The notes below the pieces were generated by a model, which was not told the DNA's origin, searched no databases, and saw only the letters and a list, made by a program, of their open reading frames with translations. The translations under genes were made by a program, and so were the position numbers. From Chthoniobacter flavus (GTDB lineage Bacteria; Verrucomicrobiota; Verrucomicrobiia; Chthoniobacterales; Chthoniobacteraceae), in the NCBI GenBank assembly GCA_945861435.1, contig CAMAUX010000015.1:1-64000 (forward strand): a DNA stretch of 64,000 nucleotides. The letters run 5' to 3'. This document shows positions 1 through 64,000 of this stretch, in pieces. Within the stretch, counting starts at the first letter, position 1. Every line of letters starts with the position of its first letter.

Positions 1-152
1 CTGTGGTTCATTTTCATTACGGCCTGGCTGTCTTGGATCGGTTGCTCCCCACCCCGCCTCACGGCGACGCAGTTACCGACCCATCACTGCCGCATACAGC
101 CAACTCGGCAGACGGGACTTTCACCCGCTTGAGCACCGCATTCACCGGCGCA
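1..152 (-). ncRNA. Group II intron 5' region (domain I), copy A; 5' end at ~152, continues off the left edge
   Basis: Minus strand reads AGGGACAGGC|TGCGCCGGTGAATGCGGTGCTCAAGCGGGTGAAAGTCCCGTCTGCC...GGTCGGTAACTGCGTCGCCGTGAGGCGGGGTGG, group II intron domain I-like; near-identical to 46985-47136; first G of GTGCG missing. Confidence 0.7.
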
Positions 153-161
153 GCCTGTCCC

Positions 162-253
162 TTCTGGCTCCACTATTGGCTCTGCTCCCCCGGCATTGCC
201 TGAGCCTCTCCCTATTGGCTCCACCACTATTGGCTCAACTATTGGCTCAACTC
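162..253. repeat. Short interspersed array of CTATTGGCTC (minus: GAGCCAATAG) units on the exon side of intron copy A
   Basis: CTATTGGCTC seen several times (about 173, 212, 228, 238); same string occurs on the exon side of intron copy B at ~47144. Confidence 0.6.
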
Positions 254-451
254 TTCGCAGGCGTCCCAAGAAGGAGGACGACGACTCCGCCTTGTTAGTG
301 TCCTTGCCGCCGTCGTCCCCAAAAACCACGGCGGAGCCTATTATCTAAGCGCCCCTAAACGCCCCTCGGAACAGCCATTGGGTTACGCACCACCCCTTCC
401 CAACCACATCAAGAACTCGATCCCTCCCCTCAATCTCCACATACTTCCCTC

Positions 452-1171
452 ATGAACCCGTCCACACGCACCGCCTCCCTTGCCTTCTCCCTGCTCATCG
501 CCGCGCTTTTGCCAGCCTGCGCCCGCATCACATTCAGCACCAAGGAAACCACGGCGTCCGTTTCAGGCTCAGCCGATCCCCGCCGATCCTCACCCGAAGC
601 CGCACTTGCTGCACTCAAGGCTGGCAACCAGCGCTTTCGCGCAGGCAAGAGCACTGGACACCACGACTCCATCGGCAAAGCAGCCGCATCCGCCGCCCAT
701 CAATATCCCGTCGCCTGCGCATTCACCTGCGCTGACAGCCGCACTTCCCCGGAAGCGATCTTTGACCTCGGCGTCGGGGAACTCTTTGTCTGCCGTGTGG
801 CCGGAGTGGCATCCGGCGTCAACGACGATGCCAGCCTCGAATATGGCACTGCCGTGCTCGGCGCTCCGCTCATCGTCGTCATGGGCCACACCAACTGCGG
901 CGCCATGAAGGCGGCCATCGCCAACAAACCCCTCCCGGGCTCACTCCCGAAACTCGTTTCCCAGATCCGTCCTGCGGTCGAAAAGGCCGGGGCAGCCAAC
1001 CCGCACGCCGATTCCAGCACCCTGCTCGCTGCCGCCACCCGCGAACAGGTGCGCACAGAAATCCGGCACCTCATGGGAAGCCCCGTCATCCGCAAGCAGG
1101 TCCAAGCAGGCAAACTCAAAGTCGTCGGCGCCATCTATAACCTCGAGGATGGCTCCCTAATCTGGCTTTAA
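452..1171 (+). CDS. Beta-class carbonic anhydrase, secreted/lipoprotein-like N-terminus
   Basis: CADSRTSPE...GHTNCGAMKAA zinc-site motifs; hydrophobic leader with Cys. Confidence 0.93.
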   Translation: MNPSTRTASLAFSLLIAALLPACARITFSTKETTASVSGSADPRRSSPEAALAALKAGNQRFRAGKSTGHHDSIGKAAASAAHQYPVACAFTCADSRTSPEAIFDLGVGELFVCRVAGVASGVNDDASLEYGTAVLGAPLIVVMGHTNCGAMKAAIANKPLPGSLPKLVSQIRPAVEKAGAANPHADSSTLLAAATREQVRTEIRHLMGSPVIRKQVQAGKLKVVGAIYNLEDGSLIWL

Positions 1172-1376
1172 GACCACCTTGCTGCAGCTCATCAAACCGA
1201 CCACGGCTCACATGCCGTGGTCGGTCGCTTTCGGGCGCATCGGCTCCTGTGTTAAAACCACAGATGTGTCCTGTCATTCCCTCCCCCCCGGCGCACCACC
1301 ACTGCAACGCCGCTCCGCCCGACAGCGTCCGCCTCCATAACAACTGCGCGCGGCTACTCCTGTTGAGCCCCGCTTC

Positions 1377-2897
1377 TCAGTCCCCGACGGACGCCCTCTG
1401 GCCCGGCTTCCAAAGCACCACCAGCCTCACCCGCCTGCCTCGCGCAATCTGGAAACCCTCCACCGGCAGCGCCTCCACGCCCTCGGGGGTTCCCGCTCCA
1501 AATATCCCCGCCACCTCCGCCTCCTCGCACACCAGCAAGCGCGGCCCGGGCTGCGCGATCCACCGCACCGCGTCCCCCTTGGACAAAATCTCAAGGTAAC
1601 CCGCAACACGCCGCCGTAGCGTCCACACGAGGCTCGGTTCCTGAAACCGCAGCGTCGCCACCGCAGTATCTGCCGCCAGGCGATCCTTGATCCGCGCCCA
1701 CAGCACTTCCGACGGCGTGTGCCTCGCTGCCAGAGGAAAGAGCACCAGTGCAATAACCGCAACGAACACGGCCCATCCCAGCGCCACCCGCTCGAACATC
1801 CGATCACCGCCCAACGCCTTCCCGCCCATGAACGCCCCTCCATCCGGCGCGGAGGAAGCGCCTCGCGCGGGCCATGCACTCGCCATCAGCAGGGCGAGCG
1901 CTGGCAGGGCCGGCAGCGTGTAATGAATCAGCTTCGTGCTCACCAGCGTGAACGCACCAAACACCACGAGCACGACCGCCCCAAGGTAACACGCCGTCGG
2001 ATCGAATCGATCCCGGCGCCACCACTTTCCAGCCACACCCGGCAGCCAGAAACTCCAAGGAAACAAACTCACAAACACCGCCACGAAGTAAAAGGGAAGG
2101 CCTGCCAAATAACCCGCCACACCGCGCAATCCGTGTCCCTCCATGACGCCCACGCTGCGCGCCACCACATGCTTGCCGAGGCCCACCGCTGCGAACTCAC
2201 CACCGGTGCGCAGGAGCGCAGGAACACCCCACGCGGCCACCATCCCGAGCATCACCACCACCCCAAGCACCGGCTTCCACCACGGCCCCAAAAGCGCGCG
2301 TCGAGCCTCCTTCGGCGCCCATGGAAGAGCAACGAGCGGCAGCCATGCAACGGGCCCCTTTGCCAAAAAGCCCAGCCCCAACGCCACCCAGAAACACGCA
2401 CCCGCCCAACGCACCCGCCGGGACTCCTGCCCCAACAGCCAAGCGCACCATGCCGCGACGGTGAAGCACAGCACCATCGTCATGTCCGCCACCGCTCCGC
2501 GCCCGTGCTGGAAAACCTGCACACAGAGGCTGAACACCAGCGCCGCACGCTCGCCCGTGGCAACGCCGCGCCAGCGCGCCCCCCACAACAGCAGGACCAG
2601 AGCAGTCAACGCAGCGCAGAGAGCGCTGGGAAAACGCACAGCAAACTCATTCCCGCCGAACACCCGCATGCTGGCGGCCTGCATCCAGTACACCAGCGGT
2701 GGCTTGTCAAAGCGGTACCCGCCGTTGAAGTGCGGCACCACCCAGTCCCCACCCTGCACCATCTCCCGCGTTGCCTCCGCAAAGCGTGGTTCATCACGGT
2801 CTACGAGCGGCAGACTGCTGTTGCCAGCGCAGTGCAGCAGGCAGATCGCCAGAGCCAGCAGCGCCATGCGTGCAATCCGTATTCGATCCATCGCCAA
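1377..2897 (-). CDS. ArnT/PMT-like glycosyltransferase family 39 membrane protein
   Basis: DRDEPRFAEATREMVQGGDWVVPHFNG...KPPLVYW motif, many TM segments. Confidence 0.88.
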   Translation of the reverse strand: MAMDRIRIARMALLALAICLLHCAGNSSLPLVDRDEPRFAEATREMVQGGDWVVPHFNGGYRFDKPPLVYWMQAASMRVFGGNEFAVRFPSALCAALTALVLLLWGARWRGVATGERAALVFSLCVQVFQHGRGAVADMTMVLCFTVAAWCAWLLGQESRRVRWAGACFWVALGLGFLAKGPVAWLPLVALPWAPKEARRALLGPWWKPVLGVVVMLGMVAAWGVPALLRTGGEFAAVGLGKHVVARSVGVMEGHGLRGVAGYLAGLPFYFVAVFVSLFPWSFWLPGVAGKWWRRDRFDPTACYLGAVVLVVFGAFTLVSTKLIHYTLPALPALALLMASAWPARGASSAPDGGAFMGGKALGGDRMFERVALGWAVFVAVIALVLFPLAARHTPSEVLWARIKDRLAADTAVATLRFQEPSLVWTLRRRVAGYLEILSKGDAVRWIAQPGPRLLVCEEAEVAGIFGAGTPEGVEALPVEGFQIARGRRVRLVVLWKPGQRASVGD

Positions 2898-3005
2898 CTG
2901 CCTTAACCCGTTTCACATGCACACATCAATGGCATGAGCCGTATGCGACGTAAAAATGACATCGCCGCCACCCGTCATTCACAAATCCGTGCCTAAAAGA
3001 TCCTC

Positions 3006-3716
3006 GTGCCGCAACACTCCTTCCCTTCCTCCGCACTCAAAGGCCGCTTCCACATACTCTGGGCAACCGCACTGGCAGCCGTCGTGCTCGCAACCGCCTT
3101 CCATTTCGACACCCCTGTGCTCGCATGGTTCTCCAAAGACCTCACCCGCGAAATGGCCCACTCCGCCACCGCCATCTCACGCTGGGGAGACTGGCCACCT
3201 CTGGCTGCAGGTATCGGCGCCATCCTCTTCACAGCCGCCGCCTGCCGCGCACAAGCCATCGCCCGCGGCGCGCTCGTGATCCTCCTCGCCGCCTCCCTCG
3301 CCGGTTCCACCGCCTCTGCCCTGCGCATGTTCACTGGCCGCGCGCGCCCCATGGCAAAGATCGCGCCGGGCTGGCACGGCCCGCATTCAGGGCGCCACAA
3401 GCTCAACTCCTTCCCTTCGGCCCACACCGCTGTGGTGGCCGGAGCTGCCGTCGCCACCGCACTTCTCGTGCCCTGGTCCACCGTCCCTGCCTGCACTCTC
3501 ATCCTCCTGATGGCATGGGCTCGCATGCGCGCTGGAGCCCATCACCTCTCCGACGTCGTCGCAGGCGCCCTGCTGGGCGGCTTCCTCGCCTCATGGCTCC
3601 TCTCCCGCATCCCTGCACGCTGGCCCGCATGGGGTTGGTTGTCCACGCGCGCAAACGATCCCACCGGCCGACTCAAGGACATGCTCGCCACTGAGTCGGC
3701 GACACCCAACGCCTGA
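3006..3716 (+). CDS. PAP2-family phosphatase
   Basis: SFPSAHTAVVAG and RMRAGAHHLSDVVAGALLG motifs; TM segments. Start codon uncertain. Confidence 0.85.
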   Translation: MPQHSFPSSALKGRFHILWATALAAVVLATAFHFDTPVLAWFSKDLTREMAHSATAISRWGDWPPLAAGIGAILFTAAACRAQAIARGALVILLAASLAGSTASALRMFTGRARPMAKIAPGWHGPHSGRHKLNSFPSAHTAVVAGAAVATALLVPWSTVPACTLILLMAWARMRAGAHHLSDVVAGALLGGFLASWLLSRIPARWPAWGWLSTRANDPTGRLKDMLATESATPNA

Positions 3717-3754
3717 GCCACCAGACCCGAATGCCACTTCTTGAGTGCTGCGCA

Positions 3755-3833
3755 ATAGGGCGATGCACCACCGCCCGAAGCTAAGCCCCCTCCAAGTCTC
3801 ACCGTAAGATGCGAGGCTCGACGGTTGATGGCC
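3755..3833. repeat. Diverged repeat, partner of 5402-5474
   Basis: Minus strands align ungapped by eye at roughly 60%: GCSTCGCATMTTAC.GTG.......GGGGYTTAGC.TC..GCGG......GCCCTATTG.GC. Confidence 0.45.
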
Positions 3834-3968
3834 TCGACCACGACACGGTGGGCGTCCCGACCGAGGATCAGGCACGCGCATTGCCCCAAACAGCCCCATG
3901 CCGGAAGCATGGGAGCCAGTCGGTGACTGCAGTCCGCAAAGCGGATGCAGGGAACCAACGGATAGCAA

Positions 3969-4067
3969 CGCCTCACGGCGACGCAGTTACCGACCCATCA
4001 CTGCCGCATACAGCCCACTCGGCAGACGGGACTTTCACCCGCTTGATCACCGCATTCTCCGCCGCAC
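3969..4067 (-). ncRNA. Group II intron 5' fragment, copy C (5' end at 4067)
   Basis: Minus strand TTAGGGACAGGC|GTGCGGCGGAGAATGCGGTGATCAAGCGGGTGAAAGTCCCGTCTGCCGAGTGGGC...GTAACTGCGTCGCCGTGAGGCG; similarity to copies A/B ends at ~3969. Confidence 0.7.
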
Positions 4068-4076
4068 GCCTGTCCC

Positions 4077-4443
4077 TAATCGACGAATGCGCTACCCGTT
4101 TGAATGCGGCGATCACCTCCGCCTCAAACTCCGCGTCTCCGAAGGTCACCTCGGAGGGCCCACCGTCTCCGACCTCTGGCCCAACGCCAACTGGCACGAA
4201 CGCGAAGTCTTCGACATGATGGGCATCCGCTTCGCCGATCATCCCGATCTGCGCCGTATCCTCATGTGGGACGGCCACCCCTTTTATCCCCTGCGCAAGG
4301 ACATTCCTCTCGCAGGTCGCCCCAACGACATGCCCGACGTGGCCTTCACCAACAAGGCACCCCTTGAAGCCGGTCCCTTCGTCACCGTCCCTTCCTGCGC
4401 CACCACCAAGGATCGCGAACCTCGCGCCCGTCGTCAGGAGTAG
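4077..4443 (+). pseudogene. nuoC: C-terminal fragment of NADH-quinone oxidoreductase subunit C (30 kDa)
   Basis: PTVSDLWPNANWHEREVFDMMGIRFADHPDLRRILMWDGHPFYPLRKDIPL matches the complex I 30 kDa signature; N-terminal half absent; fragment abuts intron copy C exon motif; internal ATG at 4087. Confidence 0.85.
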
Positions 4444-4619
4444 CCCCCCCGGGGCTCTTAGGCTGCCGCGCTTCAAAGCGCACAGAGCACTGACAACTGC
4501 GATCTACGCGTCTTCCACCAGTCGCAGATAGAACTCATGGAGAATCGCACAATAGACTCACACGCCAAGTGGCCACTGCAGTCATTCCGAGGCCTGCCAG
4601 TCCTGGGATGTTCTCTCTC

Positions 4620-5270
4620 TCAAAAATCAAACTTGCGAGTGGCTTTGGGCGCCTCCTGTGGACCTTTGCGGGAATCCATCAGGGTCTCGTTCGTATAGCG
4701 GAGCAGGATCAACAGTGCAGCAGGATCTGCCGTCGTCGTGCCCGACTCGGTGGCCAACTGACAGAGGATCGATTTGGATTCCTTGTCCGATAAACCGGGG
4801 TCGAATTTCCAGATCGCCACATTCCCGAGATGGTTGGGCTCCACCCGGGTCCGGCTCCGCCCCGGGCGTCCATCGGAATTCGGCCGTCCGTAGTTCTGGA
4901 TGATCAATTCGCGAAACGCCCGGTAGGTGCCAACCGGGTTGGCCCGGGGGCGAATCAGGATGGAACCCGACACCAGGCCACCTTTTCGAAACTCCAAGGT
5001 CCAGCGCACAACAGGTTCCTCAGAAAAAAAGCCCCCCTCGATTTCGATTTTGTCGCCTGTGGGAAGTTCCTCCGGCAACACGATTTTATGGCGGTCAGCC
5101 AGTGTCCGCAAAACGTCGCTCACACTCGATCCCCATGGGATCTGGACAAAACCTTTGGGACGGGCCGCAGTTTGCGCAGCACCTGAGTGGGTGAGGAAAA
5201 ACAGGATCAGCGCAAAGACGCCAAGCAATCGGGAGGCGTACCCGCGGGGAGATCTGGAGGAGCGGTGCAT
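4620..5270 (-). CDS. Hypothetical secreted protein
   Basis: 216-aa ORF with signal-peptide-like N-terminus. Confidence 0.6.
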   Translation of the reverse strand: MHRSSRSPRGYASRLLGVFALILFFLTHSGAAQTAARPKGFVQIPWGSSVSDVLRTLADRHKIVLPEELPTGDKIEIEGGFFSEEPVVRWTLEFRKGGLVSGSILIRPRANPVGTYRAFRELIIQNYGRPNSDGRPGRSRTRVEPNHLGNVAIWKFDPGLSDKESKSILCQLATESGTTTADPAALLILLRYTNETLMDSRKGPQEAPKATRKFDF

Positions 5271-5401
5271 CGCAGCCGTGATTGTTGAGAAGTGCCGAGC
5301 AGAAACTCAAGAGCTTCCACGATGCAGAGCAGTCCATCTTCATGCAGGAAACCGGAAAGGCAGAGGAGATTGGTCAGCCTCTGATGATCTATTGAAGACC
5401 G

Positions 5402-5474
5402 CTCAATAGGGCTCACAAGCCGCGCCGGGACGCTAAACCCCGTCCCGGTTCCACTGTAATATGCGACGCTCAAT
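5402..5474. repeat. Diverged repeat, partner of 3755-3833; adjacent hairpin CTATTGA...TCAATAG
   Basis: See 3755-3833; inverted repeat near 5390-5410. Confidence 0.45.
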
Positions 5475-5545
5475 CAGCGCCACTCGGGACTCGCCCCAAA
5501 ACCTTTGCGACTCCTTAAGACACCACCCCTTTTCCAGCGCCCGTT

Positions 5546-8500
5546 TTAATCCAGCAACCCGAGAATCTCCTCGCTGCTGAGCCCCTCCATCAGCGGTTGC
5601 TCGCTCTCCAGAGTCGCTTCCACCAATTCCCGCTTGCGCGCCTGCAACGTCAGAATCTTCTCCTCCACGGTGTTGCGCACGATCAGCTTGTAGACCGTCA
5701 CCACCTTCTGCTGCCCGATCCGGTGCGCACGATCTGTCGCCTGCGCCTCCACCGCCGGATTCCACCACGGGTCAAAATGGATCACCGTATCCGCTGCCGT
5801 CAGATTCAACCCCACACCGCCCGCCTTCAGGCTGATGAGAAACACGGGCACCTGCCCCGTCTGGAACCGATCCACCACCTGCTGACGGTCCTTCGTGGAG
5901 CCATCCAAATAACAGTAATCCACCCCCAGCGCCTCCAGGCGCTCACGCATCAACTGCAGCATCGCCACGAACTGGCTGAAAACCAGCACCCGATGCCCGC
6001 CATCCATCGCCTGCTGAAGCAATTCCTCCAAAAGCTCCAGCTTCGCTGAACCCTCGGGCCCACCCTCCATCGCATCGCCCAGCAAACGCAGATCGCAACA
6101 CGCCTGACGCAGCCGCAACAACGCAGTCAACATCACCATCCGGGCCTGTCCCTGCGCGGCCCCCCCGACGAGTTCCCCCACCTTCACACGGGTCGCCGAA
6201 AGCAGCGCCCCGTACACCTCCGCCTGCTCCGCGCTCATCTCGCAATAAGCCACCTGCTCCAGCTTTTCCGGAATCTCCTTGGCCACTTCCGCCTTCTTCC
6301 GGCGCAGGATGAACGGCCGCACCCTTTCCACCAAACGCCTCTGCTCACCGCCCCCGGGCTTCGCTTGAATCGGCACTTCAAAGCGCTCCTTGAAATCCGC
6401 GCGCGTCCCCAAAAATCCAGGCATCAGGAAGTGCATGATCGACCACAAATCCCGCACCGAATTCTCCACCGGCGTACCCGTCAGCACGAACCGATGCTCC
6501 GCCCTCACACTCTGCGCCGACTGCGCGTTCAGGCTCTCGGGATTCTTAATGTGCTGCGCCTCGTCCAAGATCATCACGCGGAACTCCACCCCCCGATACC
6601 GATCGGCATCCCGCCGCAAAAGCGGATAACTCGTCAGCACCAAATCCGCGGACCCTATCTCCGAGAAAAGCTCCTGCCGCCGCCCGCCAGAGAGAACCAA
6701 CACCCGCAGTTCCGGCGCGAAACGTCCCGCCTCCCGCTGCCAGTTCACCAGCAGCGAAGTGGGACACACCACAAGCGCCCGCCCGCCCAGATGCCGGATC
6801 AACGCCAGCGCCTGCAGCGTCTTTCCCAAACCCATCTCATCCGCGAGCACCCCGCCCCATCGGTTGCGCGCAAGGAAGCTCATCCAGAACACCCCCTGCT
6901 TCTGGTACGGACGCAGCACCCCGTCCAAATCTCCCAAAGCCACAGCCTCCATCCGATCGGGATGCCGCGGCGCTTCCGCACGCTCCCGCCATTCCGCAGG
7001 CCCCTGCACCTCCACCGCATGCTGTCCGGCCACCCCCTGAAGGTAACTCGCATGCCGCGCATCGATCCGGTACTCGCCCGGTTGTCCCTGCCTTGGATTG
7101 CAATCCTTGAGCACCTGCTGGAACTCCTCGAGCATCTCCGCGTCGAACACCGCCCACTTCCCGTTCGGACGCTTCACCGCGTTGCGTCCGCTCTGCAGCA
7201 GTCGCTGGATCTCACCGGGCGAAATCCGTTCCCCGTGCCCACCCCGCAACTCGAGATGCAGATCGAACCAGTCCGCCCCGGTCCCCCTCACCTCCATGCG
7301 GGGCTCCAAACGCTCCACACCACCCGTCACCTGCTCGAAGCGCTCGCCGATGGTCACAGTCCACTCACGCTGAAAACGCGGGAGATCCCGCGCAAAGAAA
7401 CTGAGCACGGCCGTCTCACCCTTGAGCGCAAACTCGCCCCGCCCGTCCGGCCCGTTGAACCCGGCTGCACGCAACCTCCCAAGCGCCTCCGCCTCCTCCG
7501 GATCCCCCGCCCGATAACCCGCGCCACCCAAACTCGTGCGCCGCTCTCCCCGCCGCGCCTCAAGGGTTGCGGACAGAAAGTTGAGCGACCCCTCCAGTTT
7601 CAAAACAAAGCTCGCCGGCACCCTCTGTCCCGCGCCCGTAGCTGCACCCGATTGCGCACCCGCCGACACTCCCGCACCAACACCGACCATCACACCCGAC
7701 ACCCCACCGCGCCCGGCCCACTCAGCGCCCAGCGTGAAGAACGCCCCCAGCGAGGGCAGTTCCCGCGAAAGAAATCCCTCCACCCCATCCGCTGGAAGCA
7801 CCACCTCCCGACGCAGCAAATCCCGGTACGCCACAGGCAACCCGGGCGCCACGGACTCCAGTTTCTCACCCCTCAACAACCACACCCCTGGCCCAGCCTC
7901 CCAAAGACTGCCATCGCCCGGCATCTCCGCCTTCAAGCGCAGACGCCCGTCGGACAACCTTTCCACGGTCAACGGCGGCCGCAGCGCTTCACTTGCAATC
8001 TCCAGCCTTCGCTGACGGCCGAGCATCACCCGTGGATGCCCGGCCAGGCTCACGAGCAAACCCGCAAACTGCTCGCGGTTCATCATCGCCATCCCTGGCA
8101 ACTCCCCGCCAGTCATCGCCGAAACAACCTCCAGCACCCGCAAATCCTCGGCTGCGCACCGATAAGCCACCTTGCGATCCAACGCCCCGAGCAGCGTCCG
8201 CTTCCCACCCACCACCACCTCAAAAACCACCTGCACCGCATTGCGATCCCACGCCGGCACAAGGTTCGGAGCCAACACCATCTCCAGCACCAAAGCGGTT
8301 CCCGCCCCATCCACCGCGAAGCCCGCAAGCTTCACCGCTTCGGGCTTGGGCGCAGGCGCCGGAGCCGCCTCCACCTTCACCTGCGGACGCAACACCTCCA
8401 AACCCACCGCCAGCGAATGCTCGCAAATCGCCCCGTGCTGACGCGATGCACGGCAGGTGCACAGATTCTCCACCCGGCTCTTGGACTCGATCCGCAGCCC

Positions 8501-8665
8501 GCACCGGAACTCCGTCTGCCCCTCGCGCACACGCCCCTGCAGAAGCGGCGGCGCATACGCAGCCTCCAGCACACGCCCCGCCTGATGCAGCGAGCGCGCC
8601 TGCTTCATCACCTGCCAGCCTCCCGCATCAGCCAGCATTCTCTCCGAAAGTAAACTCATCCCCAC
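5546..8665 (-). CDS. SNF2-family DEAD/H helicase with N-terminal SWIM zinc finger
   Basis: CTCRASRQHGAICEHSLAV (SWIM), DEMGLGKTLQALA, DEAQHIKN, LTGTPVEN, DRAHRIGQ. Confidence 0.97.
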   Translation of the reverse strand: MGMSLLSERMLADAGGWQVMKQARSLHQAGRVLEAAYAPPLLQGRVREGQTEFRCGLRIESKSRVENLCTCRASRQHGAICEHSLAVGLEVLRPQVKVEAAPAPAPKPEAVKLAGFAVDGAGTALVLEMVLAPNLVPAWDRNAVQVVFEVVVGGKRTLLGALDRKVAYRCAAEDLRVLEVVSAMTGGELPGMAMMNREQFAGLLVSLAGHPRVMLGRQRRLEIASEALRPPLTVERLSDGRLRLKAEMPGDGSLWEAGPGVWLLRGEKLESVAPGLPVAYRDLLRREVVLPADGVEGFLSRELPSLGAFFTLGAEWAGRGGVSGVMVGVGAGVSAGAQSGAATGAGQRVPASFVLKLEGSLNFLSATLEARRGERRTSLGGAGYRAGDPEEAEALGRLRAAGFNGPDGRGEFALKGETAVLSFFARDLPRFQREWTVTIGERFEQVTGGVERLEPRMEVRGTGADWFDLHLELRGGHGERISPGEIQRLLQSGRNAVKRPNGKWAVFDAEMLEEFQQVLKDCNPRQGQPGEYRIDARHASYLQGVAGQHAVEVQGPAEWRERAEAPRHPDRMEAVALGDLDGVLRPYQKQGVFWMSFLARNRWGGVLADEMGLGKTLQALALIRHLGGRALVVCPTSLLVNWQREAGRFAPELRVLVLSGGRRQELFSEIGSADLVLTSYPLLRRDADRYRGVEFRVMILDEAQHIKNPESLNAQSAQSVRAEHRFVLTGTPVENSVRDLWSIMHFLMPGFLGTRADFKERFEVPIQAKPGGGEQRRLVERVRPFILRRKKAEVAKEIPEKLEQVAYCEMSAEQAEVYGALLSATRVKVGELVGGAAQGQARMVMLTALLRLRQACCDLRLLGDAMEGGPEGSAKLELLEELLQQAMDGGHRVLVFSQFVAMLQLMRERLEALGVDYCYLDGSTKDRQQVVDRFQTGQVPVFLISLKAGGVGLNLTAADTVIHFDPWWNPAVEAQATDRAHRIGQQKVVTVYKLIVRNTVEEKILTLQARKRELVEATLESEQPLMEGLSSEEILGLLD

Positions 8666-8716
8666 TCACCTTCCGCCCCACCCCCACCCAAGGGCAAGCC
8701 CCCTCCCACATCCGCT

Positions 8717-9352
8717 CTAAACGTCCGCGTTATCGACGGAGCAAAACCGCGCGAGAAACTTCGCAGCCACCACCTCCCCAACAGCCTCCACGCTGAGTTC
8801 GCGGCCCACCTCCCGCTCAAGACTCGTCATCTCCACCCCGGCAATCCCGCACGGCGTGATCCAAGTAAAAGGCTCAAGGCTTCCCCCCACGATCAGCGCA
8901 AACCCGTGCATGCTGATCCAGCGCCGCACCCCCACTCCAATCGAAGCAATCTTGCGTCCCCCCACCCACACCCCGGTCAATCCATCGCGCCGCCCAGCCT
9001 TCACCCCCATCTCCTCCAACGCATCAATGAGCACCGATTCCAGATCGCGCAGATGCTTGTGCAAATCCTGACCCCGCCGCCGCAGATCCACGATCGGATA
9101 ACCAATCAACTGCCCGGGCCCGTGATACGTCGCCTGTCCGCCCCGCCCCACCTTCACCACCGGATGCGGCAGCGCCTGCGCCTCCCGAAGGCTCGATTCA
9201 TCCGGCGTGCGCCCCATCGTGTACACCGGTTCGTGTTCCAGCAGCAGCAACTCGTCCTCCCGCTGCAGATCCAGCGCCTTGGCCGCCACCAACTCCTCCT
9301 GCATCGCCAACCCGGCCTCGTAACTCACCCGCCCCAGCCAGCGCACCTTCAT
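8717..9352 (-). CDS. lipB: Lipoyl(octanoyl) transferase
   Basis: GRGGQATYHGPGQLIGYPIVDL, GVWVGGRKIASIGVGVRRWISMHGFALIV. Confidence 0.95.
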   Translation of the reverse strand: MKVRWLGRVSYEAGLAMQEELVAAKALDLQREDELLLLEHEPVYTMGRTPDESSLREAQALPHPVVKVGRGGQATYHGPGQLIGYPIVDLRRRGQDLHKHLRDLESVLIDALEEMGVKAGRRDGLTGVWVGGRKIASIGVGVRRWISMHGFALIVGGSLEPFTWITPCGIAGVEMTSLEREVGRELSVEAVGEVVAAKFLARFCSVDNADV

Positions 9353-9852
9353 ATCCGCTCCACCTCCACAACCCCGCGCTGGGCCGACTGCGCCATCTGA
9401 AAATGAGTGAGCCCCACCGCAATCGCATCCGCCGCGTCTCCCACTGGCGTCTCCGTGAGCCCCAGCAACGCACGCACCATGAATCCCACCTGCCCCTTCT
9501 GCGCACCGCCATAGCCCACCACCGATTGCTTCACCCGCCGCGGCGCGTACTCATAAACGGGAAGCCCGCGCGCAGCCACCGCCAGCACCGCAGCCCCGCG
9601 TGCCGCCCCCATCGTGATCGCCGTCCGGTGACTCTGCACAAAGATCACTGCCTCAAAAGCCGCGCACTCCGGCTGGTACTGCGCCACCAACTCCCCCACC
9701 CGTTCGTGAATCGCCACCAGACACCCTGACACCAGCAGCTTTGGCGCATTCTTGATCACCCCGTACTCCAGCGCACGCACGCGCCCCCCCTCCTGCTCCA
9801 GCACCGCATAACCGCTGGAACGCAACGAGGGATCAATGGACAGGACACGCAT
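9349..9852 (-). CDS. ruvC: Crossover junction endodeoxyribonuclease RuvC
   Basis: MRVLSIDPSLRSSGYAV, AAFEAVIF, YAPRRVKQSVVGYGGAQKGQV, DAADAIAVGLTH; 4-nt overlap with lipB. Confidence 0.95.
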   Translation of the reverse strand: MRVLSIDPSLRSSGYAVLEQEGGRVRALEYGVIKNAPKLLVSGCLVAIHERVGELVAQYQPECAAFEAVIFVQSHRTAITMGAARGAAVLAVAARGLPVYEYAPRRVKQSVVGYGGAQKGQVGFMVRALLGLTETPVGDAADAIAVGLTHFQMAQSAQRGVVEVERI

Positions 9853-9916
9853 GCAAGGGTTGCAACCCTAGCCACGCATCCCGGCGGCTGACAAGCAGCC
9901 CAACTCCACTCGCGCG

Positions 9917-11248
9917 TCAGGCCTTCCGGTACGCGCGCCGCACATGCGCGTTCGCAGCCGCCTCGTTGCTGAACTTCAGCGCCGCCGCGTCCCACAGCAG
10001 TTCCCGATTCGGAAACCGGCTCGCCACGCTGCCCAGCAACACGGTCTCCGTCAGCGGCCCGGCGTAATCAAAATTCGCCCCGCAACGCCCCTTGCCCAGC
10101 ACCGCATCCACAAACTCATGCCAGTGATTCGCCCCCTCCACCGCGATCACCGGCTTGCCCTCCACCTTCGGCCCCACAAGGCGTGGCATTCCCACATGCG
10201 GCAGCACCAGCACACCCTCGGTCCCAAGGAAAATCGAGCCCTGCCCGGGCACCGCCGACTTGCCATCGGCTCCCTTGCCCACCAACTCGAGCACCTCGCG
10301 CGGCGGCTTCTGATCCCCGTCGTACCACGTCACATCCACCGTCTTCCCCTCCGTGTACGCAGTGCCGGGAAACCGGTATTTGCACACCGCATCCACCGCC
10401 CACGAATGCGCATTAGGCGCCGCCCCCTCGCTGCGCACGCTCAACGGCGCAGTCAGCGCCAGCGCCTTGAACACAGGATCGTAAATGTGACACCCCATGT
10501 CCCCAAACGTCCCCGTCCCAAAATCCAGCCGCTTGCGCCAGTTGCCGGGATGATACCACCCGTTCCCAATAAAAGGCCGCATCTCGCACACGCCCACCCA
10601 CAGGTTCCAGTCCAACGTCTCGGGCACCGCATCCCCACCCGCCGGCATCGCCGCGCCATCCCCCCACTTCTTGTTACTCCACGTGTGCACCTCGCGCACC
10701 TTGCCCACCGCTCCCTCCTGAATCAGACGCACCGCCGTCCGATACTCCTTGCTCGAGTGAATCTGAATGCCCATCTGCGTGTGCAGATTGCGCGCACGCG
10801 CCAACTCCGCCATCTGCCGCGACTCCGCAATGTCGTGCGTCAGCGGCTTCTGCCCGTACACATGCAATCCCCGCTCCATGCACGCCAGACCAATGGGCGC
10901 GTGCATGTGGTCCGGCGTCGACACATTCGCGCTCTGCACGTCCTTCTCCTGCGCCAGCAACTCCCGGTAATCCTTGTACACGCGCGCCTGCGGAAACTTC
11001 TCCCGGAACTTCGCCGTGTTGCGCGCATCCACGTCGCACCCCGCCACCACATCCACCGCCGGATGCGACGCGATCGCCGTCAGATCCGCCCACGCCATCC
11101 CCGAGGTGCCGAAGCTCACGTGACGCACCCGCCCCGAAGCCGCCTGCGCCCGCAGGCCCGTGCCCACAAAAGGCGCTGATGCCAGACCAAGGCCCAGCGT
11201 GGTGAGGAATTGACGTCGGGAACGTTCGCAACCATGGGGGAGGTTCAT
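9917..11248 (-). CDS. Gfo/Idh/MocA-family oxidoreductase with Tat-like leader
   Basis: SRRQFLTTLG leader; VDVVAGCDVDARNTAKFREKFPQARVYKDYRELL; GLHVYGQKPLTHDIAES. Confidence 0.93.
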   Translation of the reverse strand: MNLPHGCERSRRQFLTTLGLGLASAPFVGTGLRAQAASGRVRHVSFGTSGMAWADLTAIASHPAVDVVAGCDVDARNTAKFREKFPQARVYKDYRELLAQEKDVQSANVSTPDHMHAPIGLACMERGLHVYGQKPLTHDIAESRQMAELARARNLHTQMGIQIHSSKEYRTAVRLIQEGAVGKVREVHTWSNKKWGDGAAMPAGGDAVPETLDWNLWVGVCEMRPFIGNGWYHPGNWRKRLDFGTGTFGDMGCHIYDPVFKALALTAPLSVRSEGAAPNAHSWAVDAVCKYRFPGTAYTEGKTVDVTWYDGDQKPPREVLELVGKGADGKSAVPGQGSIFLGTEGVLVLPHVGMPRLVGPKVEGKPVIAVEGANHWHEFVDAVLGKGRCGANFDYAGPLTETVLLGSVASRFPNRELLWDAAALKFSNEAAANAHVRRAYRKA

Positions 11249-11351
11249 GCCCCCTTCTGCTCACCACCTCCCGGCAGGGTCAATGCGATTCCGTTATTTT
11301 TGTGGCTTTTGACCCGAACCATCCCATTTTCGGCGATACCCGCCCGCTCCC

Positions 11352-12698
11352 ATGCCGCACCTCACGCACCGCCTCCGCGCACTCCTCTGCCTGCTCCCCG
11401 CGCTCGTCCTGCTGCTCGCACCCACCAGTGCCCACGCATGGGGCCCCATGCATTCCGCCATCACCGAGGCCGCTTTCAATGCCCTTCCCCAATGGCAGCA
11501 ACATCTCCTCGCCGATCAGCGCTCCCAACTCATCGAGTTCGATTGCATGATCCCCGACCTCGTACGCGCACCCGCCCAGCGCAAAACCCTCGGCCGCTTC
11601 GCACTCCTGCCCAACGGCGATCCCTTCACGCACGAGCCTCACAGCAGGGCCCACAACGCCGCCCAGATGACCCACTACTTCCAGCAAGCCGTGGACCACG
11701 TCGCCAAGGGCGATCTCGCTGAAGCCTCCCGTTACGCCGGTTGCCTGCTCCATTTCTTGGAAGACTGCGGAAGCCCCGCTCATTCCATCCCCGGCGACAA
11801 CCAGCACGGCCTCATGCAGGACCTCCTCGAAGTGCCACCGGCTTTTAGGGACAGACCCCTCCACGGCCTCATCGAGGAAGGCTCCCTGCCCCTCTCCCTC
11901 GCTTCCTACCAACCCGTTCTTCTGGGCTCCACCACGAACGAAGCCGTCTTCCACCTCGTCGAACGCCTCAACGCCAGCATCCGCAACGCGCGCCACCAAC
12001 TCGTCCCCATCCTCCAAGGCGTCTTCCGCGGCGACCAACCCGCCGTCGACGCCGCCCGCCGCAACGCCGCCCTCATGGACGCACAGGTCGCAGCCGACGC
12101 CCTCCACACCATCCTCGCCATCGGTTCCAAACGCTTCGAACCCGCAGCCCTCCAATCCCTCGCACAAGTCGACCTCACACCCTTCACCCCGCTCGAAACA
12201 CTCGCCCAATCCTACCTCCCCCAATTCGCCTACTTCTCCAATCCCTACTTCGGATTCCCCGTGCGCAACGCCCTGCTCAAGGACGGCCGCGAACGACTCC
12301 CCCTTGTCCTCTCCCTTGCCAATGAAGGGACAGTCGCCACCCGCACCTTCCCCTCGGGCCTGAGCCTCGGCACCTCCTGCCGACTCTCCTACGCCCTGCC
12401 GGAAAAGGTCTACGACCGCTTCACCTGCCACCTCGGCCTCCACCCGGAACTCGGCCGCGAAGGCCGCGTCAACTTCCGCATTTCCGCCGACGGCGTCCCC
12501 GTTTTTGAAAGCGGCCCTCTTTCCGGCGCGGACCCCGCGCGCTCCGTCGACCTCCCGCTCTGGCGCGTGCAGGAACTCTCCATCGAAGTGCAGAGCGCAG
12601 GCACCGCACCCGCCGCGAGCAACTACGCCATCCTCGCAACACCGCTCCTGCACAAAGCGCAGGCCCCTCCCCGCCTCGACCAGGACAAAACCCGCTGA
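11352..12698 (+). CDS. Secreted zinc-dependent phospholipase C / S1-P1 nuclease-like protein
   Basis: AWGPMHSAITEAAF, AGCLLHFLEDCGSPAHSIPGDNQHG His-rich pattern; signal peptide. Confidence 0.65.
   Translation: MPHLTHRLRALLCLLPALVLLLAPTSAHAWGPMHSAITEAAFNALPQWQQHLLADQRSQLIEFDCMIPDLVRAPAQRKTLGRFALLPNGDPFTHEPHSRAHNAAQMTHYFQQAVDHVAKGDLAEASRYAGCLLHFLEDCGSPAHSIPGDNQHGLMQDLLEVPPAFRDRPLHGLIEEGSLPLSLASYQPVLLGSTTNEAVFHLVERLNASIRNARHQLVPILQGVFRGDQPAVDAARRNAALMDAQVAADALHTILAIGSKRFEPAALQSLAQVDLTPFTPLETLAQSYLPQFAYFSNPYFGFPVRNALLKDGRERLPLVLSLANEGTVATRTFPSGLSLGTSCRLSYALPEKVYDRFTCHLGLHPELGREGRVNFRISADGVPVFESGPLSGADPARSVDLPLWRVQELSIEVQSAGTAPAASNYAILATPLLHKAQAPPRLDQDKTR
11836..11873 (+). repeat. GGGACAGAC-containing 38-bp repeat, in-frame copy 1
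   Basis: CACCGGCTTTTAGGGACAGACCCCTCCACGGCCTCATC; copy 2 at 12719-12756 with 1 mismatch. Confidence 0.85.
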
Positions 12699-12907
12699 AC
12701 CATCCGCCAGCTCGTCAGCACCGGCTTTTAGGGACAGACCCCTTCACGGCCTCATCCTGACGCGTGCAGGAACTCTCCATCGAAGTGCAAAGCGCAGGCA
12801 CCGCACCCGCCGCGAGCAACTACGCCATCCTCGCGACACCGCTCCTATACAAGGCGCAGGCACCGCCCCGCCTCGACCAGGACAAAACTCGCTGAGCCAT
12901 CCGCCAG
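12564..12907 (+). repeat. Duplicated 147-bp gene 3' end: 12564-12710 and 12761-12907, with 38-bp repeat copy 2 (12719-12756) at the junction
   Basis: Ungapped alignment of the two 147-bp segments, about nine mismatches. Confidence 0.9.
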
Positions 12908-12937
12908 TCAGGATTGGAGCGGGCCGACTCCAGCCCG

Positions 12938-14617
12938 TCAGCGCGCAGCCTTTTTCGAAGCAGGCTTCGGCACCTCGGCGGCGGGCGCCAGCACCTCGCT
13001 CAAAACCCGGCCCACACATCCCGGCGGAACATCCATGCGCAACACCGCGCTCAGCGTCGGCACGATGTCCGTCACCCGCGCACCGGCTGTCACGCGGCCC
13101 GCCTTGAACCCCGGCCCGTAGAAGAACACCGGCACATGCGTATCGTACGCGTACCCGCTTCCATGCGTGGTCCCGGACGGCGCCACCCCCTCCACCACCG
13201 GCATCCCCGGAAGCATGTACGGCTTGAAAAGCAGCACCATGTCCGCCCCGCGCTCCGCATTGTATCCATTCACAACCAACTCCCCGAGCCGCCCCGGTGC
13301 ACGCCCCTCAAGCAACTGTTCCCGGCTGTAGGCTGCCTGATAAACCCCGGTCCCCAACGCCCACTCGCGAATGAAGGCAGCAAGCTCACCCGCAGCCACC
13401 TTCTTCTCCCGCAGCAGCTCATGATTAAAGTGCAGCTCCTCAGAAAGCCGCTTCCCAAGCACATAATCACCCGGCCCGAAATGCTCGCTCAACCGCCCCT
13501 TGAGCGAAGCCGTCAGCTCCAACATATCCACCCGCCGCCCATCCATCCCCTGCGCCGCTGCAAACTCCGGATTCGGCGCGACCCCGTGATCAGCCGTCAG
13601 CACCACCACATATTTCCCAGCCCCCACCTTCCCATCCAGAAACCTCAGCAACTCCCCAATCTGCCGGTCCAGCCGCAGCGTCAAATCCTGCACCTCCTGC
13701 GAATACGGACCGAACCGATGCCCGCAGTAATCCAGCGACGAGAACGACACGCACAACAGATCCGGCACAGCGCCCTGCCCGAGCTTCTCCCCCTCCACCG
13801 CCGCCTTCGCAAACTCCAGCAGCAGCTCATTGCCGAAGGGCGTCGGCATGATCGATTCAAACCCCTCCTTCGTCGAAGGGTGAATCACGTGATCGAACAC
13901 CGGCGCCTCCTCACCCTTGAGCGCGCCCTCGCCCGCCGCTGCATCTTCCCACAGATACGCCTCCGGCTTGAGCAACCGACTCCACGTCTTCCCGATGTAA
14001 CCCGCCGCCAGCCCGCGCGCATTGAAGCCTTCCACCCAACCCGGCAACTCCGCGCGATAATAGGTGCTCGTCACAAACGCACCACTCCCCGATTCAAACC
14101 AGTACGCACCCGCAGGCTTTTTCCCCGCCGGCAGGATCGCTCCACGATCCTTCATCGACACCCCCACCACACGCCCGCGAAACCGCAGCCGGAACTCATC
14201 GGCAAAGTTCGACCCCACAAAATTGCGCGGCGACATCCGCCCGCCCGGCCCCTTCGTCCCCACCCCCTCCACGTCCGGGTCCGCGCAGCAGTACATCGAC
14301 TTGCCTGTGGCCTTATCCCACCAGTCGTTCCCAATGATCCCATGCACCGAGGGCGGCGCACCGCTCAGAAACGTCGCGTGCCCCGGCGCAGTCACGGTCG
14401 GCAGGTAATCGTAATATGCCGATGTCAGGAACGCCCCCTGCCCCCCAAGACGCAGGAACCCTCCGTCGGAAAACTGCCCGGCAAAACGCTCCAGATAATC
14501 ATAGCGCAGTTGGTCCACGAGGATCGCCACCACCAGCTTCGGCTCCACAGCCCACCCCCAACTCGAAGAGAACAACAGAAGAAATGCCACGCACGCAATC
14601 AGGGGTCGTCTTGCCAT
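12938..14617 (-). CDS. PafA-like alkaline phosphatase / type I phosphodiesterase family protein
   Basis: VVAILVDQLRYDYLERF, PTVTAPGHATFLSGAPPSVHGIIGNDWWDK, VVLTADHGVAPNPE. Confidence 0.9.
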   Translation of the reverse strand: MARRPLIACVAFLLLFSSSWGWAVEPKLVVAILVDQLRYDYLERFAGQFSDGGFLRLGGQGAFLTSAYYDYLPTVTAPGHATFLSGAPPSVHGIIGNDWWDKATGKSMYCCADPDVEGVGTKGPGGRMSPRNFVGSNFADEFRLRFRGRVVGVSMKDRGAILPAGKKPAGAYWFESGSGAFVTSTYYRAELPGWVEGFNARGLAAGYIGKTWSRLLKPEAYLWEDAAAGEGALKGEEAPVFDHVIHPSTKEGFESIMPTPFGNELLLEFAKAAVEGEKLGQGAVPDLLCVSFSSLDYCGHRFGPYSQEVQDLTLRLDRQIGELLRFLDGKVGAGKYVVVLTADHGVAPNPEFAAAQGMDGRRVDMLELTASLKGRLSEHFGPGDYVLGKRLSEELHFNHELLREKKVAAGELAAFIREWALGTGVYQAAYSREQLLEGRAPGRLGELVVNGYNAERGADMVLLFKPYMLPGMPVVEGVAPSGTTHGSGYAYDTHVPVFFYGPGFKAGRVTAGARVTDIVPTLSAVLRMDVPPGCVGRVLSEVLAPAAEVPKPASKKAAR

Positions 14618-14709
14618 AGACCGTTGCCGATACCAGCCCACGACCCGCGAGAGAATCCAAAACGCGCACCCCTCACGTATCACGCCCCGACCGCCGCCCT
14701 CTCACGCAA

Positions 14710-15960
14710 TCAGCGCACCCGCTCCGACTTCGCACCCGCCCCCGGCTCGGAAAGCCCCACCAGCGCACCCGCATAACCCGTGAGCTCCAGATAACCGCGC
14801 CCTTCCAGCGGTTTCCCCGCCCGCCGGCCACGCGCCTCCACCATCCCCTCCCAGTACGACACCGGCGGAATCGCGAGTTCCTGATTCTCCAGGGGCGTAC
14901 TCACCTCCAACTCCAGATCCCACTCCGGCAACCGCACCTTCCAGCCCACCGGATAACGCGCCCCGTTGCGCGGACTCGTCCAATAGCGCCTGGGCTGCAT
15001 GTCAAACGCCTCCAATTTTAAAAACCGGCTGCTGCCATCCGGTGCCACGAGCGTCCCGTTACTGCCAGGATCCACGGACCCATCCGCACGCCGCATCTGA
15101 TAGAGCATCAGTTCGCTGCCGTCGGAAAGCTGCAGGCTCAGCCAGTTCCACCCCACCTGACCGGGCGCCAACTGATTGCTCGCCCACTCGTGGTCAAACC
15201 AACTCTCCCCCTCCACAGCCTCCTCACGCCCCTCCACACGCACCACCCCGCGCGTCCGCATCCGCGTCCCGGAATAATAATGCGACGCGTGCCCGTCCCC
15301 CTCCGCCTTCGGACTGATCCCATCGCGCCCATGCGCCACCCATGGCTTTGAAAGCTCCAGTTCGAGGTCCAGCGACGCCTCCTCACTACGCCCCCGCAGC
15401 CTCAACCCGTCAGCCCCCACCAACTCCACACTCCAATCCTCCACCCAGCCCAAACGCGGCCCCGCTGAGAAACCCGCCTCCCCAAACGCACCGCGGCTCA
15501 GCTTCTGACTAAAATAAAACCGTCCACGCTTGGGATCGCTCACCGCCATGTGGCCGAACACAAACGCATCCACAAGAAACCGCGACCGCCCACCCGCCGG
15601 CACCCCCGGCGGCCGCAACCCCTGCCGAAAAAGCGTGAGCTGATAACCAAACCGCTGCCCGTCCGCTGTCGCAAGATTCCCCGTCGTGTACCACCACTCC
15701 GTCTTGAACTCCGGATGCGGCCCGTGATCGCGCGGAAACTCATAAACCCATCCCGGCAGCGCCTGCTTCCACTCCCCCCCGGGTTGCGCCTGCCCTCCCC
15801 CTACCTCCGTCGTGCTCGTACTCTTACTCGTACTTTTACTCCTACTCGTACTCGTACTCCTACTCTCGCCCCCCGCCACTGCACCCGCCCCGCCAGCAGC
15901 CTCCTGTGCAAGACACAGAGCTGCCGAAAGCCACCAGATCAAAAGCGTAGTCCTTCCCAT
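14710..15960 (-). CDS. AttH/CrtC lipocalin-like (carotenoid 1,2-hydratase-like) secreted protein
   Basis: FPRDHGPHPEFKTEWWYTTGNL, ESWFDHEWASNQL, GWNWLSLQLSDGSELMLYQMR. Confidence 0.9.
   Translation of the reverse strand: MGRTTLLIWWLSAALCLAQEAAGGAGAVAGGESRSTSTSRSKSTSKSTSTTEVGGGQAQPGGEWKQALPGWVYEFPRDHGPHPEFKTEWWYTTGNLATADGQRFGYQLTLFRQGLRPPGVPAGGRSRFLVDAFVFGHMAVSDPKRGRFYFSQKLSRGAFGEAGFSAGPRLGWVEDWSVELVGADGLRLRGRSEEASLDLELELSKPWVAHGRDGISPKAEGDGHASHYYSGTRMRTRGVVRVEGREEAVEGESWFDHEWASNQLAPGQVGWNWLSLQLSDGSELMLYQMRRADGSVDPGSNGTLVAPDGSSRFLKLEAFDMQPRRYWTSPRNGARYPVGWKVRLPEWDLELEVSTPLENQELAIPPVSYWEGMVEARGRRAGKPLEGRGYLELTGYAGALVGLSEPGAGAKSERVR
15810..15870 (-). repeat. Degenerate 6-bp tandem repeat coding for STSTSRSKSTSKSTST linker
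   Basis: CTCGTACTCTTACTCGTACTTTTACTCCTACTCGTACTCGTACTC. Confidence 0.75.
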
Positions 15961-15994
15961 GCGCGGGCCAACCTGCCTCCTCCGCCACCCCGCA

Positions 15995-16438
15995 TCAACC
16001 CCGCATCAACCCCGCCCTCACCCCCCCCGGCCTCCGCCAGCGCACATGAAGAAACCCGCACGCGCAAAAAATCACCGCGTCGCGCCCAAGCACCCACTGC
16101 CATTGCGCCCCACCCTGCGTTCCACCAAAGCAACCGCACCCAATGTCCAATCCACGCACCGCCGCCCACAACGCCGCGCCCGCAAACACCGCCATCAGCG
16201 CGCTCACCACCCACAACCCGGCCCGTCGTCCACGGCCCAACAACAACGCGCCGCCCGCGATCACCTCCAACCACGGCAGATACAGCGACAGCCCCACCGC
16301 CACAGACCACGGCACCAATCGATAATGAAAAATGTCGGCCGCGAACCCCGCCGGATCCCATGCCTTGAGCGCGCCCGCCGCCACAAACAATCCGCCGAGC
16401 AGCAGCGCCACCCCTCTTTCAAAAACCTCCCTCCTCAT
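15995..16438 (-). CDS. MauE/DoxX-like membrane protein
   Basis: LLGGLFVAAGALKAWDPAGFAADIFHYRLVPWSVAVGLSLYLPWLEVIAGGALL...GCGCFGG; ATGA overlap with rhodanese. Confidence 0.8.
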   Translation of the reverse strand: MRREVFERGVALLLGGLFVAAGALKAWDPAGFAADIFHYRLVPWSVAVGLSLYLPWLEVIAGGALLLGRGRRAGLWVVSALMAVFAGAALWAAVRGLDIGCGCFGGTQGGAQWQWVLGRDAVIFCACGFLHVRWRRPGGVRAGLMRG

Positions 16439-16845
16439 GGATGCGCCTCCTTCCATGCCTCCCAACCCCCGTCCAGCACACGCACATCGGAGAGCCCCAC
16501 CTCCTCGCGCAGCCTTCGCGCCACCAGATGGCTCGTCTGACAACTACGCCGACTGCAGTACACCACCACCACGCGGCCCTCCGTCCACTGATCCAACAAC
16601 TGTCCAAGCCCCTCGTCCCACCCCTCCCCGTGAAGACCAACCGCACCGGGAATGTGCCCCGCCGCGTAGTCCTCCGGAGCGCGCACATCCACCCATAGCA
16701 CCCTCCCCCCAATCTGCCCGGCCACCTCCAAGCGCACCTCCTCGGAAATCCACGATGGACTCCGCGGATGCAGCCACGCTGCCGCACCCGCCGGCAACAG
16801 CGCCGCGCCCATCAGCACAAGGATCTCTCGGGAAAAGCCACGCAT
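16435..16845 (-). CDS. Rhodanese-like domain protein
   Basis: VDVRAPEDYAAGHIPGAVGL, VVVYCSRRSCQTSHLVARRLRE, VRVLDGGWEAW. Confidence 0.92.
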   Translation of the reverse strand: MRGFSREILVLMGAALLPAGAAAWLHPRSPSWISEEVRLEVAGQIGGRVLWVDVRAPEDYAAGHIPGAVGLHGEGWDEGLGQLLDQWTEGRVVVVYCSRRSCQTSHLVARRLREEVGLSDVRVLDGGWEAWKEAHP

Positions 16846-16854
16846 CGCTCAACG

Positions 16855-17502
16855 TCAGCGCACTCGTACGTGGACCAGCACCGGCTTCTGCTTCCCTCCG
16901 GGCACCTGCGCCGTCAACTCCACCACCGCCTTCGAGGGCGCATCCGTCCCGGGTGTCACCACCAACTCATAAGCCCCGCCTCCCTTGCTCCCAACCAACC
17001 GCGCATCCACACCCGGCGTCGCACTCACCGCCTCCACCCCCTTCACCCCAAAACCATCCGTCACCTGCACCGACACACGCTTGGAAACACGCGCCTCCCC
17101 CTTCTCCCATAGCAAAAACGTGGGCTGCGCCACCACCGCCTCCTGGACAAGCACCCGCAACCGAAGCCGCGTTTCCTCCTCCACGGGATCGTCCGTCTTC
17201 ACCGTCAGCACCGCCTCATGCAGCCCCTTGCGTCCCGCCGTGCTGTAAACCGCCACCACCTCCCCGCTCTCCCCGGGCGCAAATGTCCGCCGCTCCAGCG
17301 TCGCCACCGTGCACCCGCACGTGCTCTTGAGATCCAACACCTTCACCGCCGTCTTCCCCGTGTTCGTGAAAGCAAAACGGGCCGTCACCTTCCCCGTCCC
17401 CGGCGCAGCAGCACAACACAACAACTCCTTCTCCCAATGGAACCCGGCCCGCGCACACGCCGCGAACCCCACCACCAGCACCACCAAAACAACACGCAAC
17501 AT
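16855..17502 (-). CDS. DUF1573 domain protein
   Basis: FTNTGKTAVKVLDLKSTCGCTVATLERRTFAPGESGEVVAVYSTAGRKG. Confidence 0.88.
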   Translation of the reverse strand: MLRVVLVVLVVGFAACARAGFHWEKELLCCAAAPGTGKVTARFAFTNTGKTAVKVLDLKSTCGCTVATLERRTFAPGESGEVVAVYSTAGRKGLHEAVLTVKTDDPVEEETRLRLRVLVQEAVVAQPTFLLWEKGEARVSKRVSVQVTDGFGVKGVEAVSATPGVDARLVGSKGGGAYELVVTPGTDAPSKAVVELTAQVPGGKQKPVLVHVRVR

Positions 17503-17675
17503 GTCCGCAAAACTAGAAAACCACCCACCTCACTGGCAAGCGCGTGCCTCCCCGCCCCACCCCTCCGCCCATCACCACCAGTCCATCTCGTCCACGCAGT
17601 CCACATCGTCCACGCCCTCCCTCCCTCCCCGACAAACGGATTCCCATCCCCCCCTTTTTCAGCAACGTTGCCCCG

Positions 17676-18581
17676 ATGGCCCCAGACCACCCCATCTCCA
17701 TCCGCAACCGCCACACCGGCCACACGGAGATCGAGCGCGTCTACGGCGAAGCATGGCTGAGGCGCATCTACGGCAACCCCCTCGGTCGCATCGCCCTCCA
17801 CGCCATCGTCAAACGCGCCCTCTTCTCCCGCCTCTACGGCCGCGCCATGGACCTCCCCTCCAGCGCCGCACGCATCGCCCCCTTCATCGCCACCTACGGC
17901 CTCGACCCCTCCGAATTCGCCGCCCCCACCCCCGCCGCCTACCCCACCTTCAACGAATTCTTCTACCGCAAACTCAAGCCGGAGGCCCGTCCCGTCGACC
18001 CGCGCCCTGACATGGCCGTCCTCCCTGCAGACGGCCGTCACCTCGGATTCCAAAACGCCTCCCGCGTCTCCGGCATCTTCGCCAAGGGACAGACCTTTGA
18101 TATACCAGCCCTCGTCGCCGACCGCTCCCTTGGCGAACGCTACGCCCAAGGCTCCGTCGTCTGCTCCCGCCTCTGCCCCGTCGACTACCACCGCTTCCAC
18201 TTCCCGGTCGCAGGCGTTCCCTCCGACCCCTTCCTCGCCGAAGGCCCTCTCTTTTCCGTCAACCCCATCGCCCTACGCCAGCGCGCCGCCTACCTCTGGG
18301 AAAACCGCAGGCAGCGCGTCACCATCGACGCCGGCCCCTTCGGTCTCGTCACCGTCGTCGCCATTGGCGCCACCAACGTCGGCTCCATCGTCAACACCTT
18401 CACCCCCGGCATCCCTGTGGAAAAGGGCGCCGAGAAGGGGTACTTCCGTTTTGGCGGCTCCTTCCTCGCAACCCTCTTTGAACCCGGCCGCATCCGTCTC
18501 CAAGACGACCTCGTGCGCGCCGGTGAGGAAGCCGTGGAGGTCTATGCCAAAGTCGGCACCCCTCTCGGCAGCCTCGCCTGA
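17676..18581 (+). CDS. psd: Phosphatidylserine decarboxylase
   Basis: YPTFNEFFYRKLKPEARPV, VLPADGRH, LCPVDYHRFHFPVAG, GATNVGSI, KGYFRFGGS. Confidence 0.94.
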   Translation: MAPDHPISIRNRHTGHTEIERVYGEAWLRRIYGNPLGRIALHAIVKRALFSRLYGRAMDLPSSAARIAPFIATYGLDPSEFAAPTPAAYPTFNEFFYRKLKPEARPVDPRPDMAVLPADGRHLGFQNASRVSGIFAKGQTFDIPALVADRSLGERYAQGSVVCSRLCPVDYHRFHFPVAGVPSDPFLAEGPLFSVNPIALRQRAAYLWENRRQRVTIDAGPFGLVTVVAIGATNVGSIVNTFTPGIPVEKGAEKGYFRFGGSFLATLFEPGRIRLQDDLVRAGEEAVEVYAKVGTPLGSLA

Positions 18582-18824
18582 ACTCCCGCGGACGCGCCCG
18601 CTCGGGATCCACTCTCCAACAGGCTCCCCGCGACTCTCCCCAGCCGCTGTCACCTTCCGGGCCTGCCTCCACACGCTCACGGACCAATCCCCACAAACTC
18701 AGGCCCGCCCCATCCCGGCCGTGTAATCCACAAAACGAAAGCTCTCCGTTGCAATTACACAACACTGGCACATAATCATTTTCTGTAAAATCCGCAACAG
18801 GCCCTCCCTTTCTCCTTCGAACCC

Positions 18825-20024
18825 ATGCCACGCATCCTCTCCTTCCAGCGACTCCTCACCGCCCTCGCCATCACCTCGGCGTTCGCACTCCAAACAGCCT
18901 TCTCTCGCGCCGCTGAAAACCTCAGCTCCTCCACCCTCACGGAAATTGTCCGCGAGGTCTCCATCACCAAGGCCCAAACCAACTCCAAAAAACCCGCCCG
19001 CGTTCAGGAAGTGCTCACAAGCCCCGACATCCTGCGCACCGGCAGCGATTCCCGCGCCGAAATGATCGCCCCCGACCAGACCGTCACACGCGTCGGCTCC
19101 AACACCGTCTTCTCCTTCAGCCCCAACAGCCGCGAACTCCTGCTGCGCAAAGGCTCCCTTCTTTTCCATTCCCCTTCCGGCAAAGGCGGCGGCATCATCC
19201 GCACACCCGATGCCACCGCCGGCGTCATCGGCACCACCCTCATGGTCGGCGCCACCACGGATGGCGGATTCAAAGTCCTCGTCATGGAAGGCACCGGCCG
19301 CGTCAAAACTGACACCGGACGCTCCCGCACCCTCTCCGCCGGACAGATGGTCTACGCTCTCCCGGGCGGCCAACTCAGCCAGACCATCAACTTCCGCCTC
19401 AGCTCACAGGCCAGCGCCTCCGCCCTTGTCCGTGGATTCAAGAAGCCGCTTCCCTCACTGCCGAAAATCAACGCAGCCATCCAAAAACAGGAGATCCTCG
19501 TCTCCAACGGCCGCCTCAAGGACACCGGCTTCATCGCAGGCGGCGAGACTGGCACCGCCTACCACGTCGACCCAGCCTCACGCGAAGTCCTCATCGAAAA
19601 CGGGGGCGATCAACTCGTCATCGCCAACGTCAACTTCGTCGGCGAAGGCGAGATCTCCAGCTACTCCGCCTCTTCCAATGGCAATGTCTCCGTCCTCAAC
19701 TCCAGCTTCCAAGCCACCTCCACATCCATCACCTCCGGCGGCGTCCTCAGCGTCACAGACACCACCTTCGCCGTTCCACCCTCGCAATCCGGCAATATCG
19801 CCCTCTCCGCACGCACCCTCGTGCTGGAAAATGTCAGCTTCGAATCCGGCTCCATCGTCAGCCTCTATTCCGACTCCGGCAAACTCGCTCCCAACCCCAA
19901 TACCGGAGCCCCCGTGCGCATGGGCGACATTAATTTTGTACGCAACGTCACCTACGGCGGAAGTCCCGCGCAATCGGCCATCACCGGCTCCCTCAGCGGC
20001 CCCATCAAACTCTTGAAGCGCTAA
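18825..20024 (+). CDS. FecR-domain secreted protein with C-terminal beta-helix-like region
   Basis: DILRTGSDSRAEMIAPDQTVTRVGSNTVFSF...GGIIRTPDATAGVIGTTLMV. Confidence 0.85.
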   Translation: MPRILSFQRLLTALAITSAFALQTAFSRAAENLSSSTLTEIVREVSITKAQTNSKKPARVQEVLTSPDILRTGSDSRAEMIAPDQTVTRVGSNTVFSFSPNSRELLLRKGSLLFHSPSGKGGGIIRTPDATAGVIGTTLMVGATTDGGFKVLVMEGTGRVKTDTGRSRTLSAGQMVYALPGGQLSQTINFRLSSQASASALVRGFKKPLPSLPKINAAIQKQEILVSNGRLKDTGFIAGGETGTAYHVDPASREVLIENGGDQLVIANVNFVGEGEISSYSASSNGNVSVLNSSFQATSTSITSGGVLSVTDTTFAVPPSQSGNIALSARTLVLENVSFESGSIVSLYSDSGKLAPNPNTGAPVRMGDINFVRNVTYGGSPAQSAITGSLSGPIKLLKR

Positions 20025-20048
20025 CCCATCCCTCAACCGCACCACACG

Positions 20049-21062
20049 ATGCGCTCACCCCTCCCCTCCCACTTCCCGACCACATCGGTCCTCCTTTCCC
20101 TCCTTCTGGCCTGCACACAGACCACCCACGCCAGTCCCCCAATCGAGGCCCCGCTCAACATCGCCCAGTCAGTCGCCGCCCGACAAAAACTCAAACTCCG
20201 ACCACTTCCCGAAGACACCGCAGAACCCGCCGTCCCAGAAATCTTCCGCGACGAAACCAAGGACCTCGGCCCCCAGTTCATCATGGCTCCCGTCCGACGC
20301 TCCTCCCTCTTTGAGGCGGTTGCCGACGTCCAATACTTCCACACCTCCAACGCCCTCCTCTCAGAGAACGCCAGGCGCGAAACCAACATCCTCTTCTCCA
20401 CCGCCTCCTTCGCTTTCACCCCGGCCCCCATTGCCTTCGGCGACACCAGCCTCGAGCTCCGGGCCGGCCTGCGCGAACAGCTCTACAACTACAGCCTCAG
20501 CTCCACCGAGAACCAACTCAACAACCTCGACTTCGCCGTCAGCACCCTCTTCCTCGGCGGCTCCTACCAACTCCCCAACCACTGGAGCGCTTCACTCGGC
20601 ATCGATTACAACCGCTACCTCAGCGCAGAAAACCGCTTCACCGAATTCTACACCGAAGCGCTCCCGCAATGGGCCCTCGCAAAAGTCATCGAGATCAACG
20701 AACGCAATTTCATCACCCTCTCCTACGTCGGCGCGTGGCACCTCACCTCCACGGACCCCAACCCCTCCCCCAACATCAACGACCGCACAGACTCCGTCCT
20801 CCTCCTCGCCTCCGCTCACCAACTCTCCGACAACCTCGTCCTCCAGCCCTTCTACCGCATCCAACACTCCCACTACTGGAAAAACAGCGACCGCAACGAC
20901 CTCTACAACACCCTCGGCCTCTCCCTCTCCTTCATCCTCAACGACTGGAGCAGCATCCGCGCCTTCTCCACCTACGAGACCCGCGATTCCAGCGACCCTC
21001 TCATCCCCGATTACCGCAAGTGCGACACCGGCCTCGGCCTCAGCGTCGCCATCAAGTTCTAA
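20049..21062 (+). CDS. Secreted outer-membrane beta-barrel-like protein
   Basis: Signal peptide; alternating aromatic strands to C-terminal LGLSVAIKF. Confidence 0.65.
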   Translation: MRSPLPSHFPTTSVLLSLLLACTQTTHASPPIEAPLNIAQSVAARQKLKLRPLPEDTAEPAVPEIFRDETKDLGPQFIMAPVRRSSLFEAVADVQYFHTSNALLSENARRETNILFSTASFAFTPAPIAFGDTSLELRAGLREQLYNYSLSSTENQLNNLDFAVSTLFLGGSYQLPNHWSASLGIDYNRYLSAENRFTEFYTEALPQWALAKVIEINERNFITLSYVGAWHLTSTDPNPSPNINDRTDSVLLLASAHQLSDNLVLQPFYRIQHSHYWKNSDRNDLYNTLGLSLSFILNDWSSIRAFSTYETRDSSDPLIPDYRKCDTGLGLSVAIKF

Positions 21063-21159
21063 ACCCACCATCACGGGCCGCCGCACCCGGATGCATTAGA
21101 ATCTCTCTCTGCGCTTTGATCGCAGAATACTCCTCGGGGACACGCCAGTCTCCCCACTC

Positions 21160-21695
21160 ATGACGCAGCTCCCCACCAGCCTCCACTATGCTCTGGGTGC
21201 AGCCGCCATCCTGCTCCCCCTCTGGCTCCTCCATCTCGGCGCCCTCCTCCTCATCGCCGCGCCCCTCCTCTTCTTCGCACGGCACCGCGTCGATTGGACA
21301 CTCTACGACCTAGCAGCCCGTCGGACTAAGGCCATTTTTGAGCGAAATCACCAATTTTTTACCATCAAATCACCTTGCCTGAAAATTAGAGGTGCCTTAA
21401 CGGGCATTTTAGAGCGTTGATTTTAGTACGCATACGTAAGTCCGACAGGCTCCTAGCCACCCTCATCGCTCCCATCGTCGTCTGGAGCACCCTCATGCTT
21501 TGCTCAAGCTCGGGCAAATCCCTCGGCAACCTCATCGAGGGACTCCTGCTCACCGCCCTCACTCTGCTCGCCCCTCTTCTGCGCGTAACCCTCGGCAACC
21601 GCTTCAACCAAAGACGGCTCGCGATCGACCTCCTCCTGCTCCTCTCCCTCACCGCCGTCTCCATCTGGGCCTTCGTCCCGCCTATTGCAGAGTAA
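21160..21695 (+). pseudogene. Small membrane-protein gene interrupted by a MITE
   Basis: Removing 21314-21456 (element plus one CTAG) gives an uninterrupted ~130-aa ORF ...RVDWTLYDL|ATLIAPIVVWSTLM... Confidence 0.85.
21314..21452. mobile_element. 139-bp MITE, TIR ~CAGCCYGTCGGACT, CTAG target-site duplication
   Basis: CTAG|CAGCCCGTCGGACTAAGG ... CGTAAGTCCGACAGGCTC|CTAG; inverted termini; no coding capacity; AT-richer than flanks. Confidence 0.88.
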
Positions 21696-21814
21696 TCTGC
21701 GCACCCCGGCCACCCCTCCTTTCCATCACCACGCGCCACCACTTCAAGCCACTCCCCTTCACGATCATCCCAAGTGCGGCCCCCTTGCCCACCACACCGC
21801 AGACCCCAGCCCAA

Positions 21815-22963
21815 ATGGTCCTCCCCCCAGTCGCCCAAACCCTCGCCAGCCTCGTACGCATCAACAGCGTCAACTCCGCCTACCCCGGCGGCCCGGGTGA
21901 AACAGAGATCGCCTCATGGATCCGGCACTTCTTCGAGCAGCGCGGCATCGAGGTCTGGGAACAGGAGGTCTTCCCAGCACGCCCCAACATCATCGCCCGC
22001 ATCCCTGGCCGCGATCCTTCGCGCCGCATCATCCTCGAGGCACACACCGACACGGTGTCCGTCCAAGGCATGACCATCCCCCCCTTCGAACCCCTTGTCC
22101 AAAATGGGCGCCTCCACGGCCGCGGCAGCTGCGACACCAAGGCCGGCCTCGCCGCCATGATACACGCCATCACCTCCCTCCATGAAGACCGCATCACCCC
22201 GCCCTGCGACGTCTGGCTCGCAGCCGTCGTCGACGAGGAATTCTCCTACCGCGGGGTCGTCAAACTTTGCGAGGGACTCAACGCCGACGCCGCCATCGTC
22301 GCCGAACCCACGGGCCTGCGCGCCGTCATCGCAAGCAAGGGCGTCCTGCGCTGGCGCATCACCGTCCGGGGGAAAGCCGCGCACAGCGGCAAACCGCACC
22401 TCGGCATCAACGCCATCCATCACATGGCGCGCGTCATCACCGCTCTCGAAGACGATCACCGCCGACTCGCCGACCCCGCCCGCTCGCACCCGCTCCTCGG
22501 TCCGGCCACCCTCAACGTCGGCGTCATCCACGGCGGCGTGCAGGTGAACTTCGTGCCCGACTCCTGCACCATCGAGATCGACCGCCGCCTCCTCCCGGGA
22601 GAAACCGTGCCCGCAGTCCTCGCTCACTACCAAAGCCTCCTCGATTCCCTCCAATCGGAGCACCCCACCCTCGACGCCGTGATGGAGCCACCCATGCTCA
22701 CCGATGAAGCCCTCGAGACCGCGGCCGACTCCCCTCCCGCAAAGCTCGCAAGCATGCTGCTCTCCGAGATGGGGCTCGATGGAACCCTCGCCGGCGTCCC
22801 CTTCGGCAGCGATGCCAGCAAGCTCTCGAGGCAAGGCATCCCCAGCCTTGTCTTCGGTCCGGGCAGCATCGACCAAGCACACGCAGCCACGGAATTTGTA
22901 GAAATCCACGAGGTCGAAAAAGCACTCGAATTCTACCGCAACTTCATCCTCCGCTTCCACTAG
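21815..22963 (+). CDS. M20-family peptidase/deacylase (ArgE/DapE-like)
   Basis: EAHTDTVSVQ, GRGSCDTKAGLAAMI, VVDEEFSYRG, VVAEPTGL, GKAAHSGKPHLGINAIHHM. Confidence 0.93.
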   Translation: MVLPPVAQTLASLVRINSVNSAYPGGPGETEIASWIRHFFEQRGIEVWEQEVFPARPNIIARIPGRDPSRRIILEAHTDTVSVQGMTIPPFEPLVQNGRLHGRGSCDTKAGLAAMIHAITSLHEDRITPPCDVWLAAVVDEEFSYRGVVKLCEGLNADAAIVAEPTGLRAVIASKGVLRWRITVRGKAAHSGKPHLGINAIHHMARVITALEDDHRRLADPARSHPLLGPATLNVGVIHGGVQVNFVPDSCTIEIDRRLLPGETVPAVLAHYQSLLDSLQSEHPTLDAVMEPPMLTDEALETAADSPPAKLASMLLSEMGLDGTLAGVPFGSDASKLSRQGIPSLVFGPGSIDQAHAATEFVEIHEVEKALEFYRNFILRFH

Positions 22964-22972
22964 CCACCGCGC

Positions 22973-24130
22973 TCACAACGAGCCCCGCCCACCGACGCGA
23001 ACCGTTAACCCTCTCCCCAGCAACGCCGCCAGCACCCCAAGAAACCGCCCCACATCCTCCCGCGTGTTGTAACCGTGCACCGACACCCGGATCCGCCCCG
23101 CACTGTGCATCGCATGGATCCCCTCCCGCACCAACCCCGCCTGCAACTCCCCGCTCTGCGGATGCTGAAAGGAAAGAATCCCGCTCCCATTCCACCGGCA
23201 CATCGGCTCCACGCCCATCGCCCGCAATCCTGCATCCACCTCCCTCACCAGCGGATCGGCATGCGCCGCAATCGCCGCCACGCCCACCTCCTCCAGATAC
23301 CGCAACGACGCATTCAACGCGTAGAGCGCCACGAAATTCGGCATCCCCACGGAGAAGCTCGCCGCACCCTTGCGTGACACCGCGCGCTCGAACCGGTCCG
23401 CATCAAACGCGTTCTCCAGATGCAACCATCCGCCCGCACGCGTGGTCAGTCTCCCCGCCCCTGCAGCGGGAATGCCGATAATGCAGCCCCCATGAATCCC
23501 AAGCGTCCACTTGTGCGTGCTTGAGATCACGATGTCCGCACCCTCGCAGTCCAGCACCACACGTCCCAGCGCCTGCGTGATGTCCACCGCGATGATCGCG
23601 TGCGGTGCCATTCGCCGCACCATGTCCCGGAACGGCGCCCAGTCGATGCGATGCCCATTATAAAAACTCACCAGCGACACCTGCACGAGCCTTGTGCGTT
23701 CGTTGAGCAGCGGCGCCAGAGCGGCCGCATCAAGCGCCCCCTCCACCGCCCGCCAAAGCCGCAGCACCGGCGCTTTCGCCGCCCTCATCCACGGCGTCAC
23801 TCCCGCGGGGAAATCCAGATCCGATGCCACCACCTCATCCCTCTCATCAAGCTCCAGCGCACTCGCAAGGAGGTTGTAAGCCTCCGAACTGCACGAGCAA
23901 AACGACACCTCCGCGGCCTGTAAACCGAGCATCCGAGCCGACACCTCCCGGCACGCCTCCACCGCCCCAAAGTGCCCGTCTCTCCCCTTCATTCCCAAGA
24001 GCTTGTCCCGCCAGTACGCCTCCACCGCCTCGCCCGTGCAACGAGGCGGAATACTCTCTGCAGCCGTGTTCAGATAGGTGATCCCGCTAAGCGCGGGAAA
24101 GTCGCGAAGACGCGTGGACTCAGTAAGCAT
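22973..24130 (-). CDS. Class V aminotransferase family protein
   Basis: YLNTAAESIPP, VDITQALGRVVLDCEGADIVISSTHKWTLGIHG (PLP lysine region). Confidence 0.92.
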   Translation of the reverse strand: MLTESTRLRDFPALSGITYLNTAAESIPPRCTGEAVEAYWRDKLLGMKGRDGHFGAVEACREVSARMLGLQAAEVSFCSCSSEAYNLLASALELDERDEVVASDLDFPAGVTPWMRAAKAPVLRLWRAVEGALDAAALAPLLNERTRLVQVSLVSFYNGHRIDWAPFRDMVRRMAPHAIIAVDITQALGRVVLDCEGADIVISSTHKWTLGIHGGCIIGIPAAGAGRLTTRAGGWLHLENAFDADRFERAVSRKGAASFSVGMPNFVALYALNASLRYLEEVGVAAIAAHADPLVREVDAGLRAMGVEPMCRWNGSGILSFQHPQSGELQAGLVREGIHAMHSAGRIRVSVHGYNTREDVGRFLGVLAALLGRGLTVRVGGRGSL

Positions 24131-24141
24131 GGGGAGGTTCT

Positions 24142-25434
24142 TCAGACCATCACAGGCGGCTCGTTCCTCCGCCAGAAAAGCTTCATCGCCACCACGCCCA
24201 GCCACGGCGCCAACCCGGCAACCACCAACCCCGCGTCATAGCTCCCAGTGCGATCCACCAGCATCCCAAAAAAACTGTGCATCGGCGACGTCACCGCCCA
24301 CACCCACAGGCTCAGCAATCCGGTGAGCCGCCCCACATGCGCCGCCGACAGTTCCTGTACAAAACTGTAATAACACGGGAAGAGCGCCAACGCACCCGCC
24401 CCCACCACAAGCAGCACCGCGAGCAGCGGCCACCCTTTTCCCAGCCACGGAATCCACACGCTGAACGAGGTGAGAAAGCAGGCGCCCGCATACACCGTGC
24501 GCCGCGCGTCATGCGCCGAAACCGCCCACCGCCGCACCAACCACAGCGACACCAACCCCGCCGTGATGCAGCCCGCATCTGTCGCCAGGAAATACAGCGA
24601 GTTGAAATCCAGCGCCCCCTTCTCCGGATATCCGCGCCCCGTCTGCAGAAACTTCATCAGCCACACCCGGTACACATGCCACACCGCCTGCGCCCCCAAG
24701 ATGAGCAGCGCCACCGCCCAGAAACGTCCACTGCGCAGAATCCCACCAAGACCGCTCTGCCCCAAGCCACCCATCCCAACCCCACCCGCAACACCCGCCG
24801 CATCCCAGCCACCACGCGTCATGGATGCACCCCGCAACCCGCCCGGACGCAGGAACACCAGCCATGCAGCGACCCAGAGAAACCCCACGCCGCCCACCGC
24901 CACAAACGCCATGCGCCAGGAACCAGGCTGCTCGGTCATCATCAGCTTCATGATCTGCGGCGTGATCACCGCACCGATCGAAGCGCCACTCTGCAGCACG
25001 CTATTGCCCATCGTGCGGTCCTTTTCATCCAGCAACGCAAACGTCGTCTTCAATGCGCACGGCCAGTGTCCGGCCTCGAAAAATCCCAGCAGCGAGCGAC
25101 ACACAATCAATCCCCAGAACCCCTCGCTCCAACCCGCCACCACCCCCATCAACGACCACGCCCCAAGCACCACCGGGTACAGCAGGTAAACCCGGAACCG
25201 GTCCGCTAAAAAACCGAACACCAGCGACCCCGCTGCAAACGCCCAGCCAAAAGCCAGTTCAAGGTGCCCGTACTGCGCATCGCTCAGACCCAACTCCTTC
25301 GTCACCCGCACCGAGGCGCTCGCGAGCGTCACCCGATCCATGTAGTTGATCGTCGTCGCAAGCAGAAGCAATCCGGTCACCCACCACTTCCATGACCCGG
25401 AACCGAAACGGGAACTGGTCGCATTACTGCTCAT
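24142..25434 (-). CDS. MFS transporter
   Basis: NYMDRVTLASASVRVTKELGLSDAQYGHLELAFGWAFAAGSLVFGFLADRF. Confidence 0.93.
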   Translation of the reverse strand: MSSNATSSRFGSGSWKWWVTGLLLLATTINYMDRVTLASASVRVTKELGLSDAQYGHLELAFGWAFAAGSLVFGFLADRFRVYLLYPVVLGAWSLMGVVAGWSEGFWGLIVCRSLLGFFEAGHWPCALKTTFALLDEKDRTMGNSVLQSGASIGAVITPQIMKLMMTEQPGSWRMAFVAVGGVGFLWVAAWLVFLRPGGLRGASMTRGGWDAAGVAGGVGMGGLGQSGLGGILRSGRFWAVALLILGAQAVWHVYRVWLMKFLQTGRGYPEKGALDFNSLYFLATDAGCITAGLVSLWLVRRWAVSAHDARRTVYAGACFLTSFSVWIPWLGKGWPLLAVLLVVGAGALALFPCYYSFVQELSAAHVGRLTGLLSLWVWAVTSPMHSFFGMLVDRTGSYDAGLVVAGLAPWLGVVAMKLFWRRNEPPVMV

Positions 25435-25550
25435 AAGCGGACGCGCTCTCGCACGGGCCTCGACACAAAGACTGGCGGTGATGCGTGCCGCACAGACTCA
25501 CACCCCCAGCACACCCGGGATTTTCTGCGCATTCGCACGGGACGCGGTCA

Positions 25551-26996
25551 TCACTCAACGCGCTTCACCTTGAAACTGCGGAACTCCACCGGATCGCTGT
25601 GCCCCGCAAAACCAATGAACCCCCGCCGGCGATCCAGTCCCTTGGGCGGGTGCCCAATCTGTGTGCGGTCGAAACTGTCGATGTCCACATCCAGAATCTT
25701 CGTCCCGTTGAGCGTCACCTTGATCCTCTGACCGCGCACTTCGATCTCCTCAAAATTCCACTCACCCACCGGCCGCAGATACCCATGCTTGGCACCCACA
25801 CAGTGATAGAGCGACCCGTGGTACTGATAAGGCTCCAACCCCTTCTTCCCCGCGGCCGCCTGCCTCGCGTTGTACCCATCGCTGTCGATGATCTGTAGCT
25901 CAAGACCGTCCGATGCAGAATGCCCACCCAGCGGTGTGCGCAGCGCGATGCCGTTGTTGCCCGCCGTCGGAAGCTTGAACTCCACACGGATGATCCCGTT
26001 CTCAAACTCCTCCTTCGTCAGAAGATCCCCGCCCTTGCCCGGCTTGCACACAATCGCCCCGTCCTTCATCTGGTAACTGTCCACCGCGCCCTGCCAGTTG
26101 CTCAGGTCGCGCCCGTTCACCTGCTCCACAAACCCCGAGGAATCACTCGCCGCCAATTCCTTGTTCGCCTCCTCCGCCCCTATCTCGCGGATGAACACGT
26201 TGCGCCACCGGATCTCGCTCCCATGCGTCTGCAACTGAATGGGCCCCCTCGGGAACGCGGGGTCAGGAATGAAACCATTCGCCATCTTCGGCGCCGCCTT
26301 CGCATCGGCAACGGCAGCGGCGTCCTTTTTTCCATAAGCCAGAAAGCCCGCCTTCTTGTTCGCGAAAAAATTCTCAAGCGGCGCGTGGTCCACCACCACC
26401 TCGCCGTTGAAGCGCACAGTCACCCGCTCACCAATCATCCTGATGTGAAACCTGTTCCATTCCCCAAACGGCTTGTCCATGAGCTTGGAAGGGTACTTGC
26501 CCTCCTCCCCCTTGTTGTTCCAAAGCCCACCGGATCCCTTGTCCGCGCCCAGCTTGAACTTGGCCTCCTCCGTGAAATCCCAGATCTGCACCTGCGGAAT
26601 CCCGCGCAGATAAATCCCGCTGTCGCCCCGCGGGAGCATCTTGTAGTCCACCCACAACTCGAAGTCCCCGTAGTCCTTCTCCGTCGTGAGATAAAGCCCC
26701 TTGCCGTCGTTCACCAACTCGCCCCCCTCCACCTTCCAGTGCGCCTGGATGTGGTCGCCCTTGTCCTTCCCCGCTCCATCCACCAGCCCTCCCTCCACCG
26801 ACTTCTTCCGGTATTCGGCCGCCTGCACGGCCGTCATCTTCCAGAGATCGTTCGGATCCTGCGTCCCCCACCCGTACCAACCGGAGAGATCCCGGCCGTT
26901 GAAGAGAGCGGTGAAACCAGCGGGCGGCGTATTGTGCTCAGCAAAAACAGGCGTCGCGAGCAGCGTGAGCACTGTCAGAAAATGAGAGATTTTCAT
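25551..26996 (-). CDS. Two-domain DUF1080 (3-keto-disaccharide hydrolase) protein
   Basis: GFTALFNGRDLSGWYGWG..., YGDFELWVDYKMLPRGDSGIYLRG; second GRDLSNWQGA domain. Confidence 0.92.
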   Translation of the reverse strand: MKISHFLTVLTLLATPVFAEHNTPPAGFTALFNGRDLSGWYGWGTQDPNDLWKMTAVQAAEYRKKSVEGGLVDGAGKDKGDHIQAHWKVEGGELVNDGKGLYLTTEKDYGDFELWVDYKMLPRGDSGIYLRGIPQVQIWDFTEEAKFKLGADKGSGGLWNNKGEEGKYPSKLMDKPFGEWNRFHIRMIGERVTVRFNGEVVVDHAPLENFFANKKAGFLAYGKKDAAAVADAKAAPKMANGFIPDPAFPRGPIQLQTHGSEIRWRNVFIREIGAEEANKELAASDSSGFVEQVNGRDLSNWQGAVDSYQMKDGAIVCKPGKGGDLLTKEEFENGIIRVEFKLPTAGNNGIALRTPLGGHSASDGLELQIIDSDGYNARQAAAGKKGLEPYQYHGSLYHCVGAKHGYLRPVGEWNFEEIEVRGQRIKVTLNGTKILDVDIDSFDRTQIGHPPKGLDRRRGFIGFAGHSDPVEFRSFKVKRVE

Positions 26997-27110
26997 GCGG
27001 GGGTGGGTGGGGATTCTTGTGCGGGTGGAGGGTTGTTGCTGAAGAAAGAAAACAGATGCGTCCTGCTTTGAATCAAGGACGGGCTGGGTCGGTAAGGTCG
27101 GACTGGTTCT

Positions 27111-27869
27111 TCACTGCTCCCAACTCCTCCCGTCCCACGCCCGCATCGAATCCACGAGCTTCACCGCGCCTTTGCTGAATACCTCAAACAAAGCCTCCCC
27201 CTTCTCCGCGCTCGCATCGCGCGGATCGCCCACATGCCCGTCCACACTCCGGTCCGGCATCGTCCATCCACGCGCTGCCGGCTCAAACGCCCGCCCAAAC
27301 TCCTGCGGCGGCACGCTGCGGTGATCCTTCACGAGATGCGGCGCGAGACGCAGCACCATCGACGTCTCCCACTCGCACGCATGCCCCATCTCCGTCTGCT
27401 GAAGACCCGGATGCGCCTTGTGCGCTCCGACATCCAGATTCCAGTAGGTGCAGAAAAGCAGTAGCAGATCTTTGCGTTCCCGATGCCGCTGACGCACCTC
27501 AAACACCGCCTGCCTGCCCGGCACATCATTGCCACCGTGCCCGTTGAGAATCAGCAGCCGCTTGAACCCATGCGCGACGAAGTTCTCCAGCAACCCGCAC
27601 AACAGGTCCAGATACACCCGCGGCTCCGCAGACAGCGTGCCCGGGAAATCCATGTGATGATGCGAGTTCCCAAGCCACTGCAGCGGCGCAAACAGCGCGC
27701 ACGATCCCAACGCCACCTCCGCGCGCGCCGCGATCTCCCCCATCAACATCGAGTCCGTGAACACCGGCATGTGGCGTCCATGCTGCTCCAGCGCGGCCAC
27801 GGGAAAAATCACCGGCGTGTCCCGGTCCAGCGCGGCCACATCGGGCCATGTGAGTTCAGCGAGTTTCAT
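27111..27869 (-). CDS. Creatininase family protein
   Basis: [74 protein letters not shown] track extends it upstream through a DUF1501 remnant. Confidence 0.9.
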
Positions 27870-28437
27870 GCAATGATCTCCTTCACGACGTGACCTGCCA
27901 ACGTCCGTAAGCCGGAAGTCCCGGCCCGCATAGCGATGGGTGAGTTGTTCATGGTTGAGCCCCAAGAGGCGCAGGATCGTCGCATGCAGGTCGTCGACGT
28001 GCACCTTGTCCTCCCGATCGATATATCCGTAATCATCCGAGGCTCCAAAAGCCATCCCCGGCTTCACCACGCCGCCCGCCCTCCACATCGCGAACCCATG
28101 CGCATGGTGGTCACGCCCGTCCACGCCCTGCGCCGTCGGGGTGCGCCAAAACTCCCCACCCCAAAGCACCAGCGTGTCCTCCAACAATCCACCCGCTTTG
28201 AAATCCGCAAGAAACCCGGCGATGGGCCAGTCCACCTCCGCGACATTCTTGGCGTGTCCCTTGAAAAGCCCGCCGTGGTGGCCCCAATGCACCGAGCCGT
28301 CGCTGTGTGTCACGTGCACAAAGCGCACGCCGCGCTCAAGAAAACGCCGCGCCATCAGGCACTGCCGCCCGAAGTTGCGCGTTACTTCATGGTCCATGCC
28401 ATGGCGCATCTGGGTCGCCTCCGACTCGGCCCGCAGC
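27870..28437 (-). pseudogene. 5'-truncated, frameshifted DUF1501 remnant
   Basis: [29 protein letters not shown]...[17 protein letters not shown]...[32 protein letters not shown]; native-like end [10 protein letters not shown] lies in the shifted frame. Confidence 0.85.
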
Positions 28438-28549
28438 TAGGCACCGATCCCTCCGCCAACCTCGTTACTCAGGACCGCCGTTGAAGAGACAGAGAATCTC
28501 GCCCTACTCATCTCCGCCCCCACACCGCGACGGCAATCCCGCTGAACCG

Positions 28550-29245
28550 CTACAGCTCCAGCGTCCCGCCGATCGGCGGCAGGTGCAGTTCGCAACCAGC
28601 CGCATGGAACGCCGCCTTCGCAGCCGCATGGTCGATCTCCAAAATCGGCCACGTGTCGTAGTGCACCCCGAGCACACGCCCGCACCGCACCAAGCCCGCC
28701 GCACGCACCGCATCCGCGATGCCCATCGTGAAATTATCCCCAATACACAGCGCAGCAAAGCGCAGCCGATTCGCCTCCCCAATGAGCTGCATGTCCAGAG
28801 TCAACGCCGTGTCGCCCGAGTAATAGAAGCTCCCCTCCTCCTCCCGCGCGCTCTCCACCACGAACCCGCCGGGACAGCCGCCCGGCGATCCATCCGGCAG
28901 CGTGCTCGAATGGATCGCACTCACAAATTTCACCCGCCCAAACTCAAACCCAAACGCCCCGCCCGCATTCATCGCATGGACCCGATCCGCGGACACCCCC
29001 TGCTTCTTCACCCACTCGATCACCTCATAACACCCCACCACCATCGCCCCGGTGCGCAGAGCCACCGCAGCCACATCCGCAACGTGGTCAAAGTGCCCGT
29101 GCGAAAGCAGCACGTAATCCGCCGCCACATCCTCCATGCGCACCCCCGAAGCCTTCTCATTCGGGCTGATGAACGGATCAAAAAGCAGATGCCTGCCCGC
29201 AACCTCCACACCAAAGCAGGAGTGGCCGTAATAAGTGACTTTCAT
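28550..29245 (-). CDS. UPF0173-like metal-dependent hydrolase (metallo-beta-lactamase fold)
   Basis: MKVTYYGHSCFGVEVAGRHLLFDPFISPN, LLSHGHFDHVADV, FYYSGDTALT, IGDNFTMG. Confidence 0.93.
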   Translation of the reverse strand: MKVTYYGHSCFGVEVAGRHLLFDPFISPNEKASGVRMEDVAADYVLLSHGHFDHVADVAAVALRTGAMVVGCYEVIEWVKKQGVSADRVHAMNAGGAFGFEFGRVKFVSAIHSSTLPDGSPGGCPGGFVVESAREEEGSFYYSGDTALTLDMQLIGEANRLRFAALCIGDNFTMGIADAVRAAGLVRCGRVLGVHYDTWPILEIDHAAAKAAFHAAGCELHLPPIGGTLEL

Positions 29246-29446
29246 GCGAGCCGGATGCTGCCTCCGCCCGCCCTCGCACGTCCAGCCCTCCTTCCCACCA
29301 ACCCGCCCGCATGCCCAACCCCGTGCAATCGCGAGACCATCACGCGCCATTGCATTCCCCTCTACCCTCCACCTAAATGCGCACGGTCGCCGCAAACCGC
29401 CTGCCTCCACCCCACACCACTTTCCGTGAGCCTCACCCTCGACCGA

Positions 29447-30232
29447 ATGGAACTCAAACTCGTGCTGAACCGCACCGAGCGCGAAACCATCATGGACGCC
29501 ATGCACCCGCACTTGCGCGCCGACGAGAACGCAACCTCCGGCGCTCACTATCCGGTGGTGAGCCTCTACTACGACTCCCCACAGCGCGACTGCTACTGGG
29601 AGAAAGCCTTCGGCCAAACCAGCCGCCGCAAACTGCGGGTCCGCGTCTACGGCACCCTCGACGGCGCGCTGCCGCCCACCTGCTTCGTTGAAGTCAAACA
29701 CAAGTGCGACGGCCGCAACCTCAAACGCCGGGTCCAACTCCCGCTCGCCTCAGCTCTCGCAGTCGCAGCCGGCGGCCCACCCTGCCGCCCCCTCGATCGC
29801 GCCGAACAACGCATCGTCACCGAAGTCCACCAACTCGTGCGCGACCGCGCCTTCGCCCCCTCCTGCTGCATGCGCTACGACCGCCAAGCCTTCGCCGGAC
29901 GCGATCCCCACAACGACCTGCGCGTCACCTTCGACACCCGCATCGCCTACCGTTTCGACCAACTCACACCAGAGCCCGACGACCAACGCTTCAGTCACCA
30001 CCTGCTGCCCGAAGGCTCGGCCGTCCTCGAAATCAAACTCTCGGGCAACGCACCCCTCTGGCTCAGCCAACTCATCGGCCGCAGCGGCGCCCTCCTGCGC
30101 AGCCACAGCAAGTACTGCAGCGCACTGGAACGCGGCGACCACGTCCTGGCCGCACTCGCAAAAACCCGCCCCCGCATCACAGCCACCCAAAACTCCCCCA
30201 CAGCCCCTGCCGGAACGGGCTGTGCCTATTGA
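29447..30232 (+). CDS. VTC-domain protein (polyphosphate polymerase-like)
   Basis: YPVVSLYYDSPQRDCYWEKAFGQTSRRKLRVRVYG, CFVEVKHKCDGRNLKRRV, LRVTFDTRIAYR, VLEIKLSG. Confidence 0.85.
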   Translation: MELKLVLNRTERETIMDAMHPHLRADENATSGAHYPVVSLYYDSPQRDCYWEKAFGQTSRRKLRVRVYGTLDGALPPTCFVEVKHKCDGRNLKRRVQLPLASALAVAAGGPPCRPLDRAEQRIVTEVHQLVRDRAFAPSCCMRYDRQAFAGRDPHNDLRVTFDTRIAYRFDQLTPEPDDQRFSHHLLPEGSAVLEIKLSGNAPLWLSQLIGRSGALLRSHSKYCSALERGDHVLAALAKTRPRITATQNSPTAPAGTGCAY

Positions 30233-30264
30233 CACCACCGCCGCCCACCCCTTTCCTTGACGCC

Positions 30265-31017
30265 ATGGCCACCCCGACGCCCCGCATCCTCCGTCACCTG
30301 CTGCAGGCTGCCTTCCTCTGCCTCCTGCTCGCTCTCCACGGCTGCAAACTCGACGGCAAAGCCGCGCTCCGCGAAGCAGACAAGATTGTCTCACGTTGGG
30401 AAAAGAAAGCGCAGTCAGGAAAGCTCACCAACGCGGACGCCAGCGAAGCGCGCATCGAAGTCGACTTCTGGAAGAAAAAGTACGAGTTCGCGGTCGAACA
30501 CCTCACCTCGGAACAGCAGCAACAGTGCGACGCCCTTGAACAGCGTATGAACACGCTCTTCCCTCCGGCCCAACCCACGACCGTCACCGAGCAACCCCGC
30601 TCAAAAACAGCCGAGAAAAAGCCAGCCCAGAACCCCACGGAAACCCCTTCTCCCAACGCGCCAACCCCGGCCAAGAAAACCCAGAAAAAACCCTCGGCAG
30701 CACCAACAAAAAAGACCAACTCCGAACCACCCAAATCTTCGAGCCAGCCAGCGGCCACCCCCCCGGAAAAACCGATCACCAAGCCGTCAACAAAACCCAC
30801 CCCAAAGTCCTCCGGAAAATCCAAGGGCAAGACCGGCACCAAAACGCAATCCAAGCCCGCGCCCAAAGCCGCGCCCAAAGCCGCGCCCAAACCCGCGCCC
30901 AAAACCCCTGGAAAACCCACTCCCAAGGTCTCTCCCAAATCGCACAAGAAGCTCCCTCCGAAACCCGGCGAGAGCTCCCCGTCCACACCCGCGAAGGATT
31001 CGGAAAAAACCTCCTGA
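30265..31017 (+). CDS. Lipoprotein-like protein with Lys/Pro/Ala-rich C-terminal tail
   Basis: Leader LCLLLALHGCKLDGK; low-complexity tail with PKAAPKAAPKPAPK repeats. Confidence 0.7.
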   Translation: MATPTPRILRHLLQAAFLCLLLALHGCKLDGKAALREADKIVSRWEKKAQSGKLTNADASEARIEVDFWKKKYEFAVEHLTSEQQQQCDALEQRMNTLFPPAQPTTVTEQPRSKTAEKKPAQNPTETPSPNAPTPAKKTQKKPSAAPTKKTNSEPPKSSSQPAATPPEKPITKPSTKPTPKSSGKSKGKTGTKTQSKPAPKAAPKAAPKPAPKTPGKPTPKVSPKSHKKLPPKPGESSPSTPAKDSEKTS

Positions 31018-31449
31018 ACCCTCCGGCGGAGACTTCAAACAAACCGCCCGGCCCTGTCACATTTTAGAGGGGGGCCGGCACATTGGCCCCTTCTACCGGC
31101 CACGCACCGCATCTCCGGCCGCCTACCCCAACTACAGGCAGTCCGAGTCCTCGTGCGCAAGGGCCCACGGGACAGCACCTCTGGGACCACGCTGGCCAAA
31201 AGCGCCAGCGCCCACTCCAAGACCCCGGTCCATCGGACAATGGAGCCCTTGCAGCACCGTCGGCCGGCACCGCTCACCATCGGGCCAGAAGGTCGCGTCC
31301 AAACCCTCCGGCAAACCGCAAAGATTCACCGGAGGGAACCCCACCCTCGCGCAGGCAACACCCCGCGTCACCCCGGCCAATCCCCCCCCTCACTTTTTTT
31401 GCAACACACACGCCTGCGAAGGGTTGAAAGGCATCAACACCATCCCCGC

Positions 31450-32178
31450 ATGAAAACCCATCACCTCCTCCGCTCCCTTCTCGCAGGCGCCTGCCTCTCC
31501 ACCCTCGCCGCCAATTCCACGCAGGCGGAAGAAAAGGCACTCCTCGCGATCCCAGGCAAACTCATCTACGAAAACGCCCTCAGCAGCGGCCTCTCCGATC
31601 CATGGAAAGCCGCCAAAGGCGCATGGGATGGCGCTTCCGGATCACTGCGCGGCTCCGAAAAACCCGAGGACAAACACGGCGCCGTCGCGCGCATTCCCAA
31701 CAAACTCGGCGACTTCGTTCTCGAATACGAATTCAAGTTCGAGGGCGCCAAGTCCACCAGCCTCTCCATCAATGCCGCGAAGGGACACCTCGCACGCATC
31801 CTCATCACCCCTCAGTTCGTCACCATCCAAAAGGATGACAGCGACCACGAGGGACCCGACAAGGCCGTCGTCTTCGCCCGCTTCCCCTCGGACCTCAAGC
31901 CCGGCACATGGCACAAGGTGCGCATGGAAATGGTCGGCGACACCATGCTCGGCAAAGTCGACGACCTCGTCGCATGGGGCTCCCACGACTCCTTCAAACA
32001 GGAACGCACCAGCCCGGGACTCACCGTCGCCGGCCAGTCCGTCGACTTCCGCAACCTCAAGCTCACCGAAGCCGCCCTCAACCCCGCATGGGAAAGCCTC
32101 CGCCCCACCCTCCCCGCCCCCGGTTCCCAAGTCGCCGCCCCCGCCGCTCCAGCCAAGACCAAAGCCAAGAGCAACTAA
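31450..32178 (+). CDS. DUF1080/laminin-G-like secreted protein
   Basis: Signal peptide; YEFKFEGAKSTSLSINAAKGHLARILITPQFVTIQKDD, GTWHKVRMEMVGD. Confidence 0.75.
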   Translation: MKTHHLLRSLLAGACLSTLAANSTQAEEKALLAIPGKLIYENALSSGLSDPWKAAKGAWDGASGSLRGSEKPEDKHGAVARIPNKLGDFVLEYEFKFEGAKSTSLSINAAKGHLARILITPQFVTIQKDDSDHEGPDKAVVFARFPSDLKPGTWHKVRMEMVGDTMLGKVDDLVAWGSHDSFKQERTSPGLTVAGQSVDFRNLKLTEAALNPAWESLRPTLPAPGSQVAAPAAPAKTKAKSN

Positions 32179-32299
32179 CCGCTGTCGGCGACTCACACCG
32201 TCCGGCTTTCCAAGCGAGGAATGCCCACCTAATAAACCCCTGCTCGCACGGGTTCGCCTGAAGTACCCACCCGCGCGTGCGTCCCACCCCACCCCTCCG

Positions 32300-33613
32300 A
32301 TGAAACCGCTCCCCCTCTTCCTCCTCGCCGCTGCCACCGCATCCACCCTGCACGCCGCCCCATGGGCCCAATGGCGCGGACCCGAGTTCAACGGCACCTC
32401 CCCCGAAACCAACCTCCCTTCTGAATGGAGCGCCTCCAAGGGCATCCAATGGAGCACCCCGCTCCCCGGACCCAGTGGCGCCACACCCGCCGTCTGGGGC
32501 GACTCCATCTTCGTCACCAGCCCGGACTCCAACAAAAACCTCCTCCTGCTCTGCATCAGCCGCAAAGACGGCAAGGTGCGCTGGCAGCGCCAGGTCTCTG
32601 AAGGCGGCAACATCGACAAGGGCAAGGGCAACATGGCCTCGCCCTCACCCGTCACCGATGGCAAAGCAGTCTACGCCCTCTTCGGCACAGGCGACATCGC
32701 TGCCTTCGACTTCGAAGGCAACCCACTCTGGAAGCGCAGCCTCGCCGCCGACTACGGCCGCTTCGCCATGATGTGGATCTACGGCTCCAGCCCCCTCCTC
32801 CTCGACGGCAAACTCTACCTCCAAATCATCCAGCGCTCGCCAGCACCCGCGGATTACCCCGGCGTCGCAGGCTCCGGAGGCGATCGCGAAAGCTTCCTCC
32901 TCGCCCTCAACGCCGCCGACGGCAAAGTGCTCTGGAAGAAAAACCGCCCCACCGAGGCGCGCCTCGAATCCATGGAGAGCTACGCCAGCCTCGTCCCCCA
33001 CACCGGCACCGATGGCAAGCTCCAGCTCCTGTGCGTCGGCGCCAACTGCGTCTCCGGTCACGATCCCGCCGACGGCTCCGAGCTCTGGCGCGGCTTCGGC
33101 CTCAACCGCAAGGACGGCGAATGGATGCGCATCGTCACCACACCAGTGAGCGCCGCCGGACTCGCCATCGCCTGCGGACCCAAGCAGGAGCCCGTCCTCG
33201 CCTTCCGCACCGACCTGCGCGGCGACATCTCCGAAAAGGGCCTCGCATGGTCCTTCGACGAAAAACAAACCCCGGACGTCTGCACCCCCTCCTTCTACAA
33301 AGGCAAACTCTTCGTCCTCAACGGCGACAAACAAACCCTCACCTGCCTCGACCCCAAAACCGGCGAGAAAAAATGGCAGGGCAACCTCGGCGAAAAAGTC
33401 GTCATCCGCAGCTCCCCCTCCCTCGCCGACGACAAGCTCTACGTCATCAACGAAAAGAACACCGTCTTCGTCTGCTCCACCGGCGACGAGTTCAAGATCC
33501 TCGCCACCATCCCCATGGGCGGCGCCGATGGCACACGCGCCTCCATCGCCATCTCCGACGGCAACCTCTTCATCCGCACCACCGAAGCCCTCCACTGCAT
33601 CGGCTCCCGCTGA
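32300..33613 (+). CDS. PQQ-binding-like beta-propeller repeat protein
   Basis: WAQWRGPEFNGTSPETNLPSEWS, AVWGDSIFVTS, KDGKVRWQRQVSEGG, CLDPKTGEKKWQG. Confidence 0.93.
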   Translation: MKPLPLFLLAAATASTLHAAPWAQWRGPEFNGTSPETNLPSEWSASKGIQWSTPLPGPSGATPAVWGDSIFVTSPDSNKNLLLLCISRKDGKVRWQRQVSEGGNIDKGKGNMASPSPVTDGKAVYALFGTGDIAAFDFEGNPLWKRSLAADYGRFAMMWIYGSSPLLLDGKLYLQIIQRSPAPADYPGVAGSGGDRESFLLALNAADGKVLWKKNRPTEARLESMESYASLVPHTGTDGKLQLLCVGANCVSGHDPADGSELWRGFGLNRKDGEWMRIVTTPVSAAGLAIACGPKQEPVLAFRTDLRGDISEKGLAWSFDEKQTPDVCTPSFYKGKLFVLNGDKQTLTCLDPKTGEKKWQGNLGEKVVIRSSPSLADDKLYVINEKNTVFVCSTGDEFKILATIPMGGADGTRASIAISDGNLFIRTTEALHCIGSR

Positions 33614-33691
33614 CAAACCCGCGGCACGCCCGCGGACGCCGCACTCCGATCCACTGGACATCAAAGCCCACCCCCACTCCCTGCAGCTCCC

Positions 33692-35029
33692 ATGCTGACT
33701 ATCCCCGGCTCATCACAGAAATTCTGCGACGGCATTTCGCGTCGTAATTTCCTGCGCATCGGCGCCCTCGGCATGGGCGGCATCGCCCTTCCCCAACTGC
33801 TGCGCGCAGAAGCCGCAGCCGGCCGGCGTCCCGGCTCCAAGTCCGTCATCATGATCTACCTCCCGGGCGGCCCTCCGCACCAGGACACCTTCGACCTCAA
33901 ACTCAACGCACCCTCCGAACTCCGGGGCGAGTTCAAACCCATCTCCACCAACGTCGCCGGTCTCCAGATCTGCGAACACCTCCCTCTCCTCGCTCGCCAG
34001 GCCCACCGCTACTCCGTCATCCGCTCGCTGAGCGATGCCGCCGGAGACCACTCCGATTTCATGTGCCAAACCGGCCGCCCCAAAGCCAACCAACCACCGG
34101 GCGGTTGGCCCTCCATCGGCTCCTGTGTCTCCCGTGTCCTCGGCCCCGCAGAACCCGCCGTCCCAGCATTCATCGGCCTCGAGCCCCGCATGAAGCACCG
34201 CCCCTACAATGCCGCCACCTCCGGCTACGCTGGCGTCGCCAATGACGCCTTCCGTCCAGCCCAGGAAGCCGCACAGGACATGGTCCTCAACGGCATCTCC
34301 ACCGACCGCCTCGCCGACCGCCGCTCTCTCCTCTCCTCCCTCGACAACTTCCACCGCGAAGTCGACTCCCTCGGCCTCATGTCCGGCATGGACAGCTTCA
34401 ACCAGAGCGCCTTCGGCATGCTCACTTCCAGCAGGCTCCTCGACGCCTTGAACCTCGAAAAGGAACCGATCGCCGTCCGCGAACGCTACGGACAAGGCGA
34501 CCCCAAGGTCCACGGCGACGCCGCTCCCATGCTCAACCAGCAGTTCCTCGCCGCCCGCCGCCTCGTGGAGGCTGGCGTGCGCTTTGTCACCGTCGCCTAC
34601 GGCTTCTGGGATTATCACAGCAAGAACTTCGAGAACGCCCGCAAGGATCTGCCCCTCTTCGACCAGGCGCTCAGCGCACTCCTCGTCGACCTCAATGAAC
34701 GCGGCCTTTCCCAGGACGTCAGCGTCATCGTCTGGGGCGAGTTCGGCCGCACCCCCGTGATCAACCCGCAGGGCGGCCGCGATCACTGGCCCAAGGCCAA
34801 CTTCGCACTCCTCGCAGGCGGCGGCATGAAGATGGGCCAGGTCATCGGCGCCACCGACCGCGTGGGCGCAGAACCCAGCGAACGCCCCGTGCGTTTCGCC
34901 GAGGTCTTCGCCACCCTCTACCACAACCTCGGCATCGACGTGAACCAGACCACCATCCCCGACCTCACCGGCCGGCCCCAGTATCTCGTCGCCGACAACT
35001 GCCAACCCCTCCGGGAACTCGTCAGCTAG
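33692..35029 (+). CDS. DUF1501 domain protein (Tat-like leader)
   Basis: SRRNFLRIGALGMGGIALPQLLRAE, VIMIYLPGGPPHQDTFDLK, VIVWGEFGRTPVINPQGGRDHWPKANFALLAGGG. Confidence 0.95.
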   Translation: MLTIPGSSQKFCDGISRRNFLRIGALGMGGIALPQLLRAEAAAGRRPGSKSVIMIYLPGGPPHQDTFDLKLNAPSELRGEFKPISTNVAGLQICEHLPLLARQAHRYSVIRSLSDAAGDHSDFMCQTGRPKANQPPGGWPSIGSCVSRVLGPAEPAVPAFIGLEPRMKHRPYNAATSGYAGVANDAFRPAQEAAQDMVLNGISTDRLADRRSLLSSLDNFHREVDSLGLMSGMDSFNQSAFGMLTSSRLLDALNLEKEPIAVRERYGQGDPKVHGDAAPMLNQQFLAARRLVEAGVRFVTVAYGFWDYHSKNFENARKDLPLFDQALSALLVDLNERGLSQDVSVIVWGEFGRTPVINPQGGRDHWPKANFALLAGGGMKMGQVIGATDRVGAEPSERPVRFAEVFATLYHNLGIDVNQTTIPDLTGRPQYLVADNCQPLRELVS

Positions 35030-35171
35030 GCCCGAGCGCCCGCGCCCGCGCGAGCCCATGCGCCGCCGGTCCGGCCATCTTTGCGGCCCTTTACTATCTG
35101 CGCTGGCTCCGCGGTCTTTGCTGCCTTTGCGCTCCCGACATCCCGCGCGGCTCACGCTCACAAAGAACCGC

Positions 35172-35220
35172 CGCGCACACCGCGCACACCGCGCACACCG
35201 CGCACACCGCGCACACCGCG
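35172..35220. repeat. 9-bp tandem repeat CGCGCACAC, ~5 copies, intergenic
   Basis: Direct reading. Confidence 0.95.
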
Positions 35221-35301
35221 CCATTCACGCCCTCCTCACTCCCGGAGTTGGTATCCGTCCGCCGCTGTGAAACTGTGTCGGCTCCGCCCCAATCCACTCC
35301 C

Positions 35302-36174
35302 ATGTCGTCCGTCCCCACACCGCAGCCATGGACCGCCGTGCTCGCCAAGTTTGAAGAGGCCTCATCCCCGGAAGGCCGCAGACAAACCGGCCGGTTCACC
35401 GTCGAAGGCTTCCGCCTTGTCGAACGCGCTCTCAACACAGGCGCCGCCATCGAACACATCCTCGTCGGCGAATCCGCATGGAACCTGCCCTGCGAGCGCA
35501 TGCAAAAACTCCTCAAGGCACTCGCATCCCGCCAATGCTCCGTGGTCCAGGTACCCGACACCGTCGCGGACCGCATCACCGAGGGCCGCACATTCGGCGC
35601 CGTCCAAGCGCTCGTCGCACTCCCCGTCTCCCTGCCATTTCCAGAGTGGCTCGCGACCCGCGTCGCACAAGCCCCACAAGCCCCACAAGCCGCCCCGCTC
35701 ACCCTGCTCGTCCTCGAGCAAATGATGGATCCCGGCAACGTCGGCGCGCTCCTGCGCACCGCCCACGCCATGGGCGCCGATGCCCTCGTCGCCATCGGCG
35801 GCTCCGACCCCTTCCACCCAAGATCCGCACGCACTTCGATGGGCAGCATCTTCCGCGTCCCCGTCTTCCGCACAAAGACAGCCGACGAGCTCCTCACCCT
35901 GCTTCGCCAGCACCGCGTATGCACCATCGGCGCTGCCATTGAAGCGAGCACCCAACTGCCCGACGTGCATTTTCCAACCACCCATCAGGCCCTGTTCATG
36001 GGCAACGAAGGCGAGGGCCTCTCCCACGACACGCGCGCCCAACTGGACCACATCGTCTCCATCCCGATGTCCGAAGCCATCGACTCCCTCTCCGTCAACG
36101 CCGCCACCGCCGTCATCCTCTACGCCATGCGCCACCAGAACCGCATCCACACAGCATCTGCGGGCGACTCCTAA
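35302..36174 (+). CDS. TrmH/SpoU-family RNA methyltransferase
   Basis: MMDPGNVGALLRTAHAMGADALV, LFMGNEGEGLSHDTRAQLD, SIPMSEAIDSLSVNAATAVILYAMR. Confidence 0.95.
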   Translation: MSSVPTPQPWTAVLAKFEEASSPEGRRQTGRFTVEGFRLVERALNTGAAIEHILVGESAWNLPCERMQKLLKALASRQCSVVQVPDTVADRITEGRTFGAVQALVALPVSLPFPEWLATRVAQAPQAPQAAPLTLLVLEQMMDPGNVGALLRTAHAMGADALVAIGGSDPFHPRSARTSMGSIFRVPVFRTKTADELLTLLRQHRVCTIGAAIEASTQLPDVHFPTTHQALFMGNEGEGLSHDTRAQLDHIVSIPMSEAIDSLSVNAATAVILYAMRHQNRIHTASAGDS

Positions 36175-36303
36175 CCCAACTCCACCCACCCGACCCGCTT
36201 CACCAAAGCCGAAGCGCGAGTCCCGTGAGCGCCCCCGATGGATCGCGCCGCTGTGTGGAAGCAGATCGGGCCCGCACAGACGAACCGGCCCCTCCTGTCA
36301 CCC

Positions 36304-37644
36304 TCACGGTTTCGGAGAGATGACGCCCGATTCCTGCAAGAACTTGGAGAGCGTCAAACCAATGGCGGCGCCCATTTCCCGGTATCCCTCCTGATTGCTC
36401 CGGTCCGTATTCCACGGGGTTTCAATGCAAAGCGCCAACGTGCTTTCCGGCGCGCGGGCCGCCACCCAGCAATGGCTCATCTGCATCCAGGTCGGACTGT
36501 AAACCGCCCCGCTTTTCACGAGCTTTTCCTGAACCGGCAGCACCTTCGTGAAATGCATCTTCGCCAGCCCCTCGAACCGCTCGATGGCCGCACGCTGCCC
36601 AGGCTTGCTCGCTTCGTCCGGCGGCGTGTGAAAATGAACCGCACGATCACCCGGCCCGGGATTGTGCAGGTCGATGAACGCACTCAACCGCCCCGCATCC
36701 ATGAGCGCACCGAGCGCCACCTGCGCGGCCGCCACCTCCGGCCAATGCGGACGAGCACTCCAATCCCTGTTTTGATCCTGCGGAAGCGCCTCCTTGCCAC
36801 CCTGTCCGCTGGCGACATGGTCCACGTCCATCACAGGCACAACGACGATCTCGTACTGCTGACGCAGCCACGCGGCCTCCGGACATCCTGCCAGAATCCA
36901 TTCGGCCACCCCCTGCGCAATCCAACTCGATCCGCATTCCCACGCATGCTGTCGCGCTTGAATCCACAGTGTGCCTCGCTGCGAGCCGGGCCGCCCTCCC
37001 TCCGCCATCCGCAAGAGAGGCACCGGCCTGCCATCCCGCGATTGGCAAAGCGACTCCGCCTTCGCCACCGCCGGATTTTTTTGCGCGCAACCGCGGACAA
37101 ACTCAGCGGAACGCGACGCCGTGTAAGGCGGCCCCCATGCCACCAAAACCTGCTCCGCCGTGGCTTTGAGACGGTAACTCATCCAATCCCCTTCCCGAAC
37201 GCCTGACTCGGTCTGCTGCCACGTCTCGCCATCCACCGACCACGCCGCGCGACTCGGACTCGCCCAATCCAAAGACAGCGGTTTGTCTTTGAGCCAGCCA
37301 TAGGCCGACTGCGGAATCGGTGCGCTGAGTGCACGCAATCGAAGCGTCAGAGTCTCACCCGCCTGCGCGCCGCGAATGCGGAAACTCCACCAGCAAGGCC
37401 ACCCATGACGCGGATCGCCTCCGGGCTCAAAGCCAATGCTTCTTGTTGCCTGATCAATCGACACCACCCTGGCCGAGGCCCCTTCGAAACCCGTCTCCAC
37501 CCTCAACTCCCCATCCGCAGCGCGGGCAGGAGCCAACGCCACAGCCAGAAGGATCCCCAGGAGCCTCAGAAATCCCAAGGCAAACACGCCGCGCGGAATC
37601 ATTCCCTTCATTAGCCGACAGGTCAGAACACCAAGTGCCCGCAC
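36304..37644 (-). CDS. M14-like zinc carboxypeptidase family protein
   Basis: LWIQARQHAWECGSSWIAQGVAEWILAG, VVVPVMDVDHVASGQGGKEALPQDQNRDW, FIDLHNPGP. Confidence 0.88.
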   Translation of the reverse strand: MRALGVLTCRLMKGMIPRGVFALGFLRLLGILLAVALAPARAADGELRVETGFEGASARVVSIDQATRSIGFEPGGDPRHGWPCWWSFRIRGAQAGETLTLRLRALSAPIPQSAYGWLKDKPLSLDWASPSRAAWSVDGETWQQTESGVREGDWMSYRLKATAEQVLVAWGPPYTASRSAEFVRGCAQKNPAVAKAESLCQSRDGRPVPLLRMAEGGRPGSQRGTLWIQARQHAWECGSSWIAQGVAEWILAGCPEAAWLRQQYEIVVVPVMDVDHVASGQGGKEALPQDQNRDWSARPHWPEVAAAQVALGALMDAGRLSAFIDLHNPGPGDRAVHFHTPPDEASKPGQRAAIERFEGLAKMHFTKVLPVQEKLVKSGAVYSPTWMQMSHCWVAARAPESTLALCIETPWNTDRSNQEGYREMGAAIGLTLSKFLQESGVISPKP

Positions 37645-37702
37645 AAAGAGCGCGAGCCTTTGAAATCTCCCCGCTCTGAGAGCGCTCAGCCCTTTAGCTG
37701 AC

Positions 37703-38989
37703 TTAAAGCGGCGTCACTGCCACGGTGTGCTTCACCGGAACCAGCGACGCGCGGACCTGTGCGTCCAACTTCGAGTGGGTGGATGCGAGTTTCTTGCGCA
37801 ATCCATCAAGCAGCACTCCAAGCTCCGGATCCTTTTGGACATCCCCGCTCAGGCTCCTGAAATTACTGATCATCCCCTTGATGATGTTCGTCTCGTAAGC
37901 CTGCTTGGCGCCCACCGCGCTCATCACGGCCTTGAAAGGCTCGTCAAACGGAGTCTTCGAGAACTCAGCAGCGAGGTTGATTCCCGCAGCAAGCTGCTCC
38001 TTGGTGAACTCACGCACCTCGTCACCCCATGTCACTTTCGCGCGCGCACTCGCGAGATTACTTACCCTCAAAGTAAACCGGTTGAGGTCGGCGTTGAACG
38101 GAAGAAACGGCAGGATGCTCCGCGTTCCGCCCGAAGACTTGGCGTCGCCATCAAAACAAAAGGGATAGCGTGCACTCTCCAGCTCCACCTTCCCGGCTGC
38201 GGTGGACAGCACCTTGTGGCCCGCCGATGCCGTCGCCTTGCCTGCAAAATCCAAATTAATCTCCCCCACCTGCCCGTCGCAGCCAAGGCCGCGGAGGAAT
38301 GCATACGCCATCGCGAGCTGCCCATTCGCTCCCGGATGAACGCCGTCCCGCCCGCACACGTCGTAGTCTTCGCCAAGCGCTGCCTTGCCCTTCGCCATCG
38401 ACTCCATCATCGGGGTGTGGACATCGGCGAAGCTCTGCTGGAATTCGGCGGACAGCTTTTTCCCAATCTGGCCAAGGCTCGCGAGGCTTTCATTGTAGCT
38501 CGTCGCTGCGTTCAGCGTTCCAAAGTTTGATTTCACGAAGAACTTGGAATCCACCGCCCCCGGGGTTCCTACCACCGTGTGAACCTTCCCCTCCACGAGC
38601 TTGCCGATGACGGCGCGCATCGAGTCCTCGTACCGCTTTCCAGTGGCGGCATCGAAGGGGTGATAGGCACCATCGTTCATTCCGTAGCAGAGCGTCGCGA
38701 CGGTGGGATTGAAGGTCGCCAGATCGTTCTGCATTCGCACGGCAAAGCCACCTGCCGTCTCGCCACCCCAGCCGAACTGAAACACGTGCACATCAGGCCG
38801 GGCAGCCACCGCAAGAAGATAGGTCTCAATGTATTTCGAATACATCTTCTGCTCCGTGATCGAATCCCCAACGATCGCCAGTCGCGCGTCCTTCGGCAGA
38901 AGCGCCGGTTGCTGGGAGCTATCCGCGGCGGGGCAGAACAGCGGGAGAAGAAAAAGAGGCGTGATAAGAGCGGAGAAGCGGAGGTTCAT
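37703..38989 (-). CDS. SGNH/GDSL hydrolase family protein
   Basis: LAIVGDSITEQKMYSKYIETYLLA, VATLCYGMNDGAY, DGVHPGANGQLAMA. Confidence 0.9.
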   Translation of the reverse strand: MNLRFSALITPLFLLPLFCPAADSSQQPALLPKDARLAIVGDSITEQKMYSKYIETYLLAVAARPDVHVFQFGWGGETAGGFAVRMQNDLATFNPTVATLCYGMNDGAYHPFDAATGKRYEDSMRAVIGKLVEGKVHTVVGTPGAVDSKFFVKSNFGTLNAATSYNESLASLGQIGKKLSAEFQQSFADVHTPMMESMAKGKAALGEDYDVCGRDGVHPGANGQLAMAYAFLRGLGCDGQVGEINLDFAGKATASAGHKVLSTAAGKVELESARYPFCFDGDAKSSGGTRSILPFLPFNADLNRFTLRVSNLASARAKVTWGDEVREFTKEQLAAGINLAAEFSKTPFDEPFKAVMSAVGAKQAYETNIIKGMISNFRSLSGDVQKDPELGVLLDGLRKKLASTHSKLDAQVRASLVPVKHTVAVTPL

Positions 38990-39216
38990 AAGGGGTGGAA
39001 TAGACTGTCGGGTTGTCTATATCCGACGGGCGTGCGCCGGAAGAATCTATTTCGCTGCTCGTTCGCCTTTCCCCCAACACCGCACGGAGCGTGTCCTGAT
39101 GGGGGTGAAAGCGCCTCGCCCCCTCGTCGCCCTGCTCAATCCAGCAGCATCTCCACAGCGCCCTACCACACCAAATCACCATTTACATCATCCATCCGGT
39201 ACTTACCGTTTATCTA

Positions 39217-40344
39217 ATGCGCATCGTAACACGGCCAAACACCCCCATGTTCATCTCCGCGTTCTTCATCTCCGCGCTCTGGATGCTCCGCCTATCGGCG
39301 TGGAGCGATGACCTTCCGAGTTGGGTGGAACCGGTACGCGAACCCCTCGTATTCAAGAAGACCAGCGCGGGAGGGTATCTGGAAATCACGAAAACCGGGA
39401 CCATCACACGCCCCAAGCCCATCACCAGCGCGGACGCACTGGAGAAACTCAATCCCGGTTTGATGGGAACATTACCGGGTCTCAAAGATCTGATTACCAA
39501 CGGGACGGTCTCTCCCAAGTTCAAGGCGCTTTACGACGCGAAGATTGAAGAGGTGAAAGGCGGCGACGTGATGGAGCCCAATGACTTCTTCGACTGCGCA
39601 ACGGTTCTGAACCTGAAAGACCCAAAATCCGGCCGCAGCGCTGTGCTCTTTGAGTCCAATATGGACACCTGCACGGACGGCTCCGACCCCGGGCGCCTTT
39701 CGACCTTGAGCGACTACGCGGAGGCGCGCCGCTCGGGATCCTATCAGCCAACCGTCGCTTATTCCTGGGCCAAAAAAGAAACGAACACGCCCCCAAATCC
39801 GTTCCTCAAATACTGGGATGAGAGGATCGGGCTCATGCGCGGCATCAAGAAGCAGGTCGATGAGTTGGCGGAGGCGGACAAGGCTTCTTTCTGGCAGGGC
39901 ATGAAGAATCACTGCGATGAGAAGTTCACTCTGCTCGAAAAGAAGGCCAGCGAGTATCGCCCCACACTGCAGACGCGCCGCTCGTTAGTCGCCAGCCTCG
40001 ATCCATTCATCGTCGTCCCCAAAACTTGGGTCGACGATCAGATCCACGTCGGCGATTACGCCGCAGTGGTCTACGAGGGAAAGATCTATCCCTGTATCAT
40101 CGGCGACGCCGGGCCGGCGACCAAGACAGGCGAGGGTTCGCTGAAACTAGCTCAGGCCCTCAACCCCAAAGCATCGAGCCGCATGAGCCCGGTCAACAAG
40201 GTCAGCGTGACCTATATCGTCTTCCCGGGCACCGCCTCCCCAAGGGCCACACCGGATATGACCGCCTACCATCAAGAAGTCAGCCGGTTCCTCACAGAAA
40301 TCGGCGGCCTCGGCTGTGAGGTGAAGCTCCACGCGTGGAAATAA
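39217..40344 (+). CDS. Glycoside hydrolase family 75 (chitosanase)-like protein
   Basis: LDPFIVVPKTWV...VGDYAAVVYEGKIYPCIIGDAGPATKTGEGSLKLAQALN...VTYIVFPGT resembles GH75 core. Confidence 0.7.
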   Translation: MRIVTRPNTPMFISAFFISALWMLRLSAWSDDLPSWVEPVREPLVFKKTSAGGYLEITKTGTITRPKPITSADALEKLNPGLMGTLPGLKDLITNGTVSPKFKALYDAKIEEVKGGDVMEPNDFFDCATVLNLKDPKSGRSAVLFESNMDTCTDGSDPGRLSTLSDYAEARRSGSYQPTVAYSWAKKETNTPPNPFLKYWDERIGLMRGIKKQVDELAEADKASFWQGMKNHCDEKFTLLEKKASEYRPTLQTRRSLVASLDPFIVVPKTWVDDQIHVGDYAAVVYEGKIYPCIIGDAGPATKTGEGSLKLAQALNPKASSRMSPVNKVSVTYIVFPGTASPRATPDMTAYHQEVSRFLTEIGGLGCEVKLHAWK

Positions 40345-40454
40345 CACCGCTCCAGGGAGGGCCCCCTGCCATTCAAGCGCGATAAGTACAAATCCCCGCA
40401 GGGCGGGTCCCCACACATTTGACAGTCTCCGCGATGCCGACCTTAATCGGCCCT

Positions 40455-41732
40455 ATGAGACGACTCCTGTTCTGTATCTGCATCCTCAGCGCAGCCGTTT
40501 CTCTCTCAGCACAGGTGCCGCTCTGGGATCTCGCAAAAGACAGCATCCCCGCAGAACTCAACCACGGCGCCACGCGCACCACCGACGGCACACTGACGAT
40601 TGGTGGCGATAACTATTTCGGCGTTCCGGCCTCGGCTTTCCCAGACCAGAAAAACTTCACGGTCCAGGTCACCGTCTCCTTCCCTGAACTCACCGACGGC
40701 ACGAGTCTTAATGTTCTCCTCAAACAACGCGCGGACGGTGAGGACACAGGCCTCGGTCTCACCTGCATCCACAGCCCAAACTGGAGGGTCTACCGACCCA
40801 TCATCAACGGAATGCACATCGGCGGACTCCGCATGAATTTCCAACCAAACACCCCCTACACCTTCACCGTCGCAGTCCGCAACGGCAGCCCCTCCTATTA
40901 CCTCAACGATGCGCCGGGCGGTCAGTATTTCACGCTGCTGCTACCTAATGACGAACCATTGTGGGTGGGCAAAAAACTTCTTCCACGTGAAGTCCCTTTC
41001 ACCTCCGCCCATGTCTCAGCGCTGAAAGTCTACGGCTCCGACTTCCACTACAAGTCGCCGAAGGAAAAACTGAGCGCCGAACCGCGCGGCGCCATCGCCG
41101 GCAAAAACTGGATGATAGATGCTCCCACCGTCATCGACTCCCGCCGCCCCAAGATCCTCTTCTACGGCGACTCCATCTCCGGCGGTTACCGCCAGCATCT
41201 CCTCCCGGCAATGGAGGGCCGCGTCTACGCCTACCACTGGACGGGCTTCGTCGGCGGCATCGATCCGAAGGTGGACTCGGTCATCAAGCAAGGAGCCGCA
41301 ATCGCCGACTTCCAGCTCATCTTCTTCAACAACGGGCTCCACTCGCTCTCGTGGACCGAGGAAAAAGCCACCGACCAGCAGGTCATCGACACCACGCGCG
41401 CCATTGTCCGCGGTTTCAAGAGCGGTGCGCCCCAAGCGAAATTATTCTGGATCGCCACGACACCACACACCGCCCGTCGCAGCGAACCCGGCAAGCCGGT
41501 GGACGCGCTCGGCGACAAGAACCCGGTGGTGCTCCGCATCAACCGCCTCGCTGAAAAGGTGATGAAAGAGGAAGGGGTGGAGGTGATCGACATGTACACC
41601 CCGCTCGCCGCCAGACTGGAGCTCGCCGCCGGTGATGAATACCACTGGTCCAGCCCCGCCTATCAGATCATCTCCGACGCCATCGTGGCTAAGACGAATG
41701 AAGCCCTGAAGCTCAACGGCCCGGCCAAGTAA
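40455..41732 (+). CDS. SGNH/GDSL hydrolase with N-terminal LamG-like region
   Basis: Signal peptide; RPKILFYGDSISGGYRQHLLPAM; LIFFNNGLHSL. Confidence 0.85.
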   Translation: MRRLLFCICILSAAVSLSAQVPLWDLAKDSIPAELNHGATRTTDGTLTIGGDNYFGVPASAFPDQKNFTVQVTVSFPELTDGTSLNVLLKQRADGEDTGLGLTCIHSPNWRVYRPIINGMHIGGLRMNFQPNTPYTFTVAVRNGSPSYYLNDAPGGQYFTLLLPNDEPLWVGKKLLPREVPFTSAHVSALKVYGSDFHYKSPKEKLSAEPRGAIAGKNWMIDAPTVIDSRRPKILFYGDSISGGYRQHLLPAMEGRVYAYHWTGFVGGIDPKVDSVIKQGAAIADFQLIFFNNGLHSLSWTEEKATDQQVIDTTRAIVRGFKSGAPQAKLFWIATTPHTARRSEPGKPVDALGDKNPVVLRINRLAEKVMKEEGVEVIDMYTPLAARLELAAGDEYHWSSPAYQIISDAIVAKTNEALKLNGPAK

Positions 41733-41986
41733 GCGGCTTCGCGCGGCGGGATGCATCGCTCCCCTCTTCCTCGCGCGTTAGTGCGGCGCAGCTTCGTACA
41801 GCTTGCTAATGACTCCACTGGGATGAGCGCAGCTCACGCGCTACCATTCTCCAATCGTCCTGATAAACCCTGCAGGACCGTACCATTCATCACACCCGCC
41901 CCTGAAGCACTTCCACCGACGCACGCCCGCCACGCCTTTCCTATTACTCAGCATCGGACGTCCCTCCCACCCCGGGATCACCCAGC

Positions 41987-44716
41987 ATGTCTAAAACCCT
42001 TCCCCGCCCGCTGCTCTCCCTCATTGTCCTATGTCCCACGCTTCTTTTTGCAGCGGATGCTCCCCCACCAGCGCTGATGCATGAGCGCCACAAGGCGCTC
42101 CTCGAGACTTATTGCACCGACTGTCACGGCGCGGAAAAGCAGAAGGGGAAGTTCCGCGTGGACACCCTGCCCTTCTCACTGACCGAAGTAAGATCGGCTG
42201 AGAAATGGCAGAAAATTCTCAATGCATTGAACTCCGGCGACATGCCGCCGGACGACGCAAAACAGCTGCCAAAGGACTCAAAGGCGGATTTTCTGGACGA
42301 ACTCTCCACCGTGATGGTGGCGGCCAGACGCAATCTCGGTGACCAACGCGGTGCGATCACGATGCGCAGGCTCAACCGGCGCGAGTACCGAAACACGCTC
42401 AGGGAACTGCTCGGAGTGGAGATCAATGTCAGCGAACTTCCCCCAGACACAAGTTCGGGCGGGTTCGACACGGTCGGGGCAAATCTCTTCATGTCCGGCA
42501 ACCAGTTCGAACAATACCAGTCCCTAGGACGCGAGGCCCTGACGGAGTCTTTCGAGCGACAGACGGCAGCGGCCGTGGAAAAGAAGCAGCGCTACGAGGC
42601 GGAAGCGTGGACACCCATGGTCACCAAATACGTCGCCTATCAAATCGATGCACGGGAGCGGGCCCAGCGCTGGGTGGAGGCCGTAAACGAGGCAGCGGCC
42701 AAGCCTGAGAACAGCGAGATCGTCGCGGCCCTGAAGAAGACATCGAAAAACGACGCCATTTTCCGGCGTCTGTGGGAGAAGATTCCGGGCGCACCCTCCC
42801 CGCGCTCCTTTGGCTTCGACAAGAAGGGGGAAAATGACGCCGACCTTGCGAACGCCGAACTGTCTGCGTCCTGGCTCCCCTACCATCAGTATTACCTGCG
42901 GCAGCCGGCATTAGACACGGGAGCCTATCTAGGCACCCAGACCCAGCATCCATCGGTGATCAACATCAACTACATCGAGATGCTCGTGCCTTTCTCATGG
43001 CCGGTGGGCGAATACGTCGTGCGCGTGCGCATCGCCGCAACCAACGACGCGCCACCCGATCGGCGCTTTCTGGACTTCGGCATCAACGCCCGCTCCAAGG
43101 TGATGAACACCTGCGAGGTCACCGGCACCATGGACGCGCCTCAGATCATCGAATTCCAACTCAGCATGACAAGGGGTAACTCGGTGCGCGAGAACCGCAC
43201 CCTGTTCATCCGAGAGAAGGGCAGCTGGGACGATAATTACGAGGGCGGCCGCAAGCGTGCCGCAGCATTGAAACGCAATGGCATCGGCCCGGAATTCGCC
43301 CTGTGGGTGGACTGGATGGAAATCGAGCGCAAGCCCGATGCCGACAAGCCCAAGCCCCCAGGCATTGCAGCACTCGGCATTCCCTTGGACGATGCCGCGC
43401 CACCTCCCGATGCGGCCGGACTGCGCACCGCGCTGGAGCGCTTTGCCACCGAGGCATTCAGGGGCTCCACGCCACCAGCGCGCCTCATCGACAGGCTGAC
43501 GGCCCTTTATGAAACCCGCAGAAAAGCGGGCGACAAACACAGCGCCGCATTAAAGGAGACCGTGTCCGTTGTTCTCGCCTCCCCGATGTTCCTCTATCTT
43601 GCGGAGCAAAGCGCGCCCGCCGCCGATAATGAATCCGGAGCCAGCACGGCCCGGGAGTCCAGATTACTTTCCGCTCCCGAGCTCGCCGCGCGCCTCTCTT
43701 ATTTCCTGTGGTCCGCCCCCCCGGATTCCATCCTTCGCGAACTCGCTCGCAGCGGAGAACTCATGAAACCCGGGATGCTCGAAGCCCAGGTAGAAAGGCT
43801 CCTCGACGATCCCCGTGCCGAAGGTTTCATCAAGGCATTCGTGCAGCAGTGGCTGGGCATGGAGCGCTTTGACTTTTTTGAAGTGAATCTGGCGCTTTAT
43901 CCCCGCTTTGACTTCGCCACGAAAAACTCCGCCCGGGGTGAAGTCTATGAAACGGTCAAACACCTCATCCGCCAGAACGCGAGCCTGCGCGATCTCTTGA
44001 AGTCAGACTATGTGATGGCCGATCGCGTGTTGGCCCACTTCTACGGCCTCCCGGCGGGAAACGGCCACGGCTATGAGAAGATCGCTCTCCCGAAGGATTC
44101 CCCGCGCGGCGGCTTGCTGGGAATGGCCGCCGTCCAGTTCATGGGTGGCAACGGCGAACGCACCAGCCCGGTGGAGCGCGGAGCATGGGTGCTGCGCAAA
44201 CTGCTTCACGACCCGCCGCCGCCCGCGCCCGCGAATATCCCAGCCATCACGCGCCTTGCGGGAAAGGTCCTCACCACTCAGGAGCGCCTCCGCGCGCACC
44301 AAGAAGAGCCCCAGTGCGCGAGCTGCCATCGCAAGATCGACCCCATCGGATTCGGCTTGGAAAACTTCGACGGCGCCGGCCAGTGGCGCACCGAAGACAG
44401 TTACCAAGCCATCGATGCGAACGGCAAACCTGATCCGAAGACCAAAAAAACGTGGACCATCGAAGCGGCGGCGACTCTTCACAAAGGGCCATCCTTCCAG
44501 ACCTACTTCGAGCTGCGCGATATCATCGCCTCCAAAACTGACGCGTTCTCCAGAGGCTTTAGCGAAGCTCTTCTCGAATACGCCCTCGGCCGCCAGGTCG
44601 GCTTCAAAGACGAACCCCTCCTGAACCAAATGCTCGATAAAGCCCGGACCAAGGACTTCGCCGTTCGCGAATTCATTCACACTCTCGTCGGCAGCCGGGA
44701 GTTCCACACAAAGTAG
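41987..44716 (+). CDS. DUF1587/1592/1588/1585 planctomycete cytochrome-like protein
   Basis: [60 protein letters not shown]. Confidence 0.95.
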
Positions 44717-44739
44717 CCACCCCCGATTCAGCAACGCTC

Positions 44740-46038
44740 ATGCAAAACCAAATCGCCCGCCGGCAATTCCTGCGCTCCAGCACAGCCCTCATTGCATTGC
44801 CTTTTCTGGAGTCCCTCGGCTTCCGCCGCTTCGCTTCGGCAGCCTCCGCGGTTGCCCCGCCCAAGCGTCTTATCTTTCTCGGCTTCGGATGGGGAATCAC
44901 CACCGAAACATGGTTTCCGGACATCAAGCATCCCGGCGCCGACTACACCCTGCCGGAGGGCCTCCAACCGCTTGCCCGCCACAAGGCCGACTTCTCCATC
45001 GTGCAGGGGCTTTGGAATAAATACTCCGACCAAGGACACGCAGGCAGCACCTACTGGCTCACCGGGGCGAACCGTTTTGCTGAGCCAGGACAGAACTCCC
45101 ACAACAGCATCTCGGCTGACCAAGTCGCTGCAGCGCAGCTCGGCATGAACACGCGCTTCGCTTCCATCCAGCTCAACGGCGGCGAGCCCAACGCCGAATC
45201 CTCCGGACACGGCCCGGGACTTTCCATGGCATGGAACATCTCGGGAAAGCCTGTCGCCGGCGAGAACGGCCCGGTGGCCGCGTATCATCGTCTTTTCTCC
45301 AAGGACACCACCCCCATTGAGCAACAGAAAGCCATGCTCGCGCAGAAGCGCAGCGTGCTGGACACGGTGCTCGAGAACGCAAGGGACCTGCAACGAGGCA
45401 TCGGCAGGGAGGACGCCGCCAAGCTCGAGGAGTATTTCCAGGGAATCCGCGACATCGAGACGCGCCTCAGCAAGGACGAGAAATGGATCGGCGTGCAACA
45501 ACCCAATGCCCCCATTCCAGAGCCTCAACAGGGCTTGGCCGGCAAGGAGGAGATCAAGATCATGTACGACATCCTGCTCGCGGCCATCCAGACCGACAGC
45601 ACACGCGTCCTGACTTACAGGCAGCCCGTGAGCACGTTACTCACCAGCATCGGCATCAAAGTCGCCCCTCACGACATGAGCCACTATCACTCCACTCTGG
45701 GGGAGAAACTCGACGCCTCAAAACAACGCGACCTCGTGCAAAGCGAACTCCTCGCCGGCCTCATCGACAAACTCAAGGCCGCGAAGGAATCAGACGGCTC
45801 GCGCCTGTTCGACCACGTCGCCCTGGCCTACGGCAGCAACCTCCGCACAGAGCACAACCTCGACAACTGCCCCACCCTTCTCACCGGCGGCGGCGCCGGA
45901 ATCAAACTGGGCCACAACATCGTCGCGGCCAAGGACACCCCGCTCTCCAATGCGTGGCTCACCCTTCTCCATGGCATCGGCGTAAAAGCCGAACGCCATG
46001 GCGACAGCACCGGAGTCCTCAAGGAACTCATCGCCTAA
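44740..46038 (+). CDS. DUF1552 domain protein
   Basis: ARRQFLRSSTALIALPFLESLGFRRFA, Planctomycete DUF1552 architecture downstream of DUF1592 partner. Confidence 0.93.
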   Translation: MQNQIARRQFLRSSTALIALPFLESLGFRRFASAASAVAPPKRLIFLGFGWGITTETWFPDIKHPGADYTLPEGLQPLARHKADFSIVQGLWNKYSDQGHAGSTYWLTGANRFAEPGQNSHNSISADQVAAAQLGMNTRFASIQLNGGEPNAESSGHGPGLSMAWNISGKPVAGENGPVAAYHRLFSKDTTPIEQQKAMLAQKRSVLDTVLENARDLQRGIGREDAAKLEEYFQGIRDIETRLSKDEKWIGVQQPNAPIPEPQQGLAGKEEIKIMYDILLAAIQTDSTRVLTYRQPVSTLLTSIGIKVAPHDMSHYHSTLGEKLDASKQRDLVQSELLAGLIDKLKAAKESDGSRLFDHVALAYGSNLRTEHNLDNCPTLLTGGGAGIKLGHNIVAAKDTPLSNAWLTLLHGIGVKAERHGDSTGVLKELIA

Positions 46039-46153
46039 GAGGCACAAGTATCACAGGGCGCCACACGTCCCAGCCCGTCGCAAGGGATGGTTCGGATGGC
46101 ACTTAGATTGGAGGCTTCGCCGTGACTTTTGGTACCACGCCTGCGACCAGTGA

Positions 46154-46184
46154 AGCCGATAGAGACAGGCAAACTTCCTCGATG
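46154..46184 (+). repeat. 31-bp repeat R copy 1 (empty-site configuration)
   Basis: AGCCGATAGAGACAGGCAAACTTCCTCGATG, flanked GTGA...CTTTGTTGGCTC. Confidence 0.9.
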
Positions 46185-46451
46185 CTTTGTTGGCTCTGAC
46201 CTTGCGCACCGCTTCCACGCTCTCCACGCGGTAGCCTTCGCTTTCATACAGGGGTCGGAGTTGGATTCGCATTCACTCCAATCCCCCAACGAAGGCTGCC
46301 GCCTCCATCTCTTTTCACTGCGAAGACGGTAAAGCGCCGGATTTCTTCCCGATAAATCTCTCCATAGAAACTGTAGAAGCGCCACTTCGGCTCCGCTTTT
46401 GCTTTCCGATAGAGCGCAATTTGAAGCTTTCGAATTTTACTCGGCGTTCCT
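46175..46451 (-). pseudogene. Degenerate group II intron reverse transcriptase/maturase, N-terminal fragments
   Basis: Minus: GTPSKIRKLQIALYRKAKAEPKWRFYSFYGEIYREE, then shifted frame VEAVRKVRANKAS; both resemble the N-terminus of group II RTs, with intervening insertion/frameshift. Confidence 0.7.
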
Positions 46452-46787
46452 ATCTCCGCTTGCGCGGAGCCATCGCCAGATCCTTCGCTTTGTCGCTAGA
46501 ATAAAAGCACTGCCGCTTCGCTCCTCGTGGGTTGTAGTGTCCCACAGATCAACGCTCCTACCAGCGGCTCCGACTTCTGCTCCGGCCCGTTCGCTCTCAC
46601 CTGCGTACAGGCTTGAAACGGCGGTTGAGGCATCTGCCCCTATGCCCCCCGCCCGAGCAGATCTCCCGGATGATCTCGGTGCCATTTCCAACCATGCCGT
46701 CCACGAATACGCCGTCAGGGGTTGCGTCAGCCGGACAGTTGCTCTTGGGCTGACTTCGCTGGCGTTGATGCTTCGCTCCCTACGTGA

Positions 46788-46818
46788 AGCCGATAGGGAC
46801 AGGCAAACTTCCTCGATG
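46788..46818 (+). repeat. 31-bp repeat R copy 2
   Basis: AGCCGATAGGGACAGGCAAACTTCCTCGATG. Confidence 0.95.
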
Positions 46819-46889
46819 ACCCGCATGGAGATCCCCGCCAACGAGGTCGTCCCGCGCGGCGAATACATCCGGCTCATGGGCGACCTCAT
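46819..46889 (+). other. 71-bp captured fragment identical to 56903-56973 inside a DUF1552 CDS
   Basis: ACCCGCATGGAGATCCCCGCC...CTCATGGGCGACCTCAT, 71/71 by eye, exactly bracketed by R copies 2 and 3. Confidence 0.95.
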
Positions 46890-46920
46890 AGCCGATAGGG
46901 ACAGGCAAACTTCCTCGATG
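46890..46920 (+). repeat. 31-bp repeat R copy 3
   Basis: AGCCGATAGGGACAGGCAAACTTCCTCGATG followed by CTTTGTTGGCTC. Confidence 0.95.
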
Positions 46921-47332
46921 CTTTGTTGGCTCACCGACAGGCATCGGCTCGGCTGGCTCTGAGAGGAAGTTTTCGACGCTCATCTGTGGTTCATTTTCAT
47001 TACGGCCTGGCTGTCTTGGATCGGTTGCTCTCCACCCCGCCTCACGGCGACGCAGTTACCGACCCATCAGTGCCGCATACAGCCCACTCGGCAGACGGGA
47101 CTTTCACCCGCTTGAGCACCGCATTCACCGGCGCACGCCTGTCCCTATTGGCTCTATCCGCGACAATACCACCGCCCTCCCCCACCCCCATTCCCAGTCA
47201 GCCTTGAGCGCGACACCCACGAGGTCTTCTGCTACCAAACACCCGCGCATTCGCCCAAGGACTCCGTCCACAAATGCGCCTCGCACGAACCCGCAGCCCA
47301 CCCCTCAGCAACCTCCCCACCCCTCCACAACC

Positions 47333-48208
47333 ATGCGCCTGTCCCCCCTCCTCCTCACCGCCCTCACCCTCGCACTCCTTCCGGAAACCACCTTCGCACA
47401 GTCCGTCCGCAGCAACATCGCCTACGTCGACAACGGCCACACCCGACACGTCCTCGACATCCACCACTCCGCCGACCCCGGTGCCAACAAGCCCGTCGTC
47501 TTCTGGATTCACGGCGGCGGCTGGCAGGGCGGCGACAAATCCGACGTCCAGGCCAAGCCCGACTGGTTCGCATCTCAAGGCTTCGTCTTCGTCTCCACCA
47601 ATTACCGACTTCTCCCCGAAGTGGACATGGAGACCCTCACCCGCGATGTCGCCAAGGCCCTCGGCTGGGTCCACAAAAACATCCGCCAATACGGCGGCAA
47701 CCCAGACCGGATCCTCGTCGGCGGACACTCCGCCGGAGCTCAACTCGCCGCACTCCTTTGCTCCGACCAGCGCTATGCCGAAACCGAAGGCGTCTCGCTC
47801 AAACACCTCATCGGCTGCATCCCCGTCGACGGCGACACCTACGACATCCCCGCCATCATCGAAACGGCGGAAACCCGGCGGCGCGTCCATCAACAACCCC
47901 AGCCCAAATTCGGTCACCGAGAGAAGTTCGGCAACACCCCCGAGAAACACGCCGATTTCTCCGCTGTCACCCACATCAAAGCGGGCAAGAACATCCCGCC
48001 CTTCCTCATCCTTTACGTCGCGAACCATCCCGATAACTCCGCCCAGGCAGCGCGCCTCGCCTCCTGCCTCAAGGACGCCAGTGTCCCCGTTTCCCTCTTC
48101 GCTGGAAAAGACACCGACCACGTGAAACTCAACAACCTGCTTGGCACACCCAGCGACACCGCCACCGCCGCCCTCGACACCTTCCTCACTCCCCTCCTCA
48201 CTCCCTGA
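47333..48208 (+). CDS. Secreted alpha/beta hydrolase (esterase/carboxylesterase-like)
   Basis: [31 protein letters not shown]. Confidence 0.92.
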
Positions 48209-48378
48209 ATTGTTCACCGCCCTGCCGTCACTCGGCCGACGCCAGCGCCAGAGCCATTTCACAACCTTTATTCCCCGTCGCGGATCTCTGGGGATTGCGC
48301 TCCGGCGCAGAAACTTCACCCTTCAATCGGTGTTCGTTGCCTGATCTCCCAGCGCCTCGACAAACCTTCCCACCCACC

Positions 48379-50064
48379 ATGCCCCCCCTCCTGCTCCGCG
48401 TCGCCGCCCCCCTGCTTTTCCTGCTCCCGCTCACCCTTCTACGTGCAGCGGATGCCAAGCGCCCCAACATCCTCCTCGCATTCGCCGATGACTGGGGCCG
48501 CCATGCCAGCGCCTATGCGGCTCTCGACGGGCCGGGCACCGTCAACGACCTCGTCCAAACCCCCGCCTTCGACCGCATCGCACGCGAAGGCGTCCTCTTC
48601 CGGCGCGCCTTTGTTTCCTCTCCCAGTTGCACCCCATGCAGGAGCGCCCTTCTTTCTGGCCAGCACTTCTGGCGTGCCGGCCGCGGCGCCATTCTGCAAG
48701 GGGCAGTGTGGGATCCCGCCATCCCTGCCTACCCGCTCCTGCTCGATCAGGCCGGTTATCACCTTGGAAAAATGTACAAGGTCTGGAGTCCTGGAACACC
48801 CGCCGACGCCCCCTACGGTGGGCAGAAGCACGCCTATGAAAAGGCTGGCCGCCGGTTCAACAACTTCTCCGAGAACGTCACCGCGCTCGTCGCCAAGGGC
48901 GTGGCACTCGACGCCGCCAAGGCCGAGATCCTCGCGGAAGTCGCCGCCAACTTCGACGCCTTTCTCGCCGCTCGAAAACCCGACCAACCCTTCTGCTTCT
49001 GGTTCGGCCCCACCAACACCCACCGCAAATGGGTGCGCGGTTCCGGCAAAGCCCTCTGGGGACTCGACCCCGACAAGCTCAAGGGAAAGATGCCCGCCTT
49101 CCTCCCCGACGTCCCCGAGGTGCGCGAAGACCTCGCTGATTACCTCGGCGAAGCCATGGCCTTCGACACCGCCGTCGGCCTCCTCATGAAACGCCTCGAG
49201 GCCATCGGAGAACTCGACCAAACCCTCGTCGCCATGAGCGGCGATCACGGCGCCCCCGGATTCCCCCATGGCAAATGCAACCTCTACGACTTCGGCACCG
49301 GCGTCTCCCTCGCCCTGCGCTGGGGCTCCGCAAAAGGCGGCCGCGTCCTCGACGACCTCGCCTCCATCCCCGACCTCGCCCCCACCTTCCTCGAGGCAGC
49401 GGGCGTCGCCGTTCCCGCAAACATGACCGCCCACAGCCTTGTGCCCCTCCTCCAAAGCGCCCAGTCCGGCCAGGTCGATCCCAAGCGCGATGCCGTCTTC
49501 ACCGGACGCGAACGCCATGTGGAAAACGCCCGCGACGGTTTCCTGCCTTACCCGCAGCGCGCCATCCGCACCCACGACTTCCTTTACGTGCTCAACTTCC
49601 ATCCCGAACGCTGGCCCATGGGCGAACCCTACCGACTCGGCGGCCCCAATCCACCCTCCGCCAAAGAACTCACCGAGGACACGCGCGTGACCCTCAGCGA
49701 CATGGATTCCAGCCCCACCAAGGCCTGGCTCATCGCCATGCGCAAGGACCCGCGCTGGAGCCCGTATTACGACCGCGTCTTCGCGCTACGTCCTCGAGAG
49801 GAACTCTACGACCTCAAGAAAGACCCGCACCAGGTCCACAACATCGCGGCAGACCCCGCATACACCGCCACACGCGCAGCCCTCGAAAAGCGGCTCATGG
49901 ACGAACTTCATCGCACTGGCGATCCGCGCGTGGTCGAAGACGGCCGCTTCTTCGAAACCCCTCCCATGGCTGGTCCGCTTGCAACTCGGCCGAAAAGTCC
50001 ATCCCCCGAAGCTCTGCGCGACGACGCCAACGGCTCTCCCAAAAAAGCCACCCCGCAGTCGTAA
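48379..50064 (+). CDS. Sulfatase (Cys-type)
   Basis: RPNILLAFADDWGRHASAY, SSPSCTPCRSALLSGQ (formylglycine motif CxPxR), MSGDHGAPGFPHGK. Confidence 0.94.
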   Translation: MPPLLLRVAAPLLFLLPLTLLRAADAKRPNILLAFADDWGRHASAYAALDGPGTVNDLVQTPAFDRIAREGVLFRRAFVSSPSCTPCRSALLSGQHFWRAGRGAILQGAVWDPAIPAYPLLLDQAGYHLGKMYKVWSPGTPADAPYGGQKHAYEKAGRRFNNFSENVTALVAKGVALDAAKAEILAEVAANFDAFLAARKPDQPFCFWFGPTNTHRKWVRGSGKALWGLDPDKLKGKMPAFLPDVPEVREDLADYLGEAMAFDTAVGLLMKRLEAIGELDQTLVAMSGDHGAPGFPHGKCNLYDFGTGVSLALRWGSAKGGRVLDDLASIPDLAPTFLEAAGVAVPANMTAHSLVPLLQSAQSGQVDPKRDAVFTGRERHVENARDGFLPYPQRAIRTHDFLYVLNFHPERWPMGEPYRLGGPNPPSAKELTEDTRVTLSDMDSSPTKAWLIAMRKDPRWSPYYDRVFALRPREELYDLKKDPHQVHNIAADPAYTATRAALEKRLMDELHRTGDPRVVEDGRFFETPPMAGPLATRPKSPSPEALRDDANGSPKKATPQS

Positions 50065-50257
50065 AACCACAAACCCAGCCTCAAAGCCTCGCAGACATCC
50101 CCCCACTCCGCAGCGCTGCAAGTGGTCCTCGCCCAGACCGAGCGTCCCTCAAAGATCTCATCGGCCACCCGGAAGCCTCGGCGAACCTGCTTCATCGGTG
50201 ACAACCCACGCTCAATGTTTCAAATCCCTTGAACTCGTGCAGACGCCGGCAAGGAAG

Positions 50258-50376
50258 CCGCCTGCAACGCCTGCAAGGGACACAACGCCTGCAAGGGACC
50301 AACGCCTGCAAGGGTCAGGCATAATCACGGTCAACGCCTGCAAGAACGCCTGCAAGGGACAGGCATAATCACGGTA
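50258..50376 (+). repeat. Array of full and truncated AACGCCTGCAAGGGACAGGCATAATCACGGT units (REP-like)
   Basis: Five units of differing length; GCCTG-CAAGGGA-CAGGC can form a hairpin. Confidence 0.85.
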
Positions 50377-50510
50377 GGACCGCACAGATCCCATCAATGG
50401 CCACCGAGTGGAGGGCATCGATCGTGCCTCCTTGAGGGAGCACCTCCTTTGGCTTGGCTGCGCGCTTGGCCACCCTGTTTGCGTCTGCCGCTGGAAGCGG
50501 CTTTAAGGGC

Positions 50511-50541
50511 GGCTTCAAGGGACAGGCAGTTTATTAAAGCT
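50511..50541 (+). repeat. 31-bp repeat R' copy 1
   Basis: GGCTTCAAGGGACAGGCAGTTTATTAAAGCT. Confidence 0.95.
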
Positions 50542-50744
50542 TCGAGGAGCGCCTGCGCGTCATGCGCGCGATCGGCAATCATGCTGAAGCCGAAAAATTG
50601 CGGGAACGGTTCCTGCGGAGGATGTGGAGTTTGAGTGCGTTCATGCAGGCGGTGAAGCAGCGCTTCAGCCTGTGGTTGAACACACGCGATGGGCGCGCCG
50701 GGACGCTCTGGGAGGGACGCTTCAAGAGCGTGCTCGTGGAGGGG
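50542..50744 (+). pseudogene. RAYT gene fragment 1 (203 bp, matches 51450-51652)
   Basis: LEERLRVMRAIGNHAEAEKLRERFLRRMWSLSAFMQAVKQRF... same sequence as the full-length RAYT, a few mismatches. Confidence 0.95.
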
Positions 50745-50745
50745 C

Positions 50746-50776
50746 GGCTTCAAGGGACAGGCAGTTTATCAAAGCT
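50746..50776 (+). repeat. 31-bp repeat R' copy 2
   Basis: GGCTTCAAGGGACAGGCAGTTTATCAAAGCT. Confidence 0.95.
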
Positions 50777-51075
50777 TCGAGGAGCGCCTGCGCGTCATGC
50801 GCGCGATCGGCAATCATGCTGGAGCCGAAAAATTGCGGGAACGGTTCCTGCGGAGGATGTGGAGTTTGAGTGCGTTCATGCAGGCGGTGAAGCAGCGCTT
50901 CAGCCAGTGGTTGAACACACGCGATGGGCGCGCCGGGACGCTCTGGGAGGGACGCTTCAAGAGCGTGCTCGTGGAGGGGACCGCGCGGACGCTTGCGACC
51001 ATGGCGGCCTATATTGATCTCAACCCGGTCCGCGCGGGGATCGTGGGCGAACCGGGCCTTTATCGATGAAGCGGG
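50777..51075 (+). pseudogene. RAYT gene fragment 2 (299 bp, matches 51450-51748)
   Basis: Same left breakpoint as fragment 1, longer right end (to ...EPGLYR). Confidence 0.95.
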
Positions 51076-51079
51076 AAGC

Positions 51080-51110
51080 GGCTTCAAGGGACAGGCAGTT
51101 TATCAAAAGC
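51080..51110 (+). repeat. 31-bp repeat R' copy 3
   Basis: GGCTTCAAGGGACAGGCAGTTTATCAAAAGC. Confidence 0.93.
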
Positions 51111-51151
51111 CCATGTTGACCCTTCGCTCGATGTGAGCGACTGGTGAATCC

Positions 51152-52324
51152 ATGAGGTCGAGGAGGGTGCTGGCTGAGGAGGGATCTCCGGGGGCGTGTT
51201 ACCACTGCGTCACGAGGGTGGTGGACCGGCGCTTTGCGCTGGGCGGTCCGGAGAAGGAGAAGTTCGTAAAAATCCTGCGGGCGTACGAGGAGTTCTGCGG
51301 GGTGGAGGTGCTCACCTACTGCGTGATGAGCAACCACGTCCATGTACTCGTCCACGTGCCGCCAAGGCCCGCGCCGGACTCCCTGCCCGACGATGCAGCA
51401 CTCGTGCGCCTGGTGCGTCGCGCGGACCTGTGCTTTCCCGCGGACGAACTCGAGGAGCGCCTGCGCGTCATGCGCGCGATCGGCAATCATGCTGGAGCCG
51501 AAAAATTGCGGGAACGGTTCCTGCGAAGGATGTGGAGCTTGAGTGCGTTCATGCAGGCGGTGAAGCAGCGCTTCAGCCAGTGGTTGAACACACGCGATGG
51601 GCGCGCCGGGACGCTCTGGGAGGGACGCTTCAAGAGCGTGCTCGTGGAGGGGACCGGGCGGACGCTTGCGACCATGGCTGCCTATATTGATCTCAACCCG
51701 GTCCGCGCGGGGATCGTGGGCGAACCGGGCCTTTACCGATGGAGCGGGTACGGCGAGGCGATGGCAGGCCGGCAACTGGCGCGTCGCAGACTCCGGCGCG
51801 TGGTGCTCGGAGTGCTGGTGGACGATCTGATCGCCCAATCAGCCCAATCAGCCCAATCAGCCCAATCAGCCCAATCAGCCCAATCAGCCATAGGCCAAGT
51901 TCCCACGCGCGCTCACAGGAAGAGTCGCGGTAATTGCGACGACCGTGAGAGTCGCAAAGAGACGCGCCGGTTGTTGTCCGCGTACCGGATGTACGTTTTC
52001 GAGAACGGGATCGAACGGACTGCGGAACTCTGCGAGCGTCGAGACCGACGGGGAATGACTGCACGGGAGGTGGAGGCGGTGATCCAGGCAGGTGGACGGT
52101 TGCGCTTCTTTGAGGCGATGCGGTGTCGTGTGCGGTATTTCACGGACGGTTGCGTTCTGGGTTGCCGGTCATTTGTCGAAGGGTTCTTCGGAAGAAACCG
52201 GGACAGGTTTGGGGGTCGCCGGGAGAGCGGTGCAAGGGAACTGCGCCGAGTGGAAATGCCGTGGCTTTTCACAGTCCGAGATCTACGCCGCGCGCCAATC
52301 CAACGGAGTGCCGCCGTGGCGTGA
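51152..52324 (+). CDS. REP-associated tyrosine transposase (RAYT, Y1_Tnp/IS200-like HUH)
   Basis: YHCVTRVVDRRFALG, VLTYCVMSNHVHVLVHVP (HUH), TLWEGRFKSVLVE, AAYIDLNPVRAGIV; C-terminal extension after QSA repeat. Confidence 0.93.
   Translation: MRSRRVLAEEGSPGACYHCVTRVVDRRFALGGPEKEKFVKILRAYEEFCGVEVLTYCVMSNHVHVLVHVPPRPAPDSLPDDAALVRLVRRADLCFPADELEERLRVMRAIGNHAGAEKLRERFLRRMWSLSAFMQAVKQRFSQWLNTRDGRAGTLWEGRFKSVLVEGTGRTLATMAAYIDLNPVRAGIVGEPGLYRWSGYGEAMAGRQLARRRLRRVVLGVLVDDLIAQSAQSAQSAQSAQSAQSAIGQVPTRAHRKSRGNCDDRESRKETRRLLSAYRMYVFENGIERTAELCERRDRRGMTAREVEAVIQAGGRLRFFEAMRCRVRYFTDGCVLGCRSFVEGFFGRNRDRFGGRRESGARELRRVEMPWLFTVRDLRRAPIQRSAAVA
51834..51887 (+). repeat. 9-bp tandem repeat CCCAATCAG x6, in frame in RAYT (QSA repeats)
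   Basis: Direct reading. Confidence 0.97.
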
Positions 52325-52694
52325 TTCCGTAAATACCCTAGAACGGACGCTCCACGATTCGCGGGATGCCGAAAGGAGCGACCAAAGGCTTCACACCTTG
52401 CATACGGAACGGACCCCTTGCTCCGGAACGGGCTCTGGCGCTGCAATGCGCCTCCGAGGAGTTGCGCTCGGAGATCCCCGTCGACTCCCGGGTAGTCCTT
52501 CCACTCGTCAAAAAGAACCCACTTTCTGGCATACGCCTGCGAGTGCGTTGCTCGAGCCCGGCAAATGAGTTCCGCTCTTTAATCCATGGCCTCCAACACG
52601 CTCTGCGCTTTTCATGACCCCGCGAACCGTTGAAAACATCCGCTCTGAAGCAGTGAGCCTCACGGCACCAGCGCCTCCCCTATCACCCCACCCC

Positions 52695-53828
52695 ATGGAC
52701 TTCCCCTCGCCCCTGCCCGGCCCCCTGAGTCGTCGCCGCTTTCTCGCTGCACTTCCCGCCTGTGTCGCCCTCAACGCAGCAACCGCATCTGCGCAAGATC
52801 CCGCGGCATCCACCTTCTCTACGCCGGCCATCAAAATCACCCCGCCTCGGATCCGTATCGGCCAGATCGGCACCAAGCACGGACACGCCGCCGGCAAGCT
52901 CGAGACCATCCTCAAATTCCCCGATCTCTACGAATTGATCGGTGTGGTGGAGCCCGACAAGGAACGCCGCGCCGCCATCGCAAACACGGCACCCTACGCG
53001 GGAATCTGCTGGCTGGACGAAGACGCCCTGCTCTCCACCACAGGCCTGAAGGCGGTCGCCGTCGAGACACCTGTCGCCGAGCTCGCACCCACCGCCCTCC
53101 GCTGCCTTTCGGCCGGCATCCACATCCACCTCGACAAGCCCGCCGGTGGTTCCCTCGACCAATGCCGCGCCATCCACGCTCTTGCCCAAAAACGCGCGCT
53201 CACGGTCCAAATGGGCTACATGCTCCGCTACAATCCCGCCTTCGCATTCGCTCACCGCATCCTACGCGAAGGCTGGCTGGGCGAAGTCACCGAGCTCTCC
53301 GGCATGATGGGCAAAACCCTCAACGACGCCGGCCGCCTGCAGCTCGCCGAATTCTCCGGCGGCGGAATGTTCGAACTCGGCTGCCATCTCATCGACCAAG
53401 TCGTCTCCCTCATGGGCCCTCCACAGAAAGTCACCGCCCACACCCGCCGCTCATTTTCCAAAAAGGACTCCTTTGCCGACAACCAACTCGCGGTATTCGA
53501 CTACCCCAACGCAACCGCCACCATCCGCACCAACTTCATCGACCCCTTCGGCGGACCACGCCGCCAGTTCTCCATCACAGGCACCCAAGGCACTCTCGAA
53601 ATCCGCCCCCTCGAACCCCAACCCCTCGCAAGGCTCGCCCTCGAGAAACCACACGACAGGTTTTCCGCTGGTTATCAGGACGTCTCGTTCGAAAGAACCG
53701 CGGGGCGTTACGATGCGGAGTTCATCGACTTCGCCCGCGTCATCCGCGGCGAGAAACGCCTCGCATGGGATGCAGCACACGACATCGCCACCCACGAGAC
53801 CGTCCTCCGCGCCTCAGGCATGCTCTGA
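52695..53828 (+). CDS. Gfo/Idh/MocA-family oxidoreductase with Tat-like leader
   Basis: SRRRFLAALPACVALN; YELIGVVEPDKERRAA; GIHIHLDKPAGGSLDQC; ELGCHLIDQVVSLMG. Confidence 0.92.
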   Translation: MDFPSPLPGPLSRRRFLAALPACVALNAATASAQDPAASTFSTPAIKITPPRIRIGQIGTKHGHAAGKLETILKFPDLYELIGVVEPDKERRAAIANTAPYAGICWLDEDALLSTTGLKAVAVETPVAELAPTALRCLSAGIHIHLDKPAGGSLDQCRAIHALAQKRALTVQMGYMLRYNPAFAFAHRILREGWLGEVTELSGMMGKTLNDAGRLQLAEFSGGGMFELGCHLIDQVVSLMGPPQKVTAHTRRSFSKKDSFADNQLAVFDYPNATATIRTNFIDPFGGPRRQFSITGTQGTLEIRPLEPQPLARLALEKPHDRFSAGYQDVSFERTAGRYDAEFIDFARVIRGEKRLAWDAAHDIATHETVLRASGML

Positions 53829-53956
53829 GAACACGGCGTCTCTGAGCGCGGCCGGGTAACCCACCACCGCGGCTCGCCAACCGAGCATCCAAGAACTTTC
53901 CCGAACCAACGCATCCCAGTCCATCTGACAAACTGCCCCCTCGGTGAAGCGCCGTT

Positions 53957-55324
53957 TCACTTCACCTTCAACTTCGCTCCGTAGAGATCATTGCCACCCG
54001 CGCTGGTGATTCCCGCGGCGCCGAATCTCGCGGCACCGCCGAAGGAGCCCCCGAAAAACAGATTCCCGTTTTCATCGCACACCATCGTGTATGCGTTGTC
54101 CCCCTTGTCTCCCCCCGCCTGCGTGATCCAGCGTAACGCCCCGTCCTTGTCGAACTTCGCCACGTACACATCGGTGCCACCGAGGCTGTGCAATTCCTCG
54201 CCACCCAGATGGAAGGTCCCGGTGAATTCGCCTGTCAGGAAGCTGTTCCCAAGCCCATCACTCGCCACCCCCAACCCGTAATCAATCCCCGGCCCCTGCC
54301 CCACCCTGCTCCACAGCAGCCGGCCTTCCGTATCGAAGTGACTCAGGAACGCATCGCTGTCCTTCTCCCCGCTTGTGGTGAAAGTCTCCGCACCGAGCAC
54401 CGCCTTTCCCTTAAACATCCCGCTCGCCCACACCCTCCCATCGCGGTCGCACGTGATCTCGTGAAAGAGGCAGCTCGGCTCCCCAAACTGCTGCGCGATC
54501 CACTGCACATCCCCCTCCGGCGATAACTTCGCCACCACCGCCGATGACCCTTTCGACGTCACCAGCGCCTTGCCTCCAAACTCCCCGCTGCCCGAACTCA
54601 GCCCACCAACGTAAATGGCGCCCCGCCCGTCCACCGCCACGCCGTGCCCCGATCCACTCGCCCTGCCCTCCGCCACCCGCGCCCACACCAACTCCCCATC
54701 CGCGTGATACTTCGCACAGAAAATATGACTGCCGGGTTCGTTCGGAATCCTCACGGCCCCGAACTGCGCGTCGCCCACCACTGCGCCACTCACCACCACG
54801 TCGCCAAGCGCATCCACCGCGATCCCGTGCCCGTAATCGTACCCCGTACCACCCGCAGTGCTTATCCACACAAGCTTTCCGGACGGATCATACTTCGCAA
54901 CAAAGACATCATATTCGCCGCGGTTGACCAACCTCGCACCGCTGAACTCCGCATCCGTGCTCTGATAATGTCCCGTCACGTAGCAATTGCCCGCCGCATC
55001 CGCCGCCACTCCGTAACCGCGGTCCACAAGACTCCCGCCCCCCAAGCGCGCCCACAGGATGTGCCCCTGCGGATCGAGTTTCGCCACGAAGAAATCCATC
55101 CCCCCGGCACTCTTCATGACCGCATCTCCAAAGCGCACCTCGTCCGTCACCTCCCCCGCGAGGAACACGTTGCCCGCGCGATCCACATGAATGGCGCGCG
55201 TCTTGTCGTTCTTCCCCCCCCCCGCAGACACCGCCCATTCAAAAACCGGCGCGGTTTCCGCAGGAGCAGCAACAGCTTGTGAGGTAAGGCACAGGACGGC
55301 GGTGGGAAGGAAGAATGGTTTCAT
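53957..55324 (-). CDS. SBBP-repeat beta-propeller secreted protein
   Basis: Repeated GxGxxxAVDxxGNxYVTG / FVAKLDPQGHILWARLGG units. Confidence 0.92.
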   Translation of the reverse strand: MKPFFLPTAVLCLTSQAVAAPAETAPVFEWAVSAGGGKNDKTRAIHVDRAGNVFLAGEVTDEVRFGDAVMKSAGGMDFFVAKLDPQGHILWARLGGGSLVDRGYGVAADAAGNCYVTGHYQSTDAEFSGARLVNRGEYDVFVAKYDPSGKLVWISTAGGTGYDYGHGIAVDALGDVVVSGAVVGDAQFGAVRIPNEPGSHIFCAKYHADGELVWARVAEGRASGSGHGVAVDGRGAIYVGGLSSGSGEFGGKALVTSKGSSAVVAKLSPEGDVQWIAQQFGEPSCLFHEITCDRDGRVWASGMFKGKAVLGAETFTTSGEKDSDAFLSHFDTEGRLLWSRVGQGPGIDYGLGVASDGLGNSFLTGEFTGTFHLGGEELHSLGGTDVYVAKFDKDGALRWITQAGGDKGDNAYTMVCDENGNLFFGGSFGGAARFGAAGITSAGGNDLYGAKLKVK

Positions 55325-56098
55325 GGGGGCCTCTCATACATTCCGCCAAACTCCATTCCCTTAGCCCCAATGGCCCCAACCAACCTCCTGTACCGAACAG
55401 CACTTATTGAGCCTCTCACATCACACTGACACCCGAAGAGGGCTCAGCCAATGAGCGTGGCGTTAATCCCTGCTCCGCGAGTCTCGATGGATATTAATCC
55501 GGGCATTCAATACCCGCGGTCATTATGAGGCGCATCCACAGTCCCGATGCCTGGCGAGAGAGAGATGAAGCGGATGCGTACTGCCCAAGCGCCACCCATT
55601 CGACCCGCTCGGCCTCTGGTGTTTCATGGCCGGATTAATAAGGCCATCGGCCATGCCTCGATGGGGTAAAATCGACCACGAATCAGGCGCTCTCACTGCC
55701 AGCATACAGGAGGCACGGCGGGGTTCCTCCATTCGGAGTACCTGCTTCTGGATCGCCCTCCCTCATCAAGCCACGACCGATGCCTTTAAATCAGTGCCTT
55801 TCGGGACGGGTTGTTTCCAAAATCCCTCCCCCAGCACGGATCCGCGGGAGCATCCCCGCATCCCACATCGCCTGGAGCCAGCGTTGCACCCCACGCAGCC
55901 TCTGGCGGCGCTCTTCAGCGGAACGTTGCCGATCCGAATCAGCGGCCAGGGCGGTTTAGCTCACGTACTCCAGCCTGTCCTTACAAGCAGACCCGCTGTA
56001 ATAGCAGGTTTCCCACCGCCCGCATTGCGCTTGCTTCCCCCCTCACCCGCTCTCCGGCTATCATTCCCTTTCGTCCGCCGCACCTCGGCGCCACCCCC

Positions 56099-57457
56099 AT
56101 GCTTTACAACCGACGCAATTTCCTGCGCTCAGGCGGCGCTTTTCTCGCGCTCCCCTTCCTCCACTCCCTCCAGGCACGCGCCGCGACAAAGCCTCCTGCG
56201 CCAAGCAAGAAGCTGGTCCTGATGTACGTGCCAAACGGCCTCGTCCGCCGCTGCTTCTTTCCCGGTGAGGAGAATGGGGAGTCCCCCGGTTTTGTCGGCG
56301 GCTTCAATGCCGACAAACTCAAGGACGCGATGCGCAACAAGAGGCCGCCTGGCATTTATCCCCTTGAGCTCACCTCCACTCTGCGCCCCCTCGCAGAGCA
56401 CGCGAAGGATGTGACCCTCGTCACCGGCCTCGACCGCTCCTACAAAAACGGTCAGGACGTCCATGCCCAAGGCGCCTCCTGCTATCTCACCAGCGTCTCT
56501 CCGGAACAGGCTTCCGTACGCGGACTGCGCTACCCGCAGGGTCGCTCGCTCGACCAAGTGATCGCCGACAAGGTGGGCCCCGGCACCGCGTTCCGTTCTT
56601 TGGAAATCTCCTGCAACGGTTTCAAGGGCGACAAGGAGGACATGTACTTCGACAACATCTCATGGTACGGAACCGACAAGAAGGCGCCTTCCATCCGCGA
56701 CCCTCGCAAGCTCTACGAGCGCCTGTTCATGGCCGACGGCCAGCGCCAGCACCTGCGCAACGTCACCGACCTTGTCATGGCCGATGCGCGCGATCTCCAA
56801 CTGCGCATCAACCACGAGGACCGCGAGACCGTCTCGGAATTCATGGAGATGATCCGCGCCATCGAGGTGCGCATGCAGCGCATGGAATCCATCGTCTCCA
56901 CCACCCGCATGGAGATCCCCGCCAACGAGGTCGTCCCGCGCGGCGAATACATCCGGCTCATGGGCGACCTCATGATCCTTGCCCTCCAGATGGGCCTCAC
57001 CAACGTGTGCACTTTCATGGTCGGCCCCGAACGCTGGGACGCACCCATGCTCTACGAGGGCGTCTTCGGCCAACCCGTCCAACACCACGGCATGAGCCAC
57101 AACCAGAAGGGCGATGGATACAAGGAACTCCAGAAGATCGATCTCTTCCACGTGCAGCAGTACGCCTACCTCATCTCCCGCATGAAGAGCGTGCGCGAGG
57201 CCGACGGCTCCTCCCTTCTCGACAACTCCATTTTCACCTACGGCGCAGGCCTCGGTGATGGCGCCACCCATCAGTACTTCGATCTTCCCCTCGTTGTCGC
57301 AGGCACCTCGCAGAACGCGCTCAAACAGGGCCGCTCCATCCAGTGCAAGCCGGGCACGCTCAACTCCAACATGTGGCTCACCATCGCCAACCTCATGGGC
57401 CTCGAACTCCCTTCCTACGCGGACAGCGACGGCACCATCTCCCAACTCTGGACCTGA
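56099..57457 (+). CDS. DUF1552 domain protein
   Basis: YNRRNFLRSGGAFLALPFLHSLQARA, KKLVLMYVPNGLVRRCFFP, donor-identical 71-bp segment at 56903-56973. Confidence 0.93.
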   Translation: MLYNRRNFLRSGGAFLALPFLHSLQARAATKPPAPSKKLVLMYVPNGLVRRCFFPGEENGESPGFVGGFNADKLKDAMRNKRPPGIYPLELTSTLRPLAEHAKDVTLVTGLDRSYKNGQDVHAQGASCYLTSVSPEQASVRGLRYPQGRSLDQVIADKVGPGTAFRSLEISCNGFKGDKEDMYFDNISWYGTDKKAPSIRDPRKLYERLFMADGQRQHLRNVTDLVMADARDLQLRINHEDRETVSEFMEMIRAIEVRMQRMESIVSTTRMEIPANEVVPRGEYIRLMGDLMILALQMGLTNVCTFMVGPERWDAPMLYEGVFGQPVQHHGMSHNQKGDGYKELQKIDLFHVQQYAYLISRMKSVREADGSSLLDNSIFTYGAGLGDGATHQYFDLPLVVAGTSQNALKQGRSIQCKPGTLNSNMWLTIANLMGLELPSYADSDGTISQLWT

Positions 57458-57480
57458 GCCTCACACCCCAGGATCCACGC

Positions 57481-60447
57481 ATGACGCGTTCACCCATTGT
57501 TCTCGTCGCGGCGGCGGCCATCCTCGCGGCACTCACCGCTGCACCGCACTCATCCGCCGCAGCCGATGATTTCAAGGACGTCCTCCTCCCGGTCCTCGAA
57601 AAGCACTGCGTCCAATGTCACGGTCGCGAAAAGACCAAGGGCAGGGTCGATCTCCACGCCCTCACCTCATCCGCCCAGTTTCTCAGCAACCCCAAGCTCC
57701 TCGCGACTCTCGTCGAAGTCATCGACTCGGCCGAGATGCCCCCGGAGGACAAACCGCCTCTCACCGACACACAGCGCTCCTCCGTCCTCGCTGCTCTGAA
57801 GCACCTGCTCGCAAGCTCCACCGCCAATCTCCCCATCCCGGAGGACAGGATCCGCCGTCTCAATCGCTTCCAATACAACAACGCCGTCAAAGACCTCTTC
57901 CTCATCAACCGCGACCTCTTCGCCCTCCCGGAAAAATTGATGACGCGGCATGGCGATCACCTCGCGAAAAACAGCGGCACCATGCCCGACACGGTCTCCG
58001 TCTCCTGCCAGTCTTTCGGAGACGGCGCGGGCTTCCGCGGGATCGATGCCTTTCCAAAAGACCTCCGCGCAGCCCACGGATTCGACAACCAATCCAACCA
58101 ACTCACCCTCTCCCCGCTCCTGCTCGACGCGTACCTCAAGCTCAGCGTCTCGATCTTGGAGAGTCCCGACTTCCATCCCGAAACCGTCGGCGTGTGGAAG
58201 TCGTTCTTCGCCGAACCTCCGGCCGGCTCCGATCACCGCGCTGAGATCGCGCAAAGGCTGCGCCACTTCCTCCACAGGGCATTCCGGGGCGCGGGAAGCG
58301 ACGCGACCGTCACGCGTTACACCGACTTCGCGATGGCGCAGATCGCACAGGGCGCCTCCTTCACAGAAGCCATGAAGAAGGTGAGTTCCGCCGTGCTTTC
58401 CTCCCCGCTGTTTCTGTTCCAGTGCCACGACCGCTCCGCCGACCACGCGCAGTTCGCACTCGCATCGAAACTCTCCTTCTTCCTGTGGGGGAGCGCACCG
58501 GACGACGAACTCCTGGCCCTCGCCGACTCCGGCCAACTCCTCCATGCCGAAGTGCTCCAACGCACCGTCACGCGGATGATGGCCGACCGAAAGATCGAGC
58601 GTTTCCTCGACTCCTTCCCCTCCCAGTGGATGCAGCTTGAGAACATCCTTGGCGCCGCACCCGACCCGCAGAAGCACCGCTTCTACAGCCTCGACCCGGG
58701 CCGTCCAGCGGGCAGCCAGATGGTTCTCGAACCGCTCCTGCTCTTCGATGCGGTCTTCGTCGAAAACCGCGGCGTGAAGGATTTCATCGCCCCCGCATTC
58801 AGCTACCGCAGCGAGTTTCTCAAGGAGTGGTACGCCTCCGATTTCCAATTAAAATTCGACCCGCGCAAGGTCACGGATGACAACCGCGCCTCCGATGAAG
58901 CACGCTCGCTCGTCTCCCGCGAACTGGCCTCCATCCACGCGCAACGCACCACGCTCCTGGTTCAAATCAACGCTCGAACCGCCGACACCCCGCCCACTAC
59001 CGCGCAGGAACAGAACATCGGCCTGAAGCCGTATGCTGCGTGGGATTTCAACGGCGACCTCCGCGATTCTGTGCACGGCCTCGACTTGGAGGCCCACGGC
59101 AACGTCGAATTCCAAGACGGCATGGTGGTTCTCAACGGCTCCTATCTTGAGAGCAAGAACCTCCCTATCGCCCTCAGGGCAAAAACCATGGAGGCATGGA
59201 TTCGCCTGCCCAATCCCAAGGGCGCTTCCGGCTCCGTCATGACCATCCGCGGACCGGACAAGCGCTTTGATTCGATCGCCTTCGGCCAGCGCGGTCCCAA
59301 CCGCTGGGTCGCCGGCAGTGAGGAACTCGCGCGCACCAAGGACTTCGGTGGCGCACCGGAAGAGGCCGCTGACCCACTGCTCCATCTCGTCGTCGTCCAC
59401 ACCGAGAACGGCTCCACCACTTTCTACCGCAACGGAGTGCCGTACGGAGCCCCCTACAACCGGGGCCTCATCGGGCATCCCAAAAACAAATCCACCGTTC
59501 TCTTTGGCCGCAGCGACCCCGCAGACACAGCCGCCCAACTCCCGGCACTCCATCTCCAAAAGGCACGCCTTTACGATCGGGCGCTCACCGCACAGGAGGT
59601 CGCATCCGCTTACTCAGGCGAAGACACCGCAGCCGCCGCCGCACCACTCGCAGCGCGCATGTCCGCTGAGGAACTCGCGAAACAGGCGGAGCTTCAACAG
59701 GCACTCGCGCGCATTCAGGAATCCCTCCGCAGCATTCCCCCATTCAAGGATCCCGGCGCAGCGCGCGAGCAGGCTCAGAAGGATTACGACGCACAGGTCC
59801 TCGCCCTCCAGCGTTCCAGAACCTTCACCCGCACCCCGACCTCTGATCCCCGCTACGGCGGCATCATCACCAACGCGGCTGTCCTCACGATGACCTCCGG
59901 CCCCAAGCGCACCCTCCCCATCGCGCGCGGATCCTGGATCATCGAGGTCATCTTCAACGATCCCCCTCCACCGCCACCGAACAACGTCCCGCCGCTCAAC
60001 GAGAGCGACGACGACAAACACCTCACCATCCGCGAGCAGTTCGCCAAGCACCGCGAGAACCCCGACTGCGCCAGCTGCCATTCCCGCATCGACCCCCTCG
60101 GGTTCGCACTCGAGAACTTCGACGGCACGGGCCGCTGGCGCGGCCGCTACGAAAACGGACGGGACGTGGACCCCGGCGGCACTCTTCTCAAACGCAGTCC
60201 CTTCAAGGACGTCGTCCAGTTCAAGAGCATCCTCCTCGGCGAGGAAAAGCGCTTCGCCAAAGCGTTCACCGCGCACCTGCTCCGCTTCGCCCTCGCTCGC
60301 GAACTCACCCCGGCAGACTCCCCCTCCATCGATGCCATCGTCCAGAACACCGCAGCCGGCGGCTTCCGCCTCCGCGACATTCTGCGCGAGGTCATCCTCT
60401 CCGAGAGCTTTCTCAAGGCAGCCGCTGTTTCCGCAGACGCACGTTGA
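57481..60447 (+). CDS. DUF1592-type cytochrome-like protein with embedded LamG domain
   Basis: LEKHCVQCHGREKTKGRVDLHAL, RRLNRFQYNNAVKDLF; LamG-like AAWDFNGDLRDSVHGLDLEAHGNVEF...LYDRALTAQEVASAY; CASCHSRIDPLGFALENFDGTG. Confidence 0.93.
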   Translation: MTRSPIVLVAAAAILAALTAAPHSSAAADDFKDVLLPVLEKHCVQCHGREKTKGRVDLHALTSSAQFLSNPKLLATLVEVIDSAEMPPEDKPPLTDTQRSSVLAALKHLLASSTANLPIPEDRIRRLNRFQYNNAVKDLFLINRDLFALPEKLMTRHGDHLAKNSGTMPDTVSVSCQSFGDGAGFRGIDAFPKDLRAAHGFDNQSNQLTLSPLLLDAYLKLSVSILESPDFHPETVGVWKSFFAEPPAGSDHRAEIAQRLRHFLHRAFRGAGSDATVTRYTDFAMAQIAQGASFTEAMKKVSSAVLSSPLFLFQCHDRSADHAQFALASKLSFFLWGSAPDDELLALADSGQLLHAEVLQRTVTRMMADRKIERFLDSFPSQWMQLENILGAAPDPQKHRFYSLDPGRPAGSQMVLEPLLLFDAVFVENRGVKDFIAPAFSYRSEFLKEWYASDFQLKFDPRKVTDDNRASDEARSLVSRELASIHAQRTTLLVQINARTADTPPTTAQEQNIGLKPYAAWDFNGDLRDSVHGLDLEAHGNVEFQDGMVVLNGSYLESKNLPIALRAKTMEAWIRLPNPKGASGSVMTIRGPDKRFDSIAFGQRGPNRWVAGSEELARTKDFGGAPEEAADPLLHLVVVHTENGSTTFYRNGVPYGAPYNRGLIGHPKNKSTVLFGRSDPADTAAQLPALHLQKARLYDRALTAQEVASAYSGEDTAAAAAPLAARMSAEELAKQAELQQALARIQESLRSIPPFKDPGAAREQAQKDYDAQVLALQRSRTFTRTPTSDPRYGGIITNAAVLTMTSGPKRTLPIARGSWIIEVIFNDPPPPPPNNVPPLNESDDDKHLTIREQFAKHRENPDCASCHSRIDPLGFALENFDGTGRWRGRYENGRDVDPGGTLLKRSPFKDVVQFKSILLGEEKRFAKAFTAHLLRFALARELTPADSPSIDAIVQNTAAGGFRLRDILREVILSESFLKAAAVSADAR

Positions 60448-60554
60448 TCCCCGGCCCCGGAAGCCCGCGCAACCAACTTCCGATTGCGCCAGACACTGCG
60501 TGGAGCACGACTCCCCTTTCGTGGGGTTGTCGAAGCCACCCTGTTTCTCTACGC

Positions 60555-63500
60555 ATGTACCCCATGCGACTTCCACCCCTCGCATCGCTCCCGCCCACAC
60601 TCCTCGCTGTGGGCACACTTCTTGGCGCACTCGCCGCGTCCTCCCCCGCCGCGCCCCTGCCCAGCTTCAGCCGCGAAGTACTCCCCATCCTCTCGGACAA
60701 CTGCTTCTACTGCCACGGCCCAGACGCCAAGCATCGCAAAGCAGACCTCCGTCTCGACCTCGAGGCCGAAGCCAAAGCCTCACGCGACGGATCCACCGCA
60801 ATCGTTCCTGGCAGTCTTGAAAAAAGCGACCTCATCGCCCGCGTCCTCTCCAAGGACCCGGACGAGGTCATGCCTCCGCCCAAATCCCACAAGAAGCTCT
60901 CCCCCGCCCAGATCGACATCCTCCAACGCTGGGTGCAAGGCGGAGCCCCATGGGGCGTCCACTGGGCCTTCAGCGAGCTTCAGCGCCCATCAGTCCCCGC
61001 ACGCGCAGACGCGGCGCATCCCGTCGACGCCTTCGTCCGCCAGCGTCTCGAAACCGAAAGCATCTCACCCGCACCGCAGGCCGACAAACTCACACTCCTG
61101 CGCCGCGTCAGCCTTGATCTCACCGGCCTGCCGCCCTCTCAGGAAACCCGCCAGCGCTTCCTCGCAGACGCATCGGCGGACGCGTACGAGAAACTCGTCG
61201 ACTCCCTCCTCGCCTCACCCGCCTTCGGCGAACGCATGGCATGGGACTGGATGGACGTCGCGCGCTACGCCGACACCAACGGCTACCAAGGCGACTCCGA
61301 ACGCACCATGTGGCCATGGCGGGACTGGGTTGTCTCCGCCTTCAACCGCAACCTTCCCTACGACCAGTTCACCCTCTGGCAGATCGCAGGCGACCTCCTC
61401 CCCTCGCCTTCCGAGGAACAAAAGCTCGCCACAGGATTCCTCCGCAACCACCCCATCAACGGCGAAGGCGGCCGCATCGCCGAAGAGAACCGCGTCGACT
61501 ACGTCATGGACATGGCTGAGACCACGGGCACCGCGTGGCTCGCTCTCACCTTCAACTGCTGCAGGTGCCACGATCACAAGTTCGACCCCCTCACCAACCG
61601 CGACTACTACAGCCTCTTCGCCTTCTTCAACCAAACGCCTGTCACTGGCGGCGGCGGCAACCCACAAACCCCGCCCGCACTCGATCTCCCCGACGAGTCC
61701 CTTCGCAAGCGGATCTCCGATTCCGAGTCAGCGCTCGCCGACATTGAAAAGCAAAAGCGAGAAACCACCGCCACACTCATCGCCTCCCAACCCGCATGGG
61801 AACAGGCTGCGCACGTAAAACCCCTTGCCAGCACCTGGCGCGTGCTCCACCCGGCCTCCGCCAAAGCCACCCACCAAACCCTCACCATCCAAGACGACGC
61901 CTCCATTCTCGCCTCCGGCGAAAATCCCGCCAGTGATTCCTACGAACTCCTCTTCCAACCCGAGCCCGCCCCCCTCGCCTCATTCCGCCTCGAAGCGATC
62001 AGGCACCCCTCCATGACCCGCGGCGGATTCGCGCGCTCCGACTCCGGAAACTTCGTGCTCACGGACTTTGAAATCCTCCTTCAACGTCCGGGAAAACAGC
62101 CTGAGAAACTGCCCATCGCCTCTGCCATTGCCAGCTTCGAGCAGGGCGATTTCAAAGTCACAAAAGCCTTCGACAAGGATCCCAAATCGGGCTGGGCGGT
62201 CTGGGATGGCAAATCCATCGAACGCGATCAGGAGGCCGTGTTCCGCCTCTCTGCCACCACAACGCTCGCGGCTGGCGACTCCCTTCTCGTGCGCCTCAAA
62301 CACGACTCGCCGCACTCGCTCCACAACCTCGGAAACTTCCGCCTCTCAGCCTCCGCCAACCCAGAAGCCAAACTCGGCTCTACGCAAAGCGAGATAGCCG
62401 CCCTGCTGCTCAAACCCGCCACGGAACGTTCCTCCAAGGAATCCGAACTCGTGCGCACCGCTTTTCTCGAAGCGCAGCCGGAACTCATCGCGCTCACGAC
62501 CAAGGTCACCAGTCTGAAGGACAAACTCGCCGCGCTTCGCAAGGAGTCTCCGAAAGTCATGGTCATGGAAGACCAAGCCAAGCCGCGCCAGACCTTCATC
62601 CTCGACCACGGCCTCTACAACAAGCCACTCGCCGAGGTAGCCGCCAACACCCCGGGCCATCTCCCTCCCCTCTCCGCCGACGCCCCGCACAACCGCCTCG
62701 GACTCGCTCGCTGGCTCATCGCGAGGGAGAATCCACTCCCCGCGCGCGTCGCCGCAAACAGGCTCTGGCAGATGATCTTCGGCATCGGCCTCGTCAAGAC
62801 AGCGGAGGATTTCGGCGTCCAAAGCGAGTTCCCCAAACACCCAGAGCTTCTCGACTGGCTCGCCGTCGAACTCCGCGACTCCGGTTGGGACGTGAAACAC
62901 TTCCTGCGCACCCTCGTCACCAGCAGCACCTACCGCCAGTCCTCGCGCATCGCCCCCGGCATGGCGGAGCGCGATCCCGACAACCGACTCCTCGCCCGCG
63001 GCCCGCGTTTCCGCATGCCCTCATGGATGGTGCGCGACCAGGCGCTTGCAGCCAGCGGCCTCCTCGTCCCGCGCATTGGCGGTCCTCCTGTGAAGCCCTA
63101 CCAGCCACCCGGCGTCTGGGAGGAGGCAACCTTCGGTAACAAGAAGTACCAGCAGGACCACGGTGACGATCTCCACCGGCGCAGTCTCTACACCTTCTGG
63201 CGCCGCATCGTCGGCCCCACCATATTCTTCGACGCACCGGCTCGATCCGTGTGCTCCGTGAAACCCACGCGGACCAACACCCCGCTCCACGCCCTCTCCA
63301 CCCTCAACGACCCCACCTACGTCGAAGCCGCACGCATCCTCGCCGAACAGGTGATGATCAAAGACCAGGATCCCGAGACCCGCCTCCACGCTGCATTCCA
63401 GCGCATCCTCATCCGCGAACCCCATCCCGCTGAATCCCGTGTCCTTCTCGCCGGCCTCGAGCGGCAACGCGCTCGTTTCGCAAACCAGCCTGACGACGCG

Positions 63501-63623
63501 CTGCGTCTCCTCGAAACTGGCGAACACCCGCGCGACAAGAATCTCGCGCCCGCGGACCACGCCGCGTGGACCATGCTTTGCGTCGCCCTCCTCAACCTCG
63601 ACGAGACGCTCACCAAGGAATAA
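60555..63623 (+). CDS. PSD1-type DUF1549/DUF1553 cytochrome-like protein
   Basis: FSREVLPILSDNCFYCHGPDAKHRKADLRLDL, DWMDVARYADTNGYQGDSERTMWPWRDWV, NPLPARVAANRLWQMIFGIGLVKTAEDFG, PTRTNTPLHALSTLNDPTYVEAARILAE. Confidence 0.96.
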   Translation: MYPMRLPPLASLPPTLLAVGTLLGALAASSPAAPLPSFSREVLPILSDNCFYCHGPDAKHRKADLRLDLEAEAKASRDGSTAIVPGSLEKSDLIARVLSKDPDEVMPPPKSHKKLSPAQIDILQRWVQGGAPWGVHWAFSELQRPSVPARADAAHPVDAFVRQRLETESISPAPQADKLTLLRRVSLDLTGLPPSQETRQRFLADASADAYEKLVDSLLASPAFGERMAWDWMDVARYADTNGYQGDSERTMWPWRDWVVSAFNRNLPYDQFTLWQIAGDLLPSPSEEQKLATGFLRNHPINGEGGRIAEENRVDYVMDMAETTGTAWLALTFNCCRCHDHKFDPLTNRDYYSLFAFFNQTPVTGGGGNPQTPPALDLPDESLRKRISDSESALADIEKQKRETTATLIASQPAWEQAAHVKPLASTWRVLHPASAKATHQTLTIQDDASILASGENPASDSYELLFQPEPAPLASFRLEAIRHPSMTRGGFARSDSGNFVLTDFEILLQRPGKQPEKLPIASAIASFEQGDFKVTKAFDKDPKSGWAVWDGKSIERDQEAVFRLSATTTLAAGDSLLVRLKHDSPHSLHNLGNFRLSASANPEAKLGSTQSEIAALLLKPATERSSKESELVRTAFLEAQPELIALTTKVTSLKDKLAALRKESPKVMVMEDQAKPRQTFILDHGLYNKPLAEVAANTPGHLPPLSADAPHNRLGLARWLIARENPLPARVAANRLWQMIFGIGLVKTAEDFGVQSEFPKHPELLDWLAVELRDSGWDVKHFLRTLVTSSTYRQSSRIAPGMAERDPDNRLLARGPRFRMPSWMVRDQALAASGLLVPRIGGPPVKPYQPPGVWEEATFGNKKYQQDHGDDLHRRSLYTFWRRIVGPTIFFDAPARSVCSVKPTRTNTPLHALSTLNDPTYVEAARILAEQVMIKDQDPETRLHAAFQRILIREPHPAESRVLLAGLERQRARFANQPDDALRLLETGEHPRDKNLAPADHAAWTMLCVALLNLDETLTKE

Positions 63624-63643
63624 CCGGCACGCCCACCGCTCGC

Positions 63644-64000
63644 ATGCACCCGATCCTCTCCCACCAACTTCATCTCACACGCCGCGAGTTCTTCGGCCGC
63701 TCGGCCTCGGGGATCGGCACCGCTGCACTCGCCCACCTGCTCGCGCAGGACGGAATGACCCCGGCGTCCGCCGCCGCAGCAACCGCTCCAGCGCAGGGTT
63801 CTGCGCGCGTTGGCGGACTCGAGGGCGTGCCCCACTTTGCCCCCAAGGCCAAGCGCGTCATCTACCTCTTCATGAATGGCGCCCCCACCCACGTCGATCT
63901 CTTCGACTGGAAACCCCGGCTCAAGGAGATGCACGGCCAACCCGTCCCGCAGGAATACCTCGGCGACAAGCGCTTCTCCACCATGACGGGCAACCCCAAG
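63644..64000 (+). CDS. DUF1501 domain protein, N-terminal part (runs off window)
   Basis: LTRREFFGRSASGIGTAALAHLLAQ...KRVIYLFMNGAPTHVDLFDWKP; not in the ORF track because no stop in window. Confidence 0.93.
   Translation, partial: MHPILSHQLHLTRREFFGRSASGIGTAALAHLLAQDGMTPASAAAATAPAQGSARVGGLEGVPHFAPKAKRVIYLFMNGAPTHVDLFDWKPRLKEMHGQPVPQEYLGDKRFSTMTGNPK

Follow-up and report, generated by a model that had tools for sequence, protein, structure and literature searches.

Duplication of a RAYT-linked repeat, with gene fragments between its copies, in a Chthoniobacter flavus genome

REP/BIME-RAYT systems (REPtrons; TnpAREP of E. coli, Stenotrophomonas and Marinomonas) pair a short, high-copy intergenic element with a gene for a Y1/HUH protein carrying HxH and Tyr motifs. 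REP copies are often grouped and reiterated head to tail together with flanking DNA (PMC3733652; PMC8266576); TnpAREP proteins cleave at CT or CA dinucleotides, and REP dissemination has been called poorly understood (PMC8266576). The IS200/IS605 family makes no large target-site duplications (PMC2817692), Helitrons capture gene fragments (PMC4778049), and eukaryotic end joining at paired nicks or staggered breaks is known to yield tandem duplications that contain templated fillers (PMC5730883).

The system described here, built around a dispersed element that we call R, resembles REPtrons in pairing such an element with such a gene. Unlike the REPs bound by characterised TnpAREP, R is non-palindromic and mostly lacks the GTAG tag; and, unlike in REP/BIME-RAYT, groups of R arise by duplication of one local copy, with fillers that include gene fragments. 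Helitrons use an HUH enzyme, and Pack-MULEs, like them, copy host gene fragments into transposase-linked sequence. Units of the form R-filler-R resemble both in this respect, but the captured piece has no transposon ends and nothing indicates further movement of the filled unit. With IS200/IS605 the system shares a linked protein with a Y1_Tnp (PF01797) HUH domain, whereas R-filler-R lacks IS ends. As in eukaryotic staggered-break duplications, direct repeats of what would be the cut segment are found with or without fillers copied in cis; in contrast to those, the duplications of R are natural, bacterial and recurrent at one transposase-linked element.

The genome is a 5.35-Mb draft in 105 contigs, probably metagenome-assembled, and the window, meaning the whole 64-kb stretch of DNA that was analysed, is part of its contig 15 (C15). 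About 2.37 Mb of the 5.35 Mb were examined for donors and arrays, which makes the donor and capture counts lower bounds. In the window, two identical 31-bp copies of R (AGCCGATAGGGACAGGCAAACTTCCTCGATG) at 46788–46818 and 46890–46920 enclose a 71-bp coding fragment in sense orientation at 46819–46889 (all + strand). The fragment is identical at 71/71 positions to 56903–56973 (+), in the interior of an ORF at 55811–57457 that matches DUF1552 (PF07586, E=6e-66), about 10 kb from the R-71 bp-R unit. Blunt joins bound the insert at both ends, with microhomology of 0 bp; the base that follows R is not shared, nor is the one that precedes the donor fragment. No R lies beside the donor fragment, and no third copy of the 71 bp was found in the ~2.37 Mb examined. 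A third R, at 46154–46184, carries one mismatch (GAGACAGGC); the number of R copies expected in the window by chance, with up to three mismatches allowed, is zero. Sequence comparison thus confirmed the layout, the exact R pair, the identity of the insert to the DUF1552 interior and the third R, all as given in a preliminary description of the locus. The same description had held that the structure resembles neither the insertion of an IS nor a simple tandem duplication; this view gained support: an IS with a target-site duplication was considered, but neither termini of its own nor a transposase gene could be found in the insert, which is 71 bp of gene interior.

The filled site interrupts a probable group II intron fragment (46499–47136, − strand; Rfam RF02003, E=0.027, below gathering). 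The fragment begins with GTGCGCC at 47136, directly after GGGACAGGC at 47145–47137, and carries a GUGAAAGUCCCG motif as well as GCCTGTC, which is complementary to GACAGGC of the R core and is a candidate EBS1. Three intron paralogues, on C23, C64 and C65, align on both sides of the filled site and have 32 bp of native intron there, with no R. In the window, these 32 bp are replaced by a 143-bp patch, TGA-R-71 bp-R-CTTTGTT (46785–46927, +), whose right join has 5 bp (GGCTC) common to patch and intron.

Apart from the 71 bp, the whole patch is contained in a 47-bp stretch ~600 bp away, GTGA-R-CTTTGTTGGCTC at 46150–46196 (+), with its one mismatch in R. The preliminary description had taken the R at 46154 for an empty version of the filled site; its outer flanks, GTGA and CTTTGTTGGCTC, are indeed as described, but the match stops there, and the true paralogues of the filled locus carry native intron sequence without R, which rules out 46154 as an unfilled allele. 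More likely, 46150–46196 is the probable template of the R-bearing patch. On the simplest reading, one or two copying rounds would have drawn on two templates to insert sequence in the intron fragment, R being supplied by 46150–46196; a later G-to-A change in the R at 46154 is compatible with this presumed direction of copying. A search of same-genus genomes for orthologous empty sites gave none usable, the intergenic DNA being too divergent and mainly coding regions aligning.

To the left of the R at 46154, the stretch 46098–46145 resembles a dispersed repeat (AAGAATGGCACTTAG...CACCGTGG...) that directly follows R at C6:100009 and C9:50680. Intron 5' ends (GTGCGCC or close variants) lie directly after GGGACAGGC not only at 47137–47145 (−) but also at C15:108936, C23:39420 and window positions 4076 and 161, and, given these positions and the GCCTGTC that the intron carries, the group II intron family seems to use the RAYT-linked core as an insertion target. 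A full group II intron with an RT/maturase (TIGR04416; Rfam RF02005, RF00029) is present on C43 (L189:22-1848 and 56-1970), with a different target, TTTTTAG/GTGTGCG.

R is abundant well beyond the window. With up to one mismatch allowed, the 5.35-Mb genome contains 166 occurrences of GATAGGGACAGGC and four of the reversed pattern. The consensus of 122 non-redundant sites from the first 1.98 Mb is (G)AGCCGATA-GGGACAGGC-AAWATYTCC, with conservation from about −9 to +21. The preliminary description had staked its reading beforehand on R being repeated elsewhere; the survey found R 166 times, with many R-insert-R intervals, and the filled site is not the sole case. Like REPs, R is a high-copy, short intergenic repeat that flanks a RAYT gene. 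A hairpin or REP palindrome was rejected for R: the search for a stem-loop gave no covarying flanking pair (best z 2.6 among 300 position pairs). The GTAG (or CGTC) tag of REPs is likewise not characteristic of R, whose pre-core consensus is GATA or GCAA, with GTAG in a minority of copies. None of 37 relatives contains GATAGGGACAGGC, so this variant of R was found only in the present genome, while the core is shared. Scanning the genome contigs for GATAGGGACAGGCAAWWTYTC gave no occurrence, and the top-ranked papers in a literature search on GGGACAGGC concern unrelated matters.

Duplication of R is local and concentrated at the core. Head-to-tail R pairs 0–600 bp apart occur often; the variant of R that is repeated is specific to the array, as local re-copying predicts, and the duplicated unit comprises 20–45 bp around the core. 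In an unbiased self-comparison, isolated two-copy duplications of 45–450 bp lay at the core in 20 of 27 cases against 6.5% expected (binomial P=1e-18), a few of the 27 being listed twice, in both directions (e.g. C6/C80, C18/C23), which makes the number of independent cases slightly smaller. Short tandem duplications lie next to 47/309 cores, compared with 8/1031 sites of five control motifs (Fisher 1e-23). Some have no filler (39 bp x2 on C23 and C100), some have a filler of 3–4 bp (28 bp x2 on C64 and C80), and fillers of 3–13 bp occur on C64, C80, C23 and in the window at 50301–50375 (+), where a 31-bp R variant is present twice around a 13-bp filler that repeats the left half of R. On their right side, 8–20 bp past the core, full R duplications end at neither a common sequence nor a fixed base, and many half-R duplications in this genome end at the first or second G and not at GGGAC. 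The arrays do not have the make-up of a CRISPR array: inserts span 0–600 bp and are self-derived where a source was found, and R differs between arrays. The window also holds two 38-bp core-bearing copies (CACCGGCTTTTAGGGACAGACCCC...) within or beside long ORFs, at 11836–11873 and 12719–12756, the latter flanked by a 151-bp duplication (12560–12710 and 12757–12907; 93%).

Besides the DUF1552 fragment, two further coding captures were identified. One, of 299 bp, comes from about codons 100–200 of a RAYT-like gene and lies between R copies directly upstream of that gene; the other, on C23, comprises 305 bp of a CapD/PseB-like polysaccharide-synthesis gene (98%) between 34-bp R copies, with its donor 2.3 kb away. 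Both have diverged from their donors by six substitutions each (98%). All three coding inserts run in the sense direction with respect to R, and their donors are on the same contig, within 10 kb. A non-coding donor, of 92 bp at 99%, was found on C13. For five other R-flanked inserts (C55:253-295, C40:883-941, C82:307-397, C23:39885-39997 and C52:2889-3017), whole-genome search gave no donor. A match between C55 and C96 was rejected as a capture, being a transposase-like gene at a contig end. On C27 (L041:7083-8047, −), the inserts of a five-R array look like mosaics of dispersed repeats and possible gene fragments, and the array starts with numerous duplications of R's left half. On C75 (L050:10457-11147), 312 bp that look like the 3' part of a gene recur at 98% between R copies immediately downstream of the original.

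The RAYT-like gene of the window (51152–52324, +; 390 aa) encodes a Y1/HUH transposase with intact HxH and Tyr motifs and is a candidate nickase for R. Its product (51152–52321) matches Y1_Tnp (PF01797, E=7e-14); H62, H64 and Y178 are invariant in 13 homologues, and Y178 is presumably the catalytic Tyr. Against the curated RAYT model NF047646 the protein scores 55.6 bits (E=5e-15), below the 80-bit cut-off, and for this reason we call it RAYT-like, a divergent relative of RAYT. Upstream of the gene lies an array (all + strand) that begins with an R variant at 50509–50538, followed by a shorter copy, ~202 bp, of the RAYT fragment (50542–50743), a second R variant (50744–50773), the 299-bp fragment itself (50777–51075, 98% identical to 51450–51748) and a third R variant directly upstream of the gene (51078–51107, GCGGCTTCAAGGGACAGGCAGTTTATCAAA); R plus fragment is thus tandemly duplicated. 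Inside the RAYT coding frame, at 51833–51895, there is a nine-base tandem repeat (GCCCAATCA, about 6–7 copies), which at such length is absent from the other four RAYT copies of the genome.

The association of R with RAYT genes extends across the genome and the phylum. Five close copies of the Y1/HUH transposase are present in the genome; R is directly upstream on C15, C20 and C86, and the copy on C78 has a degenerate R upstream and an intact R further up. Across Verrucomicrobiota the core is found 40–80 bp upstream of many RAYT genes, that of the window included. Among 71 RAYT loci in named genomes, almost all from Verrucomicrobiota, the 250 bp before the RAYT start contain exact GGGACAG in 23, usually between −42 and −78; its reverse complement is found at −52 to −57 in four further loci. 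RAYT upstream regions contain a short tandem duplication in 18 of 65 cases, against 12 of 409 control windows (P=8e-10). Many of these duplications end at GGGAC/A or GGGACA/G, in both orientations (L231, L240, L251, L252, L256, L261, L293), and this recurrence in several lineages suggests a fixed nick. The relatives G041 and G002 and the genome's own contigs C20 and C86 also have the arrangement R-[RAYT fragment]-R ahead of RAYT. Among 57 relatives, core enrichment tracks the presence of RAYT (P=0.0007, a statistic that ignores phylogenetic non-independence), with the exceptions of G021, G045 and G047, which bear RAYT and show no core enrichment, and of G048, which is enriched and RAYT-negative.

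What was observed directly is that copies are templated and exact, that each array duplicates its own R, that short duplications concentrate at the core and that the link to RAYT holds across genomes. We read this, with a probability of roughly 0.55, as follows: R is the cognate site of a Verrucomicrobiota RAYT (Y1/HUH) clade, and a nick followed by template-switching repair duplicates R and captures filler. We infer the RAYT as the nicking enzyme, the strand cut, the polymerase steps and the order of the template switches. A cut or nick would fall in or beside GGGACAG, most likely at GGGAC/A or GGGACA/G; the R core contains CA, one of the two dinucleotides at which TnpAREP proteins cut. The freed 3' end would prime repair synthesis, slip back upstream and re-copy the site, giving a short tandem duplication; alternatively, a stretch of another template would be copied first, and a return would leave R-filler-R. 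At 46785–46927, R would have been copied from ~600 bp away, the 71 bp from the DUF1552 gene 10 kb away and then R again, before the intron fragment was rejoined. A single fixed nick does not explain full R duplications, because their right edge has no shared sequence; these would call for resection of variable extent or for a further break in the opposite strand. The proposal in the preliminary description of a templated capture focused on the GGGACAGGC core is supported by these data. Of its further suggestion of an RT/REP link, the connection to a REP-type (RAYT) transposase stood, but nothing ties the genome's RT genes to duplication of R, and an RT role finds no support, since the junctions and the same-contig donors ~0.4–10 kb away need only DNA template switching.

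Ordinary replication slippage or template switching could act at R as a fragile or protein-bound repeat, a roadblock or simply a repeat-rich intergenic site, with the RAYT non-catalytic. The blunt or short-microhomology junctions and nearby donors fit such generic switching, as do full R duplications without a fixed base at the right edge; we nevertheless find this rather unlikely, given that R has no conserved secondary structure, that breakpoints in other lineages fall within 1–2 nt at GGGAC/A/G and that core abundance follows RAYT presence. Improbable, too, is a scheme in which an RT, that of a group II intron or some other, uses R as its priming site to copy pieces of mRNA, the core being also the exon-binding target of the intron. 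Intron 5' ends directly after GGGACAGGC at several loci, GCCTGTC in the intron, a group II RT on C43 (TIGR04416) and the shared sense orientation of the coding inserts speak for it, but the C43 intron occupies a different site, non-coding donors (C13) are used too, filler-free short duplications require no RNA, and the coding donors all lie on the same contig at ≤10 kb.

Since exactly [71 bp + R] separates the filled site from a simple R, one might think of a mobile unit of fragment plus R that inserts site-specifically into a resident R in the manner of an integron cassette. Such mobility, or an integron attC array, was rejected as very improbable: both R copies agree with one another and with the local array instead of with a foreign R, the DUF1552 donor fragment has no adjoining R, and the 71 bp have no third copy in the 2.37 Mb examined. 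An assembly artefact or chimeric join might be suspected in a probably metagenome-assembled draft of 105 contigs where the 71 bp are 100% identical to their donor. We consider it extremely unlikely, as junctions with 0 bp of overlap with the donor offer no shared k-mer to cause a join, the remaining captures differ from their donors (98%, six substitutions each) and numerous independent assemblies show the same pattern.

RAYTs and REP arrays, including reiterated groups of REPs, are known; gene-fragment spacers between RAYT-linked repeats appear to be new, in that no precedent or description of them, or of such spacers between REPs, was found in the literature searched. How REP-type sequences multiply is unsettled, and this genome offers intermediates: duplications with and without filler, recognisable donors and patch-free paralogous loci. 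Tentatively, and at somewhat less than even odds, we propose the broader view that nicking of non-palindromic GGGACAG by a Verrucomicrobiota RAYT clade drives, through sequence-specific template switching, both site duplication and capture of host gene fragments between the copies, a form of bacterial gene-fragment shuffling and possibly the route by which the element spreads. If RAYT nicking is the trigger, a transposase clade would be tied to a source of mutation in bacteria that creates intergenic arrays and copies of gene pieces, and the process at R sites may be a bacterial route for shuffling gene fragments.
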